From positions 62,001 through 126,000 of the forward strand of contig NZ_JACYXK010000019.1 of assembly GCF_014842975.1 (NCBI RefSeq): 64,000 nt of DNA, written 5' to 3'. Below are positions 1-64,000 of this stretch, one piece after another. A model generated the notes under the pieces. It was given only the letters and a program-made list of their open reading frames with translations. It was not told the origin of the DNA and ran no database searches. The position numbers and the translations under genes were made by a program. This stretch comes from Rhodanobacter sp. DHB23. GTDB lineage: Bacteria > Pseudomonadota > Gammaproteobacteria > Xanthomonadales > Rhodanobacteraceae. Each line of letters begins with the position of its first letter. Position 1 is the first letter of the stretch.

Positions 1-126
1 CACGTGCGGGCCGACCACCGTGCCGTCGCCGATTTCCACCTCGGCGCCGATCACGCTGTAGGCGCCGATGCTGACGTTGGCGCCGATCCTGGCCGACGGG
101 TCGATCTGCGCGGTGGCGTGGATCAT
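1..126 (-). CDS. lpxA: UDP-N-acetylglucosamine acyltransferase LpxA (5' part only)
   Basis: First 42 codons of LpxA, which transfers a 3-hydroxyacyl chain from ACP to UDP-GlcNAc as the first step of lipid A synthesis in the cytoplasm. The translation begins [20 protein letters not shown] and continues with hexapeptide repeats of the left-handed beta-helix type, as expected for the LpxA N-terminus. The ATG (126-124) overlaps the fabZ stop by four bases (ATGA), so the two are translationally coupled. The gene runs off the left edge and the catalytic region is not in the window. Confidence 0.93.
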
Positions 127-596
127 TTGTCCGACCTCGCCGCGCACATCAGTTCGCAACTCGCCACTTCCTTGCCATCCACCAGGGTGCGTGCGGCGAA
201 CAGGCCCATGCCGCGCATCACGCGCTTCACCGAGACCTCCAGCCGCAGCTGGTCGCCCGGCACCACCGGCGCGCTGAAGCGCGCGTTGTCCACCTTGACC
301 AGGTAGAACAGCGGGTTGCCGGTATTGCCCTTGATGCGGTTGCTGATCTGCGTGAGCAGGCCGGCCGCCTGCGCCATCGCCTCCACGATCAGCACGCCCG
401 GCATCACCGGGTGGCCGGGGAAGTGGCCGTTGAAGAACGGTTCGTTGATGGTGACGTTTTTCAACGCCACCACGCTCTGGTCGGGCACCAGCTCGACCAC
501 ACGGTCCACCAGCAGGAACGGATAGCGGTGCGGCAACAACTGCTGGATCTGTTCCACGTTCACCGGCAGGGTCACGGGGGCGGGGGCATCACTCAT
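123..596 (-). CDS. fabZ: 3-hydroxyacyl-ACP dehydratase FabZ
   Basis: 157-residue FabZ, which dehydrates (3R)-hydroxyacyl-ACP to trans-2-enoyl-ACP in fatty acid elongation. The hot-dog fold signature is clear: [13 protein letters not shown] at residues 21-33, the central-helix motif [11 protein letters not shown] with catalytic His58, and Glu72 in VEAMAQ. These two form the family's known His/Glu active site. It overlaps lpxD by 8 bp upstream and lpxA by 4 bp downstream. FabZ and LpxA/LpxD draw on the same hydroxyacyl-ACP pool, so this order places competing enzymes in one transcript. Confidence 0.97.
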
Positions 597-1620
597 CGTT
601 CTTGTCCTTCTCCAGCGCCGCGAGCCGGCGCGCGAAATCGTCCAGGTGCTTGAAGCGGGCGGCGTTCTTGCGCCAGCTGCGGTTGTCCTGCAGCGGTGTG
701 CCGGAGGAATACTCGCCGGGTTCGCGTATCGAATGCGTGACCAGGCTCTTGGCGGTAATGGTAACCCGGTCGGCCACTTCCAGATGGCCCAGCACGCCGG
801 CGTTGCCGCCGATCATGCAGTAACGGCCGATCTTCGCACTGCCGGCCACCGCGGCGCAGCCGGCCAACGCGGTGTGCGCGCCGATGGTTACGTTGTGGGC
901 GATCTGGATCTGGTTGTCCAGCCGCACGTCCTCTTCCAGCACGGTGTCGTCCAGCGCGCCGCGGTCGATGGTGGTGTTCGCGCCGATCTCGCAGTCGTCG
1001 CCGATGCGCACGCCGCCGAGCTGGGGGATCTTCACCCAGTGGTCGCGTTCGAAGGCGAGGCCGAAGCCGTCCGAGCCGATCACCGCGCCGGGATGCACCA
1101 GCACGCGCCTGCCCAGCGTCACCCGCGTCACCAGCGTCACGCGCGCCACCAGCCGCGATTGCGCGCCCACCGTGCAGCCTTCGCCCACGATGCAGTGCGG
1201 GCCGAGCACGGCGCCGTCCTCGACCACGGCGCCGCGTTCGACCACGCAGCACGGGCCGACGCTCGCGCCTGCGCTGACTCTTGCGCTGGCGTCCACCACG
1301 GCGCTGGGGTGGATGCCGGGCGCGCTGGCGGGCAGGCGTTCGAACAGTGCGGCGATCTTGGCGTAGGTCACGTAGGGATCGGCGGCGACCAGCGCGTCGA
1401 CCGGGCAGTCGGCGAGGTTCTCCTCGCGCAGGATCACCGCGCCGGCGCCGGTCGCGGCCAGTTGCGCGGCGTACTTGCTGTTGGAAAGGAAGGCCAGCTG
1501 GCCGTTGCCGGCGTTCGCCAGCGTGGCGATGCCGTCGATGCGGCGGTTGCCGTCGCCGCGCATGCGCAGGCCGAAGCGTTCGGCCAGTTCGGCGAGGGTG
1601 TGGCTGGGTGGCTGGCTCAA
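589..1620 (-). CDS. lpxD: UDP-3-O-acylglucosamine N-acyltransferase LpxD
   Basis: 343-residue LpxD, the third enzyme of lipid A synthesis, adding the N-linked 3-hydroxyacyl chain to UDP-3-O-acyl-GlcN. An N-terminal uridine-binding domain (about residues 1-100) is followed by hexapeptide repeats (about 104-305) and a C-terminal helix. The conserved catalytic histidine corresponds to His242 in IQIAHNVTIG. Length matches the E. coli enzyme (341). A strong terminator lies between bamA and this gene, so it may depend on read-through or a local promoter. There is no skp/ompH gene between bamA and lpxD, unlike in enterics. Confidence 0.96.
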   Translation of the reverse strand: MSQPPSHTLAELAERFGLRMRGDGNRRIDGIATLANAGNGQLAFLSNSKYAAQLAATGAGAVILREENLADCPVDALVAADPYVTYAKIAALFERLPASAPGIHPSAVVDASARVSAGASVGPCCVVERGAVVEDGAVLGPHCIVGEGCTVGAQSRLVARVTLVTRVTLGRRVLVHPGAVIGSDGFGLAFERDHWVKIPQLGGVRIGDDCEIGANTTIDRGALDDTVLEEDVRLDNQIQIAHNVTIGAHTALAGCAAVAGSAKIGRYCMIGGNAGVLGHLEVADRVTITAKSLVTHSIREPGEYSSGTPLQDNRSWRKNAARFKHLDDFARRLAALEKDKNDE

Positions 1621-1738
1621 GGTGGGCTCCTCGGCGGGTCGGCCATTGTATCGGCCCGGGGGCCGGCGCGGCAGGAATCATCCGGGCCGCAAGGCCCGCC
1701 CCGGATCTTCCCGTCGCGCAGGCTCCTGGCGCCAGAAC

Positions 1739-1768
1739 GCGAAAAGCGCGGCAAGCCGCGCTTTTCGC
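1739..1768 (-). terminator. Intrinsic terminator after bamA
   Basis: Perfect 14-base inverted repeat with an AA centre. Read on the minus strand it gives a GC-rich stem (GCGCGGC-TT-GCCGCGC) preceded by four A and followed by TTTTCGC. It sits 22 bp after the bamA stop codon and 119 bp before lpxD, and the symmetry allows function in both directions. Confidence 0.75.
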
Positions 1769-1789
1769 CGTGCGGAGGTTCGCTTCCGG

Positions 1790-4228
1790 TCAGAACGTGG
1801 AGCCGAAGGTGAACTGGATGCGCTCCTCGTAGTAGCCGTCGCCCGGCTGGGTGCGGAACGGCAACGCGAAGTTGATGATCATCGGGCCCATCGGCGACTG
1901 CCAGTGCAGCGACAGGCCGGTGGACGCGCGCAGCGTGCTGGCGGAGAAGCTGCCCCAGTTCGCGTAGGCGTTGCCGGTGTCCACGAACCAGGAGACGCGC
2001 GCGGTGTTGACGTCCTTGAGGAAGGGTAGTGGCAGGTACAGCTCGGCCGTGCCCAGCACCTTCATCGCGCCGCCCACGGGCTGTGCGTAGTTGTAGTAGC
2101 TGTTGTTGCAGTAGCTGCCGCTGCTCGCGGCGATCGTGCCGCTGCCGCCGCACAGGCGCGGGCCCAGGGTGTTGTCCTGGAAGCCGCGCACGTCGCTCAC
2201 GCCGCCGGAGTAGAAGTTGTCCCAGAACGGGAAGTCGTTGCGCATGTCGGTGACGATGTGCGTCGGGTCGGCCGCCAGGCTGGCCTTCTGCAACGCTTCG
2301 AGGTCGCTGTCGCTGATGCCGTTCTGGCCGTAGGTCTTGCCGTAGCCGAGGAAGCCCTTGAGGTAGAGCACGAAGCCGCCGCCGACCGGCCAGTAGTGGT
2401 CCGCCTGGCCGCTCAGCTTCCAGTACTTGACGGTGGAGCCGGGCAGGCCCACCTCGCTGTTCAACGACAGCTGGCCGCCGCGGGTGGGCGCCCAGTAGCC
2501 GTTCTGGGTGTTCATGCTCCAGCCGAAGGTGCCGATCGTCGAATGGATCGTGTAGTGGCCGATCTCGTCCTGGTAGTCGATCAGCTGCTGCGGCGTGTAG
2601 CCGGGGATGGAGTTGACCTTGTTGCTGCTGAGGCCGATGCCGGCGCGCAGGCTCTGGTAGTCGGTGATCGGGATGCCGAGGTAGGTGGAGAACGCGCGCT
2701 GGCTGGTGGAGTAGTCGGCGAACTCGCCGTTGTCCACGTTGTTGTAGTCGGTCTTCGAGTAGGTGAGGTTGTAGCCGATGCCCACGCCGTTGTCGGTGAG
2801 GTAGGGGTTGTAGTAGTTGGCGTTGTAGCGGGTGTAGTACGCGCTGCGCTCGCCGCCCACCGACACGGTGTCGCCGCTGCCGAACAGGTTGCGCTCCGAC
2901 ACCGAGGCGGACAGGATGATGCCCGAGTACTGCGAGTAGCCGATGCCGAACTGCAGGCTGCCGGCGGACTGCTCCTCGACCTTGACGGTGACGTCCACCT
3001 GGTCGTCGGAACCCGGCACCTTCTTCTTGTCGACGTCGACCTTCTTGAAGTAGCCCAGCTGCTGCAGGCGGTTCTTGGAACGGTCGATGATGGCCTGCGA
3101 GTACCAGGCGCCCTCGAGCTGGCGCATCTCGCGGCGCAGCACGTTGTCCTCGGTGAGCGTGTTGCCCTGGAAGATCACGCGGCGCACGTACACGCGCTGG
3201 CCCGGCTCGATGTAGAGCGTGAGGTCGACGGTGCGCTTGTCCTTGTCCAGCTTGGGATACGGCGTGACCTTGGCGAAGGCGTAGCCGATGTTGGCCAGCA
3301 GCGCCTTGATCGACTTGGTGCTGGCCTCGATGGCGCTGCGGTTGAACACTTCGCCCGGCTTGACGAATACCAGCTGGCGCAGCGTGCTCTCCGGCAGCAC
3401 CAGGGTGCCGAGCAGCTTCACGTCGGCGATCTTGTAGACATCGCCTTCCTTCACGTCGGCGGCGATGTACATCGACTGCTTGTCCGGCGCGATCGACACC
3501 TGGGTGGAGTCGACGCCGAAGTCGGCGTAGCCGCGGTTCATGTAGTAGGACTGCAGCTTCTCCAGGTCGCCGGAGAGCTTCTCCTGCGAGTACTGGTCGT
3601 TCTTGGAGTACCAGGACATCCAGTTCGGCGTGCCCAGCTCGAAGTCGTCGCGGATCGCCTTGTCGGTGAACGCGTGGTTGCCGACGATGTTGATCTCCTT
3701 GATCTTCGCCACCTGGCCTTCGCGGATCTCGATGTCGATCGCCACGCGGTTGCGGTCCAGCTTCACCACGTGCGGGATCACCGAGACGCTGTACTTGCCG
3801 CGGTTGTAGTACTGGTGGATCAGCTCCTGCTGCACGTTGTCCAGCGCCAGCCGGTCGAAGGTCTCGCCCTCGGCCAGGCCGATCGACTTCAGGCCCTTCT
3901 GCAGGTCCTCGGTCTTGATGTCCTTGTTGCCGCGGATGGTCAGCTTGGCGATCGAGGGGCGTTCCACCACCTTGATGACCAGGATGTTGCCGTCGCGCTC
4001 CAGCTCCACGTCGCTGAAGAACTTGGTCTGGTAGAGCGCGCGAACCGCCCGCTGCGCCATGGCGTCGGTCATCTGGTCGCCGCGGCTGACCGGCAGATAG
4101 TTGAACACGGTGCCCGCGGAGATGCGGGTGAGGCCGTCGATGCGGATGTCCGAGATGACGAACGGGTCGAAGGCGAGCGCCTTGGCAGAGAGGGAGGCAA
4201 GCAGCAGCAGGGCGGCGATACGCTTCAT
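1790..4228 (-). CDS. bamA: Outer-membrane protein assembly factor BamA
   Basis: 812-residue BamA (Omp85), the insertase of the BAM complex that folds beta-barrel proteins into the outer membrane. A signal peptide ends about residue 19 (SAKALA before FDPF). Five POTRA domains follow (about 20-420, starting FVISDIRIDGL), then a 16-strand barrel rich in Tyr/Gly/Asn, ending in phenylalanine (FTFGSTF), the expected outer-membrane C-terminal signature. It lies downstream of rseP, linking envelope-stress proteolysis and barrel assembly as in other gammaproteobacteria. Length equals that of E. coli BamA (810). Confidence 0.97.
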   Translation of the reverse strand: MKRIAALLLLASLSAKALAFDPFVISDIRIDGLTRISAGTVFNYLPVSRGDQMTDAMAQRAVRALYQTKFFSDVELERDGNILVIKVVERPSIAKLTIRGNKDIKTEDLQKGLKSIGLAEGETFDRLALDNVQQELIHQYYNRGKYSVSVIPHVVKLDRNRVAIDIEIREGQVAKIKEINIVGNHAFTDKAIRDDFELGTPNWMSWYSKNDQYSQEKLSGDLEKLQSYYMNRGYADFGVDSTQVSIAPDKQSMYIAADVKEGDVYKIADVKLLGTLVLPESTLRQLVFVKPGEVFNRSAIEASTKSIKALLANIGYAFAKVTPYPKLDKDKRTVDLTLYIEPGQRVYVRRVIFQGNTLTEDNVLRREMRQLEGAWYSQAIIDRSKNRLQQLGYFKKVDVDKKKVPGSDDQVDVTVKVEEQSAGSLQFGIGYSQYSGIILSASVSERNLFGSGDTVSVGGERSAYYTRYNANYYNPYLTDNGVGIGYNLTYSKTDYNNVDNGEFADYSTSQRAFSTYLGIPITDYQSLRAGIGLSSNKVNSIPGYTPQQLIDYQDEIGHYTIHSTIGTFGWSMNTQNGYWAPTRGGQLSLNSEVGLPGSTVKYWKLSGQADHYWPVGGGFVLYLKGFLGYGKTYGQNGISDSDLEALQKASLAADPTHIVTDMRNDFPFWDNFYSGGVSDVRGFQDNTLGPRLCGGSGTIAASSGSYCNNSYYNYAQPVGGAMKVLGTAELYLPLPFLKDVNTARVSWFVDTGNAYANWGSFSASTLRASTGLSLHWQSPMGPMIINFALPFRTQPGDGYYEERIQFTFGSTF

Positions 4229-4371
4229 CGTCGGTTCCGGTGGGTGGTTTCGATCAGGCCGCCGGCCCGATCAAGGCACGCGCCGGGGTTGCGCCCCGAC
4301 GCGAGAAAAGACAAGCGCCCGCGAGGGCACCCGATGTGGCGTCGTCGAACCGTGGGGGCGGGTCGTCGGCG

Positions 4372-5718
4372 TCACGACAACAGCAGGCGATGGATGTCGT
4401 TGTAGAACACCAAGCCCATCAGGCTGAACAGCAGCACGAATCCTATGTACTGGCCGATGACCATGGCCTGTTCGCTGAGCGGGCTGCCCTTGAGCAACTC
4501 GATAAGGTAATACAGCAGGTGCCCGCCATCCAAGATGGGGATGGGCAGAAGGTTCAGCACCGCCAGGCTCAGCGACACCGTGGCGAGGAACCACAGGAAC
4601 CACGCAGGGCCCATCTGGGCGGTGGCGTTGGCGATCTGGGCGATGCCGATCACGCTGGACAGGTTCCTGGGCGAGGCCTCGCCGCCCAGCATCTTGCCGA
4701 CCATGCCGAAGGTCTGTGCGAGGTCGTGCCAGGTGCCGACCAGCGCTTCGCGCAGCGCGCGCAGCGGGCCATAGCGCAGCGTGGCGGCTTCCGGCGGCTG
4801 TGCGCCGATGCCGATCACCCAGTTCGGCGGCTGGCCCTGCAGCGATTCGTGCTTGGCCACGACCTGCAGCGGTATCGTCTTGCCGTTGCGCTCGACCACG
4901 ATCGCCAGCTGCGGCGACGCGACCGCGTCCTGCCGCACCAGCTTGCCCACCGCGTCGTAATCCGGCACCGGCTTGCCACCGATGCTGAGGATGCGGTCGC
5001 CCGCCTGCATGCCGCCCAGCGCCGCGGGCTGGCCGGGCAGCACGGTGGCGGCCAGCGCGGGAGGGGGCGCCAGTTCCAGGCCCAGGATCGTGCCGTACTG
5101 GTCGATGGTCTGGCCGGGCGGCAGCTTGTCCAGCGGCAACACCAGCTGCCGTTGCGTGCCCGCGGCATCGCGCACGGTCAGCGGCAACGGGCTGCGATCC
5201 AGCATGGCGTTGTCCACCGCATCCAGCGAATCGCTCCAGGTGGTCACGTCGCGGCCGCCGATGCTGAGGATGCGGTCGCCCGGCCGGATGCCCGCCGCGG
5301 CCGCCATGCTCTGCGGCTGGGCGGTGACGACGGGCGCCGTGTCGGGCCGGCCCAGCATGAACATCAGCCACAGCGCGGCCACGGTGAAGATCAGGTTGAA
5401 GCCCGGCCCCGCCAGCACGATCAGGATGCGCTTCCACACCGGCTGGCCGGTGAACTCCTGATCGCGGAACTGCGGCGGCACCACGCCTTCGCGCGCGTCC
5501 AGCATCTTGACGTAGCCGCCCAGCGGGATCGCGGCGATCCGGTATTCGCAGCCGTCGCGGCCGATGCGACTCCAGATCGCGTTGCCGAAACCCACCGAGA
5601 AGCGCAGCACCTTGACGCCGCAGCGGCGCGCGACCCAGTAGTGGCCGAACTCATGGAAGGTCACCAGCACGCCCAGCGTGACCAGCAACCAGAACACCGA
5701 GCCGAAGAAGGAAGTCAT
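4372..5718 (-). CDS. rseP: Site-2 intramembrane protease RseP
   Basis: 448-residue zinc metalloprotease of the inner membrane that cleaves anti-sigma factors and remnant signal peptides during envelope stress. The zinc motif HEFGH (His22, Glu23, His26) lies in the first membrane helix. Two tandem PDZ domains follow (both contain RILSIGG), and the third zinc ligand region LPIPILDGGHL is near the C-terminus. I chose ATG 5718; the TTG one codon upstream is also possible. Forty-five bases separate it from dxr, and bamA follows after 143 bp. Confidence 0.95.
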   Translation of the reverse strand: MTSFFGSVFWLLVTLGVLVTFHEFGHYWVARRCGVKVLRFSVGFGNAIWSRIGRDGCEYRIAAIPLGGYVKMLDAREGVVPPQFRDQEFTGQPVWKRILIVLAGPGFNLIFTVAALWLMFMLGRPDTAPVVTAQPQSMAAAAGIRPGDRILSIGGRDVTTWSDSLDAVDNAMLDRSPLPLTVRDAAGTQRQLVLPLDKLPPGQTIDQYGTILGLELAPPPALAATVLPGQPAALGGMQAGDRILSIGGKPVPDYDAVGKLVRQDAVASPQLAIVVERNGKTIPLQVVAKHESLQGQPPNWVIGIGAQPPEAATLRYGPLRALREALVGTWHDLAQTFGMVGKMLGGEASPRNLSSVIGIAQIANATAQMGPAWFLWFLATVSLSLAVLNLLPIPILDGGHLLYYLIELLKGSPLSEQAMVIGQYIGFVLLFSLMGLVFYNDIHRLLLS

Positions 5719-5763
5719 CAAACGCCGAGGCAGGAATCTATCGTGGACAGGATAACAGGGAAG

Positions 5764-6939
5764 TCAGCAGGCCCGCCGCAGCTGGCGCCAGGCCGCGGCC
5801 CGCGCCTCACCGTCGCGCGCGACCAGGGACTCCACATCGACCACGGCCTGCGCCGGCAGTTCCGCGAGCACGGCCTCCACCACCTCGGCGATGGCGAGGA
5901 AGGGCAGGGTGCCGGCCAGGAAGGCTTCCACCGCCACCTCGTTCGCCGCATTCAGGATCGCGGGGGCGTCGCCGCCGGCGCGCAGCGCCTGGAAGGCGAG
6001 GGCAAGGCAGCGGAAGGTGTCCAGGTCCGGCGCCTCGAACTGCAGCGCACCGGCGGTGGCGAGGTCCAGCGCGGGCACGCCGGCCTCGACGCGTTCCGGC
6101 CAGGCCAGGGCGTGGGCGATGGCGGTGCGCATGTCCGGGTTGCCGAGCTGGGCCAGCACCGAGCCGTCCACGTACTCCACCAGCGAGTGCACCAGGCTCT
6201 GCGGGTGCACCAGCACGTCGATCGCCGCGGCCGGCGCGCCGAACAGGTGGTGCGCCTCGATTACCTCGAGGCCCTTGTTCATCAGGGTGGCCGAGTCCAC
6301 CGAGATCTTGCGGCCCATCGACCATTTCGGGTGCTTGCAGGCCTGCTCGGGCGTCACCGCGGCCAGGTCGGCGCGCGAGCGGCCGCGGAACGGGCCGCCG
6401 GAGGCGGTGAGGACGAGCCGGCGCACGCCACTCCTGGCCAGGTCAGGACGGCCGCCGGGCAGACACTGGAAGATCGCGTTGTGCTCGGAATCGACCGGGA
6501 TCAGCTCGCCGCCACCGGTGCGCAGCGCCTCCAGCAGCAGCGGGCCGCCCAGCACGATGGACTCCTTGTTCGCCAGCAGCAGGCGCTTGCCTGCGTGCGC
6601 GGCGGCGAGGGTGGAGTCCAGCCCCGCGGCGCCGACGATGGCGGCCACCACGATGTCGCATGAGGCGCCGGACGCGGCGGCGGCCAGCGCAGGCTGGCCG
6701 CTGGCCACTTCGCAATGCACGCCGGCAGCGGCGAGCCGGCGCGCCAGCTCGCCTTCCAGCGCGGGATCGGCGATCACCGCCAGGGCGGGGCGGAAGCGCT
6801 CGCACAGCGCGGCCAGCGCGGCCACGTTGCGGTGCGCGCTCAGCACGCTGGCACGGAAGCGGTCCGGGTGCCGCGCGATCACGTCCAGCGTGCTGGCGCC
6901 GATCGAGCCGGTTGCGCCGAGGACGGCGACGTTCTTCAT
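5764..6939 (-). CDS. dxr: 1-deoxy-D-xylulose 5-phosphate reductoisomerase
   Basis: 391-residue Dxr (IspC), which converts DXP to 2-C-methyl-D-erythritol 4-phosphate with NADPH in the non-mevalonate isoprenoid pathway. The Rossmann motif GATGSIG is at residues 8-14, and the metal/substrate residues are visible in [20 protein letters not shown] and [18 protein letters not shown]. The start [11 protein letters not shown] fits the family and lies one base after the cdsA stop. Longer in-frame starts inside cdsA would add about 40 unrelated residues and were not used. The downstream product feeds UppS in the same cluster. Confidence 0.96.
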
Positions 6940-6940
6940 G

Positions 6941-7759
6941 TCACGGACCCAGCAACTGCAGGCCGAGCGCGAACACCGGCAACGCCGCGAACACGCTGTC
7001 CAGCCGGTCCAGCAGGCCGCCGTGGCCGGGGAAGATGGTGCCCGAGTCCTTGATGCCGGCATGGCGCTTCATCAGGCTCTCCAGCAGGTCGCCCACGATG
7101 GAGAGGGCGACTGTCAGCACAGCCAGCACACCGAGGCCGAGCAGCGCCGCGCCGCGCACGCCCAGCAACCAGCCGCCGGCCAGCGCCACCAGCACGCCGG
7201 CGACCAGCGCGCCGTACGCGCCGGCCCAGGTCTTGCCGGGGCTGATCTGCGGCGCCAGCTTGCGCCTGCCGAAGGTGCGCCCGCTGAAATACGCGCCGAT
7301 GTCGGCGGCCCACACGATCACCAGCGCCAGCAGCAGCCACCAGTGGCCATGCGGTTCGCGGCCGTGCAGCGCGATCAGCGCGATCCACGCGGGGAACATC
7401 ACGAAGGCGCCGGCCACGAGCTTCAGCGTGCGGTTTTCCGGCGTGGGGGCGGCGCCGAAGGCGAAATGCCGCAGCCACAGGCAGGCCACCAGCCACCACG
7501 CCACGCCCAGCGCCAGCAGCAACGACGTCGACACGCCGGGATGCGCCGTCCACAGCAGGGCGAACAGCAAGGCGGCGGCCACCAGCACGGCCGTGCGCAG
7601 GGCCGGCTGCTGCACGTTGGCGAGACGGGTCCATTCCTCCATCGCGCCGAGGAACACCGCCGCGGCCACCAGGGCGATCCATGGCGTGGGCAGCAGCAGG
7701 ATGATGGCGATCGCCAGCGGCGCGAGCAGCAAGGCGGTGAGGACGCGCTGTTGCAACAT
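6941..7759 (-). CDS. cdsA: Phosphatidate cytidylyltransferase CdsA
   Basis: 272-residue integral membrane enzyme making CDP-diacylglycerol from phosphatidic acid and CTP, the branch point of phospholipid synthesis. About eight hydrophobic segments are visible. The C-terminal CDP-alcohol signature is present: [21 protein letters not shown] followed by [12 protein letters not shown], with the conserved metal-binding aspartates. It begins 2 bp after the uppS stop and ends 1 bp before dxr, so the three are surely co-transcribed. Confidence 0.95.
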
Positions 7760-7761
7760 GC

Positions 7762-8499
7762 TTACCCCTTGTCCGTGGCGACCTGATCGCCGGTGCGGCC
7801 GTAGCGGCGTTCGCGCCGGCCGTAGTCCTCGATCGCCTGGTGCAGGCTGGCCTGGTCGAAGTCAGGCCACAGGGTATCGGTGAAATGCAGTTCGGCATAG
7901 GCCGCCTGCCACAACAGGAAGTTGCTGAGCCGGCACTCGCCACCGGTGCGGATGAACAGGTCCAGCGGCGGCAGCCCGGCCAGGCACATGCGGCGGCCCA
8001 GTTCGGCCTCGTCGATGGCCTCGGCGCGCAGCTCGCCGCGCGCCACCGCGGCCGCGGCGTCGCGCGCGGCCTGCACGATGTCCCAGCGGCCGCCGTAGTT
8101 CACCGCGATGTTGAGATGCAGCTTGTGGTTGCCGGTGGTGCGCGCCATCGCCGCCTGCATGCGCTCGCGCAGCGGCTCGTCGAAGGCGGCGAGGTCGCCG
8201 GTGAAGCGCATCCGCACGCCCTGCGCATGCAGTTCGTCGGTTTCCTTGTCCAGCGCACGCACGAACAAGGCCATCAGCGCGCCGACTTCCTCCTCGGGGC
8301 GCCGCCAGTTCTCGCTGGAGAAGGCGAACAGGGTGAGCGCCTCGACGCCTTCGCGCAGGCAGCCTTCCACCACCTCGCGCACCGCCTTGCGGCCGGCGTT
8401 GTGGCCGAAGCTGCGCGGGCGATGGCGTGCCTTGGCCCAGCGGCCGTTGCCATCCATCACGATGGCGATGTGGCGGGGACGGGCGGGAGTCTTGGTCAT
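7762..8499 (-). CDS. uppS: Undecaprenyl diphosphate synthase
   Basis: 245-residue cis-prenyltransferase that extends farnesyl diphosphate to the C55 lipid carrier for peptidoglycan and O-antigen. The catalytic motif IVMDGNGRWA is at residues 13-22, with Asp15 matching E. coli Asp26. FSSENWRR, SNFLLWQ and a C-terminal RRYG segment are also typical. I took ATG 8499 (MTKTPARPRHIAI). The longer in-frame start at 8697 reads through an intergenic palindromic repeat and is rejected. It is the first gene downstream of frr after a repeat-bearing gap. Confidence 0.95.
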   Translation of the reverse strand: MTKTPARPRHIAIVMDGNGRWAKARHRPRSFGHNAGRKAVREVVEGCLREGVEALTLFAFSSENWRRPEEEVGALMALFVRALDKETDELHAQGVRMRFTGDLAAFDEPLRERMQAAMARTTGNHKLHLNIAVNYGGRWDIVQAARDAAAAVARGELRAEAIDEAELGRRMCLAGLPPLDLFIRTGGECRLSNFLLWQAAYAELHFTDTLWPDFDQASLHQAIEDYGRRERRYGRTGDQVATDKG

Positions 8500-8520
8500 C
8501 GGCGGGAGGGGCTTTTGTCT

Positions 8521-8666
8521 CCTTCTCCCCTGCGGGGAGAAGGTGCCCCGGAGGGGCGGATGAGGGGCGGGTGCTCGCGGTGATGCTGCATCAGAGCGAG
8601 CTTGAATTGCGAGGGTGTCGCAAGCTTGGCCCCTCACCCTGGCCCTCTCCCCGGAGGAGAGAGGGG
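8521..8666. repeat. CTCTCCC-type palindromic repeat pair between frr and uppS
   Basis: The frr-uppS gap holds a perfect 10-bp-stem hairpin (8521-8543, CCTTCTCCCC-TGC-GGGGAGAAGG). A second, imperfect one follows (8643-8666, CCCTCTC...GAGAGGG). Between them, the stretches TGAGGGGC and GCCCCTCA are inverted relative to each other, so the whole is an inverted pair. Related hairpins occur at 54324-54428 and 59151-59172. Such elements are common intergenic palindromes in GC-rich proteobacteria. Confidence 0.8.
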
Positions 8667-8700
8667 GAATGCGCGGCGTGCGGTTTTGCCGCAGCACGCA

Positions 8701-9258
8701 TCACATGGACATCAATTCTTCTTCCTTGGCCTTCACCACGCCGTCCACGTCCTTCACGAAGCGGTCGGTGAGCTTCTGGATCTCGTCGTCGGCGCGGCGC
8801 TCCTCGTCCTCGCTGATCTGCTTGTCCTTGAGCAGGTCCTTCACCTTCTGCATGGCGTCGCGGCGCACGTTGCGGATCGCGATCTTCGCGTTCTCGCCCT
8901 CGTGCGACACGTGCTTGGCCAGCTCGCGGCGACGCTCCTCGGTGAGCGGCGGCAGGTTGAGGCGGATCACGGTGCCGGCGGTGGTCGGGGTGACGCCGAT
9001 GTCCGAGCCCAGGATGGCCTTCTCGACCGGGCCGACCAGGGTCTTGTCGAACGGCGTGATGACGATGGAGCGGGCGTCGCCCAGCGCCACCGTGGCCACC
9101 TGGTTCAACGGCATTTCCGAGCCGTAGGCCGGCACGCGGATGCCGTCCACCAGCGCGGTGCTGGCGCGGCCGGTGCGCAGGCGGGTGAGCTCGTGCCTGA
9201 GCGCGTCGATGCTCTTGCCCATGCGGGTCTGGGCATCGGTCTTGATGTCGTTGATCAT
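8701..9258 (-). CDS. frr: Ribosome recycling factor
   Basis: 185-residue RRF, which together with EF-G splits the post-termination ribosome. The start [20 protein letters not shown] and the end with [11 protein letters not shown] are family-typical, and length equals E. coli RRF. It follows pyrH after 67 bp. A 200-bp gap carrying palindromic repeats separates it from uppS, which may tune expression of the downstream envelope genes. Confidence 0.97.
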
Positions 9259-9325
9259 GGGCGTTTCCCGGAAGATCTGGCTAGCCGCCGAGTATAGCAG
9301 CGCGGGTCGATGGCTCGGGCGCGCC

Positions 9326-10045
9326 TCAGTTGTGCACCAGGGTGCCCACCGGCTCGCCCTGCATGATGCGCAGCAGGTTGCCCGGCACGGTCATGTCGTA
9401 GATGCGCAGCGGCATGCGGTGGTCGCGGCACAGCGCGATGGCGGCGGTGTCCATCACCTGCAGGTTGCGCTGGATCACCTCGTCGTAGCTGAGCTGGTCG
9501 TAGCGGGTGGCCTCGGGGTGCTTGGCCGGGTCGGCGGTGTACACGCCGTCCACCTTGGTGGCCTTGAGCAGCAGGTCGGCGCCGATCTCCACCGCGCGCA
9601 GGGCGGCGGCCGAGTCGGTGGTGAAGAACGGGTTGCCGGTGCCGGCGGCGAACAGCGCGATGCGGCCCTTCTCGATGTGGCGGATTGCGCGGCGGCGGAT
9701 GAAGTCCTCGGCCACGTCGTGGATCTGGATCGCGCTCATCACGCGGGCGTAGCCGCCGCGCTTCTCGATGGCGTCGGCCATCGCCAGCGCGTTCATCACG
9801 GTGGCCAGCATGCCCATGTGGTCGCCCGTGACGCGATCCATGCCGGCGGCGGCGAGGCCCGCGCCGCGGAAGATGTTGCCGCCGCCGATCACCACGCCGA
9901 TGTTCACGCCGGCCTTGTTGACCTCGATGATCTCGTTGGCCAGCCGGCCGATCACGTTGGGATCGATGCCGTAATCGGCCTCGCCCATCAGCGCCTCGCC
10001 GGAGAGCTTGAGCAGGATGCGGCGGTACTTGGGCTGGTCGCTCAT
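9326..10045 (-). CDS. pyrH: UMP kinase PyrH
   Basis: 239-residue bacterial UMP kinase (amino acid kinase fold) that converts UMP to UDP and is UTP-inhibited and GTP-activated in the family. Visible are the start segment [15 protein letters not shown], the glycine loop GGGNIFRG, and [23 protein letters not shown] 10045 is preceded by CCGGAGATCCC, a good ribosome binding site; longer starts are not needed. In related genomes rpsB-tsf lie directly upstream; here a terminator and sodB come instead. Confidence 0.96.
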
Positions 10046-10130
10046 GGGATCTCCGGATTGTGTGGGGCAAACCGCCGCATTGTAGCGATTGCGGCTGAAC
10101 GCAGCGAGCCGGGGGCCGGCGGGCAGGCAC

Positions 10131-10164
10131 GAAAAAGGCGGAGCCGCGAGGGCCCCGCCTTGGG
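10131..10164 (-). terminator. Intrinsic terminator of sodB
   Basis: On the minus strand a 10-bp stem (AAGGCGGGGC / GCTCCGCCTT, one mismatch) is followed by TTTTTCG, about 18 bp after the sodB stop. It isolates pyrH from sodB transcription. Confidence 0.8.
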
Positions 10165-10181
10165 GTGGCGCGCCAGGCAAA

Positions 10182-10760
10182 TCAGGCGAGGTTCTTCGCC
10201 GCGAATTCCCAGTTGACCAGGTTCCAGAACGCCTCGAGGTACTTCGGGCGGGCGTTGCGGTAGTCGATGTAGTAGGCGTGTTCCCACACGTCCACGGTGA
10301 GCAGCGGCTTGTCGCTGCCGGTGATCGGCGTGGCCGCGTTGGAGGTGTTGACGATGCCCAGCGTGCCGTCCGGGCGCTGCACCAGCCAGGTCCAGCCCGA
10401 GCCGAAGTTGCCGACGGCGGACTTGCTGAACTCCTCCTTGAACTTCTCGAACGAACCGAACGCCTTGTCGATCGCGTCGGCCAGCTTGCCGGTGGGCTCC
10501 TTGCCGCCCTTCGGGCTCAGCGAGTGCCAGTAGAAGGTGTGGTTCCAGACCTGCGCGGCGTTGTTGAACACGCCGCCGGAGGACTTCCGGATGATGTCTT
10601 CCAGCGCGGCGCCCTCGAACTCGGTGCCGGCGATCAGGTTGTTGAGGTTGGTCACGTAGGCCTGGTGGTGCTTGCCGTAGTGGAATTCCAGCGTCTCGGC
10701 GGAGATGTGCGGTTCGAGCGCGTTCTTTTCGTAGGGCAGGGCGGGAAGTTCGATCGCCAT
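10182..10760 (-). CDS. sodB: Superoxide dismutase (Fe type)
   Basis: 192-residue cytoplasmic SOD converting superoxide to hydrogen peroxide and oxygen. The four metal ligands are recognisable: His27 ([11 protein letters not shown]), His73 ([10 protein letters not shown]), Asp156 and His160 ([13 protein letters not shown]). [11 protein letters not shown] and SGWTWLV favour the iron rather than the manganese subgroup. ATG 10760 follows AAGGAGCCACTC. It is divergent from grxD, another redox/iron gene, over 111 bp. Confidence 0.95.
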
Positions 10761-10826
10761 GAGTGGCTCCTTGACGGTGGCTGGGGATAGGGATCGCGAC
10801 GGCCGGTGGCCGCCGATGGTCGACTG

Positions 10827-10855
10827 ATACAATACCGGTCTGTCCGCATTGTAAA
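10827..10855 (-). promoter_or_regulatory. Possible sodB promoter (overlaps a grxD -10-like box)
   Basis: On the minus strand TTTACA (10855-10850) is 17 bp from TTGTAT (10832-10827), a modest sigma-70-like pair. On the plus strand TACAAT (10828-10833) could serve grxD but has no matching -35 element. Weak evidence only. Confidence 0.3.
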
Positions 10856-10871
10856 GACGAACACCCGACCT

Positions 10872-11198
10872 ATGGACGTAAACGAGCGAATCAAGTCGCT
10901 GCTCGCTGCGCATCCCATCGTGCTCTTCATGAAGGGCACGCCGGAATTCCCGATGTGCGGCTTCTCCAGCCGTGCCGCGCAGGCATTGCAGCAGGCCGGC
11001 GCACCGTTCCATGCGGTGAACGTGCTGGCCGACCCGGAAATCCGCTCCGCGCTGCCGCACTACGCGAACTGGCCGACCTTCCCGCAGCTGTTCATCGAGG
11101 GTGAACTGATCGGCGGCTGTGACATCGTCGTCGATCTCGAGGCGTCCGGCGAGCTGGCGCGCATGGCCGGCGACGTGAGCGGAGCCGGGCGCGAATGA
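10872..11198 (+). CDS. grxD: Monothiol glutaredoxin Grx4 family
   Basis: 108-residue monothiol glutaredoxin, known in this family to bind and deliver [2Fe-2S] clusters, often with BolA proteins. The active site CGFS is at residues 29-32 within [30 protein letters not shown] carries the glutathione-binding TFPQ and GGCD motifs. Start ATG 10872 gives the family's usual length; the in-frame ATG at 10806 would add 22 unrelated residues. Its stop overlaps the next ATG by four bases. Confidence 0.95.
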
Positions 11199-11965
11199 CG
11201 TTGCCGACTGCGCGGTTCCCCGCGGGCTGGACGCCCGCCAGCGACACACTGGCCGGTCGCGTGGTGCTGGTCACCGGCGCCTATGGCGGCCTCGGCGGCG
11301 CGGTGGCGCGCGCGGCCGCACGCGCCGGCGCCACCGTCGTCGTCAGCGGCAAGCGCAAGCGCCAGCTGGAACAGTTGTACGACGCCATGCTGGCCGAAGG
11401 CCTGGCCGAACCGGTGATCCATCCGCTGGACATGGAGACCGCCACGCCGCGCGAATACGTCGCGCTGGCCGACGGCCTGCGCCACGACTTCGGCCGCCTG
11501 GACGGCATCGCGCACTGCGCGGCCAGCTTCGCCGGGCTCACGCCGGTCGCCATGCACAAGCCGGACGACTGGTTGCGCGCGATGCACGTCAACGTCAACG
11601 CCCCGTTCGCGCTCACCCAGGCCTGCCTGCCGCTGCTGCAGGAAGCGGCCGACAGCGCGGTGGTGTTCGTGCTGGACGATCCGCAGCGGCTGGCGCGTGC
11701 GCACTGGGGCGCCTATGGCGCCTCGAAGGCGGCGCTGGAGCGCTTCGCCGCCGTGCTGCATGAAGAGGTCGACGAAAGCCCGCTGCGCGTGCATGCCCTG
11801 CTGCCCGCGCCGATGCGCACCCGGCTGCGCCGGCAGGCCTACTTCGGCGAGGACACCCTGCGGCATCCGCTGCCGGATGCCACGGCGGAGGCCGTGGTCT
11901 GGCTGCTCGGCGCGCAGGGCCTGCCCGCGCGCGGCCATGTGCTCGACCTGCGGGAGGAGCACTGA
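11195..11965 (+). CDS. Short-chain dehydrogenase/reductase (YciK-like)
   Basis: 256-residue classical SDR with the nucleotide-binding motif TGAYGGLG (about residues 28-35), a catalytic Tyr and Lys in YGASK, and a central HVNVNAPF segment. The usual NAG motif is replaced by HCAASF. The family member most similar in style is the proteobacterial YciK oxidoreductase, whose substrate is not established. It overlaps grxD by 4 bp and marC by 1 bp, so it is co-translated with both. Substrate unknown. Confidence 0.85.
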
Positions 11966-12576
11966 TGGAAGCGCAGATGACCACCTTGTCGGCGGCGATC
12001 ATGCTGTTCCTCATCATGGATCCGCTGGGCAACATCCCGCTGTTCCTCAGCCTGCTCAAGGACGTGCCGCCCAAGCGCCGCCGCCGCGTGATGGTGCGCG
12101 AACTGCTGATCGCGCTGGGCGTGCTGCTGGGCTTCCTGGTCGGCGGCCAGCACCTGCTGAGCCTGCTGCAGCTCAAGCCGGATTCGATCAGCATCGCCGG
12201 CGGCATCGTGCTGTTCCTGATCGGCATCCGCATGGTGTTCCCGCCGGCGGATGGCGGCGGCATCTTCGGCAAGTCCAGCGGCGGCGAGCCCTTCATCGTG
12301 CCGATGGCGATACCCGGCGTGGCCGGGCCCTCGGCGATGGCCGCGCTGCTGCTGCTCACCAACACCCAGCCGGGGCGCACCGCGGAATGGGCTGTTGCGC
12401 TGGTCGGCGCCTGGTCGGCCACCGCGATCATCCTGCTGTTTTCCACCTACCTGTTCCGCTGGCTGGGCGAGAGCGTGCTGACCGCGCTGGAACGTGTCAT
12501 GGGCATGCTGCTGATCGCCCTGTCGGTGCAGATGTTCCTGGCCGGGGTGGCGGCTTTCCTGCATCTGTCGCTTTGA
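11965..12576 (+). CDS. MarC family integral membrane protein
   Basis: 203 residues with about six hydrophobic helices (starting AAIMLFLIMDPLGNIPLFLSLL, a hallmark of the MarC/YhgN family). Repeated halves carry the Asp-Pro and Gly-Pro motifs (MDPLGNIP; AIPGVAGPSAM). The family is inner-membrane; a drug-resistance role was once proposed but is not supported, and function is unknown. The ATG shares one base with the stop of the SDR gene. Confidence 0.9.
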   Translation: MEAQMTTLSAAIMLFLIMDPLGNIPLFLSLLKDVPPKRRRRVMVRELLIALGVLLGFLVGGQHLLSLLQLKPDSISIAGGIVLFLIGIRMVFPPADGGGIFGKSSGGEPFIVPMAIPGVAGPSAMAALLLLTNTQPGRTAEWAVALVGAWSATAIILLFSTYLFRWLGESVLTALERVMGMLLIALSVQMFLAGVAAFLHLSL

Positions 12577-12645
12577 CGGCGTTCGCGCCATTCGCTGGCG
12601 GATGGAAAAGCTGGCGACGGTGTAAAAATGCTGTAAAATAAGCCA

Positions 12646-12755
12646 GAAACAATACGCAGGGTTTCGACGGCGGGACGACGCAACTCAATCGGCATCGCAA
12701 AATAATCCGAAACCCGGATTCACTGGCTCGGCTCTAACGGAGGCCGGGCTTTTTT
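12646..12755 (+). ncRNA. Candidate structured small RNA or attenuated leader
   Basis: About 110 nt between marC and the TonB receptor. A -10-like TAAAAT (12634-12639) has a weak CTGGCG 17 bp upstream. An 8-bp stem GGGTTTCG (12659-12666) pairs with CGAAACCC (12708-12715), enclosing 41 nt. A terminator hairpin follows (12726-12733 with 12742-12749, two G-U pairs) with six T at 12750-12755. The receptor ORF starts 104 bp later. It could be an independent sRNA or a leader that attenuates the receptor. It carries three GGA triplets, one in the terminator loop. No Rfam family is recognised by eye. Confidence 0.45.
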
Positions 12756-12858
12756 GTGCCCTGAGTTTTCGTTTTTTCTTGCGATTGTCGCATTTGTCAG
12801 CTGCCGCGAATCGACCACTATCCGCTTCAATCTGAATTTGCACTCCAGAGGTACACAC

Positions 12859-15351
12859 ATGAAACGAGTCTATCTGTCTGCCGCGATCGCGCTGTCCCTT
12901 GGCCTGGTGTCGTCGGTGACGCTGGCGCAGGACGCCAGCGGGCAATCCGCCGCGGCCACTCAGGGTCAGCGCGTCAATGCGTCGAGCACCTCCAACACCA
13001 CCACCGCGAACGACACCAAGCGCAGCGCCAAGCAGCTGAGCACGGTGCAGGTGACGGCGCAGTCGCTGTCGCTGGGCGGTGGCCTGATGTCGGTGCAGAC
13101 TGCCCCGAAGGCCGTGTCCACGATCACCCGCGAAGCCATCGAGCAGGCCAGCCCGGGCAGCAACTTCACGCAGATGATCGGCTCCATCCCGGGCGTCAAC
13201 TCCGCCACCGACGACGCCACCGGCCTGGCCAACGGCCACTACAGCATGCGCGGCTACGACTCGTCCGACATCGGCATGACCGTGAACGGTGCGCCGATCA
13301 CCGACACCGGCAGCTATTCGGTGTACGGCACCGAGTACGGCGACAGCGAGAACATGGGCGACATCACGGTGCTGCAGGGCATCCCGGATGTGGACATGCC
13401 CGATTCCGGCGCCAGCGGCGGCCACATCGGCTGGGCCACCATCGATCCGCCGCACGAGGGTGGTGTGGACATCACGGAAACCCTCGGTACCAATGACTAT
13501 CACCGCACCTTCGTGCGCCTGAACACCGGCGATCTCGGCCCGGTGCGTTCGTGGATCTCCTATTCCGACAATTCCGCCGACTTCTGGCGCGGCAATGGCA
13601 CGCTGAAGGTTTCCAAGGTCGACGGCAAGTCGATCTGGACGATCGACGACGACAACTCGATCAGCGCCTCGCTGCAGTACAGCCGCCAGAGCAACTACCA
13701 GTACGACACCGTCAGCAAGCAGAACGTCGCGCAGTATGGTTACGACTACAACTACAACACCTCCTGGATTCCGCTGACCGGCCTGACCGGCACGGCGTTG
13801 AAGAATGCGGTGTCGACGGACAAGTACTACCAGGGCCTGGCCACCCAGCCTTACCAAAGCTGGATGTACAGCATGGACGGCGAGTTCAAGCTGGCCGACA
13901 GCCTGCACCTGTCGGTGATCCCGTACTTCTGGTACGGCAGCGGCGGCGGCGGCGCGGGCCAGACCGCCACCGAGAGCACCTCGCTCATCAACAAGTACCT
14001 CTACGCCAACGTTGACCTCAATGGCGACGGCAGCGTGGTGAACGGTTCCCAGGGCGTGGTGTACTCCTTCAGCATGGCGACCACCTACCGCCCGGGCGTG
14101 GTGGCGCGCTTCAACCAGGACTTCGGCCTCGACAACAGCCTGGAATACGGCTTCTGGTACGAGCGCTCGCGCAAGAGCCAGAACGACACCTACGGGCTGG
14201 TGAATCCCGAGACCGGCGCGCCGGCCAACATGTGGGGCACCTCGAGCTGGCTGACCTATCCGGATGGCCAGTCGCAGATCTACTACGACGAATACACCAT
14301 CACCGAGCTGAAGAAGGGCTTCGTCACCGACACCTGGACGCCGAACGACCAGTGGACCCTGCAGGCCGGCCTCAGCTACCTGTACGCCGACCGTACCGGC
14401 AGCGCGGTCGACTATCCCGGTTCCACCACGCAGACGCCGGCCCCCGGCGCGTCGCAGTCCTTCAGCAACAACTGGCACAAGTTCCTGCCGATGGCAGGTA
14501 TCAAGTACCAGCTGAACGACCAGAACCAGTTCTACATCGGCAGCGGCGAGACCTTCCGTGTGCCGACGAACACGGCGGCGATCTTCGGCATCCTGGCGGC
14601 GGCGGCCCCGGGCGGCGCGGTCGTCGACAATGCGGCCGTCAACAAGCCCGAGACCTCGTGGAACACCGACCTCGGCTGGCGTTTCTACGGTGATGCCGTG
14701 TCGGCCAGCGCGGACATCTATCACAGCAACTACTTCAACAAGCAGGAGTCGGCCTGCTTCGTCCCGGCGGGCGGCAGCAGCTGCAGCGTCTCGTACTACA
14801 CCGCGATCCCGCACATGAACATGCGCGGCTTCAACGGAGAGGCCAGCTGGAAGTTCGCCGAGCACTGGAAACTGTACGGCTCCTACACCTATACCCAGTC
14901 CCTCATCGAGGGCGCGATCAACGCCGGTGGCGACAACAGCACCGACGGCGCCCCCTATCCGACCAACGGCAAGACCATGCCGGATACGCCGCGCAACATG
15001 GGCAACCTGTCGCTGGGCTATGACGACGGGCACCTCTGGGCCAACCTGAATGCTCGCGCCACCAGCTCGCTGTACGGCGACTACCTCAATACCGAGCGGG
15101 TGGGTGGTTTCACCACCTACAGCCTCGGTGCGGGCTACAAGTTCGACAACTACGGCGGCTTCAAGCCGTACATCAAGGTCAACGCCTACAACCTCACCAA
15201 CAAGGAGGCGTACAGCTACGTGGGCAGCGCACCGCTGCTGGCGGCCTCGGGCAAGGCCCTGTACGCGGCCGGCTATTACGCCAGCACGCCTTACTACGGC
15301 CTGCTGCAGCCGCGTACCTACATGATCACCTTCGGCGCCTCGTTCAACTGA
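12859..15351 (+). CDS. TonB-dependent outer-membrane receptor
   Basis: 830-residue receptor. A signal peptide (MKRVYLSAAIALSLGLVSSVTLA) is followed by a short linker and a TonB-box-like QLSTVQVTAQ about residue 60. A plug domain comes next (about 75-210, with SIPGVNS, YSMRGYDSSDIGMTVNGAPI and ITVLQGIPD), then a 22-strand barrel ending YMITFGASFN. The family imports siderophores, cobalamin or glycans using TonB energy; the ligand cannot be read here. ATG 12859 was preferred over an upstream in-frame ATG at 12754 because it starts at the signal peptide and follows CCAGAGG. It is followed by its own terminator. Confidence 0.9.
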   Translation: MKRVYLSAAIALSLGLVSSVTLAQDASGQSAAATQGQRVNASSTSNTTTANDTKRSAKQLSTVQVTAQSLSLGGGLMSVQTAPKAVSTITREAIEQASPGSNFTQMIGSIPGVNSATDDATGLANGHYSMRGYDSSDIGMTVNGAPITDTGSYSVYGTEYGDSENMGDITVLQGIPDVDMPDSGASGGHIGWATIDPPHEGGVDITETLGTNDYHRTFVRLNTGDLGPVRSWISYSDNSADFWRGNGTLKVSKVDGKSIWTIDDDNSISASLQYSRQSNYQYDTVSKQNVAQYGYDYNYNTSWIPLTGLTGTALKNAVSTDKYYQGLATQPYQSWMYSMDGEFKLADSLHLSVIPYFWYGSGGGGAGQTATESTSLINKYLYANVDLNGDGSVVNGSQGVVYSFSMATTYRPGVVARFNQDFGLDNSLEYGFWYERSRKSQNDTYGLVNPETGAPANMWGTSSWLTYPDGQSQIYYDEYTITELKKGFVTDTWTPNDQWTLQAGLSYLYADRTGSAVDYPGSTTQTPAPGASQSFSNNWHKFLPMAGIKYQLNDQNQFYIGSGETFRVPTNTAAIFGILAAAAPGGAVVDNAAVNKPETSWNTDLGWRFYGDAVSASADIYHSNYFNKQESACFVPAGGSSCSVSYYTAIPHMNMRGFNGEASWKFAEHWKLYGSYTYTQSLIEGAINAGGDNSTDGAPYPTNGKTMPDTPRNMGNLSLGYDDGHLWANLNARATSSLYGDYLNTERVGGFTTYSLGAGYKFDNYGGFKPYIKVNAYNLTNKEAYSYVGSAPLLAASGKALYAAGYYASTPYYGLLQPRTYMITFGASFN

Positions 15352-15396
15352 TACGGCGACCATCGGCCCGCGGCTGGCACGGCGCGGGATTTCAAG

Positions 15397-15424
15397 GCCG
15401 GCACCTTCGGGTGCCGGCTTTTTT
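15397..15424 (+). terminator. Intrinsic terminator after the first TonB receptor
   Basis: Perfect 9-bp stem GCCGGCACC-TTCG-GGTGCCGGC with a UUCG loop, followed by TTTTTT. Confidence 0.93.
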
Positions 15425-15476
15425 GTTGTCGGCATCGCCCCGTCCGGGCTGCAGCAAATCGCGACAAGGGCAAATT

Positions 15477-15506
15477 GTTACGAATCTGTAATACCATTCG
15501 CGTAAC
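15477..15506 (+). promoter_or_regulatory. Inverted repeat in the promoter region of the second TonB receptor
   Basis: The 320-bp gap 15352-15671 holds the terminator of the upstream receptor and this AT-richer island. GTTACGAAT and ATTCGCGTAAC are inverted relative to each other around CTGTAATACC, with a 2-base insertion in the right arm. It lies about 165 bp before the receptor start and may be an operator or core promoter. No clear -35/-10 pair with 17-bp spacing is visible. Confidence 0.3.
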
Positions 15507-15671
15507 TTTTTGCGTCGCGGGCGTGGCCAAGGCAGCTTGGCCCGGCCGCTTCATTCCAGGGAACACCAGAAGAACCACCGCCACGCCCGGCGCGACAAGG
15601 GCGGCAGATGGTCCGGCCTGTTGCCCTGATTCCGTTGTTTGTTGCGAACCGCCCTGGGGGTCGATGTCTCT

Positions 15672-18600
15672 ATGAAACACACCAATCGTGCCAAATTGCT
15701 GTCGGTGGCCATTGCCACGCTGCTGGCTTCCTCGCCGGTGCTGGCGCAGGACACTTCGTCCTCGATCAGCGGCCGTGTGCTCGACGGCAATGGCCAGCCG
15801 ATCGCGGGCGCCACCGTGCAGATCGTGCACGAGCCGTCCGGTACCACCAAGATCGCCACCACCGATGCCAACGGCCGCTATTCGGCGCAGGGCCTGCGCG
15901 TGGGTGGCCCGTTCGACGTCACCGTGTCCAAGGCCGGCATGGCCCAGGGCGAGCAGAAGAACGTGTACCTGCAGCTGGCGCAGGACACCGCGGTCAACCT
16001 GACGATGGGCACCGAGCAGGCCAGGATGGCGAAGGAACTCGGCGGGGTCACCGTGTCGGCCAGCGCGCTGGCGCAGACCTTCACGCCGGACAACAAGGGC
16101 ATGTCCACCAATGTCTCGCAGCGCGAGTTGCAGGCCGCACCCTCGCCGGGCCGTTCGATCGCCGACATCGCCCGCCTCGATCCGCGCGTGTCGATCTCCG
16201 ATCGCGGCGAAGGCGCGATCTCCACGATGGGCATGAACAACCGCTACAACGCGATCACCGTGGACGGCGCCGGCGTGGGCGATCCGTTCGGCCTGAACTC
16301 CAATGGCATGCCCTACATCGGCTCGCCGATCTCGGCCGACACCATCGAGGAGTACAACATCTCGACGGCGAACTTCGACGTGGCCTCCGATACCGTGGGC
16401 GCCAACATCAATGCGGTCACCAAGAGCGGCACCAACGACTTCCACGGCTCGGTGTATTACGCCTACCGCAACGCCGACAAGCTGGTCGGCACGGCCGGCT
16501 GGTTGAACAAGGACCAGCCGGGTTACGACTACGCCGGCTACAAGCGCGACTGGACCGCCGGCGCCACGCTGGGCGGCCCCATCGTGCAGGACAAGCTGTT
16601 CTTCTTCGTCAACTACGAGAAGGAGAAGACCATCGGCCTGGGCGCCGACTCGGCCAACGGCCTCGACTCCACCCTCGGCAACGGCCCCTCCACCTCGAAC
16701 AAGGTGTCGCCGGGCGACCTGCAGCGCATCATCAACGCCGCCAAGGCGCTGGGCCTGAAGCCCGGCAACTTCAGCGGCGGCAACGTGGACCTGGGTGACC
16801 AGCGCTACCTGGTCAAGCTGGACTGGAACATCACCAACGACCACCGCGCCAGCTTCAGCTACCAGCGCACCAAGGAAACCCAGCCCATCGTGCAGGGCAA
16901 TTCCAGCAACGCGATCGGCCTGACCAGCTACTGGTACACCAAGAACAGCGACACCAAGAACATGGTGCTGCAGCTGTTCGACGACTGGAGCGACATCTTC
17001 TCCACCGAGACCAAGCTCGGTTACCGCCAGTTCTCGCAGATCCGCACCGTGGCCGACCAGCAGCCGCAGGTGTACGTGGACGTCGGCTTCAGCCAGAACG
17101 CGACGACGGGCAAGCAGACCGGCTCCACGCCGTATGTCGACCTGGGCGAGGACCAGTACAGCCACTACAACGTGCTGAACATCAAGACCTGGAACCTGTT
17201 CGAGGCGGCCACCCTGTACCTGGGCGACCACACCGTGAAGGGCGGCATCGATTTCCAGCAGAACAAGATCTACAACCTGTTCGGCCGCACCGAGTTCGGC
17301 GCCTATACCTTCTTCGGCATCGACAACTTCGAGAAGGGCATCTACGACTCGTACAACATCTACCAGCCTTCGCCGGGCTATACGCTCGGCGACGTGGCGG
17401 CGAAGTGGACGTTGCGCCAGACCAGCCTGTTCCTGCAGGACACATGGCAGGTGAACAACAACCTGTCGCTGCAGTACGGCATGCGCATCGACCAGGCCAA
17501 CACGGGCGATCGCCCGGCTTACAACCCGGTGGTGAGCAAGACCTTCGGTGTCGATCCGGACGGCCAGATCGTGGTCAATTACCAGCCGGGCAGCAACGTC
17601 ACCCCGCTGCGCAACGACAGCACCATCGACGGCCTGCGCATCGTCGAGCCGCGCGTGTCGTTCAACTACGCCTTCGACGGCGAGCGCATGATGCAGCTGC
17701 GCGGCGGTTTCGGCCTGTTCCAGTCCAACCCGCCGACGGTGTGGATGACCAACCCGTTCCAGAACAACGGCATCACCACCACCGTGTACCAGGTGTACAA
17801 CGACTACGGCCTGCAGCCGGGGCAAGGCAACAGCCTGCCGGTGTTCAGCCCGGATCCGTTCGGCCAGAGCCTGCCGCCGCCGTCGAGCAGCTCGATGAGC
17901 GTGGACACCATCGACCGCAACTTCAAGCTGCCTTCCGTGTGGAAGTACAGCCTGGCGTTCGATCGCGAGCTGCCGTGGTGGGGCACCGTGTTCTCGGCCG
18001 AGTACCAGTACGTCAAGGTGCGCAACGGCATCTGGTACCAGATGCTCAACCTCGGTTCGCCCACCGGCACCATGCCCGATGGCCGCGAGCAGTACTGGAA
18101 GACGCCGGGCGAGGCCGGCGCCAGCGCCGATGCGCGAGCCAACGCGAGCAAGAGCTTCACCTACAACTCCACCTACCTCACCAACACCCACAAGGGTCAT
18201 GCCGAAGCGCTGACCCTGTCGTTGAAGAAGCCGTTCTCCGACAACTGGTTCGGCAGCCTGGGCGTGACCTTCGGCGATTCCACCGAGGTGAACCCCGGTA
18301 CTTCCAGCCAAGCCAGCTCGAACCTGTCCAACAACGCCTGGGTGAACCCGAACGACGAGACGGTGGCGCGTTCCAACCGCGCGGTGCGCCAGCGCGTCAA
18401 TGCGTCGGTCACGTGGCAGCACCGCTTCTTCGGCGACTACGTCACCAGCATCAGTGCGTTCTACGACGGCCATACCGGCCAGCCGTACAGCTGGACCTTC
18501 GGCAACGACGCCAATGGCGACGGCTTCGGCAACGGCACCGACCTGGTCTACATCCCGCGCAACGGCGAAGTGACCCTGATCCAGCCGAACGGCCAGCCGG

Positions 18601-19034
18601 CCACCGCCACGCAGATCCAGCAGTTCTACAGCTACATCCACAGCGACAAGTACCTGAGCAAGCACCAGGGCCAGATCGCCCAGCGCAACGCGGCCACGGC
18701 CGCCTGGGTCAACGATCTGGACATGAGCTTCCGCCAGGAGGTCCCGGGCATCTTCAAGGGCAACAAGGGCGAAGTCCGCCTGGATGTCTACAACGTGCTG
18801 AACCTGGTCAACAAGCGCTGGGGGCAGGAACACGACCTGGGCTTCTACCAGACGCGCAACCTCGCCGACTATGCCGGCGTGGGCGCCGACGGCAAGTACA
18901 TCTACAAGCTGTACACGGACAAGGCCGGCAATTACCAGCCGGAGCAGTACACGGTGTACGACGCCGGCACCTACACCAAGACCAATGTGGTGTCGCGCTG
19001 GTCGGCGATGTTGACGGTTCGTTACACGTTCTGA
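15672..19034 (+). CDS. TonB-dependent receptor with carboxypeptidase-regulatory-like N-terminal domain (Oar-like)
   Basis: 1120 residues. A signal peptide (cut near LAQDTSS, about residue 25) is followed by a carboxypeptidase regulatory-like fold (about 26-110: SISGRVLDGNGQPIAGATV, TTDANGRYSAQGLRVGGPFDV). A plug domain (about 125-250) and a large barrel ending SAMLTVRYTF come next. Oar-type receptors with this layout are known in myxobacteria and Xanthomonadales; substrates are mostly unknown. A Ca-binding-like DANGDGFGNGTD loop lies in the C-terminal third. ATG 15672 starts the signal peptide; an in-frame ATG at 15639 is rejected. Confidence 0.9.
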   Translation: MKHTNRAKLLSVAIATLLASSPVLAQDTSSSISGRVLDGNGQPIAGATVQIVHEPSGTTKIATTDANGRYSAQGLRVGGPFDVTVSKAGMAQGEQKNVYLQLAQDTAVNLTMGTEQARMAKELGGVTVSASALAQTFTPDNKGMSTNVSQRELQAAPSPGRSIADIARLDPRVSISDRGEGAISTMGMNNRYNAITVDGAGVGDPFGLNSNGMPYIGSPISADTIEEYNISTANFDVASDTVGANINAVTKSGTNDFHGSVYYAYRNADKLVGTAGWLNKDQPGYDYAGYKRDWTAGATLGGPIVQDKLFFFVNYEKEKTIGLGADSANGLDSTLGNGPSTSNKVSPGDLQRIINAAKALGLKPGNFSGGNVDLGDQRYLVKLDWNITNDHRASFSYQRTKETQPIVQGNSSNAIGLTSYWYTKNSDTKNMVLQLFDDWSDIFSTETKLGYRQFSQIRTVADQQPQVYVDVGFSQNATTGKQTGSTPYVDLGEDQYSHYNVLNIKTWNLFEAATLYLGDHTVKGGIDFQQNKIYNLFGRTEFGAYTFFGIDNFEKGIYDSYNIYQPSPGYTLGDVAAKWTLRQTSLFLQDTWQVNNNLSLQYGMRIDQANTGDRPAYNPVVSKTFGVDPDGQIVVNYQPGSNVTPLRNDSTIDGLRIVEPRVSFNYAFDGERMMQLRGGFGLFQSNPPTVWMTNPFQNNGITTTVYQVYNDYGLQPGQGNSLPVFSPDPFGQSLPPPSSSSMSVDTIDRNFKLPSVWKYSLAFDRELPWWGTVFSAEYQYVKVRNGIWYQMLNLGSPTGTMPDGREQYWKTPGEAGASADARANASKSFTYNSTYLTNTHKGHAEALTLSLKKPFSDNWFGSLGVTFGDSTEVNPGTSSQASSNLSNNAWVNPNDETVARSNRAVRQRVNASVTWQHRFFGDYVTSISAFYDGHTGQPYSWTFGNDANGDGFGNGTDLVYIPRNGEVTLIQPNGQPATATQIQQFYSYIHSDKYLSKHQGQIAQRNAATAAWVNDLDMSFRQEVPGIFKGNKGEVRLDVYNVLNLVNKRWGQEHDLGFYQTRNLADYAGVGADGKYIYKLYTDKAGNYQPEQYTVYDAGTYTKTNVVSRWSAMLTVRYTF

Positions 19035-19058
19035 GCGCGCCCCGGCGTGTCCTCGGAA

Positions 19059-19087
19059 GCCGGCGCCCGCGAGGGCGCCGGCTTTTT
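19059..19087 (+). terminator. Intrinsic terminator after the Oar-like receptor
   Basis: Perfect 9-bp stem GCCGGCGCC-CGCGAG-GGCGCCGGC followed by TTTTT, 25 bp after the stop codon. Confidence 0.92.
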
Positions 19088-19275
19088 CATGATGTGCATT
19101 CCCGTACGCCGCTGCGCGGGCGATCCATGGGCATGCGGTGGCGATCCAGGCGTCCTGTCATGGCGCGAATCACGCGGCTCGTCTGTCTTGACTGCGCCGC
19201 GGCCTAGGCGGGAAGCTTCCCGGTCGCCGCATCCGCGTGGGCATGTGCCCGCGGGACAGTGGCATGGAGATACCG

Positions 19276-20676
19276 ATGAACGATGCAGGTGCCGGTGCTG
19301 CCGGCCGCAACGCCACCGTGAGCGCGCGTATTTCGCCCGCTGGCGGCCTGGACATTCTTTCCCGCCACGAGGTCGCGCGCCTGCGCGGCGCCAGCGACTC
19401 GGGCCTGCACGGCCTGCTGCGCCGCTGCGCGCTGGCGGTGCTGACCTCGGGCGCGATCAGCGACGATCCGCGGGCGATCCTCGAGCAGTATCCGGACTTC
19501 GACATCCAGGTGCTGCAGCAGGACCGTGGCATCAAGATCGAGTTGACCAAGGCGCCGGCACAGGCCTTCGTGGACGGCCAGATCATCCGCGGCATCAACG
19601 AGCTGCTGGTGGCGGTGGTGCGCGACATCGTGTACGTGTCCACGCAGCTGGAACAGCCCGGCAGCGACCTCGGGCCCTCCGATGCGTTGACCCAGGCGGT
19701 GTTCGAGATCCTGCGCAACGCGCGCATCCTCAAGCCGAACATCGACCCCAACCTGGTGGTGTGCTGGGGCGGCCACTCGATCTCGCGCGACGAGTACGAG
19801 TACACCAAGGCGGTGGGCTACCAGCTGGGCCTGCGCGGCATGGACATCTGCACCGGCTGCGGCCCCGGCGCGATGAAGGGGCCGATGAAGGGCGCCACCA
19901 TCGCGCACGCCAAGCAGCGGCACCGCAACAACCGCTACATCGGCATCACCGAGCCGGGCATCATCGCGGCCGAGTCGCCGAACCCCATCGTCAACCAGCT
20001 GGTCATCATGCCGGACATCGAGAAGCGCCTCGAAGCCTTCGTCCGCATGGGCCACGGCATCATCGTGTTCCCCGGCGGCGTGGGCACGGCGGAGGAGATC
20101 CTCTACCTGCTCGGCATCCTGCTGCACCCGGAAAACGCGGGCACGCCGTTCCCGCTGATCCTCACCGGGCCGGGGCAGTCGGCTGCGTATTTCGAGCAGA
20201 TCGACAAGTTCCTCCGCCTCGCGCTGGGCGATGCGGTGGCCGCGCACTACCAGATCATCGTGGACGATCCGGCCGCGGTGGCGAAGGCGATGGCCAAGGG
20301 CATCGACAAGGTGCGCAACAACCGCCTCGACACCAAGGACGCGTTCTTCTTCAACTGGGCGCTGCGCATCCCGCTGGAGTTCCAGACCCCGTTCCGCCCC
20401 ACCCACGAGGCGATGCGCGGCCTGCAGCTCCACCATGGCCGACCGCTGCACGAGCTGGCGGCCGACCTGCGTCGCGCGTTCTCCGGCATCGTGGCCGGCA
20501 ACGTGAAGGAGGAGGGCGTGCAGGCGATCGAGCAGAACGGCCCGTTCGACATCGACGGCGACCGCGACATCATGCAGGCGCTGGACAAGCTGCTGCAGGC
20601 CTTCGTGGAACAGCACCGCATGAAGCTGCCTGGTGGCGCGGCCTACGTGCCGTGCTATCGCGTGATCACCGGCTGA
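19276..20676 (+). CDS. ppnN: Nucleotide 5'-monophosphate nucleosidase PpnN (LOG family)
   Basis: 466-residue protein of the YgdH/PpnN type, which in E. coli hydrolyses purine and pyrimidine nucleoside monophosphates to base plus ribose 5-phosphate and is tuned by (p)ppGpp. The LOG-family motif PGGVGTAEEI is at about residues 266-275. The N-terminal domain (SARISPAGGLDILSRHEV) and the C-terminal extension match the long PpnN subgroup (E. coli 454 aa). ATG 19276 is chosen because TGGAGA lies 6 bases upstream; in-frame ATGs at 19237 and 19264 are alternatives. Confidence 0.9.
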   Translation: MNDAGAGAAGRNATVSARISPAGGLDILSRHEVARLRGASDSGLHGLLRRCALAVLTSGAISDDPRAILEQYPDFDIQVLQQDRGIKIELTKAPAQAFVDGQIIRGINELLVAVVRDIVYVSTQLEQPGSDLGPSDALTQAVFEILRNARILKPNIDPNLVVCWGGHSISRDEYEYTKAVGYQLGLRGMDICTGCGPGAMKGPMKGATIAHAKQRHRNNRYIGITEPGIIAAESPNPIVNQLVIMPDIEKRLEAFVRMGHGIIVFPGGVGTAEEILYLLGILLHPENAGTPFPLILTGPGQSAAYFEQIDKFLRLALGDAVAAHYQIIVDDPAAVAKAMAKGIDKVRNNRLDTKDAFFFNWALRIPLEFQTPFRPTHEAMRGLQLHHGRPLHELAADLRRAFSGIVAGNVKEEGVQAIEQNGPFDIDGDRDIMQALDKLLQAFVEQHRMKLPGGAAYVPCYRVITG

Positions 20677-20700
20677 CGGCGACGTCGGGGATTGCATGCA

Positions 20701-20729
20701 AAAAGGCCGGCATCGCTGCCGGCCTTTTC
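20701..20729. terminator. Bidirectional terminator between ppnN and tRNA-Asn
   Basis: AAAGGCCGGCA-TCGC-TGCCGGCCTTTT has A/T tracts on both sides. It can end ppnN (plus) and the tRNA-Asn transcript (minus), whose 3' end is 8 bp away. Confidence 0.88.
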
Positions 20730-20736
20730 ATGAATC

Positions 20737-20813
20737 TGGCGCCCGAAGTTGGACTCGAACCAACGACCCCCTGATTAACAGTCAAGTGCTCTAACCGGCT
20801 GAGCTATTCGGGC
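20737..20813 (-). tRNA. tRNA-Asn (GTT)
   Basis: 77 nt including an encoded CCA. The acceptor GCCCGAA pairs with TTCGGGC; the D arm is TAGCTCAGCCGGTTAGAGCA. The anticodon stem-loop CTTGA-CTGTTAA-TCAGG has anticodon GTT, and GTTGG-TTCGAGT-CCAAC forms the T arm. Confidence 0.97.
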
Positions 20814-20824
20814 GGGAGCTGCGT

Positions 20825-20853
20825 AGTTTGTCGATCGGATCGCGGGCTGTCAA
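20825..20853 (-). promoter_or_regulatory. tRNA-Asn promoter
   Basis: On the minus strand a perfect -35 TTGACA (20853-20848) is 17 bp from a weak -10 CAAACT (20830-20825), ending 12 bp before the mature tRNA 5' end. Confidence 0.55.
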
Positions 20854-20875
20854 GCATGCGGCCCGCCAGTCCGGA

Positions 20876-21421
20876 TCACTGCGCTGCGGTGCAACTGGTG
20901 GCGTCCTCCATGCTGGCGGGGGCGCCGCGAATGCGGCCGGTGTTGGAGATCACCACCAGCAATACCTGTCCGGGTTCGCTGCGGCTGCAGAAGCGCAGGG
21001 TGTTGGTCGTGCCGCTGGCGCTGCCGTCGCCGCGGAAGCGCACCAGGGGACGGCCGCTGTCGCCGAGGATGGTGATGCCGGCATAGCCGGACTGGGTGCG
21101 CAACGGGCTTGCGTCGGGCTGGCCGTCGCGGTCCCGGTCGTGGCCGATCAGCCAGCCGGACTCCCAGCGCGTTTCACTGCTGCACTGCGCGCCGTTGCGG
21201 CTGGGGCAGAACAGGGTGGGCCTGCCGGTGGTGATGGCGATGCCGCGCGCGTGTTGCAAGGCGGCGATGAAATCCGTCTGCGCGACCCGGACCCGGTCGC
21301 GCTGGAGCAATCGGGCCAGCGGTGGCAAGGCCATGGCCGCGAGCACGCCGAGGATGGCCACGACCATGATCTGTTCGACAAGCGTGATGCCGCTCTGGTT
21401 GTCAGCCGGTCGCATCGCCAT
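20876..21421 (-). CDS. Type II/IV minor pseudopilin, FimT/GspH family
   Basis: 181-residue prepilin-like protein. A short basic leader ending in Gly (MAMRPADNQSG) precedes ITLVEQIMVVAILGVLAAMA, the hydrophobic N-terminal helix with Glu at +5. A prepilin peptidase would cut after that Gly. The C-terminal GspH-like domain has two well-spaced cysteine pairs (FCPSRNGAQC; FCS...SC). ATG 21421 is supported by AGGAG six bases upstream; in-frame ATGs at 21451 and 21436 are less likely. It stands alone between tRNA-Asn and uvrB, without other pilus genes, and may be a minor pilin used in type IV pilus assembly or DNA uptake. Confidence 0.85.
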   Translation of the reverse strand: MAMRPADNQSGITLVEQIMVVAILGVLAAMALPPLARLLQRDRVRVAQTDFIAALQHARGIAITTGRPTLFCPSRNGAQCSSETRWESGWLIGHDRDRDGQPDASPLRTQSGYAGITILGDSGRPLVRFRGDGSASGTTNTLRFCSRSEPGQVLLVVISNTGRIRGAPASMEDATSCTAAQ

Positions 21422-21573
21422 GGCGCGCTCCTGCATGGGCGGGAAGGCCATGCTAGGGAGGCGTGTTCGGGTGGCCTGCCGTCTACCGGCGGGGCGAAGC
21501 GTCGGACGCTGCTGACAAGGGATGTCAGCAGCGACGATTTAAAATGCCGGCATCTGCCCGCATCTCGCCAGCC

Positions 21574-23589
21574 ATGACCGATAGATTCGAACTCGTCGCG
21601 CCCTACCAGCCCGCCGGCGACCAGCCCGAGGCGATCCGTCGCCTCAGCGAAGGCTTCGAGGCGGGCCTGGCCGCGCAGACCCTGCTCGGCGTCACCGGTT
21701 CGGGCAAGACCTACACCATCGCCAACGTGATCCAGCAGGTGCAGCGGCCCACCATCGTGATGGCGCCGAACAAGACGCTGGCGGCGCAGTTGTACGGCGA
21801 GTTCCGCGAGTTCTTCCCGAACAACGCGGTGGAGTACTTCGTCAGCTACTACGACTACTACCAGCCGGAAGCCTACGTGGTGGCGTCCGACACCTTCATC
21901 GAGAAGGACGCCTCGATCAACGACCATATCGAGCAGATGCGGCTGGCCGCCACCAAGGCGCTGCTGTCGCGGCGCGACGCGATCATCGTGGCCACGGTGT
22001 CGGCGATCTACGGCCTGGGCAATCCCGAGGACTACCTGTCGCTGCGCCTGATCCTGGCCAAGGGCGAGCGCATCGAGCAGCGCCAGCTGATCCGCCAGCT
22101 CACCGAGCTGCAGTACAGCCGCAACGAGATGGAGCTGCGCCGCGGCACCTATCGCGTGCGCGGCGAGATCATCGACGTGTTCCCTGCCGAATCGGAAACC
22201 GAAGCGTTGCGCATCGAACTGTTCGACGGCGAGGTGGAAGGGCTTTCGCTGTTCGACCCGCTCACCGGCGAAACCGTGCGCAAGGTGCCGCGCTACACGG
22301 TCTATCCGCGCACGCATTACGCCTCCACGCGCGAGAGCGTGCTCAACGCCATCGACACGATCAAGGACGAATTGAAGGACCGGCTGGAAGTGCTGTACCG
22401 CGACAACAAGCTGGTCGAGGCGCAGCGGCTGGACCAGCGCACCCGCTACGACGTGGAGATGATGGCCGAGGTGGGTTACTGCCAGGGCATCGAGAACTAC
22501 TCGCGCCACCTTTCCCGCCGCGCGCCGGGCGAGCCGCCGCCCACGCTGTTCGATTACCTGCCGGCGGACGGCCTGCTGGTGGTGGACGAGTCGCACGTCA
22601 CCGTGCCGCAGGTCGGCGCGATGTACAAGGGCGACCGTTCGCGCAAGGAAACCCTGGTGGAATTCGGCTTCCGCCTGCCGTCCGCGCTGGACAACCGCCC
22701 GTTGCGCTTCGAGGAATGGGAAGCGCGGGTGCCGCGCGCGATCTACGTCTCCGCCACGCCGCGCGAGTACGAGCTGCAGAAATCCGGCGACGCCATCGTC
22801 GAACTGGTGGTGCGCCCCACCGGCCTGGTCGATCCCGAGGTGGAAGTGCGCCCGGTGCGCACCCAGGTGGACGACCTGCTCGGCGAGGCGAACAAGCGCA
22901 TCGCGATGGGCGACCGCGTGCTGGTCACCACGCTGACCAAGCGCATGGCCGAGAACCTCACCGAATACCTCTCCGAACACGGCGTGAAGGTGCGCTACCT
23001 GCACTCGGACATCGAGACGGTGGAGCGCAGCGAGATCATCCGCGACCTGCGCCTGGGCGAATTCGACGTGCTGGTGGGCATCAACCTGCTGCGCGAGGGC
23101 CTGGACATGCCCGAGGTGTCGCTGGTGGCGGTGCTCGATGCCGACAAGGAAGGCTTCCTGCGCTCCACCGGCTCGCTGATCCAGACCATCGGCCGCGCCG
23201 CCCGCAACGTGCGCGGCAAGGCCATCCTCTACGCCGACGAAGTGACGCGTTCGATGCAGGCGGCGATGGACGAGACCGCGCGCCGCCGCGAGAAGCAGCT
23301 GGTATACAACGAGGCGCATGGCATCACGCCGAAGACGGTGGAGCGCCGTATCGCCGACATCATGGAGGGCGCGCGCAGCGAGTCGCCGCGAAGCCGTGGC
23401 GGCAAGGCCAAGGCGCGCGCCGTGGCCGAGTCGCCGGCGAACTACGAGGCGATGGATCCGGCCAAGGCCGCCGCCGCCATCAAGAAGCTGGAGGCGCAGA
23501 TGTACAAGCACGCCCAGAACCTGGAGTTCGAGGCGGCCGCCCAGTTGCGCGACCAGATCCACCAGTTGCGCGAGCGGGCCCTGCGTTGA
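21574..23589 (+). CDS. uvrB: Excinuclease ABC subunit B
   Basis: 671-residue UvrB, the damage-verifying helicase-like subunit of nucleotide excision repair. Walker A GVTGSGKT is at residues 39-46. The beta-hairpin [20 protein letters not shown] and GRAARN helicase motifs are present, with a C-terminal UVR domain ([19 protein letters not shown]) that contacts UvrC. Length matches E. coli (673). ATG 21574 ([11 protein letters not shown]) is used; in-frame ATGs at 21463 and 21544 are possible. No LexA-type box was found upstream by eye. Confidence 0.97.
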
Positions 23590-23591
23590 GC

Positions 23592-23620
23592 TTGTCGCGG
23601 AGCATGGAGTCGCCTATACT
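23592..23620 (+). promoter_or_regulatory. tRNA-Val promoter
   Basis: TTGTCG (23592-23597), a 17-bp spacer and TATACT (23615-23620), 33 bp before the mature tRNA-Val. The -35 box lies immediately after the uvrB stop codon. Confidence 0.65.
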
Positions 23621-23653
23621 GCGCGGCTCGCGCGGCCTGTAGCCGTGCGAACC

Positions 23654-23728
23654 GGGCGGTTAGCTCAGCGGTAGAGCACTACCTTGACATGGTAGGGGTC
23701 ACAAGTTCGATCCTTGTACCGCCCACCA
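23654..23728 (+). tRNA. tRNA-Val (GAC)
   Basis: 75 nt including encoded CCA. The acceptor is GGGCGGT/ACCGCCC, the D arm TAGCTCAGCGGTAGAGCA. The anticodon loop CTTGACA has anticodon GAC, and the T arm is ACAAG-TTCGATC-CTTGT. Confidence 0.97.
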
Positions 23729-23740
23729 ATTCGAATCCGG

Positions 23741-23771
23741 CAACGGCGCGGCCTTCGGGCACGCGCCGTTG
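23741..23771 (+). terminator. Hairpin after tRNA-Val
   Basis: Perfect 10-bp stem CAACGGCGCG / CGCGCCGTTG with an 11-nt loop, 13 bp after the tRNA. The T tract is poor (TCGTTTCC), so termination may be inefficient or Rho-assisted. Confidence 0.5.
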
Positions 23772-23829
23772 TCGTTTCCGGGCCTAGGCAGGCCCCGCGT
23801 CGTCCCACGGGGCCCGGGGCGTCGGTCGG

Positions 23830-24879
23830 TCAGTGGCCGAAGCCGCCGTCGCCCCGCACGATCGCCACGCCGTTGGTGCTGCCGCTGTCGATGGTGACGA
23901 CGCTTTCAAGATTGAAGTTCCCATCGCCGTCCACGCCGAAGATGGAGACGTGCGAGGCCGATCCGGTGCCGTCGATGACCGCGGCGAGGCCGTCGCGGTA
24001 GGCGATGTCGGTCGGGGCGCCATCGAACGATGCCACCACCGCTGCGTCCTGGACGATCTTGCGGCCGTACACGAGGTAGCGGGACACGGAGTGGCTGGGC
24101 GAGTTGGACGAGAACAGGAACGGCCCGTCCAGGGTGACCCAGCAGGGTGCCATCTGGGTGCCGGAGCCGGTGACCGTCAGCACCGCATCGTCGCGCACGA
24201 GGCTGATCTCGTTCGCGTGGGCGATGGTGACGTAGGCATCGTTGCCACGTGTGGCAAGCCCGAAGGGTGCATTGACGTTGGCGGGAATGTTCGCCACCAG
24301 CCTGGCCGTGCCCGACACGCTGCCCCGGCCTGCGAGGTCGACCGTTTCGATGGCATTGCTCTTTTCGCTGATGACGAGCTGTCCGCCGATGACGCCCACC
24401 TGGGCGGCGGAGCCGTCGGCAACGGCCAGCCTCGCCTTGCCGTCGGCGATGGAGCTCACGCCATCCCGGGTGATCGGGTGCGATTCGATGTAGGTGGCGG
24501 TCAGGATGTAGAGATGATCGTGGCCGAAGGCCACGCTGACCGGGTTGTTGATGGCTGGGACGAGCTTCTCCAGTTGCAGCGGAATGCCGGCTCCGCCCTT
24601 CCGGAAGACCGAGACGTTGCCCGACCCGAAATTGACCACGGCGAGGCGGTCACGATCCTGCGCGATGCCGCCGGCATTGCCGGCGACCCCGCCCGATCCC
24701 CCGGTCGGGGACTGTTCGACCAGCATGCCGCGGGTGTCGTAGACAAGCAGTTCGTTGTTGGCCGTGTTCGATGACGTCACCACCAGGTCGCCATTGTTCC
24801 AGCGGGCGGTGGCCTGCGCGTTGACGGTTCCCGCCACCATCAATCCAAGCAGGGCCGATCCAAGGATCGTCTTTTTCAT
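23830..24879 (-). CDS. Secreted protein of unknown function, beta-propeller-like
   Basis: 349 residues with a signal peptide (MKKTILGSALLGLMVAGTVNAQ). The mature part has repeating short beta-rich units such as DRLAVVNFGSGNVSVFRK, DHLYILTATYIESH, GQLVISEKSNAIETVDL and NDAYVTIAHANEISLV. These look like blades of a lactonase/NHL/YncE-type propeller. No catalytic motif is visible. The genus of repeats suggests ligand or surface binding in the periplasm or outside the cell. ATG 24879 is used because AGGA lies 6-7 bases upstream; ATG 24885 overlaps that site. It is monocistronic and convergent with tRNA-Val. Confidence 0.75.
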   Translation of the reverse strand: MKKTILGSALLGLMVAGTVNAQATARWNNGDLVVTSSNTANNELLVYDTRGMLVEQSPTGGSGGVAGNAGGIAQDRDRLAVVNFGSGNVSVFRKGGAGIPLQLEKLVPAINNPVSVAFGHDHLYILTATYIESHPITRDGVSSIADGKARLAVADGSAAQVGVIGGQLVISEKSNAIETVDLAGRGSVSGTARLVANIPANVNAPFGLATRGNDAYVTIAHANEISLVRDDAVLTVTGSGTQMAPCWVTLDGPFLFSSNSPSHSVSRYLVYGRKIVQDAAVVASFDGAPTDIAYRDGLAAVIDGTGSASHVSIFGVDGDGNFNLESVVTIDSGSTNGVAIVRGDGGFGH

Positions 24880-25177
24880 GGTCATTCCTCGTTATGGGCA
24901 TGGGTATGCGGCAACAGGCGTTGCCGCGACAAATCGCCACCAATGACCGCGCGCGCTGGTCACTGCTTATTCGAATGGCCTGCCTTGTTGGTTACATCGC
25001 GGTGTTCGGGAAGTCGGCGATCGCAAGGAGGCGGCGTGATGCCGGGCGCGAGGCGATGCACGCCGGAGCCGGGCGATTGGCCGGGGCCCGGCACGAATTC
25101 GATCCTGTGCCGTCCACCGGATACCATGCAGCGGCGCGGACTCTGCCCCGCGCCTTTCTTTTTGCCGGGGTGCTGCG

Positions 25178-25627
25178 ATGGTCTACCTGTGGGTCAAGAG
25201 CTTCCACGTGCTGTTCGTGATCGCCTGGATGGCCACGGTGTTCTACCTGCCGCGCATCCTGGTGAACCTGGCCGAGGCCGGCGACGAGCCCGCGGTGAAG
25301 GCGCGTTTGCTGCTGATGGGGCGGCGGCTGTACAGGTTCGGCCACAACATGTTCGGCATCGCCTTCCTGTTCGGCCTGACGTTGTGGCAAGGGTGGCGGG
25401 TGTTCCCGTCGAAGTTGCCGGACGTGACCGCGGGCCTGCACTGGATCGACGCCAAGCTCACCCTGGTGGCCGTGTTGCTGGCCTATTTCGTGTGGGCGGG
25501 CCGCATGCTCAAGCGCTGCGAGCGGGGCGCGGCGCTGCCATCCGCGAAGGCGCTGCGCTTGCTCAACGAACTGCCCGTGCTGTTGCTGCTGGGCGTGATC
25601 TTCCTGGTGCTGGCCAAGCCTTTCTAG
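25178..25627 (+). CDS. hemJ: Protoporphyrinogen oxidase HemJ / CopD-like membrane protein
   Basis: 149 residues with four membrane helices. The N-terminal WVKSFHVLFVIAWMATVFYLPRILV has the conserved His and the YLPR motif of HemJ (UPF0093). A conserved Lys follows in LHWIDAKLTLV. HemJ oxidises protoporphyrinogen IX to protoporphyrin IX in heme synthesis in bacteria lacking HemG/HemY. Relatives are often labelled CopD; the YLPR and WxDAKL motifs favour HemJ. It is a single gene with nearly 300 bp of non-coding sequence upstream, in which I see only short unconvincing hairpins, and a GTAG repeat downstream. Confidence 0.75.
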   Translation: MVYLWVKSFHVLFVIAWMATVFYLPRILVNLAEAGDEPAVKARLLLMGRRLYRFGHNMFGIAFLFGLTLWQGWRVFPSKLPDVTAGLHWIDAKLTLVAVLLAYFVWAGRMLKRCERGAALPSAKALRLLNELPVLLLLGVIFLVLAKPF

Positions 25628-25638
25628 CCTCGATCCAC

Positions 25639-25714
25639 GTAGGCGCACCCTGTGCGCGATGGCTCTGTGCTTCGATCGGAGCGCGAGGCCATCGCGCACA
25701 GGGTGCGCTCCTAC
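25639..25714. repeat. GTAG-bounded inverted repeat (REP-like), copy 1
   Basis: 76 bp starting GTAGG and ending CCTAC. The arms (CGCACCCTGTGCGCGATGGC and its complement) are inverted, with a two-base deletion (AG) in the left arm, around about 28 bp. A close relative lies at 55583-55661. This resembles GTAG-type REP elements (SMAG) described in Stenotrophomonas and mobilised by RAYT transposases; no RAYT gene is in the window. Confidence 0.85.
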
Positions 25715-25733
25715 ACGGGCCGTCGCTGTCTGG

Positions 25734-26741
25734 TCAGCGCTTGAAGTAGTCGCGGTACCACGCCACGAAGCGCGCCACGCCTTCCTCGATCGAGGTGTCC
25801 GGCGCGTAGCCCACGTCGCGCCGCAGCGCCGAAACGTCGGCCCAGGTGTCCGGTACGTCGCCCGGCTGCATCGGCAGCAGGTTCTTCTCCACCGTGCGGC
25901 CCAGGTGTTGCTCGAGCAGCTCGATGAACCGCAGCAACTGCACCGGCTGGTCGTTGCCGATGTTGTAGACGCGGTAGGGCGCGTTCGATGTGCCGGGGTT
26001 CGGCGACTTCGCGTCGTAGGCCGGGTCGGGCGTGGCCGGGTGGTCGAGCGTGCGGATCACGCCTTCCACGATGTCGTCGACGTAGGTGAAGTCGCGGCTG
26101 TGGTTGCCGAAGTTGAACACGTCGATGGCCTCGCCGCGGCTGATGCGGTCGGCGAACAGCATCGGCGACATGTCCGGCCGCCCCCACGGCCCGTACACGG
26201 TGAAGAAGCGCAGGCCGGTGGTGGGCAGGCTGTAGAGATGGCTGTAGCTGTGCGCCATCAGTTCGTTGGCCTTCTTCGTCGCGGCGTACAGGCTCACTGG
26301 GTGGTCCACGGCGTCTTCCACCGCGAACGGCAGCTTGCGGTTGTCGCCATAGACCGAACTGGACGAGGCATAGACCAGGTGCCCGACGCCGCCATGGCGG
26401 CAGGCTTCGAGGATGTTGCCGAAGCCGACCAGGTTGCTCTGCACGTAGGCCTGCGGGTTCTGCAGCGAATAGCGCACGCCGGCCTGCGCGGCCAGGTTCA
26501 CCACGCGCTGCGGCTCGAAGCGGGCGAAGGCGTCGTTCACCGCGGCGGCGTCGGCCAGGTCGGCGCGGCGATGGGCGTAGCCGGCGTGGTTGGCGAAGCG
26601 GGCGAGTCGCGCTTCCTTCAGTGCCGGGTCGTAGTAGTCGTTGTGGTTGTCGATGCCCAGCACTTCGTCGCCGCGTGCCAGCAGGCGTTCGGCCAGCGCG
26701 GCGCCGATGAAGCCGGCGGTGCCGGTGACGAGGATGCGCAT
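25734..26741 (-). CDS. NAD-dependent UDP-sugar epimerase (UDP-glucuronate 4-epimerase type)
   Basis: 335-residue extended SDR. The Rossmann motif GTAGFIG is near the N-terminus, the catalytic triad segment is SSSSVYG and YAATKKANE, and GLRFFTVYGPWGRPDM is a typical UDP-glucuronate 4-epimerase segment. The likely product is UDP-galacturonate for polysaccharide or LPS. ATG 26741 begins MRILVTGTAGFIG; a longer start at 26789 is not needed. No other sugar gene adjoins it, so the pathway is inferred from the family only. Confidence 0.85.
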   Translation of the reverse strand: MRILVTGTAGFIGAALAERLLARGDEVLGIDNHNDYYDPALKEARLARFANHAGYAHRRADLADAAAVNDAFARFEPQRVVNLAAQAGVRYSLQNPQAYVQSNLVGFGNILEACRHGGVGHLVYASSSSVYGDNRKLPFAVEDAVDHPVSLYAATKKANELMAHSYSHLYSLPTTGLRFFTVYGPWGRPDMSPMLFADRISRGEAIDVFNFGNHSRDFTYVDDIVEGVIRTLDHPATPDPAYDAKSPNPGTSNAPYRVYNIGNDQPVQLLRFIELLEQHLGRTVEKNLLPMQPGDVPDTWADVSALRRDVGYAPDTSIEEGVARFVAWYRDYFKR

Positions 26742-26884
26742 GGCGGGTTCCTTCGCGGGGGAGGGCGGCATTGTAGCGGCTGCGATCACGGCTCGATTGA
26801 CGGCGCGTGCGGCGCTAGACTACGTTTCCGCTAACTTTCCAGAGCCAAGGTGGCCCGTGCGCAAGCGCCGGCCGAGTGTGCGAC

Positions 26885-26911
26885 ATGTCCACTACCAATC
26901 GCCCACGTTGA
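26885..26911 (+). promoter_or_regulatory. Candidate thrS leader peptide
   Basis: The 321-bp gap before thrS contains an 8-codon [11 protein letters not shown], with consecutive ACT ACC threonine codons. It is followed 26 bp later by an intrinsic terminator. CAAGGTG (26846-26852) can pair with CACCTTG (26927-26933), and CCTT (26929-26932) with AAGG (26938-26941), so alternative folds that break the terminator are possible. The ribosome binding site is weak. This may be Thr-tRNA-sensing attenuation, but two codons could be chance. Confidence 0.3.
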
Positions 26912-26937
26912 AACCTCGCCGAGCCTCACCTTGTTGA

Positions 26938-26963
26938 AAGGGCGCTGCGGCGCCCTTGCTTTT
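26938..26963 (+). terminator. Terminator (possible attenuator) upstream of thrS
   Basis: Perfect 8-bp stem AAGGGCGC-TGCG-GCGCCCTT followed by GCTTTTG, 99 bp before the thrS start and not adjacent to any plus-strand gene end. This suggests attenuation of the thrS transcript. Confidence 0.65.
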
Positions 26964-27062
26964 GTCCGCCATCCGGGCGGACGGCGGCAAAACCGGCCAG
27001 CAGTGGCCGGGCTCCCAAATGAAAAGCGGCGCCGTATCGAAGCGTCGCAGCAGGAACAAGCC

Positions 27063-28964
27063 ATGATCGAAATCACGCTACCCGACGGCAGCAAGCGCCC
27101 GTTCGACCACCCCGTGTCCGTGCAGGACGTGGCCGCCTCCATCGGCGCCGGCCTGGCCAAGGCCACCCTCGCCGGCAAGGTGGACGGCAAGCTGGTGGAT
27201 GCCAGCTTCCCCATCGACCATGACGCCAGCCTGGAAATCGTCACCGAGAAAAGCCCGGAGGCGCTGGAAATCCTGCGCCATTCCACCGCGCACCTGCTGG
27301 CGCAGGCCGTGCAGCGCCTGTATCCGGGCGCGCAGGTCACGATCGGCCCGGTGATCGACAACGGCTTCTACTACGACTTCGCCTACGAGCGCCCGTTCAC
27401 GCCCGACGACCTGGCGAAGATCGAGGCGGAGATGGAAAAGATCGTCAAGGAGGCGCTGCCGGTGACGCGCAGCGTGAAGTCGCGCGACGACGCGGTGGCG
27501 TTCTTCCGCGGGCTGGGCGAAAACTACAAGGCCGAGATCATCGAAAGCATCCCGGCCAACGAGGCGCTGTCGCTCTACACGCAGGGCGAGTTCACCGATC
27601 TGTGCCGCGGCCCGCACGTGCCGAACACGGGCAGGTTGCGCGCGTTCAAGCTGATGAAGGTGGCTGGTGCCTATTGGCGCGGCGATTCCAACAACGCGAT
27701 GCTGACGCGCATCTACGGCACGGCGTGGTTGAACGACAAGGATCTGAAGGCCTGGCTGCACCAGCTGGAAGAGGCCGAGAAGCGCGACCACCGCAAGATC
27801 GGCAAGGCGCTCGACCTGTTCCACCAGCAGGAGGAAGGCCCGGGCATGGTGTTCTGGCACCCGCGCGGCTGGGCGATCTGGCAGCAGGTGGAGCAGTACA
27901 TGCGCGGCGTGTACAGGAAGAGCGGCTACCAGGAAGTGCGCTGCCCGCAGGTACTGGACGTGTCGCTGTGGAAGAAGTCCGGCCACTGGGACAACTACCA
28001 GGAGAACATGTTCTTCACCGAGTCGGAGAAGCACACGTTCGCGCTGAAGCCGATGAACTGCCCGGGCCACATCCAGGTGTTCAACACCGGCCTGCACAGC
28101 TACCGCGACCTGCCGGTCCGCTACGGCGAATTCGGCGGCTGCCACCGCAACGAGCCGTCCGGCGCCCTGCACGGCATCATGCGCGTGCGCGCGTTCACGC
28201 AGGACGACGGCCACATCTTCTGCACGCCCGAGCAGATCGAGCCGGAAGTGACGGCCTTCCACGCCCAGGCGATGAAGGTCTACACGGACTTCGGCTTCGA
28301 CAACATCGCGCTGAAGATCGCGCTGCGTCCGGACAAGCGCATCGGCGCCGAGGAAGTGTGGGACAAGGCCGAGGCCGCGCTGCGTTCCGCGCTGCGCGCC
28401 GCCGGCGTCGAGTGGGAGGAGCTGCCGGGCGAGGGCGCCTTCTACGGCCCCAAGATCGAGTACCACATGAAGGACTCGATTGGCCGCGCCTGGCAGGTCG
28501 GCACGATGCAGGTGGATTTCATGATGCCCGAGCGCCTCGGCGCCGAGTACGTGGACGAACACAGCCAGCGCCAGCACCCGGTGATGCTGCACCGGGCCAT
28601 CGTGGGCTCGATGGAGCGCTTCATCGGCATCCTGATCGAGCACCACGCCGGCCTGCTGCCGCCGTGGCTGGCCCCGGTGCAGGCGATGGTGTTCAGCATC
28701 ACCGACGCCCAGGCCGGTTACGTCCGCGAGGTCACGCAAACCCTTGTCGACAAAGGCTTCCGGGTCGAGGCGGATTTGCGCAACGAGAAGGTCGGCTATA
28801 AAATCCGCGAGCATACGTTGCAGAAAGTGCCCTACCTGCTTGTCGTCGGAGATCGCGAGAAGGAGTCCGGGGCGGTTTCCGTGCGTACCCGTTCGGGCGA
28901 AGACCTGGGCAGCATGCCGCTGGCCAGCTTCATCGAGCGCCTGGAGGCCGAAACGCGGCGCTGA
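27063..28964 (+). CDS. thrS: Threonyl-tRNA synthetase
   Basis: 633-residue ThrRS. An N-terminal TGS domain ([17 protein letters not shown]) is followed by an editing domain with [11 protein letters not shown], and a class II catalytic core with the zinc ligand region MNCPGH. Motif 2 is [25 protein letters not shown] (abridged here to its start and end residues, about 355-380), and the C-terminal anticodon-binding domain follows. ATG 27063 follows CAGGAACAAGCC. It heads the translation cluster thrS-infC-rpmI-rplT-pheST-ihfA, as in other gammaproteobacteria. Confidence 0.97.
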
Positions 28965-28983
28965 TGCCGCGTTGGCCAACTGG

Positions 28984-29001
28984 CAGGTCAAGGATGACCT
29001 G
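28984..29001 (+). promoter_or_regulatory. AAGGAT-hexaloop hairpin (candidate RsmA/CsrA site) between thrS and infC
   Basis: Perfect 6-bp stem CAGGTC / GACCTG with loop AAGGAT, closed by C-G, on the sense strand 20 bp after thrS. Loop and closing pair match the known CsrA/RsmA preference (ARGGAU in a hairpin loop). Its stem sequence differs from the related hairpins elsewhere in the window. Confidence 0.45.
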
Positions 29002-29073
29002 CTGCGGAACTGGTCCCTCAAGGCCGGTTTCGTCGGAGCTGGACCCGGCATGTGCCGAGCCTGGCGAGTCGAG

Positions 29074-29096
29074 AAAAGCGCAGGAAAGCGCTTTTT
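29074..29096 (+). terminator. Terminator-like hairpin before infC
   Basis: AAAAGCGC-AGGAAA-GCGCTTTT then T: an 8-bp stem with a short T run, 37 bp before the infC start. It may partially end thrS transcription. The loop also contains AGGA. Confidence 0.5.
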
Positions 29097-29132
29097 CGAC
29101 ACATCGATAAACATCTTCTGGAGGATAGTGGT

Positions 29133-29660
29133 ATCGCCACTACAGAAACCAAGGGCAATCGCCGCAACCATGAGATCCGCGTGCCGCGCGTGCGCGTGAT
29201 CGGCCCGGATTCCGAGCAGCTAGGCATCCTGACCCGCGACGAGGCGCTCCGCGCTGCCGAAGAGGCAGGCCTCGACCTGGTCGAGATCCAGCCGAACGGC
29301 GATCCGCCGGTCTGCCGCATCATGGACTACGGCAAGTTCAAGTTCGAAGCCCAGAAGAAGGCCCAGGCTGCCAAGAAGAAGCAGAAGCAGGTCGAGATCA
29401 AGGAAGTGAAGTTCCGTCCGGTCACGGACGTGGGCGACTACCAGATCAAGCTGCGCAACATGCTCCGCTTCCTCGAGGAAGGCGACAAGGTCAAGGTCAC
29501 CATCCGCTTCCGCGGCCGCGAAATGTCCCATCAGGATCTGGGCCAGAACCTGGCCAAGAAGATCCAGGAGGACGTGGGCGAAAACGGCGTGGTCGAGTCC
29601 TTCCCGCGTCTGGAAGGCCGCCAGATGGTCATGATGATCGGCCCCAGGAAGAAGCAGTAA
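29133..29660 (+). CDS. infC: Translation initiation factor IF-3 (ATC start codon)
   Basis: 175-residue IF3, which keeps 30S subunits free and proofreads initiator tRNA and start codons. The N-domain ([16 protein letters not shown]), lysine-rich linker helix ([16 protein letters not shown]) and C-domain ([19 protein letters not shown]) are clear. The reading frame has no ATG at the expected start. GGAGG at 29120-29124 is 8 bases from an in-frame ATC at 29133, which gives the family's length (E. coli 180). Rare AUU/AUC starts on infC allow IF3 to repress itself. The in-frame ATG at 29052 would add 27 residues and overlap the hairpin. Confidence 0.93.
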
Positions 29661-29885
29661 GGCGGCCTGCGGGCTGCCGCTGCGCATGCGGGCGGGCAGG
29701 TTTCGAGGGTAGCGCCACAGGCTGGCGCCGGTCCCGTTTTCCCCGTACAATTGGCAGTTCGACCCGCCAGGAAGGGTCGTGAACCGATGTCGGCAGGATG
29801 GAAAGCGCGGCCTTGTGGTCGCCGCCGAATCAGTCAGAAACCGGCTGCTCTCGTAGAGGGTGCAGCCCCATCAAGGAGCATCCAG

Positions 29886-30083
29886 ATGCCCAAGATCAAG
29901 ACCAACCGGGCGGCGGCGAAGCGTTTTCGCAAGACCGCTTCCGGCAAGTTCAAGGCCGGTCACGCCTTCAAGTCGCACATCCTGACCAAGAAGTCGACCA
30001 AGCGTAAGCGCAACCTGCGCGCCACCAACCACGTCAAGGCGTGCGACACCAAGGGTGTGGCTCGCATGTTGCCGTATCTCTGA
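29886..30083 (+). CDS. rpmI: 50S ribosomal protein L35
   Basis: 65-residue L35 ([21 protein letters not shown]...), full length, preceded by AAGGAGCATCCAG. The 225-bp leader after infC has a possible promoter (CTGGCG, 18 bp, TACAAT at 29746-29751) and a GACCC/GGGTC hairpin. In E. coli the rpmI-rplT leader is bound by L20 for feedback control, and a similar role is plausible here but not shown by sequence. Confidence 0.97.
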
Positions 30084-30100
30084 ACCGGGAGGACTAGACC

Positions 30101-30460
30101 ATGGCTCGTGTCAAGCGTGGCGTTACCGCCCGTCGTCGTCACAAGAAGATCATCGGCCGCGCGAAGGGCTACTACAACGCCCGTCGCAAGGTTTTCCGCG
30201 TAGCCAACCAGGCCGTCATCAAGGCCGGCCAGTACGCGTACATCGGCCGCAAGCAGAAGAAGCGCCAGTTCCGCGCCCTGTGGATCGTGCGTATCAATGC
30301 CGCTGCCCGTCAGTTCGGCTTGTCCTACAGCCGCCTCATCAACGGCCTGCTGAAGGCCGGCATCACGGTCGACCGCAAGGTGCTGGCCGACATCGCCGTG
30401 CACGACATCAAGGCGTTTGGTGCCATCGCGGAAAAGGCGAAGGCCGCACTGGCAGCGTAA
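30101..30460 (+). CDS. rplT: 50S ribosomal protein L20
   Basis: 119-residue L20 ([30 protein letters not shown]), an early-assembly protein of the large subunit and known translational repressor of its own operon. It starts 17 bp after rpmI with GGGAGGACTAGACC upstream. It is followed by a repeat element and then a strong terminator. Confidence 0.98.
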
Positions 30461-30465
30461 TCTGT

Positions 30466-30513
30466 GCGCTCATCCTTGATCGCGAAGATCAAGAAGCGGC
30501 CATCCATGGCCGC
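30466..30513 (-). repeat. GGA-hairpin repeat element, locus 1
   Basis: Read on the minus strand, two modules: GCGGCC-ATGGAT-GGCCGC (30513-30496, perfect 6-bp stem) and GCGATC-AAGGAT-GAGCGC (30483-30466, one mismatch). The flanks GAAGAGT and TTCTTGATCTTC are shared with loci at 45.38 and 56.14 kb. The GGA face is antisense to rplT/pheS. Confidence 0.8.
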
Positions 30514-30541
30514 ACTCTTCAAGGGATGCGCGTAACGTCTG

Positions 30542-31601
<1,060 letters not shown>

Positions 31602-31605
31602 GAAA

Positions 31606-31691
31606 CGGGATTCGGGATTGGGGATTCGGGATTCGCAAGAGCCTCGGTTCCGCAGCTTTTCCGAATCCCGAATCCCCAATCCCGAATCCCG
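31606..31691. repeat. Perfect 30-bp inverted repeat between pheS and pheT
   Basis: The left arm 31606-31635 and right arm 31662-31691 are exact reverse complements over 30 bp, with a 26-nt loop. Each arm repeats the unit GGGATTCGGGATTG in tandem. The right arm ends 10 bp before the pheT ATG, so in mRNA the hairpin abuts the pheT initiation region. The GGGATTCGGGATT type is a common intergenic repeat in Xanthomonadales. Confidence 0.93.
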
Positions 31692-31701
31692 GACTTCAAC
31701 C

Positions 31702-34092
31702 ATGAAATTCTCCGAGAACTGGCTGCGCCAGCATGTGCCGACCAAGGCCTCGCGCGACGAACTTTCCGCGACGCTGACCGCCATCGGCCTGGAGGTCGAG
31801 GACGTCACCGCGCTGGGCGACTCGCTGGCCGGCGTGGTGGTGGCGCGCATCGTCAGCGCACTGAAGCACCCCGAGGCCGACCGCCTGCAGGTATGCGAGG
31901 TGGATACGGGCAACGGCACCGTGCAGATCGTCTGCGGCGCGCCCAACGCGCGTGCGGGCCTGGTGGCGCCGCTCGCGACCGTGGGCGCGACCTTGCCGGG
32001 CGGTATCGCCATCAAGGCGGCGAAGCTGCGCGGCGTCGAGTCGTCCGGCATGCTGTGTTCGGCCAAGGAACTGGGCATCGATCCGGATGCCTCAGGCCTG
32101 CTCGAACTCCCGACCGATGCCCCGGTGGGCACGCCGCTCGCGGCCTACCTCGGCCTGCCGGATGCCAGCATCGAGATCAAGCTCACGCCCAACCGTGCTG
32201 ACTGCTTCAGCGTGCGCGGTATCGCGTTCGACGTCGCCGCCGCGCTGGGCGGCGAGGTGCTGCCGCTGGATGCCGCACCGGTACCGGCCGGCAGCGATGC
32301 CAGGCTGGAGATCGCCCTGGAAGCCGGCCCGCGCGTACCGCGCTTCGCCGGTCGCGTGATCGACGGCGTGGACGCCCGCGTGGCGACGCCGGTGTGGATG
32401 GCCGAGCGCCTGCGCCGCAGCGGCCTGCGCCCGATCAGCTTCCTGGTCGACGTCACCCAGTACGTGATGCTGGAACTGGGCCAGCCGATGCATGCCTTCG
32501 ACAAGGACAAGCTGGAAGGCGGCGTTGTCGTGCGTCCGGCACGCGCCGGCGAGTCGCTGCAATTGCTCGACGGCCGCACCGTCGAGCTGGATGCGGATTT
32601 CCTCGTCGTCGCCGACGGCCATGGCGGCCGGGGCGAACGCGCGGTCGCGCTGGGCGGGATCATGGGCGGCTCCGAAACGCGCGTCACCGAGGCCACCGTC
32701 AACGTATTCCTGGAAGCCGCGCACTGGATTCCGTCGGCCATCATCGGCCGCAGCCGCCGGCTCGGCATGCATACCGACGCCGGGCACCGTTTCGAGCGCG
32801 GCGTCGATCCGGAGCTGCCGCCCATCGCCATCGAGTACGCAACCCGGCTGATCCTCGACATCGCCGGCGGCGTGGCCGGACCGCTGCTCGACGTCACCCT
32901 GCCCGGGCAGGTGCAGGCACCTCAACCGATCCTGCTTCGGCGTGCGCGGCTACTGCGCGTGCTCGGCCTGCCGGTGGCCGATGCCGAGGTCGTGCGCATC
33001 TTCACGGCGCTGGGCATGCAGGTCGAGCCGCTGGCCGAAGGGTGGCGGGTCACCGCCCCCAGCCGCCGCTTCGACATCGAACGCGAGGAGGACTTGATCG
33101 AGGAAGTCGCGCGCATCTTCGGTTACGACCGCATCCCCACCGCGACGCCGGCGGGCGCGTTGACCCTGGTGGCCGAGCCGGAAGCGCGCATCGGGGAGCT
33201 GGCATTGCGCGAGCAACTCGCAGCGCGGGGTTACTACGAGGCGGTGAACCTGTCCTTCGTCTCCGCCGGGCTGCTGGCGCGCTGGGGTCTCGAAGGGCAG
33301 GGCGTGCCGTTGGCCAACCCGCTGTCGGCCGACCTGGCGGTGATGCGCCCCTCGCTGTTGCCGGGTCTGGTGGAGGCCTTGCGCCACAACCGTGCGCGCC
33401 AGCAGGAGCGGGTGCGGCTGTTCGAGGTCGCCCGTGTGTTCGCGGCGGGCAATCCGCCCGTGGAAACCCCGAGCCTGGCCATCGTCGCCAGCGGCAACGC
33501 GCACGCCGTGCAGTGGGGCGAGCCGTCCCGGGCGCTGGATTTCTTTGATCTCAAGGGCGACCTGGACGCGCTGCTTGCCTGGGGCGGCGAGCCGCATCGC
33601 TGGACGGTGCATGCCGACAGCCTGCCGGCGTGGCTGCATCCGGGCCGTGGCGCGCGGCTCGCGCGCGATGGCCGGACGGCCGGCTGGCTGGGCGCCCTGC
33701 ATCCGCAACTGGCCAAGGTGCTGGACCTGGGGCCGGACGTGCACGTGCTGGAACTGGCGCTGGAACCGCTGCTGGCCCGCCGCCTGCCCAGGGCGCAGCC
33801 GGTGGCGCGTTTCCCCTCGGTGCGCCGCGATATCGCCGTCGAAGTGCCCGAAGAGGTGACCTGGTCACGGATCGAGCAGGCGGTTGGCGGCAGCCTTGGC
33901 GAGGTGCTGGCGGAGCTGCGGCTGTTCGACCGCTACAGCGGCAAGGGGGTCGAAGTGGGCCGAAAAAGTCTCGCTATGGGCTTGATTTTGCAGGATGCTT
34001 CACGCACCCTTACCGACGAAGACGCAGACCGTTGCGTGCGGCAGGCGATCGCCGCACTGGAGCAAACGTGCAAGGCCAAGTTGCGAGGATGA
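31702..34092 (+). CDS. pheT: Phenylalanyl-tRNA synthetase beta subunit
   Basis: 796-residue beta subunit. An N-terminal tRNA-binding OB fold (about 40-150, [27 protein letters not shown] split over residues 94-121) is followed by B3/B4 editing and B5 domains, and a C-terminal ferredoxin-like anticodon-binding domain ([17 protein letters not shown]). Length equals E. coli PheT (795). ATG 31702 follows the inverted repeat; an in-frame ATG-less extension upstream translates the repeat and is not real. The stop is 1 bp before ihfA. Confidence 0.97.
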
Positions 34093-34093
34093 G

Positions 34094-34393
34094 ATGGCTC
34101 TGACCAAGGCGGATATGGCCGAGCGGCTTTTCCTCGACGTGGGCCTGAACAAGCGGGAAGCCAAGGAGTTCGTGGACGCCTGTTTCGAGGTGGTCCGCGA
34201 GGCCTTGGAGCGGGGGGAGCAGGTGAAGCTGTCCGGTTTCGGCAACTTCGACCTGCGCGAGAAGAACCAGCGGCCCGGGCGCAACCCGAAGACCGGCGAA
34301 GAGATTCCGATCTCGGCGCGGCGGGTGGTGACGTTCCGTCCGGGTCAGAAACTCAAGGTGCGAGTCGAGGGCTATGCTGGACCAAGGGAATAA
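34094..34393 (+). CDS. ihfA: Integration host factor alpha subunit
   Basis: 99-residue nucleoid protein that bends DNA as a heterodimer with IHF-beta. [20 protein letters not shown] starts it, and the DNA-intercalating arm [20 protein letters not shown] is present. GAGGATGAG provides the ribosome binding site inside the end of pheT. The next gene overlaps its last 20 bp. The pheT-ihfA order is conserved in gammaproteobacteria. Confidence 0.97.
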
Positions 34394-34730
34394 CACCGAA
34401 CTGCCGCCCATCCCGGCCAAGCGCTACTTCACCATCGGTGAGGTGGGCGAGTTGTGCGGTGTGAAACCGCACGTGCTGCGCTACTGGGAGCAGGAGTTCC
34501 CCGCGCTGAACCCGGTGAAGCGTCGCGGCAACCGCCGCTACTACCAGCGCCACGACGTGCTGATGATCCGCCAGATCCGCGCGCTGCTGTACGACGAAGG
34601 TTTCACCATCACCGGCGCGCGCGCCCGGCTGGAAGGCCCGCAGGCGCGTGTCGAGGCGAGCATGTCGCACCAGATCGTGCACCAGGTACGCCTGGAGCTG
34701 GAAGAAGTCCTCGCCCTGCTGCGCCGCTGA
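34374..34730 (+). CDS. MerR family transcriptional regulator
   Basis: 118 residues. The N-terminal winged helix ([27 protein letters not shown]) and second helix-turn-helix [19 protein letters not shown] are classic MerR. The C-terminal part is short (GARARLEG then a helix), with no metal-binding cysteines, so an effector cannot be named. Overlap with ihfA by 20 bp implies coupled translation. A MerR gene directly after ihfA is a conserved arrangement in Xanthomonadales and pseudomonads; its targets are unknown to me. Confidence 0.9.
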
Positions 34731-34781
34731 GCGCATTCCTCTGTTATAGTTCGCGCTTCCCGATCGCATGATCGAGAGCAC

Positions 34782-34807
34782 GAAAGGCGGCCACGTTGCC
34801 GCCTTTC
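34782..34807 (+). terminator. Hairpin between merR and tRNA-Pro
   Basis: Perfect 10-bp stem GAAAGGCGGC-CACGTT-GCCGCCTTTC, 51 bp after merR and 10 bp before the tRNA. It may end the pheST-ihfA-merR transcript. However, a TATAGT box (34745-34750) lies upstream of it and could drive the tRNA through it, so the role is uncertain. Confidence 0.45.
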
Positions 34808-34817
34808 CAGTCCAAGT

Positions 34818-34894
34818 CGGGGCGTAGCGCAGCCTGGTAGCGCATTTGCCTGGGGGGCAAAGGGTCGTCGGTTCGAATCCGGCCGCCCCGACCA
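34818..34894 (+). tRNA. tRNA-Pro (GGG)
   Basis: 77 nt with encoded CCA. The acceptor is CGGGGCG/CGCCCCG, with the C1 typical of tRNA-Pro. The anticodon stem-loop TTTGC-CTGGGGG-GCAAA has anticodon GGG; the T arm is CCGGC-like with TTCGAAT. Confidence 0.96.
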
Positions 34895-34928
34895 ATTGGA
34901 TGACTCCAGGCAACCCTGGATATCCCGA

Positions 34929-34953
34929 AAACCGCGCTCTGGCGCGGTTTTTT
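34929..34953 (+). terminator. Intrinsic terminator after tRNA-Pro
   Basis: Perfect 9-bp stem AAACCGCGC-TCTG-GCGCGGTTT with six consecutive T, 34 bp after the tRNA. Confidence 0.92.
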
Positions 34954-35751
34954 GTTGGCTGCATTATCCGTAACGTCCCGGCGCTTCCCTTGAGCGTTCC
35001 CAATTCCGGGGGGAGACGAAACCCTCCGAATGGTGCCGTATCCCCAAAGGCAGGTGCGCGTCTCGTGCAGGACGTTTCCAGGCTGGATGCCAGGCGGGGG
35101 ATTTTCGGAGCGTCCTTTGGGCAAGAAGTGTTCAACGAAGCCACCTACGTCTTGTCGGGTTTCCAGAGCGTACGCGACGCCCATTTCTCGGCGTGCTGCG
35201 CTCGGGCCATGAGCTATGGCCGGATGAGCTGGATTGGCGCGAAGAATCCCGGCCATCGACCCGCGCCCAACTTGCGCGCGTCGGCTGACGCCTGACGGCC
35301 TGGGCCCGCGCTAACATCCTGGAGACTCAATCATCCAGCCCACGACCCGAGACCGATTGAATGACCTCGACAGACCGGCAGGCAGACGCTGACCAGCCAC
35401 CCCGCACCGGGCACATGCCCAAGCCTTCACCGTGCGATCTGGACGGCGAGGCCACCGACTGCGCCGAGGAGTTGGCGCACGAGGAGGCGCTGCGCGGGTC
35501 CTCGCTTCGCGTGCCGCGTTGACGGGTGCCGCGCACGGTTGGGGCGGTTGGCTGCGTCCTCGATCTCGAGTCGTTGTGGTGCGAAGCCTGCAAGGCATGG
35601 TCCGGCAGAGGCCACCCGACCACCTGGCCGGAAACATCGACGGCGCCGAGAGGCGCCGTGCGCGTTTGCGTGCTTGCTGCGGGCGCAGGAAATTGCACCG
35701 CGGGGAGGCTAGGCTGCGCGCACCGGGTTTGCCCATGCCAGGAGATGCCGC
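34954..35751. other. 798-bp region without a confident gene
   Basis: No reading frame here has a known motif. Plus-strand and minus-strand ORFs spanning 34846-35295 and 34744-35256 run through tRNA-Pro and its terminator, so they are unlikely genes. Codon usage looks unlike the flanking genes. Visible structure: a perfect 8-bp-stem hairpin ACGGCGCC-GAGA-GGCGCCGT (35639-35658) and a possible 53-codon ORF (35361-35522). It may be decayed sequence next to the tRNA; no duplicated tRNA 3' end was seen. Confidence 0.5.
35361..35522 (+). CDS. Possible small protein, 53 residues
   Basis: ATG to TGA with mostly GC-rich third positions. The product is acidic and polar (starts MTSTDRQADADQPP, contains CDLDGEATDCAEELAHEEAL), with two cysteines ten residues apart and no membrane segment. 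No ribosome binding site is evident. I do not recognise it, and it may be chance. Confidence 0.25.
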   Translation: MTSTDRQADADQPPRTGHMPKPSPCDLDGEATDCAEELAHEEALRGSSLRVPR

Positions 35752-36471
35752 ATGTCGTCGAACAACTGCCACCCGAACGCCCCGCACGAGAAGCTCAAGG
35801 CGCCCGACTGGTACGTCTCGGCGCTGATGATGGATCGCGCGCTGGACGCGGTCCTGCGCCGCGTGAGGAAGCTCGACCGCGAACACGACATCCCCTACCT
35901 CGCCGGCTACAGCCGCGACGGCAAGACCATCTACATCGACCGCCACCTGCCGAAGAGCTTCACGTTCCGCGGCCGCACCATCGAGGTGGACCGCTTCCTG
36001 ATCCTGCACGAGGAAGTGGAGAAGACCCTGATCGACCAGCTCGACCTGCACTACCTGCACGCGCACCAGATCGCCACGCGCGCCGAGGAGGCGGCGGTGA
36101 ACGCGCAGCGCGTCACCTGGAAGGCCTACGACCGCTTCATGCAGAAGTACGTGAAGTCGATCGGTGACGAGCGCCTGCAGAAGGTGCCGGCCGACCTCGA
36201 CCTGAAGCCCTACCGCGACTACCACGACTACGACCTGCTGCAGCGGATGGAGCAGCACATGGAGCACACGCCCGGCTTGGGCGCGAAGTTCAGGGACGAA
36301 CTGAAGTCCTATGCCGCCGCGTTCCGCGAGCAGCATGAAACGGAGCGGAGGCAGGCCAGGCACAAGCCCGCGGCGGCCGCACCGAAGAAAGCGGCGCCGA
36401 AGAAATCGGCGACGGGCAAGGCGACGAAATCGTCGCGCAGCCCGGATCGTCGAACAGCCGGGCGGGACTGA
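35752..36471 (+). CDS. Conserved hypothetical protein with basic Ala/Lys/Pro tail
   Basis: 239 residues, soluble. Segments WYVSALMMDRALDAVLRRVRKLDREHD, IPYLAGYSRDGKTIYIDRHLP and LHEEVEKTLIDQL...YLHAHQIATRAEEAAV look strongly constrained and recall uncharacterised proteins I associate with rhizobia and relatives. From about residue 195 the chain turns into a histone-H1-like tail rich in Lys, Ala and Pro (KPAAAAPKKAAPKKSATGKATK), suggesting nucleic acid contact. HEEVE could be part of a metal site but lacks a full HExxH. ATG 35752 follows CCAGGAGATGCCGC, a good site. Function unknown. Confidence 0.8.
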   Translation: MSSNNCHPNAPHEKLKAPDWYVSALMMDRALDAVLRRVRKLDREHDIPYLAGYSRDGKTIYIDRHLPKSFTFRGRTIEVDRFLILHEEVEKTLIDQLDLHYLHAHQIATRAEEAAVNAQRVTWKAYDRFMQKYVKSIGDERLQKVPADLDLKPYRDYHDYDLLQRMEQHMEHTPGLGAKFRDELKSYAAAFREQHETERRQARHKPAAAAPKKAAPKKSATGKATKSSRSPDRRTAGRD

Positions 36472-36519
36472 GCCGGTTCCCGGGCGAGGGGCGCCGCTTT
36501 CGCGGCGGGCCCCGCCGGT

Positions 36520-38121
36520 TCAGGCGGCTTCCGCCAGTTCCCCGTCGTCGTCCATCTTGAAGAAGGCCACGCTCTGGACCAGCGACCCGGCGCGCGTCTG
36601 CACGGCCTCGGTGGCGGCGGCGGCCTCTTCCACCAGCGCGGCGTTGCTCTGCGTGACCTCGTCCATCTGGCTCACCGCCTGGTTGACCTGCTGGATGCCG
36701 GTCGCCTGCTCGCGGCTCTGCAGGGCGATCGAGTTGACGGTGTCGACGACCTCTTCCACGCTGCCGAGCAGCTTGCCGACCATGGCTTCGGCATGGCCGA
36801 TCCGCTGCGTGCTGCCGTTGATGATGGATATCGACTCCTCGATCAACGCACGGATCTGGTCGGATGCCGCGCGCGAGTTGCGTGCCAGGGACTGCACTTC
36901 GGACGCCACCACGTTGAATCCCTTGCCGGCTTCGCCTGCGTGGGCCGCTTCCACGGAGGCGTTGATCGCCAGGATGTGGGTCTGGGTCGCGATGCGCGCC
37001 ATGGTTTCGGTGATCTCGTTGATGCGGCCGGAGACGTCCTGGACGCGTTCCATCGCCTTGACCGCCTCGCTCATGGCGGCGCCGCTTTCGCGCGCCACGT
37101 CGGAGGCCCCGGCCGCCAGCTGGGCGGCCTGCTGCGCGCGCATGGCATTTGCGTTGACGCTCTCGGTGAACTCCTGCATCGACGCGGCGGTTTCCTCCAG
37201 CGCCGCCGCCTGTTCGCTGGTGCGCGCGGAAAGGTCGTGGTTGCCGCTGGCGATCTGGTTCGTGGAGGACGAAATCTCGTGCGAGCCCTTGCGGATCGTG
37301 CCGACGACCTGGAGCAATTGGCGGTTCATGCGGTCCAGGGCGCCGAGCAACTGGCCGGTCTCGTCGCGGCTGACGGCCTCGATGCGCGTGCGCAGGTCGC
37401 CGTCCGCCACGGCCTCGGCCACCTTCACCGCGCGATGGATCGGCATGGTGATGCTGTAGGCCAGCAGCCAGATCAGCAGCGTGCAGGCGACCAGCGCGCA
37501 AAGCACCACCGCGGCCAGCAGGTGCCAGGCGCTGCGATAGGCGCTTTCGCTCTCCGCGTCGATGCTGCGGCCCTCGGCGGCGGCCTGGTCCTTCATGCCC
37601 GCCACCAGTCCGTCGATGGCGTCGGTCGGCGGGCGGTCCATGCCGGCCACCAGGGCATCCACCACGTGCACGCTGTCCGGCTTGCTGCCGTTGTACTTCT
37701 GCAGGGCATCGTCGTAGCGCTTCTGCAGTTCGGCATGGGTGGACAGCGCGGTGTCGACGCCGCGGGTGTCCAGTCCGAGCGCGGCCATCTGCTGCTTGAG
37801 GGAGGCCAGGTCCCGGTCCACCGCCTGGCTGCCGGCGGTGAACTGGTCGTGATACTTCTTGAAGGCCTCGGGCGCCGCGCCGCGCAGCAGGGTGTCCTTC
37901 CAGTTCTGCACCTGCTTCTTGAAGTCGACCTGGGCCACGCGCGCCGTGTCCGCGGCTGCAGCGAAGGCAGTGGCCGTCTGGGTGGCGCGGATCTGCAGTT
38001 CGTGGGTGCGTTGCAGGCCCTGCCAGCCGCCGAAGCCGACCACGGCGGTGGCCAGCAGCATGATGAAGCCGAGCAGGCCGAGCCGCAGGGCGATGCGCAA
38101 GTCGCGTAACCGGAACGTCAT
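36520..38121 (-). CDS. Methyl-accepting chemotaxis protein
   Basis: 533-residue transmembrane chemoreceptor. TM1 is about 12-33, followed by a periplasmic helical sensor (about 34-200), TM2 (about 201-223), HAMP (about 224-275) and the cytoplasmic signalling domain. The conserved tip is recognisable (ARIATQTHILAINASVEAAHAGEAGKGFNVVASEV, about 365-400). No C-terminal CheR-binding NWETF-type pentapeptide is present. The ligand is unknown, and no other chemotaxis gene is in the window. Confidence 0.93.
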   Translation of the reverse strand: MTFRLRDLRIALRLGLLGFIMLLATAVVGFGGWQGLQRTHELQIRATQTATAFAAAADTARVAQVDFKKQVQNWKDTLLRGAAPEAFKKYHDQFTAGSQAVDRDLASLKQQMAALGLDTRGVDTALSTHAELQKRYDDALQKYNGSKPDSVHVVDALVAGMDRPPTDAIDGLVAGMKDQAAAEGRSIDAESESAYRSAWHLLAAVVLCALVACTLLIWLLAYSITMPIHRAVKVAEAVADGDLRTRIEAVSRDETGQLLGALDRMNRQLLQVVGTIRKGSHEISSSTNQIASGNHDLSARTSEQAAALEETAASMQEFTESVNANAMRAQQAAQLAAGASDVARESGAAMSEAVKAMERVQDVSGRINEITETMARIATQTHILAINASVEAAHAGEAGKGFNVVASEVQSLARNSRAASDQIRALIEESISIINGSTQRIGHAEAMVGKLLGSVEEVVDTVNSIALQSREQATGIQQVNQAVSQMDEVTQSNAALVEEAAAATEAVQTRAGSLVQSVAFFKMDDDGELAEAA

Positions 38122-38230
38122 GGCGATACCCAGGCTGGACGGGATTCCGGGCTATCGGCAAGCCAGGGCGGTGGCTTGAGCCCCGCCCCGGCATCGGCAG
38201 GTCTTGTGGCGCCGGAAGCCGGCGCTGCCG

Positions 38231-39463
38231 TCAGTACAGCACGCGGGTGCGCAAGGTCCCCTGGATGGCCACCAGCTTGTCCTTCAAGGCGTTGGCCTGG
38301 GCCTCGTCGGCCGACACGTCGATCACCACATAGCCCACTTCCGCGTCGGTCTGCAGGAACTGCGCGTCGATGTTGATGTTGCCGGCCGAAAACAGTTCGT
38401 TGATGCGCGACAGCACGCCGGGCACGTTGCGGTGGATGTGCAGCAGGCGGCGGCTCCTCGGGTGTTCCGGCAGCGACACTTCCGGGAAGTTCACCGCCGA
38501 CAGGGTGGAGCCGTTGTCGCTGTAGCGCACCAGCTTGCTGGCCACCTCGATGCCGATGTTGTCCTGCGCCTCCAGCGTGCTGCCGCCGATATGCGGGGTG
38601 AGGATCACGTTGTCCAGGCCGATCAGCGGCGACACGAACGGGTCGTCGTTGCCCTTCGGCTCCACCGGGAACACGTCCACCGCGGCGCCGGCGACGTGCC
38701 CGGAACGCAGCGCGTCCGCCAGCGCGTCGATCTCCACCACGCTGCCGCGCGAGGCGTTGATCAGCACCGCGCCATTGCGCATCGCGGCGATTTCCGCGGC
38801 GCCGAACATCAGCTTGGTGGCCGGCGTCTCCGGCACGTGCAGAGTCACCACGTCGGAGCGCTGCAGCAGGTCGTGCAGGCTGGCGGCGGCCTGGGCGTTG
38901 CCCAGCGCCAGCTTGGTCTCCACGTCGTGGAAGATCACGCGCATGCCCAGGCTCTCGGCCAGCACGCCGACCTGGGTGCCGATGTGGCCGTAGCCGATCA
39001 CGCCCAGCACCTTGCCGCGCGCCTCGTAGCTGCCGGCGGCGGACTTGCTCCAGCCGCCGCGGTGGCATTGCGCGCTGCGCTGCGGGATGCCACGCAGCAG
39101 CATGATCGCCTCGGCGATCACCAGCTCGGCCACGCTGCGGGTGTTGGAGTAGGGCGCGTTGAACACCGGCACGCCCAGCCGTTCCGCCTCGCCCAGGTCG
39201 ACCTGGTTGGTGCCGATGCAGAAGCAGCCCGCCGCGATCAGCCGCTTGGCGTTGCGCAGCACCGCGGCGGTGAGCTGGGTGCGCGAGCGCAGCCCCACGA
39301 TGTGGGCGTCGGCGATGCGCTCCAGCAACTGCGCCTCGGGCAGCGACTTCTCGTGGTACTCGATGTTGCTGTAGCCGGCCCGCTCGAAGACCTCCACCGC
39401 GGTGCGACTCACGCCCTCCAGCAGCAGCACCTTGATGTCTTGCCGTGGGAACGAGGTCTTCAT
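38231..39463 (-). CDS. serA: D-3-phosphoglycerate dehydrogenase
   Basis: 410-residue SerA, first enzyme of serine synthesis. The NAD-binding motif GYGHIGTQVGVLAESLG, substrate/catalytic segments RSRTQLT and HIGGSTLEAQ, and a C-terminal ACT domain (HRNVPGVLSRINELFSAGNINIDAQ) for serine feedback are present. Length is identical to E. coli SerA. ATG 39463 has GGAG seven bases upstream. SerA in some bacteria also reduces 2-ketoglutarate to D-2-hydroxyglutarate, which gives meaning to the divergent flavoprotein gene next door. Confidence 0.96.
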   Translation of the reverse strand: MKTSFPRQDIKVLLLEGVSRTAVEVFERAGYSNIEYHEKSLPEAQLLERIADAHIVGLRSRTQLTAAVLRNAKRLIAAGCFCIGTNQVDLGEAERLGVPVFNAPYSNTRSVAELVIAEAIMLLRGIPQRSAQCHRGGWSKSAAGSYEARGKVLGVIGYGHIGTQVGVLAESLGMRVIFHDVETKLALGNAQAAASLHDLLQRSDVVTLHVPETPATKLMFGAAEIAAMRNGAVLINASRGSVVEIDALADALRSGHVAGAAVDVFPVEPKGNDDPFVSPLIGLDNVILTPHIGGSTLEAQDNIGIEVASKLVRYSDNGSTLSAVNFPEVSLPEHPRSRRLLHIHRNVPGVLSRINELFSAGNINIDAQFLQTDAEVGYVVIDVSADEAQANALKDKLVAIQGTLRTRVLY

Positions 39464-39524
39464 GGGGGCTCCGGGGTGGAATGAACTGCTACTATGCCAG
39501 AATTGCGGCAACGCAGCACATGGT

Positions 39525-39542
39525 CGTTTGGACGTCCGAACG
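39525..39542. promoter_or_regulatory. Palindrome between serA and the D-2-hydroxyglutarate dehydrogenase gene
   Basis: CGTTTGGACGTCCGAACG, 16 of 18 positions symmetric with core GGACGTCC, placed in the 109-bp divergent promoter region 62 bp from serA and 31 bp from the flavoprotein gene. Candidate operator for a dimeric regulator. Confidence 0.4.
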
Positions 39543-39572
39543 CCACACGAGGCATAACCCACCGGAGACCCC

Positions 39573-40961
39573 ATGAGCGACGCCCTGGACGATCTCGCCC
39601 GCCGCCTGCCCGGGCTGCGCCTGCTTTCCGAACCCGGCGACCTGGAGCACTACGGCCGCGACTGGACGCGCCGCTGGACGCCCGCGCCGCTGGCCATCGC
39701 GCTGCCGGCCACGGTGGAGGAAGTGCAGGGCATCGTGCGCTGGGCCAACGAGCATGGCGTGGCCCTCGTGCCCTCGGGCGGGCGCACCGGGCTTTCCGGC
39801 GGCGCGGTGGCGGCGCACGGCGAGCTGGTGCTCAGCCTGGAGCGGATGAGCCGCGTGCTGGGCTTCGATGCCGCCGACCGCACGCTCACCGTGCAGCCGG
39901 GCATGCCGCTGGAGGCCGTGCACGCGGCGGCGCGTGAGCAGGGGTTGATCTACCCGGTGGACTTCGCCGCGCGCGGTTCGTGCTCCATCGGCGGCAACAT
40001 CGCCACCAACGCCGGCGGCATCCGGGTGATCCGCTACGGCAACACCCGCGAGTGGATCGCCGGACTCAAGGTGGTGGCCGGCAACGGTGAACTGCTCGAC
40101 CTCAACCGCGCGCTGGTGAAGAACTCCAGCGGCTACGACTTCCGCCAGTTGATGATCGGCTCGGAAGGCACGCTGGGCATCGTGGTGGAAGCCACGCTCA
40201 GGCTCACCGATCCGCCGCCGCCCGCGCAGACCATGCTGCTGGCGCTGCCGGACATGGACGCGGTGTTGTCCGTGTTCGGCCTGTTCCGCGCGAAGCTGGC
40301 GCTGCAGGCCTTCGAGTTTTTCACCGACATCGCGCTGAAGCACGTGCTGGCGCACGGCGCGCAGCGCGCGCTGGACGGCGAGCATCCCTACTACGTGGTC
40401 ACCGAGTTCGACGCGCCGGACGAAGCCGCGCAGGACGCCGCGCTGGCGGTGCTGGGCGAAGGCATGGAGCAGGGCTGGATCGTGGACGGAACGATCGCGC
40501 AGAGCGAGGCGCAGGCCGCCGCGTTGTGGCGGCTGCGCGAAGGCATCACCGAGAGCCTGGCACCGCACAAGCCGTACAAGAACGACGTGTCGGTGCGCAT
40601 TGGCGTGGTGCCGGCCTTCCTGCATGCGATGCAGGCGCTGCTGGCGCGCGAGTATCCGCACATCGAAGTGGTGTGGTTCGGCCACATCGGCGACGGCAAC
40701 CTGCACATCAACGTGCTCAAGCCCGCTGCCATGGCGGATGCGGATTTCATCGCGCAATGCGAGCACGTCACCAAGCTGCTGGCCGCCACGCTGAAGGAAC
40801 ACGGCGGCAGCATCTCCGCCGAGCACGGCATCGGCCTGGTCAAGCAGCCCTACCTCGACAGCACGCGCAGCGCAGCAGAGATCGCGTTGATGCGCGGCGT
40901 GCGCAAGGTGTTCGACCCGAATGGCATCCTCAATCCGGGCAAGCTGCTCGAGGCGGAGTGA
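39573..40961 (+). CDS. FAD-binding oxidoreductase, probable D-2-hydroxyglutarate dehydrogenase
   Basis: 462 residues of the FAD-linked oxidase (PCMH/VAO) family. The FAD-binding domain is about 35-215 (PSGGRTGLSGGAV; GGNIATNAGGIRVIRYGNTREW). The C-terminal cap carries HIGDGNLHINV and EHGGSISAEHGIGLVK, metal/substrate motifs of the D-2-hydroxyglutarate/D-lactate dehydrogenase group. In Pseudomonas an enzyme of this kind is coupled to SerA by removing the D-2-hydroxyglutarate SerA makes; the divergent serA here supports the same role. D-lactate dehydrogenase or GlcD-like activity is the alternative. GGAG precedes ATG. Confidence 0.85.
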   Translation: MSDALDDLARRLPGLRLLSEPGDLEHYGRDWTRRWTPAPLAIALPATVEEVQGIVRWANEHGVALVPSGGRTGLSGGAVAAHGELVLSLERMSRVLGFDAADRTLTVQPGMPLEAVHAAAREQGLIYPVDFAARGSCSIGGNIATNAGGIRVIRYGNTREWIAGLKVVAGNGELLDLNRALVKNSSGYDFRQLMIGSEGTLGIVVEATLRLTDPPPPAQTMLLALPDMDAVLSVFGLFRAKLALQAFEFFTDIALKHVLAHGAQRALDGEHPYYVVTEFDAPDEAAQDAALAVLGEGMEQGWIVDGTIAQSEAQAAALWRLREGITESLAPHKPYKNDVSVRIGVVPAFLHAMQALLAREYPHIEVVWFGHIGDGNLHINVLKPAAMADADFIAQCEHVTKLLAATLKEHGGSISAEHGIGLVKQPYLDSTRSAAEIALMRGVRKVFDPNGILNPGKLLEAE

Positions 40962-40965
40962 ACGC

Positions 40966-41976
40966 TCAGGGACGCAGCGTGCCTGCGACCGTGCGTGCCA
41001 GGTCGGCAAACAGCGCGTCGCGCTCGGCTTTCGAGGCGGTCGAAGTCGTGAGGAAGGCCGCCACGATCACGCTGTGGCCGTCGGGCCAGGTCAGGATGCC
41101 GATGTCGTTGTAGGCGGCGGTGAGTCCGTCCAGCGTGTAGGACGTGCCGCATTTGTCCGCGAGTTGCACGTCGTGGGGCAGGCCCTGCCGCATGCGGTTC
41201 GGTTGCGTCTGCGCCTGCATCAGTGCGAGCAAGGCGTGCGTCGATGACGGTGAGAGCAGGGCGCCGCGCTGCAACTGGTCCAGGAAGTCTGCGGCGGCAT
41301 CCGGCGTGCTGCGGTTGCGCGGATCGGCGAGATAGGCACGGTAGCCGCGCTGCAGGCGCGCCTCCTCTGCCTGTGCCGTCTCGTTCGCTGGCGGCTGCTG
41401 GCCGGATGCCAGTTGTTCGAATACGCGGTCGACGCCGGCCTCGCCCATGTCCACGCGCATGCCGGTGATGCCGTGCGCACGCAGGAAGGCGGTGACCTCC
41501 TGCGGCGGGACCAGCTTCAACAGCGCGTCGACGGCGGTGTTGTCGCTGTCCTTGACGGCTGCCGTGAGCAGTTGGCGCACGGTGAACATCATCTGCTCGC
41601 CATGGAAGTGCGCGCCGATGGATGGCACGGCGGAACCGCCGACCACGTCGGCGCGCGTCAGGGTGACGGTCTGATCCATCGACAACTGGCCGTTGTCGAT
41701 CTGCGCGAATACCGCGGCAGCGACCGGTGCCTTGAATACGCTCATCATCGGGTAGGCGCGGTCGGCATTGACGCGCCAGCGCTCTCCGCTCTGCGGGTCC
41801 AGCACGATGATGCCGAACACGCCGGGCTGCGCGCGTCTGGACAGCGCATCAAGCTTGCCCTGCAGTGCTGCATGGACGTCCGTTGGTTGCGATGTCGCCA
41901 TGGCCAGCGGTGCGACGAAGACGAGGGCAAGGGCAAGGGCGAGCAGTCGAGGCAGACGGGCGCGTGTGGTTTGCAT
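40966..41976 (-). CDS. Class A beta-lactamase-like protein with altered KTG motif
   Basis: 336 residues; a signal peptide ends about residue 28. The serine motif SVFK is at 79-82 and SDN at 144-146. The omega-loop Glu is probably E205 in EARLQ (family ExxLN), with about 20 extra residues before it. The third motif reads K275-C-G rather than K-T/S-G. The fold therefore looks intact, but two active-site positions are unusual, so hydrolytic spectrum or even activity is uncertain. It is longer than typical class A enzymes (about 290). The longer in-frame start at 42045 is disfavoured by the signal peptide. It converges with the upstream flavoprotein gene (4-bp gap). Confidence 0.82.
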   Translation of the reverse strand: MQTTRARLPRLLALALALVFVAPLAMATSQPTDVHAALQGKLDALSRRAQPGVFGIIVLDPQSGERWRVNADRAYPMMSVFKAPVAAAVFAQIDNGQLSMDQTVTLTRADVVGGSAVPSIGAHFHGEQMMFTVRQLLTAAVKDSDNTAVDALLKLVPPQEVTAFLRAHGITGMRVDMGEAGVDRVFEQLASGQQPPANETAQAEEARLQRGYRAYLADPRNRSTPDAAADFLDQLQRGALLSPSSTHALLALMQAQTQPNRMRQGLPHDVQLADKCGTSYTLDGLTAAYNDIGILTWPDGHSVIVAAFLTTSTASKAERDALFADLARTVAGTLRP

Positions 41977-42092
41977 GTGGGTGCTTGGGTTGGCGGGAGG
42001 GCGACAGTCTCCCAGACGAAAAGGGCAACGCGGTAGCGCGTGCATGACTGGACGGTGCGCCGCACGGTTGTGGCCCGCAATCGCCGTGTTAG

Positions 42093-43085
<993 letters not shown>

Positions 43086-43089
43086 GGCG

Positions 43090-44682
43090 TCACCGGCCGC
43101 GCGCGACGAATTCGGCCGCCCGTTCGCCGATCATCGCGCAGGCTGCCTGCGTATTGCCCGAAATCAGCGTCGGCATGATGGAGGCATCGGCCACGCGCAG
43201 GCCGGCCACGCCACGCACGCGCAGTTCGGGATCGACCACGGAGGCGGCATCGCCGCCCATGCGGCAGGTGCCCACCGGGTGATAGATGGTGTCGGCGTGT
43301 TGGCGGATGATTTCGCGCAGGCGTGATTCGTCACTCGTCTCGGCGTCGTACAGCGCCGGCCCCGCGTAGCGCGCGAAGGCGGGAGCGGCGAGGATGCGGC
43401 GCGCGAGCGCGGTGCCGGCGAGCAAGGTGTCCATGTCGCGCGGGTCGGCGAGGAAGGCTGGGTCGATCAGCAGGGCCTTGCGCACATCGGTGCCGGCGAG
43501 GCGTACGCTGCCGCGGCTGTGCGGACGCAATACGCAGGTGTGCAGCGACATACCGCGCGTGGCGTGCAGGCGGCGGCTGTGGTTGTCCACGATGCCGATG
43601 CACAGGTGCAGTTGCACGTCGGGGCGTTCCAGTTCCGGGCGCGTACGCAGGAAGCCGCCGGCCTCGGCCACGTTGCTGGTGAGCAGGCCTGCGCCGCGGC
43701 GGAACGGCGCGATGGCGCGCAGCGCCTGCGGCACGATGGATGGCACGGTGCCGAACAGGCCGCGATCGTTCACCGCGCGGCTGATGACGAAGTCCACGTG
43801 GTCCTGCAGGTTGGAGCCCACGCCGGGCGCGTCGTGCCGTACCGCGATGCCCAGCTCGTGCAGATGCGCGGCCGGGCCGATGCCCGAAAGCATCAGCAAT
43901 TGCGGCGTGCCGAAAGCGCCGGCGGCCAGCACGACTTCGGCGCGGGCGGCGTAGCGGTCGCCATTCGTGCAGGCGATGCCGGTGGCGCGGCGATCTTCGA
44001 TCAGCACGCGCGCCGCCGCTGTCTCCGCAAGCACGGCGAGGTTCCTCGGCGCCAGGGCGGCGAGGTAGGCGCGCGCGGCATTCCAGCGTTGGCCGTGGCG
44101 CTGGTACACCTGGTAGGTGCCCACGCCTTCCTGGCTCGCACCGTTGAAATCCGGGTTGATGGCGTGGCCGCACTGCGCGGCGGCATCCACGAAGGCGCGC
44201 GCGCAGTCGCTGGGACTGGCCAGGTCGCCCACGGCCAGCGGGCCGCCGGTGGCGTGCCATGCGTCCGCGCCGCGCGCGTTGTCTTCGCTGCGCAGGAAAT
44301 AGGGGAACACGTCGCGCCACGACCAGCCGGTGGCGCCCGCGCGGGCCCAGTCGTCGTAATCCTCGCGCTGGCCACGGATGTAGATCATCGCGTTGATCAG
44401 GCTGGAGCCGCCCAGGCCGCGGCCGCGCGGCTGCACGCCGCGGCGCCCGTCCAGGCCGGCTTGCGGCACGGTGCGATAGCTGTAGTTGCGCGCGTTGCGG
44501 AACGGCACCAGCGTGGCGATGCCCAACGGCACGTCGGAACGCAGGCCGCTTTTCGCGGGGCCGGTCTCCACCAGCAGCACGCTGGCATCCGGCTTGAGCA
44601 TGGCCAGCCGCGCCGCGGTAGCGCAACCGGCGGGGCCGCCGCCGACGACGATGAAATCGAAGGTGCCCCTTGGCCCGCGCAT
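43090..44682 (-). CDS. GMC family FAD-dependent oxidoreductase
   Basis: 530-residue glucose-methanol-choline oxidoreductase. The FAD motif [15 protein letters not shown] is near the N-terminus, [18 protein letters not shown] is GMC signature 1, and [18 protein letters not shown] signature 2. The catalytic His region is [12 protein letters not shown] and the C-terminal segment [17 protein letters not shown]. It is most like alcohol/choline dehydrogenases of the AlkJ/BetA type; the substrate cannot be assigned. Its ATG directly follows the upp stop, so expression is tied to upp, an odd functional pairing. Confidence 0.9.
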
Positions 44683-45321
44683 TCAGCCCGGCAACTGTTT
44701 CGTGCCGAAGATCTTGTCGCCCGCGTCGCCCAGGCCGGGCAGGATGTAGCCGTGCTCGTTGAGCCGTTCGTCGATCGCGGCGGTGTAGATCTCGATGTCG
44801 GGATGTGCGGCCTCGATGCGCTTGAGGCCTTCCGGCGCGGCGACCAGGAACAGGCCCTTGATGCGCGTGCAGCCGGCGGCCTTGAGCATGTCCACGGTGG
44901 CGACCAGGGTGCCGGCGGTGGCGAGCATGGGGTCGACGATCAGCGCGATGCGCTCGTCCATGCGGCCGGTGAGCTTTTCGTAGTAGGCGATCGGCTTGAG
45001 CGTCTGCTCGTCGCGCTGCAGGCCCACCACGCTGACCTTGGCGGCGGGGATCAGGTCGAGCACGCCGGGCAGCATGCCGAGGCCGGCGCGCAGGATCGGC
45101 ACGATGGTGATCTTGGCGCCCTTGATCCGCTGCACGACGAGCGGGCCGGCCCAGCCCTCGATGTGTTCCTCGACGGTTTCCAGGTCCTTGGTGGCCTCGT
45201 AGGTGAGCAGGGCGGCGACCTCGCCGGCCAGCTCGCGGAACTCCTTGGTGCTGATCCCGGCGCGGCGCATCAGGCCGAGCTTGTGCTGGATCAGCGGATG
45301 GCGGACTTCGACGATTTTCAT
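44683..45321 (-). CDS. upp: Uracil phosphoribosyltransferase
   Basis: 212-residue pyrimidine salvage enzyme making UMP from uracil and PRPP (E. coli Upp 208 aa). The PRPP-binding loop [30 protein letters not shown] and the C-terminal uracil-binding [17 protein letters not shown] are present. ATG 45321 ([16 protein letters not shown]) is used; an in-frame ATG at 45390 reads through a repeat element. Its 5' region carries hairpin repeats. The GMC oxidoreductase follows without a gap. Confidence 0.95.
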
Positions 45322-45366
45322 CGGCCAAGCATAGCCGCTGAAAATCGCCATGAGCGATTCAGGACG

Positions 45367-45477
45367 ACTCTTTTCGAAGAGTGCGGCCATGGATGGCCGC
45401 CCGTTTGATTTTCGCGATCAGGGATGATCGCAAAGGTAACTCCCGCCCGTTTGATTCTCGCGATCAAGGATGATCGC
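45367..45477 (+). repeat. GGA-hairpin repeat element, locus 2 (three modules)
   Basis: A UUCG-loop hairpin ACTCTT-TTCG-AAGAGT (45367-45382) is followed on the plus strand by GCGGCC-ATGGAT-GGCCGC (45383-45400), GCGATC-AGGGAT-GATCGC (45414-45431) and GCGATC-AAGGAT-GATCGC (45460-45477). All have perfect 6-bp stems, and the last two modules are a tandem duplication with flanks CCCGTTTGATT. The neighbours upp and psiF are on the minus strand, so the GGA face is antisense to both. Confidence 0.88.
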
Positions 45478-45512
45478 AAAAACAAAGCGCCGCCTTGTCG
45501 CGGCGGCGCTTT
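45478..45512 (-). terminator. Intrinsic terminator of psiF
   Basis: On the minus strand an 11-bp stem AAAGCGCCGCC / GGCGGCGCTTT (7-nt loop) is followed by GTTTTTG, 22 bp after the psiF stop. Confidence 0.85.
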
Positions 45513-45533
45513 GGCTGGAACGCTGCGGCGGCT

Positions 45534-45896
45534 TCAGTGTGCGGCGGGAGCCGCGGCGGTATCGCCCTTGAGGCAGGTGCTCATGAAGGTCTTGCGGTCG
45601 GCGCCCTTGAGCGCCTTGGTCTTGGCGTCGGCGCTGCAGCTCTTCATTTTTTCCTGCTGCGTGGTCTTGGCGGCCGGCGCGGCGGCGGTGCTTTCGCCCT
45701 TGAGGCAGGAGCTCATGAAGGTCTTGCGGTCGGCGCCGGTCTTGCCGGTGGCCTGCTTGTTGCAGTCGCTCATGCGCTGCTGCTGCGGGGTGAGGGTCTT
45801 GCCAGAGGTTGCTGCCTGCGGTGCGGCGGCGAACGCGACGGTGGTGGCGAAGGTGAGGGCGGCGCAGGCGGCGATCTGGCTGAAACGCAACGTCAT
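45534..45896 (-). CDS. psiF: PsiF repeat family protein
   Basis: 120 residues with a signal peptide (MTLRFSQIAACAALTFATTVAFAA) and two PsiF repeats, each of the form RMSDCNKQA...GADRKTFMSSCLKG, joined by an Ala/Pro linker and with two Cys per repeat. E. coli psiF is phosphate-starvation induced, but its biochemical function is unknown; no Pho box was identified here. ATG 45896 follows GGGAGGAATCACC. Confidence 0.88.
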   Translation of the reverse strand: MTLRFSQIAACAALTFATTVAFAAAPQAATSGKTLTPQQQRMSDCNKQATGKTGADRKTFMSSCLKGESTAAAPAAKTTQQEKMKSCSADAKTKALKGADRKTFMSTCLKGDTAAAPAAH

Positions 45897-46040
45897 GGTG
45901 ATTCCTCCCAAGGTGACCGGCGGTTACCGGCGTGCGCAGTCTATCGCCGCGGAGGGCGCATTGAAGCTGAACGACGGAAGGTCGGCGTAGGCCCGGCGCC
46001 CGCCGCACGGTCGGCGGCGGGCGCGGGCGTGTCCTGCCGG

Positions 46041-47537
46041 TCAGGCGGCCTTGCTTTCGCTCTTGCGCGGGCCTTCCAGCAGGGCGTGGCGCACATGCGA
46101 AACGACCAGATCCACCTCGGCGCTGGTGACGTTGAAGTGCGGGGTGAAGCGCAGCGAGTTGACGCCGCCGTGGATCACGCCGATGCCGCGCTCGCGCAGG
46201 TACTCCTCGGTGGAGCCGGCGCCGTAGCACTTGAACTGCGGGGCCAGCTCGCAGGAGAACAGCAGGCCGGTGCCCTGCACCTTGGTGATCAGGCCGCCCA
46301 GTTCGTCCTTCAGCGCGTTGAGCTTGTCCACGAATTCCTTGCCGCGGGCGCGGATGTTGGCGCGCACCTCGTCGGTGAGCTCGCCCAGCGTGGCCAGCGC
46401 CACGTCCAGCGCACGGGGGTTCGCGGTCATGGTGTTGCCGTAGATGCCCTTGCGGTACAGGTTGCCGGCACGCTCGCTCACGGCCAGCACCGACAGCGGG
46501 TACTGGCCGGCGTTGAGCGCCTTGGAGAAGGTCTCCATGTCCGGCGCGGGCAGCTTCTCGAAGCCGGGGTAGTCGGTGATCGACAGCACGCCGTGCGCGC
46601 GCAGGCCGGCCTGGATCGAGTCGACCAGCAGCAGGCTGCCGTGCGCCTCGGTGAGCTTGCGCGCGGCGGCGTAGAACTCCGGCGTCACCGCGCGGCCCGG
46701 GTCGCCTTCGCCCATCACCGGCTCCAGGAACATCGCCTCGATGAACCAGCCGTGCCTGTCGGCGTCGGCGAAGGCGGCTTCCAGCTGGGCCACGTTGTAC
46801 GGCTCGACGGTGAGCAGGCTGTCCTCGTGGCGATAGCTGGCGAGGTGCTGTTGGTAGGTCTTGCGCGAGGAATCGGAATACAGCGCCGGCTTGTCGGTGC
46901 GGCCGTGGAACGCGCCCTTCACCGCGAGGCGCTTGATGCTGCGGCCGGCGTAGCGGCCGCTGGCGTCGGTCATCAGCTTGGCGTTGACGTCGGCGATGCG
47001 GCAGGCCAGCGACACCGACTCGGAGCCGGAGTTGAGGCACAGGTAGTGCGCATACGGATTGCTGCCGCGGTGGTGGCCCAGCTCGCGGTTCAGCGCCTGC
47101 ACCAGGCGCAGTTGCGCAATGCTGGGCGTCATCACGTTGGCCATCACCTGCGGACGCGCCAGCGCGGCCTCGATGGCCGGGTGGTTGTGGCCGAAGCCCA
47201 GCATGCCGTAGCCGCCGTTGTCGTGCACCACCGCGCCCTTCAGCGTGACGACCCACGGGCCGCGCGCGGCCGCCGGCAGGTAGGGGTTGATCGCGTCGTC
47301 GGGGTAGAAGTTGACGAAGCCGACCTGCGCCTGCGCCAGCTGTTCGGATTCGTCCAGCTTCAGGAAGTCGCCCAGTTCGGCACGCAGTTCGCGATGGCGC
47401 GCCACCGCAGCGGCCACGGCTTCACCGAGCATGGTGTCGGTCGCGGCCATGCGTTCGATGCTGGCATCGTCCAGGCCGGTGGTGCGCGGCTTGCCGCCGA
47501 ATTCGCGCAGTTCGCGCAGCTGATCGATCAAACCCAT
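46041..47537 (-). CDS. Class III aminotransferase, substrate unknown
   Basis: 498-residue PLP enzyme. NSGSESVSLACRIADVNAK and KGAFHGRTDKPALYSDSSRKTYQ are PLP/substrate segments, and LLVDSIQAGLRAHGVLSITDYPGFEKLPAPDMETFSKALNAGQYPLS (about residues 290-335) contains the usual Asp and the Schiff-base Lys in FSKAL. The common GKALGGG motif is SKALNAGQ, and the N-terminal 100 residues (FLKLDESEQLAQAQVGFVNFYPDDAINPY in part) are longer than in ornithine-type enzymes. ATG 47537 follows CGAGGAGAACACC. Convergent with nothing; it stands alone. The amino donor cannot be named. Confidence 0.85.
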   Translation of the reverse strand: MGLIDQLRELREFGGKPRTTGLDDASIERMAATDTMLGEAVAAAVARHRELRAELGDFLKLDESEQLAQAQVGFVNFYPDDAINPYLPAAARGPWVVTLKGAVVHDNGGYGMLGFGHNHPAIEAALARPQVMANVMTPSIAQLRLVQALNRELGHHRGSNPYAHYLCLNSGSESVSLACRIADVNAKLMTDASGRYAGRSIKRLAVKGAFHGRTDKPALYSDSSRKTYQQHLASYRHEDSLLTVEPYNVAQLEAAFADADRHGWFIEAMFLEPVMGEGDPGRAVTPEFYAAARKLTEAHGSLLLVDSIQAGLRAHGVLSITDYPGFEKLPAPDMETFSKALNAGQYPLSVLAVSERAGNLYRKGIYGNTMTANPRALDVALATLGELTDEVRANIRARGKEFVDKLNALKDELGGLITKVQGTGLLFSCELAPQFKCYGAGSTEEYLRERGIGVIHGGVNSLRFTPHFNVTSAEVDLVVSHVRHALLEGPRKSESKAA

Positions 47538-47899
47538 GGTGTTCTCCTCGAAATCCGCCGGCGCCTCGCACCCAGCGCGAAGCAGGCCGACGTGTTTTGC
47601 GTGGCGCGTGCGGCGGGGTGGCCCGGCTTGGCGGGTGGCGCGCATCCACGAACCGCAAGGATAACCCGCGGGGCGGGCTGCCCGGTACCCCCTGGGTCGC
47701 CAAAACGCCTTGCACTGCAACACTTTAGGGGAGGTCCGATTCGCCGATCTGCGGCTGTTGAAAAGCGCCGCGCCGGGATGACGGGCAAAACCAGGGGCAC
47801 CCATGCGGGCGAGTGACGCTTGTCATGTCCGATGCCTGACGGTGGCGATTGGGGCCGGCGCGGCGCGCCGCCTAACCTGCGCTGCACGGAGGAAACCCC
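47538..47899. promoter_or_regulatory. Divergent promoter region between the aminotransferase and the ABC/two-component operon
   Basis: 362 bp with no gene. An 11-bp palindrome TTGCACTGCAA is at 47710-47720, possibly in the aminotransferase promoter. TGAC-GCTT-GTCA is at 47814-47825, about 75 bp before the ABC operon, a candidate site for its own NarL-type regulator. GCGGGGCGGG-like GC-rich stretches give no clear terminator. Confidence 0.3.
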
Positions 47900-48807
<908 letters not shown>

Positions 48808-48808
<1 letters not shown>

Positions 48809-49599
48809 TGGACACCGTTGCCGTAGTCGCCGCATCGCCGGCCGCCACCCCCGCCATGCCCCCGCGCCGCGTGCTCGGCGCCTATCTCGCCGAGGCGCGC
48901 AGCGAGTGCCTGCGTTACCTGCGTGCGCCGGGCTTCATGCTGCCGGTGACACTGTTCTCCACGGTGTTCTACCTGATGTTCGGTGTGCTGCCGAACCATC
49001 CCGGCAGCGACGCCGCGCGCTACATGCTGGCCAGCTACACCGCCTTTGGCGTGATGGGGCCGGGCCTGTTCGGCTTCGGCGTGTCGCTGGCGATCGAACG
49101 CGACGGTGGCCTGCTTACCCTGAAACGCGCGCTGCCGATGCCGCCGGGCGCCTACCTGATCGGCAAGATGGTGATGGCGATGGTCACCGCCACCGTGGTG
49201 GTGATCCTGCTGCTGGCCCTGGGACTGGGCTTCGGCGGCGTGTCGCTGGACCCGCCGCACATGCTGGCGATGCTGGCGATCGGCCCGTTCGGCGTGCTGC
49301 CGTTCTGCGCGCTGGGCATGTTCGTCGGCACGCTAATCAAGGGGCAGGGGGCACCCGTCCTGCTGCAACTGGTCTATCTGCCGATGGCCTTCCTGTCCGG
49401 CCTGTGGCTGCCGCTTTCGATGCTGCCGAAGTTCCTGCAACAGATCGCGCCGGCATGGCCCAGCTATCACCTCGACCAGCTCGCCCTGTCGGCGGTGGGG
49501 ATGCGCAGCGGCCCGCTGCTGCCCCACGTGCTGGCGCTGCTGGCCTTCGCCGTGGTGTTCCTGCTGCTGGCGGCGCGTCGCCTGCGCCGGTACGGCTGA
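48808..49599 (+). CDS. ABC-2 type transporter permease
   Basis: 263 residues with six predicted membrane helices (FMLPVTLFSTVFYLMFGVL, YTAFGVMGPGLFGFGVSLAI, KMVMAMVTATVVVILLLALG and so on) and the ABC-2 signature LVYLPMAFLSGLWLPLSMLP near residue 195. The ATG overlaps the ATPase stop by one base, so the two subunits are co-translated. The exported substrate is unknown. Confidence 0.92.
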
Positions 49600-49619
49600 A
49601 CTGGCGGTAGCATGCCGGC

Positions 49620-50843
49620 ATGACTGATCTGGACCACCGTTCCCTACGCATGCGATGGCCCGCCTGGCTGCGCCCGGCACCGGGCTCCTGGGCGGCGGTC
49701 ATGGTGGCCGATGGGCATTCGCCATGGGCTTGTGCGTGGAACCTGCTGTGGTCGTTCTGGGTGTTCATGGGGGCGCTGTTCACCGACCAGGTGGGCGCAG
49801 GGTTCTGGTGGTCGCTGGGGCTGGGCTATCCGCTCTTCCTGCTGATCTACGTGCTGGCGTGCGTGCGGCCGGCCAGCGACGAGGACGCCTACGTCGGTGC
49901 GCTGGTGCTGCTGACCGCCGTGTCGATACCGTGGAACCCGGCGGCGTGGACGTATGCGGTGTTCGCCTGCGCGATGGTGCCGTACCAGGGCGCCTGGTTC
50001 GCCAGCGCGGCCAAGATGGCGACCATCCAGGTGCTGCTGGTGCTCGAGGGCATCTTCCTGCACTGGCCCTGGTATACCTTTCCCATCGTCATGGGCGTGT
50101 GCACCAGCACGGGCGCCGGCGCGCTGGCGGGGCGCATCAACCGTAACAAGAACGCCGAGCTGCGCCTGTCGCACGAGCAGATCCGCCAGCTCGCCGCCAC
50201 CGCGGAGCGCGAGCGCATCGGCCGCGACCTGCACGACCTGCTGGGCCATACCCTGTCGCTGATCACGATGAAGCTGGAGTTGTCGCGCCGGCTGTTCGAG
50301 CGCGACCCGGCCACGGCGCGGCGCGAACTGGCCGAGGCGGAGGAAGTGGCGCGCCATGCGCTGGCGGAAGTGCGCTCGGCGGTCACCGGCATCCGCGCCG
50401 CGGGCTTCGCCGCCGAGTTGGCTTCGGCGGCCCTGCTGCTGCGCACGTCGGGCGTGCAGCTCGACCAGCACCTGCAGGCATTCAACTTGCCTGAAGCGGT
50501 CGAGTGCGCGCTGGCGCTGGTCCTGCGCGAGGCGACGACGAATGTCGCGCGGCATGCGCGTGCGACGCTGGCGCGGGTGTCGCTCACCGGTGCGGGCGAT
50601 GGCGTGCAGCTGTGCATCGAGGACAACGGCCATGGCGGCATCCATGCCGCCGGCAATGGCCTGCGCGGCATGCGGGAGCGCGTGCAGGCGCTGGGCGGCA
50701 CGTTGCGACTGGATTCGCCGCCGGGCGGCGGCACGCGGGTGGACGTCCACGTGCCGTTGGCGGTCACGGCCGCGGTGCGCGCCGGCAGCGGCCTGCCGGG
50801 CGCCGCCGTGCCGGCCTCCGCCAGGGTGCGGCACGCCACATGA
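49620..50843 (+). CDS. Sensor histidine kinase, DesK-like, first paralogue
   Basis: 407 residues. About five membrane helices (residues 36-170) form an integral sensor without a large periplasmic domain. The HisKA_3 dimerisation box ERERIGRDLHDLLGHTLSL has phospho-acceptor His205. The ATPase domain has N box REATTNVARHARA and G box DNGHGGI...GNGLRGMRERV. It starts 20 bp after the permease; the stop overlaps the second kinase by four bases. DesK-type sensors commonly read membrane state or envelope-active drugs. Confidence 0.92.
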   Translation: MTDLDHRSLRMRWPAWLRPAPGSWAAVMVADGHSPWACAWNLLWSFWVFMGALFTDQVGAGFWWSLGLGYPLFLLIYVLACVRPASDEDAYVGALVLLTAVSIPWNPAAWTYAVFACAMVPYQGAWFASAAKMATIQVLLVLEGIFLHWPWYTFPIVMGVCTSTGAGALAGRINRNKNAELRLSHEQIRQLAATAERERIGRDLHDLLGHTLSLITMKLELSRRLFERDPATARRELAEAEEVARHALAEVRSAVTGIRAAGFAAELASAALLLRTSGVQLDQHLQAFNLPEAVECALALVLREATTNVARHARATLARVSLTGAGDGVQLCIEDNGHGGIHAAGNGLRGMRERVQALGGTLRLDSPPGGGTRVDVHVPLAVTAAVRAGSGLPGAAVPASARVRHAT

Positions 50844-52048
50844 TTCCCGCCTTCCTCGCCCGCTGGCTGGTGCCCGCGCCGGATTCCGGCGTGGCCGACG
50901 ACATCCGCTGCGGCAAGTCGCCGTGGGCCGACAGCGTCCACCTGCTGTGGTCGGTGTGGATCTTCGTGACGCCGCTGTTCGACCATGGCATCAAGGGCTA
51001 TACCCGGGCCTGGCTGCTGTTCACGCTGGGGTCCTACCCGCTGTTCCTGCTGCTGTTCGCCAAGATCCAGCTGGCCCCGCAGCGCACGGCGTACCGCTAT
51101 GCCTGGGCCATGGCGGCACTGTGCTTCGCGTTGCTGCGCTGGTACCCCAGCGGCCTCAGCTATTTCGTCTACGCCTGCGTGATGCTGATCCAGTGCCGGA
51201 TGCGCCTGCGGACCCAACTGGTCCAGCTGGCGCTGCTCAACGTGATGCTGGTGGGGCTGGCGTGGTGGATCGGCTACGCGATCAGCATCCTGGTGATCAT
51301 GCCGGCCTCGGTCATCGTAATCAGCGTGATCATGCTGGTCGAGCGCATCAACAAGGAAAGGGACGCCGCGCTGCGCCTGTCGCAGGAGGAGATACGCCGG
51401 CTGGCGGTGCTGGCCGAGCGCGAGCGCATCGGCCGCGATCTGCACGATCTGCTCGGCCACACTCTGTCGCTGGTGACGCTGAAGTCCGAGCTGGCGCGCA
51501 AGCTTGCCCTGGCCGACCCGCCGCGCGCGCAGCGCGAGATGGAAGAAGTGGAACGCGTCTCGCGCCATGCCCTGGTCGAGGTGCGTGCCGCCGTCACCGG
51601 CATGCGGCGCAGCGACCTGGCGGCAGAGCTGGTCTCGGCCAGGCTGATGCTGGAGGCTTCGAACATCGTGTTCGAGGTCGCCGTGCCGTCCGTGCTCGAC
51701 CTGCCGGCGGAAACCGAGGCTGCGCTGGCGCTGGTGCTGCGCGAGGCGGTCACCAACATCCATCGCCACGCGCGCGCCACGGCGGCACGCGTGGTTTTCT
51801 CCTGCGAAGCGGAAAGGTTCCACATGCGCATCAGCGACAACGGGCACGGCGGCCTCGCCGCCCACGGCAACGGCATCAGCGGCATGCGCGAACGCGTGCG
51901 CGCGATGGGCGGCACGCTGGCGATCGCCTCGCCGGCACGGCGCGGTACCACGCTCGACGTCGAGGTGCCCCTGCGCGCGCTGTCCAGGCCCGTGGCTGCG
52001 GATGCGCGTCCGGCACCGACGCTGGCCGGCCAGAGGGGCGCCGCATGA
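50840..52048 (+). CDS. Sensor histidine kinase, DesK-like, second paralogue
   Basis: 402 residues, same layout as its neighbour: membrane helices about 30-168, phospho-acceptor His202 in ERERIGRDLHDLLGHTLSL, N box REAVTNIHRHARA, and G box DNGHGGL...GNGISGMRERV. The two kinases are clearly paralogous (shared LLWS-W-F start motif, H box and G box), but their membrane parts diverge. Both keep all catalytic boxes, so both should be active. Stop and next ATG overlap (ATGA). Confidence 0.92.
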   Translation: MIPAFLARWLVPAPDSGVADDIRCGKSPWADSVHLLWSVWIFVTPLFDHGIKGYTRAWLLFTLGSYPLFLLLFAKIQLAPQRTAYRYAWAMAALCFALLRWYPSGLSYFVYACVMLIQCRMRLRTQLVQLALLNVMLVGLAWWIGYAISILVIMPASVIVISVIMLVERINKERDAALRLSQEEIRRLAVLAERERIGRDLHDLLGHTLSLVTLKSELARKLALADPPRAQREMEEVERVSRHALVEVRAAVTGMRRSDLAAELVSARLMLEASNIVFEVAVPSVLDLPAETEAALALVLREAVTNIHRHARATAARVVFSCEAERFHMRISDNGHGGLAAHGNGISGMRERVRAMGGTLAIASPARRGTTLDVEVPLRALSRPVAADARPAPTLAGQRGAA

Positions 52049-52647
52049 TCCGCGTGCTGCTGGCCGAGGACCAGGCGATGGTGCGCGGCGCGCTGTCCGC
52101 GCTGCTGAATCTCGAATCCGACATCGAGGTGCTGGGCTCGGCCTGCGACGGCGAGGCGGCCTGGCGCGAGCTGCAACGGCTGAAGCCCGACGTGCTGGTC
52201 ACCGACATCGAGATGCCCGGCCTCACCGGGCTGGAACTGGCGCAGCGCCTCCAGCGCCACGAGCTGCCGGTCAAGGTGATCATCGTCACCACCTTCGCGC
52301 GGCCCGGCTTCCTGCGCCGCGCGCTGGACGCGGGCGTGTCCGGCTACCTGCTCAAGGACGCGCCGGCGGAGAACCTCGCCGAGGCGCTGCGCACCGTGCA
52401 CCGCGGCGGCCGCGCGATCGACCCGCAGCTGGCGCTGGAAGCCTGGTCGGAGGCCGATCCGCTGAACGACCGCGAGCGCCAGGTGCTGCGCCTCGCCGGC
52501 GAAGGGCAGGGCGCCGGCGACATCGCCGCCGCCCTGAACCTCTCGCACGGCACCGTGCGCAACTACCTGTCCGAGGCGATCGGCAAGCTCGGCGTGGCCA
52601 ACCGCATCGAGGCGTACCGCCTGGCGCGGCAGAAGGGCTGGCTGTAG
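52045..52647 (+). CDS. NarL/FixJ family response regulator
   Basis: 200 residues. The receiver domain has acidic pocket ED (8-9), phospho-acceptor Asp54 (LVTDIEMPG) and Lys105 (YLLKDA). The C-terminal LuxR-type helix-turn-helix is LNDRERQVLRLAGEGQGAGDIAAALNLSHGTVRNYLSEAI (about 139-178). It is the only regulator after two kinases, so both probably feed it. Autoregulation of the operon is likely by analogy with DesR/LiaR-type systems. Confidence 0.94.
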   Translation: MIRVLLAEDQAMVRGALSALLNLESDIEVLGSACDGEAAWRELQRLKPDVLVTDIEMPGLTGLELAQRLQRHELPVKVIIVTTFARPGFLRRALDAGVSGYLLKDAPAENLAEALRTVHRGGRAIDPQLALEAWSEADPLNDRERQVLRLAGEGQGAGDIAAALNLSHGTVRNYLSEAIGKLGVANRIEAYRLARQKGWL

Positions 52648-52650
52648 GCG

Positions 52651-53190
52651 TCAGTGGCCGCGGCGTGGTGCGCCGCGCGGCGCCATCCCCGCTGCGCGGG
52701 ATGCCTGCAGGCCGCGCACGAAACCGGCTGGGTCGGCCGGCGAGAGCACCACGGTGCCCTTGTCCGCGCGCAGCACCACGGCCTGCCGCCAGTCGGTGAC
52801 GAAGGCGCGGTAGCGGCCCAGTCTGGCATTGCGGAACCAGCCCGAGAACGAGAACAGCCCGCCGTTGCCGAACAGGCGGATCGAATGGGCGCCGGCGTCC
52901 GGGTCGATGGCCGCCTCGCGCAAGTCGCCAAGCTCCACGCGCGTCGTCCAGAGCAGACGGCGCACGTACAGGGCGCCGTCGCGCAGCGTGTAGTCGCGTA
53001 CCACGAAGAGCAGGGCTGCCAGCAGGATAGATACGGGAACGGCCATCACCACGATGCGCACCGTCGGCATGGTCTGGTCCGGCACGAAGCAGGCCACCAG
53101 CAGGAAGATGCCCAGCAGGAGCAGGGTGACGGTGATCGAGATGCCCTTGAGGAAGGTGTCCCAGGGCGCGGCACGGTGGCTCGTTTGCAT
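52651..53190 (-). CDS. Membrane protein with bacterial PH-like domain
   Basis: 179 residues. Two adjacent membrane helices (about 17-37 and 43-63) are followed by a soluble PH-like domain: [81 protein letters not shown]. This is the usual pattern of bacterial PH (bPH/YdbT-like) proteins. Function unknown. It converges with the response regulator (3 bp apart) and is divergent from queA. ATG 53190 starts before the first helix; longer frames read antisense to queA. Confidence 0.75.
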
Positions 53191-53290
53191 CTGCGGATTC
53201 TCGCCGTGCGGCACCGCGCGGACAAGCTGGCGCACCGGCTTGCCCCGGCTGCGCGATAATCGACGGTCGCACGCTCCGAATCCGCATCCC

Positions 53291-55661
<2,371 letters not shown>

Positions 55662-55773
55662 GGATGCCGGGGGTTGTCGTGCGACGGCCGGGCACGCATG
55701 GCATAATCACCGATCTTTTATCGGGCGTCCGGCAGAAATTCCTGCTGGGGCCACTACTTGCGAGACGAGCCGA

Positions 55774-56103
55774 ATGAGTCTTCCGATGTCTTTCACGCTG
55801 GCCCAGGCCGCCCCGGGCGCCCAGGGCGGCGGCCTTTCCATGATCATCATGATGGTGGTGCTGTTCGGCCTGATGTATTTCATGATGATCCGCCCGCAGA
55901 TGAAGCGGCAGAAGGAGCATCGCACCATGCTCTCCGCCCTCGCCAAGGGCGACGAGGTGGTGAGCAACGGCGGCCTGGCCGGTCGCGTGGACGACATCGG
56001 CGAAACCTTCATCACGATCGAGATCGCGCCGAACGTGAAGGTGAAATTGCAGAAGGGCTCGGTGGCGCAGGTGCTGCCCAAGGGCTCGCTGAAGTCCGCC
56101 TGA
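55774..56103 (+). CDS. yajC: Sec translocon accessory subunit YajC
   Basis: 109-residue single-span inner-membrane protein that associates with SecDF. The hydrophobic helix (MIIMMVVLFGLMYFMMI, about 24-40) is followed by RPQMKRQKEH and the cytoplasmic domain ALAKGDEVVSNGGLAGRVDDIGE. ATG 55774 gives the usual length (E. coli 110); the ATG at 55786 is a close alternative. Confidence 0.95.
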   Translation: MSLPMSFTLAQAAPGAQGGGLSMIIMMVVLFGLMYFMMIRPQMKRQKEHRTMLSALAKGDEVVSNGGLAGRVDDIGETFITIEIAPNVKVKLQKGSVAQVLPKGSLKSA

Positions 56104-56138
56104 GCCGCAAGGCCGGGACACAGGCTTTCACGAACAGT

Positions 56139-56248
56139 GCGGCCACGGACGGCCGCTTCTCGACCTTCGCGGTCATGGACGATCGCAAAAACAAACCGCG
56201 GCCACGGACGGTCGGCTGGCTGACGTTTGCAACACGGATGGCTGCAAA
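56139..56248 (+). repeat. GGA-hairpin repeat element, locus 3, in the secD 5' region
   Basis: Four consecutive hairpins on the sense strand: GCGGCC-ACGGAC-GGCCGC (56139-56156); GCGGTC-ATGGAC-GATCGC (56169-56186, one G-U pair); GCGGCC-ACGGAC-GGTCGG (56198-56214, about 5 bp); and TTTGCA...C-ACGGAT-G...TGCAAA (56226-56248). Every loop is A-N-GGA-Y closed by C-G. The last stem ends against AAAGGA, the secD ribosome binding site. This matches the multi-site layout of CsrA/RsmA-repressed leaders. Confidence 0.85.
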
Positions 56249-56257
56249 GGACTACCG

Positions 56258-58141
56258 ATGAGCGATTTTCCCCGCTGGAAATACGCGCTGGTCGCGCTGG
56301 CGATGCTGTTCGGCATCTTCTACGCGTTGCCCAATGCGTTCCCGCCGCTGAAGGCGGTGCAGGTCTCTGCCAACCAGGGCAGCGCACCGGCCGACGACGC
56401 GCTGCGCCAGAAGGTGGCCGACGCGCTGGTCAAGGGCCACGTGGCGACGACGGGCCTGGAGCTGCAGGGCGACCACCTGCTCGCCACCTTCGCCAACGCC
56501 GACGTGCAGAAGAACGGCGCGGACGCGATCAAGGCCCTGCTCGGCGACGGCTATACCGTGGCGTTCAAGCTGCAGTCCTCGGTACCGCGCTGGCTGGCCG
56601 CCATCCATGCCAATTCCATGCCGCTGGGCCTGGACCTGCAGGGCGGCGTGCACTTCCTGATGCAGGTGGACCAGAGCGGCGTGCTCGACAAGCTGGAGAA
56701 CAGCTATGCCGACGACATCCGCGGCCAGTTGCGCGACAAGAACATCCGCTACGAATCGGTGACGCGCAGCACGGTGGCCGGGCAGGGCATCGTGGTGGTG
56801 CTGCGTTCGGAGGCCGACCGCTCCGGCGCGGCCGACCTGATCGCCGGCAACTCGCCGGACCTCGCGGTGACCGACGGCCCGAGCACCGGCGACCGCTTCG
56901 TGTTGTACGCCGCGCTCAAGCCGACCAAGCTGCGCGACATCTCGCTGGGCACGATCAAGCAGAACCTCGCCACGCTGCGCAACCGCATCAACAACCTCGG
57001 CGTGTCCGAGCCGCTGATCCAGCAGCAGGGCGAAGACCACATCGTGGTCGAGCTGGCCGGCGTGCAGGATCCGGCCGAAGCGAAGAAGATGATCGGCGCC
57101 ACCGCCACGCTGGAGTACCGCCCCGGCATCGGCTACCCCGGCGACCCGCGCGCGGTGGAAGCCGCGCAGAGCGGCAGCATCCCGCCGGATGCCAACCTCT
57201 ACTACACCAGCAACGGCCACGTGCCGGTGCTGGTGGGCAAGCGCCCCATCGTCACCGGCGACCAGCTGGTGGACGCCAGTTCCGGCGTGGACCAGAGCAA
57301 CGGCACGCCCTCGGTGAACGTGACGCTGAACGCCAGCGGCGCGGCGAAGATGCAGGAGTTCACCAACAACAACGTCGGCAAGCCGATGGCGGTGCTGCTG
57401 ATCAACACCGTGTACGAGACCAGCACGGTGGACGGCAAGGAAGTGCGCACGCCCAAGACCGACACCAAGGTGATCAACGACGCCACCATCCAGAGCCCGT
57501 TCGGCAAGGAGTTTTCCACCAACGGCCTGGGCAGCCCCAAGGAAGCTTCCGACCTGGCGCTGCTGCTGAAGAGCGGCGCGCTTGCCGCGCCGATGGACAT
57601 CGTCGAGGAGAACGTGATCGGCCCCAGCCTCGGCCAGGAGAACATCACCAAGGGCTTCGACTCGGTGATGCTCGGCCTCGCGCTGGTGCTGCTGGCGGCG
57701 GCGATCTACTACAAGCTGTTCGGCCTGGTCGCCGACATCGCGCTGTTCTTCAACCTGCTGATCCTGGTGGCGGTGATGTCGCTGATCGGCGTCACGCTCA
57801 CCATGCCGGGCATCGCGGGCATCGTGCTGACGCTGGGCATGGCGATCGACGCCAACGTGCTGATCTGCGAACGCGTGCGCGAGGAGCTGCGCAACGGCTC
57901 CACGCCGCACGCGGCGATCCATGCCGGCTACGACAAGGCCTGGGCCACCATCCTCGACGCCAACGTCACCCACCTGATCGCGGCGCTGGCGCTGATGACG
58001 ATGGGTACCGGCGCGATCCGCGGCTTCGGCGTCACGCTGGGCATCGGCATCCTGACCTCGATGTTCACCTCGGTGGTGATGACGCACGCGTTCACCGCGC
58101 TGATTCACGGCCGCCGCAAGCTCAAGACCTTGTCGGTCTAA
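56258..58141 (+). CDS. secD: Protein translocase subunit SecD
   Basis: 627-residue inner-membrane subunit that uses the proton gradient to pull proteins out of SecYEG. TM1 (KYALVALAMLFGIFYALPNAFPP) is followed by a large periplasmic region with GLDLQGGVHFLMQVD (P1 base) and five C-terminal helices with GMAIDANVLICERVREELRNG. ATG 56258 follows AAAGGACTACCG. The 154-bp gap after yajC holds four GGA hairpins. Confidence 0.97.
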   Translation: MSDFPRWKYALVALAMLFGIFYALPNAFPPLKAVQVSANQGSAPADDALRQKVADALVKGHVATTGLELQGDHLLATFANADVQKNGADAIKALLGDGYTVAFKLQSSVPRWLAAIHANSMPLGLDLQGGVHFLMQVDQSGVLDKLENSYADDIRGQLRDKNIRYESVTRSTVAGQGIVVVLRSEADRSGAADLIAGNSPDLAVTDGPSTGDRFVLYAALKPTKLRDISLGTIKQNLATLRNRINNLGVSEPLIQQQGEDHIVVELAGVQDPAEAKKMIGATATLEYRPGIGYPGDPRAVEAAQSGSIPPDANLYYTSNGHVPVLVGKRPIVTGDQLVDASSGVDQSNGTPSVNVTLNASGAAKMQEFTNNNVGKPMAVLLINTVYETSTVDGKEVRTPKTDTKVINDATIQSPFGKEFSTNGLGSPKEASDLALLLKSGALAAPMDIVEENVIGPSLGQENITKGFDSVMLGLALVLLAAAIYYKLFGLVADIALFFNLLILVAVMSLIGVTLTMPGIAGIVLTLGMAIDANVLICERVREELRNGSTPHAAIHAGYDKAWATILDANVTHLIAALALMTMGTGAIRGFGVTLGIGILTSMFTSVVMTHAFTALIHGRRKLKTLSV

Positions 58142-58157
58142 GGGCGGGATTCAATCC

Positions 58158-59114
58158 ATGGAAATCTTCAACCACAACAGCAACATCCACTTCCTGCGCA
58201 TCCGCGTCTTCAGCGTGGCGATAGCCGTCGTGCTGATGGTCGCCTCGGTCGCGCTGCTCGCCACCAAGGGCCTGAACTATGCCCTGGACTTCACCGGCGG
58301 CGTCTCCCTGGTGGTGGACTATGCGCAGCCGGTGCAGACCGGCGACGTGCACGACGCGCTGGACAAGGGCGGCATCGAGAACCCGGTGGTGCAGAGCGTG
58401 GGCGGCAGCCGCGAGGTGTCGATCCGCATGCAGCCGACCAAGGCGATGCTCGACGCCAAGGGCCAGGTGGACCTGGACAAGGTCTCCGGCACGGTGATGG
58501 GGGCGCTCAAGGCCGCACGCAGCGACGCCACGCTGAAGAGCCGCTCCTCGGTCAGCGCCGAGGTGGGCGCGGAACTGAAGAGCGACGGCATGGTCGCCGC
58601 GGTGTTCGTGATGCTCGGCATCATGGCCTACCTGTGGATCCGCTTCGAACGCCGCTTCGCGATCGCCGCGGTGCTCACCGAAATCCACGACACGCTGGTG
58701 ACGCTGGGCATCCTTGCCCTGACCGGACGCGAGTTCGACATGACCGTGCTGGCCTCGGTGCTGGCGGTGATCGGCTACTCGATCAACGACAAGGTGGTGG
58801 TGTTCGACCGTATCCGCGAGCTGTTCCGCCTCGCGCGCAAGGCCGAGCCGGAGGAGATCCTCAACCGCTCGATCAACAGCACGCTGTCGCGAACCATCAT
58901 CACCTCGCTGTTCACCGGCATCACCATGGCCGCGCTGTTCTTCTTCGGCGGCCCGGCGGTGCACAACTTCGCGATCACCATGCTGATCGGCATCCTGGTG
59001 GGCACGCTCTCCTCGATCTTCGTGGCCAGCCCGATCCTGCTGTGGCTGGGCGTGTCGAAGAAGGACCTGATGCCGACGACCAAGGAAAACCCGGAGCTGG
59101 CACGGCGCCCATAA
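58158..59114 (+). CDS. secF: Protein translocase subunit SecF
   Basis: 318-residue partner of SecD. TM1 is near 15-37, followed by FTGGVSLVVDYAQP, a periplasmic loop, and the C-terminal helices with VIGYSINDKVVVFDRIRE (conserved Asp/Arg network) and NSTLSRTIITSLFT. It starts 16 bp after secD. Length matches the family (E. coli 323). Confidence 0.97.
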   Translation: MEIFNHNSNIHFLRIRVFSVAIAVVLMVASVALLATKGLNYALDFTGGVSLVVDYAQPVQTGDVHDALDKGGIENPVVQSVGGSREVSIRMQPTKAMLDAKGQVDLDKVSGTVMGALKAARSDATLKSRSSVSAEVGAELKSDGMVAAVFVMLGIMAYLWIRFERRFAIAAVLTEIHDTLVTLGILALTGREFDMTVLASVLAVIGYSINDKVVVFDRIRELFRLARKAEPEEILNRSINSTLSRTIITSLFTGITMAALFFFGGPAVHNFAITMLIGILVGTLSSIFVASPILLWLGVSKKDLMPTTKENPELARRP

Positions 59115-59120
59115 GCCCGC

Positions 59121-59172
59121 ATCGCCCGCCCCGCGGGCGATCCCGGTTTCTCTCTCCCGCCTGCGGGAGAGA
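59121..59172. repeat. Palindromes downstream of secF
   Basis: ATCGCCCGC-CCC-GCGGGCGAT (59121-59141, 9-bp stem), 6 bp after the secF stop, followed by TCTCTCCCGC-CT-GCGGGAGAGA (59151-59172, 10-bp stem) of the CTCTCCC family. There is no strong T tract; the pair may act as an mRNA 3' stabiliser or weak terminator between the convergent secF and LysR genes. Confidence 0.75.
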
Positions 59173-59242
59173 TGCCCGCAGGGCAGAGAGGGGCTCTTCG
59201 CCACCAGGTCGAAGCCGATCCGCAACCAGATACGCGGATCAA

Positions 59243-62503
<3,261 letters not shown>

Positions 62504-62510
62504 ACGGCCC

Positions 62511-63215
62511 TCAGCCGGAGAGTCCGGCGTCCAGTTGGGCCAGCCGCTGCGGCGTGCCCACGTCCGTCCAGCGGCCGCGGTGCAGCGAGCCGGCCAATGC
62601 GTCGCGCGCCATCGCCGCTTCCAGCAGGGGGCGCAGCTTGAAGCGCGGCGGCTTCGCCTCGGCACCCGGCGCGTCGCCCACGGCTTCGCGCCAGCCATCC
62701 AGCAGTTCGCGGCGGAGCACGGCGATGCCGCTGTAGGTCAGCCGCGGTTCGCCGTCGGCATGCAGGCGGCCTTGCGCGTCCAGCCGGAAATCGCCGTCGG
62801 GGTGATGCTCCGGGTTGTCCACCATCAGCAGGTGCGCCAGGCCATCCGGTTCCGCGGGCAGCGCGGCGAAGTCGGCGTCGCACCACACGTCGCCGCTGAT
62901 CGCCAGCACCGGTTCCGTGCCCAGCAGCGGCAGCGCGTTGAGCAGGCCGCCGCCGGTCTCCAGCGGCGTCGCGCCTTCGTACACGTAGCGGATGCGCAGG
63001 CCCCAGCGCGAACCGTCGCCCAGTGTTTCCGGAAACTGCCCGGCGAGGTGCGAGGTGTTGATCGCCACGTAGTTCACGCCGATCGCGGCCAGCTTCTCCA
63101 GGTGCCACACGATCAGCGGCTTGCCGCCCGCGCGCAGCAGCGGCTTGGGCGTGTGTTTGGTGAGCGGGCGCATGCGCTCGCCCAGGCCGGCGGCGAAGAT
63201 CAGGGCATGTCTCAT
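62511..63215 (-). CDS. murU: N-acetylmuramate 1-phosphate uridylyltransferase MurU
   Basis: 234-residue nucleotidyltransferase. The start HALIFAAGLGERMRPLTKHTPKPLL holds the GxGxRxxPxTxxxPKPL signature; GDVWCDADF carries metal-binding Asp, and GRWTDVGTPQRL is the C-terminal motif. MurU makes UDP-MurNAc from MurNAc 1-phosphate in the recycling route that bypasses de novo synthesis and confers intrinsic fosfomycin tolerance in pseudomonads. amgK directly upstream on the same strand supports this over a glucose/mannose specificity. ATG 63215 is chosen; a longer frame reads into a repeat. Confidence 0.92.
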   Translation of the reverse strand: MRHALIFAAGLGERMRPLTKHTPKPLLRAGGKPLIVWHLEKLAAIGVNYVAINTSHLAGQFPETLGDGSRWGLRIRYVYEGATPLETGGGLLNALPLLGTEPVLAISGDVWCDADFAALPAEPDGLAHLLMVDNPEHHPDGDFRLDAQGRLHADGEPRLTYSGIAVLRRELLDGWREAVGDAPGAEAKPPRFKLRPLLEAAMARDALAGSLHRGRWTDVGTPQRLAQLDAGLSG

Positions 63216-63243
63216 GGCTTGCCACCGTGTCGCAGAATCCCTG

Positions 63244-63330
63244 CCGTCATCCCGGCGAAAGCCGGGATCAAGCGACTTTTCATGAGCGCGCGCGCAAGGC
63301 ACTGGATCCCGGCTTTCGCCGGGATGACGG
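63244..63330. repeat. Perfect 26-bp inverted repeat between amgK and murU
   Basis: Arms 63244-63269 and 63305-63330 are exact reverse complements over 26 bp with a 35-nt loop. Each arm contains its own hairpin CCCGGC-GAAA-GCCGGG. This is the widespread GTCATCCCGGCGAAAGCCGGG type of proteobacterial repeat. Confidence 0.93.
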
Positions 63331-63354
63331 GTAGGAGAGGCCGATGCATTCCCA

Positions 63355-64000
63355 TCATGCTGACGCCACCTGCGTCAGGTCACGGCCCTGCACATGGCGT
63401 TCCAGCAGCGCGGCGAAATCCGCCAACTCCGGATAACTGCGCGCAACCTCGACCACGTAGCGATACACCTGCGGCACGTCCCGGAGGTAACCCGGCTTGC
63501 CGTCGCGATACCACAGCCGGTAGAACTGCCCCAGCACGCGCACGTGGCGATGCAGGCCGGTGAGGTCGAACCAGCGGCGGAAGCGCGCGGCGTCCACGGT
63601 GCCGTCGATGACGCCCGCACCAAGCAGCCGCTGCCGGTAGGACTCCACCCAGGCTTCCACGCGCTCGCGCGGCCAGGCGATGTAGGCGTCGCGCAGCAGC
63701 GAGGCGAGGTCGTAGGTGAGCGGGCCGTGCAGCGCGCCCTGGAAATCCAGAATGCCCGGGCTCGAGAGTGCGGGAGCGATCACGCCCGGGTCGTTGCCAT
63801 CCACCACCAGCAGGTTGCGGCTGTGGTAGTCGCGGTGCACGAACACGCGCGGCTGCGCCAGCGCATTGCGCACGATCACGTCGAACGCCGCCTCCAGCAC
63901 GTCCCACTCGCCGCAATCCGGGGTGTGGCCGAGATGGCGTTCGAGGAACCAGGTGGGCATCACCTCCAGCCCGTTCACCAGCACGGTGTGGTCGAACGGC
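63355..64000 (-). CDS. amgK: N-acetylmuramate/N-acetylglucosamine kinase AmgK (3' part)
   Basis: C-terminal 214 codons of an aminoglycoside-phosphotransferase-fold kinase that phosphorylates MurNAc at the anomeric position for MurU. The Brenner motif VFVHRDYHSRNLLV (catalytic Asp) and the metal-binding GILDFQGALHGPLTYDLASLLRD are clear. The frame stays open to the right edge (codons for PFDHTV precede the first internal start), so the gene continues outside the window and the internal GTG at 63984 is not its start. It is followed by murU after 139 bp containing a repeat. Confidence 0.92.
   Translation of the reverse strand, partial: PFDHTVLVNGLEVMPTWFLERHLGHTPDCGEWDVLEAAFDVIVRNALAQPRVFVHRDYHSRNLLVVDGNDPGVIAPALSSPGILDFQGALHGPLTYDLASLLRDAYIAWPRERVEAWVESYRQRLLGAGVIDGTVDAARFRRWFDLTGLHRHVRVLGQFYRLWYRDGKPGYLRDVPQVYRYVVEVARSYPELADFAALLERHVQGRDLTQVASA

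Follow-up and report, generated by a model that had tools for sequence, protein, structure and literature searches.

The yajC–secD intergenic region

The window, by which we mean the whole 64,000-nt stretch of Rhodanobacter sp. DHB23 DNA analyzed here, carries yajC, secD and secF in that order on its plus strand. The yajC gene occupies 55774..56103, with the start picked by eye from the sequence and the stop codon at 56101–56103; secD lies at 56258..58141, as established by gene search and comparison with relatives, and secF at 58158..59114. The 154-nt gap between yajC and secD contains a series of four hairpins on the same strand. Hairpin 1 (56139..56156) has the form GCGGCC-ACGGAC-GGCCGC and emerges from sequence, pairing and predicted fold, and hairpin 2 (56169..56186; GCGGTC-ATGGAC-GATCGC) and hairpin 3 (56199..56214; CGGCC-ACGGAC-GGTCG), each with one G-U pair, are seen from sequence and pairing. 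The initial annotation had described four A-N-GGA-Y hexaloop hairpins closed by C-G before secD. This description holds for the first three, in which C-G closes every loop, while the fourth (56226..56248) is irregular: its arms, TTTGCA (56226–56231) and TGCAAA (56243–56248), enclose an 11-nt loop, ACACGGATGGC, rather than forming a 6-bp stem on a hexaloop, although a lone inner C-G pair within that loop can close ACGGAT. Likewise, the 3′ arm of this last stem overlaps the AAAGGA Shine–Dalgarno sequence (56246..56251) instead of abutting it, as had been stated. The ACGGAT at 56234–56239 places an A(N)GGA motif less than 30 nt upstream of the secD ATG at 56258 and near the Shine–Dalgarno sequence. 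Three more GGA loops lie upstream, at 56145–56150, 56175–56180 and 56204–56209; they are assigned to local hairpins by pairing and not by predicted fold.

The predicted stability of the leader is close to that of shuffled sequence (z −0.53 for 135 nt and z −0.41 for 201 nt). In the fold of the 135-nt leader, hairpin 1 is the only one of the four to appear in the minimum-energy and centroid structures, and the minimum-energy structure of the 201-nt fold has none of them. The expectation that such hairpins are more frequent than in randomized sequence was borne out: the two strands of the window together hold 11 ANGGAY hexaloop hairpins with a stem of at least 5 bp, whereas 100 simulations with a first-order Markov model gave a mean of 0.98 and never more than 4, and for six control loop patterns the real window has 1–3 hairpins each. 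The only Rfam matches above the gathering score in the whole window are three tRNAs, with none for the hairpins; between 56000 and 56400, allowing E up to 1, there is a single match, at 17.4 bits (E 0.46), where the gathering score is 81.

A dispersed repeat of paired hairpins

The hairpins before secD make up two copies, arranged head to tail, of a two-hairpin unit of about 55 bp that is dispersed in the genome and not specific to secD. Hairpins 1 and 2 are the A and B hairpins of the first unit (56137..56190, plus strand; 66.3 bits with covariance model R1; G000:C10:118137-118190). Hairpins 3 and 4 are those of a second, diverged unit (56196..56249, plus strand; 26.1 bits; G000:C10:118196-118249), and the unit's tail supplies the AAAGGA sequence, as the sequence and a comparison of leaders indicate. 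In the alignment of copies, the unit reads GTGCGGCC-ANGGAY-GGCCGC, a spacer of 12–13 nt, GCGATC-ANGGAY-GATCGC and AAAG, with a near-constant CANGGAYG loop and variable stems. The core of the unit, GGCCANGGAYGGCC, occurs 92 times genome-wide versus 3 times for the reversed pattern.

A genome search with R1, which models the hairpin pair, returned 143 matches at E ≤ 0.01. With one overlapping opposite-strand match dropped, the remaining 142 form 95 clusters of 1–5 units, and strands are mixed in none of the 95. The genome of a second species (G213) gave 119 matches, 118 after the same correction, and again strands are mixed in 0/76 clusters. Further copies within the window itself stand at 45381..45481 (plus strand, two model matches) and 30462..30515 (minus strand). 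Both are antisense to the two genes flanking them, and the latter lies 1 nt away from the stop codon of the gene on the opposite strand.

Among the 15 genomes of the genus, our own included, 14 carry the family, at 3–143 copies each, the exception being an incomplete genome. At two sites that we examined, the unit is absent from several relatives, some of which show other repeats in the same gap. At loci L196, L200, L212 and L213, gaps that hold the unit in our genome carry other repeats in these relatives, among them long inverted repeats and REP pairs of the GTAGGAGCGC type. The core also recurs often in some further genomes of the order, the richest among 199 other genomes searched being G003. 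This repeat was rejected as a member of the same family, since the four stretches read (L298–L301, from another family of the order) hold a distinct composite repeat, about 127 bp long and partly in tandem, with ATGGAT and AGGAT loops on unrelated stems. Among the matches listed in our searches of the open-licence literature, we came across no account of the hairpin repeat, and its core strings do not occur there. We regard the family as new and REP-like.

Position and orientation of the copies relative to genes

By gene calls from a script that was trained on the codon usage of the window, rather than from an annotation, 89 of the 95 clusters in the Rhodanobacter sp. DHB23 genome are intergenic and 6 lie inside called genes; the corresponding figures for the second species are 3/76 inside called genes and 1/76 at a gene edge. 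When the flanking genes were classified relative to the strand bearing GGA, we obtained 43 opposite/opposite, 21 same/same (the secD cluster included), 19 convergent and 6 divergent cases in the first genome, and 30, 22, 14 and 6, respectively, in the second. Co-directional gaps show an excess of antisense copies in the first genome (43/64, p = 0.008) and the same direction, not significant, in the second (30/52, p = 0.33), these p-values being unadjusted and the two genomes sharing descent. The 3′ end of the unit falls within 10 nt of the stop of an opposite-strand gene in 37/62 and 21/44 cases in the two genomes; it comes as close to the start of a gene on its own strand in only 3/27 and 2/28.

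The copies are numerous and chiefly intergenic, they vary in presence among relatives as dispersed extragenic repeats do, and they form one-strand arrays that lie mostly 3′ of genes in both orientations. The family behaves as a REP-type DNA repeat of the gaps 3′ of genes. No shared function is evident, by eye, among the 27 proteins encoded downstream of sense copies.

Stems, loops and evidence for RNA hairpins

Among 198 hairpins, 58 have the stem GCGGCC/GGCCGC and 46 GCGATC/GATCGC, followed by GCAGCC/GGCTGC, GCGTTC/GAACGC, GCGCTC/GAGCGC and others, with the pairing mostly kept. The 198 were chosen for ANGGAY, and the constancy of the loop is better judged from the retention of GGA in hairpins with at least 5 pairs: 105/115 in antisense versus 54/59 in sense orientation. 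Many copies have GGA without selection for it as an mRNA feature. Because GGA is retained alike in both orientations and the majority of copies are antisense, RsmA/CsrA binding cannot be the general role of the family.

If the hairpins act in RNA, the transcribed strand should tolerate G-U but not A-C mismatches. In the co-directional clusters of the first genome, the transcribed strand has 32 G-U versus 9 A-C (p = 0.0004, each variant counted once per cluster), and in the second species 17 versus 9 (p = 0.17). The spacer, used as a control, has no such asymmetry (C>T 15 versus G>A 6 in antisense and 13 versus 6 in sense copies, with a consensus spacer of four C and two G). In our view, the wobble asymmetry lends moderate support to hairpins forming in RNA whichever way a copy is oriented. 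A rival hairpin, in which the spacer pairs with the 5′ arm of hairpin B, was rejected: among matches with a non-GATC arm, scored at four variable stem positions and with 70/142 matches that did not fit the pattern excluded, hairpin B's own 3′ arm is fully paired in 18/34 and the spacer in 1/34. Thus, hairpin B is the structure that has been kept.

The secD leaders of relatives

A SecD search found 103 relatives, of which we kept 80, mostly from Rhodanobacter, Dyella, Frateuria, Luteibacter and Fulvimonas. Units were found in the yajC–secD gap of 15/80 loci, amounting to 22 matches at E ≤ 0.0002, all of them sense; the only antisense matches in these gaps are two with E 0.51 that overlap sense ones (L056 and L072). 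In all 15 unit-bearing relatives, the last unit ends 8–13 nt before the secD ATG, and its Shine–Dalgarno-like tail supplies AAAGGA in 11 of the 16 leaders, that of the window included. In the CANGGAYG proximal to the Shine–Dalgarno sequence, which is hairpin 4 in the window, the C, A, GG, A and G are invariant in 16/16 leaders, whereas the loop of the preceding hairpin, the third, lacks GGA in 5/16. The stems of these leaders have 21 G-U versus 4 A-C over 38 hairpins, or 16 versus 4 with each stem counted once. On a quick SecD tree, the presence of the unit before secD requires 9 changes. The L072 leader resembles that of L056, yet the L072 SecD groups with L051/L071, a mismatch that makes leader exchange likely, such that the 9 changes need not equal independent insertions. 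Across the 80 loci, the yajC stop lies 29–161 nt upstream of secD.

In the final 20 nt or so ahead of secD, the 65 leaders without units (of L041–L120) mostly present, by eye, a GCCGCGGC-type hairpin, then TTTGAYGGATKCAAGGC and then the ATG. GGA occurs at −24 to −7 in 54/65 of them, and in 33/65 it can be placed in a weak hairpin, with a stem of at least 4 bp, at the Shine–Dalgarno sequence. More broadly, ANGGAY is found at −36 to −7 in 59/80 secD leaders, i.e., all 15 with units and 44 of the 65 others, in contrast to 5/75 secF leaders and 0/73 yajC leaders (the secF starts having been located by sequence pattern and the yajC starts guessed from length). Bare GGA in the same interval precedes secD in 70/80, secF in 69/75 and yajC in 15/73 loci; being equally common before secF, it leaves the contrast between secD and secF dependent on the flanking A and Y.

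Within the same family, a sample of 25 out of 26 genomes has ANGGAY near the Shine–Dalgarno sequence of secD in 10/25 and GGA in 21/25. Among 20 secD leaders from other families (14 of these from a single family), none has ANGGAY near the Shine–Dalgarno sequence and one has it roughly 60 nt before the start codon. In L334, L335 and L338, from another family of the order, we noted by eye GC-rich hairpins with GGGA in the loop, proximal to the Shine–Dalgarno sequence before secD, so that a hairpin at this position may predate the repeat.

The secD–secF gap has no unit in the window; 7 of the 76 readable secD–secF gaps of relatives contain one (E ≤ 0.002, all sense), whose second hairpin is not the usual one. 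These are at about 3387–3451 of L044, L049, L050, L061, L079, L095 and L101, from Rhodanobacter, Frateuria and Dyella, with hairpins such as TGGAA-ATGGAC-TTCCA. The gaps of L042, L077 and L078 match the model only weakly and in part, and in antisense (E 0.03–0.28); they are long and contain several GC-rich hairpins, including GGCC-(A/C)TCCAT-GGCC, which has the antisense form of the loop.

RsmA/CsrA as a candidate reader of the secD leader

The host has a csrA gene, as the initial annotation presupposed (a PF02599 match of 92.6 bits at G000:C27:92856-93011). The consensus ACARGGAUG is quoted for CsrA/RsmA in PMC3937308, and PMC4066749 gives a rule for targets based on A(N)GGA and multiple sites in the leader; the secD loops fit the consensus. 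According to PMC3937308, the hrpG leader of Xanthomonas citri is bound by RsmA at AGAUGGAUUU, and two other GGA-bearing leaders, those of hrpC and hrpE, were not bound. A part of the bound sequence, GAUGGAUU, is found again in several secD leaders without units. Like such regulated leaders (e.g., X. citri hrpG in PMC3937308, and the multi-site rule of PMC4066749), the secD leader has A-N-GGA near the Shine–Dalgarno sequence and further upstream, in a host with csrA; unlike them, its candidate sites derive from a dispersed repeat, many copies of which lie off the mRNA strand. No report of secD control by RsmA was found in the open-licence literature among the matches listed, in agreement with the initial annotation, which knew of no description of secDF under RsmA or of such repeats. 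As judged from these motifs, RsmA is a fair candidate for the reader at secD, and RsmA/CsrA control of secD in this bacterial family is plausible. Predicted folding, in which the leader is no stabler than its shuffled versions and most or all of the four hairpins are missing, weighs against it.

Probable adoption of a repeat copy as the secD leader and alternative explanations

We consider it probable that a dispersed repeat of the REP kind had one copy adopted as the ribosome-binding leader of secD, and that this leader now tunes SecD translation. Its unit is a pair of short hairpins, with variable stems, near-constant C-ANGGAY-G loops and the 12–13 nt spacer. In transcripts, most copies would be nothing more than plain RNA hairpins past stop codons, their loops presenting UCC instead of GGA. 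The SecD tree suggests that in several lineages a sense copy took over from an older secD leader. The tail of the unit would then have become the Shine–Dalgarno sequence of secD, and the leader would now tune translation via its hairpins. Since A-N-GGA-Y beside the Shine–Dalgarno sequence has been kept in the repeat-type leaders and in many of the older type, RsmA/CsrA binding there, blocking ribosome entry, would be the likeliest reader. We propose this step tentatively, the remainder being divided between structure-only control and no regulation.

If the secD leader is indeed controlled by RsmA, the protein-export motor would enter the RsmA regulon, and the locus would show clearly how a dispersed repeat can become a ribosome-binding leader. 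Even without RsmA, the combination of fixed loops, variable stems and no linked transposase in this genome poses the question of how the repeat spreads. A more far-reaching conjecture, which we think quite unlikely, is that the repeat loop is a ready-made RsmA/CsrA site: a copy landing in the sense orientation would supply both a Shine–Dalgarno sequence and RsmA sites and could bring genes such as secD, and secF in relatives, under RsmA, and the RUCCNU loops of antisense copies in other mRNAs could pair with sense copies loop to loop.

Hairpins adjoining the Shine–Dalgarno sequence could also control secD without RsmA, through their folding or through coupling to yajC translation, with the loop fixed by the spreading machinery or by folding. 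This accords with the GC-rich hairpins seen by eye before the Shine–Dalgarno sequence in many secD leaders of the order, some of which have no GGA, with the wobble asymmetry as a sign of RNA hairpins from sense and antisense copies alike, and with the yajC end standing 29–161 nt upstream at the 80 loci; as it leaves the A-N-GGA-Y proximal to the Shine–Dalgarno sequence in two unlike leader types unexplained, we judge it possible, albeit on the unlikely side.

A neutral origin of the secD copy appears less likely still. By this account, a chance insertion happened to bring a usable Shine–Dalgarno sequence, and the uniform orientation and spacing result from few events or from recombination; the frequency of copies in intergenic gaps, the leader exchange noted above and the unremarkable fold of the leader are all in line with it. 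What argues against it is that all 22 leader matches and all 7 secD–secF matches are sense, as opposed to 21/64 sense clusters in co-directional gaps genome-wide, that the loop proximal to the Shine–Dalgarno sequence is kept while the preceding loop decays, and that secD leaders without units often keep ANGGAY.

The initial annotation, taken in full and applied to the repeats as a whole, would mean that the hairpins exist because RsmA/CsrA binds them, that secD translation is repressed and that all the repeats are RsmA targets or act as a sponge. The match of the loops to the consensus, the host csrA, the invariant loop beside the Shine–Dalgarno sequence and the GAUGGAUU shared by the hrpG site and several non-unit secD leaders all speak for it. 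Its extension to the repeats in general fails on the 43/64 co-directional gaps in which GGA is on the non-transcribed strand and is retained equally, to which are added the mixed genes downstream of sense copies and the third leader loop devoid of GGA in 5/16 species, and as a whole it is improbable. A-N-GGA hairpins in such genomes should not be read as RsmA sites before their strand and copy number have been checked.

Relationship to known repeats and leaders

The MIRU-type intergenic tandem repeats of mycobacteria are dispersed units of 50–100 bp between genes, which form one-strand tandems and are placed at stop codons. The present family is similar in its dispersed intergenic units, one-strand tandem copies and location at stop codons, but its sequence is unrelated, and it differs in its paired hairpins, fixed loops and occurrence in both orientations relative to genes. 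For the leader, the secDF2 genes of Vibrio controlled by VemP provide a parallel, as a hairpin adjoining the Shine–Dalgarno sequence sets secDF translation. The adjoining hairpin is common to both; in our case, however, yajC and not a leader peptide gene stands upstream.

The REP/BIME elements and their RAYTs, as described in PMC2817692 and PMC3733652, resemble the family in being short extragenic palindromes of high copy number that lie beside stops or supply them and vary among strains. In contrast to these, the unit here consists of two different hairpins in the same orientation, with a near-constant loop and variable stems, and occurs in head-to-tail arrays. PMC2817692 defines GTAG-type REPs by the tetranucleotide GT(A/G)G, located at the palindrome's foot; this is absent from the hairpin foot of our unit, whose consensus in alignment A1 starts with GTGCGGCC. 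The genome has two PF01797 matches to Y1 transposases (L190 and L191), in frames of 323 and 83 aa; the 3-kb loci of both contain no ANGGAY hairpin whose stem reaches 4 bp. The family as a GTAG-type REP mobilized by a RAYT transposase in this genome, for which one could cite its more than 100 short extragenic palindromes near stops and the two Y1 matches, was rejected and can be given hardly any credence, given the missing GT(A/G)G head, the lack of any unit match within 57 kb of either Y1 gene and arrays that are not alternating. As a minor observation, the 5′ flank and hairpin foot of the unit consensus read AAGTGCGG, which resembles the core of the Haemophilus uptake sequence, a resemblance that we presume to be coincidental.
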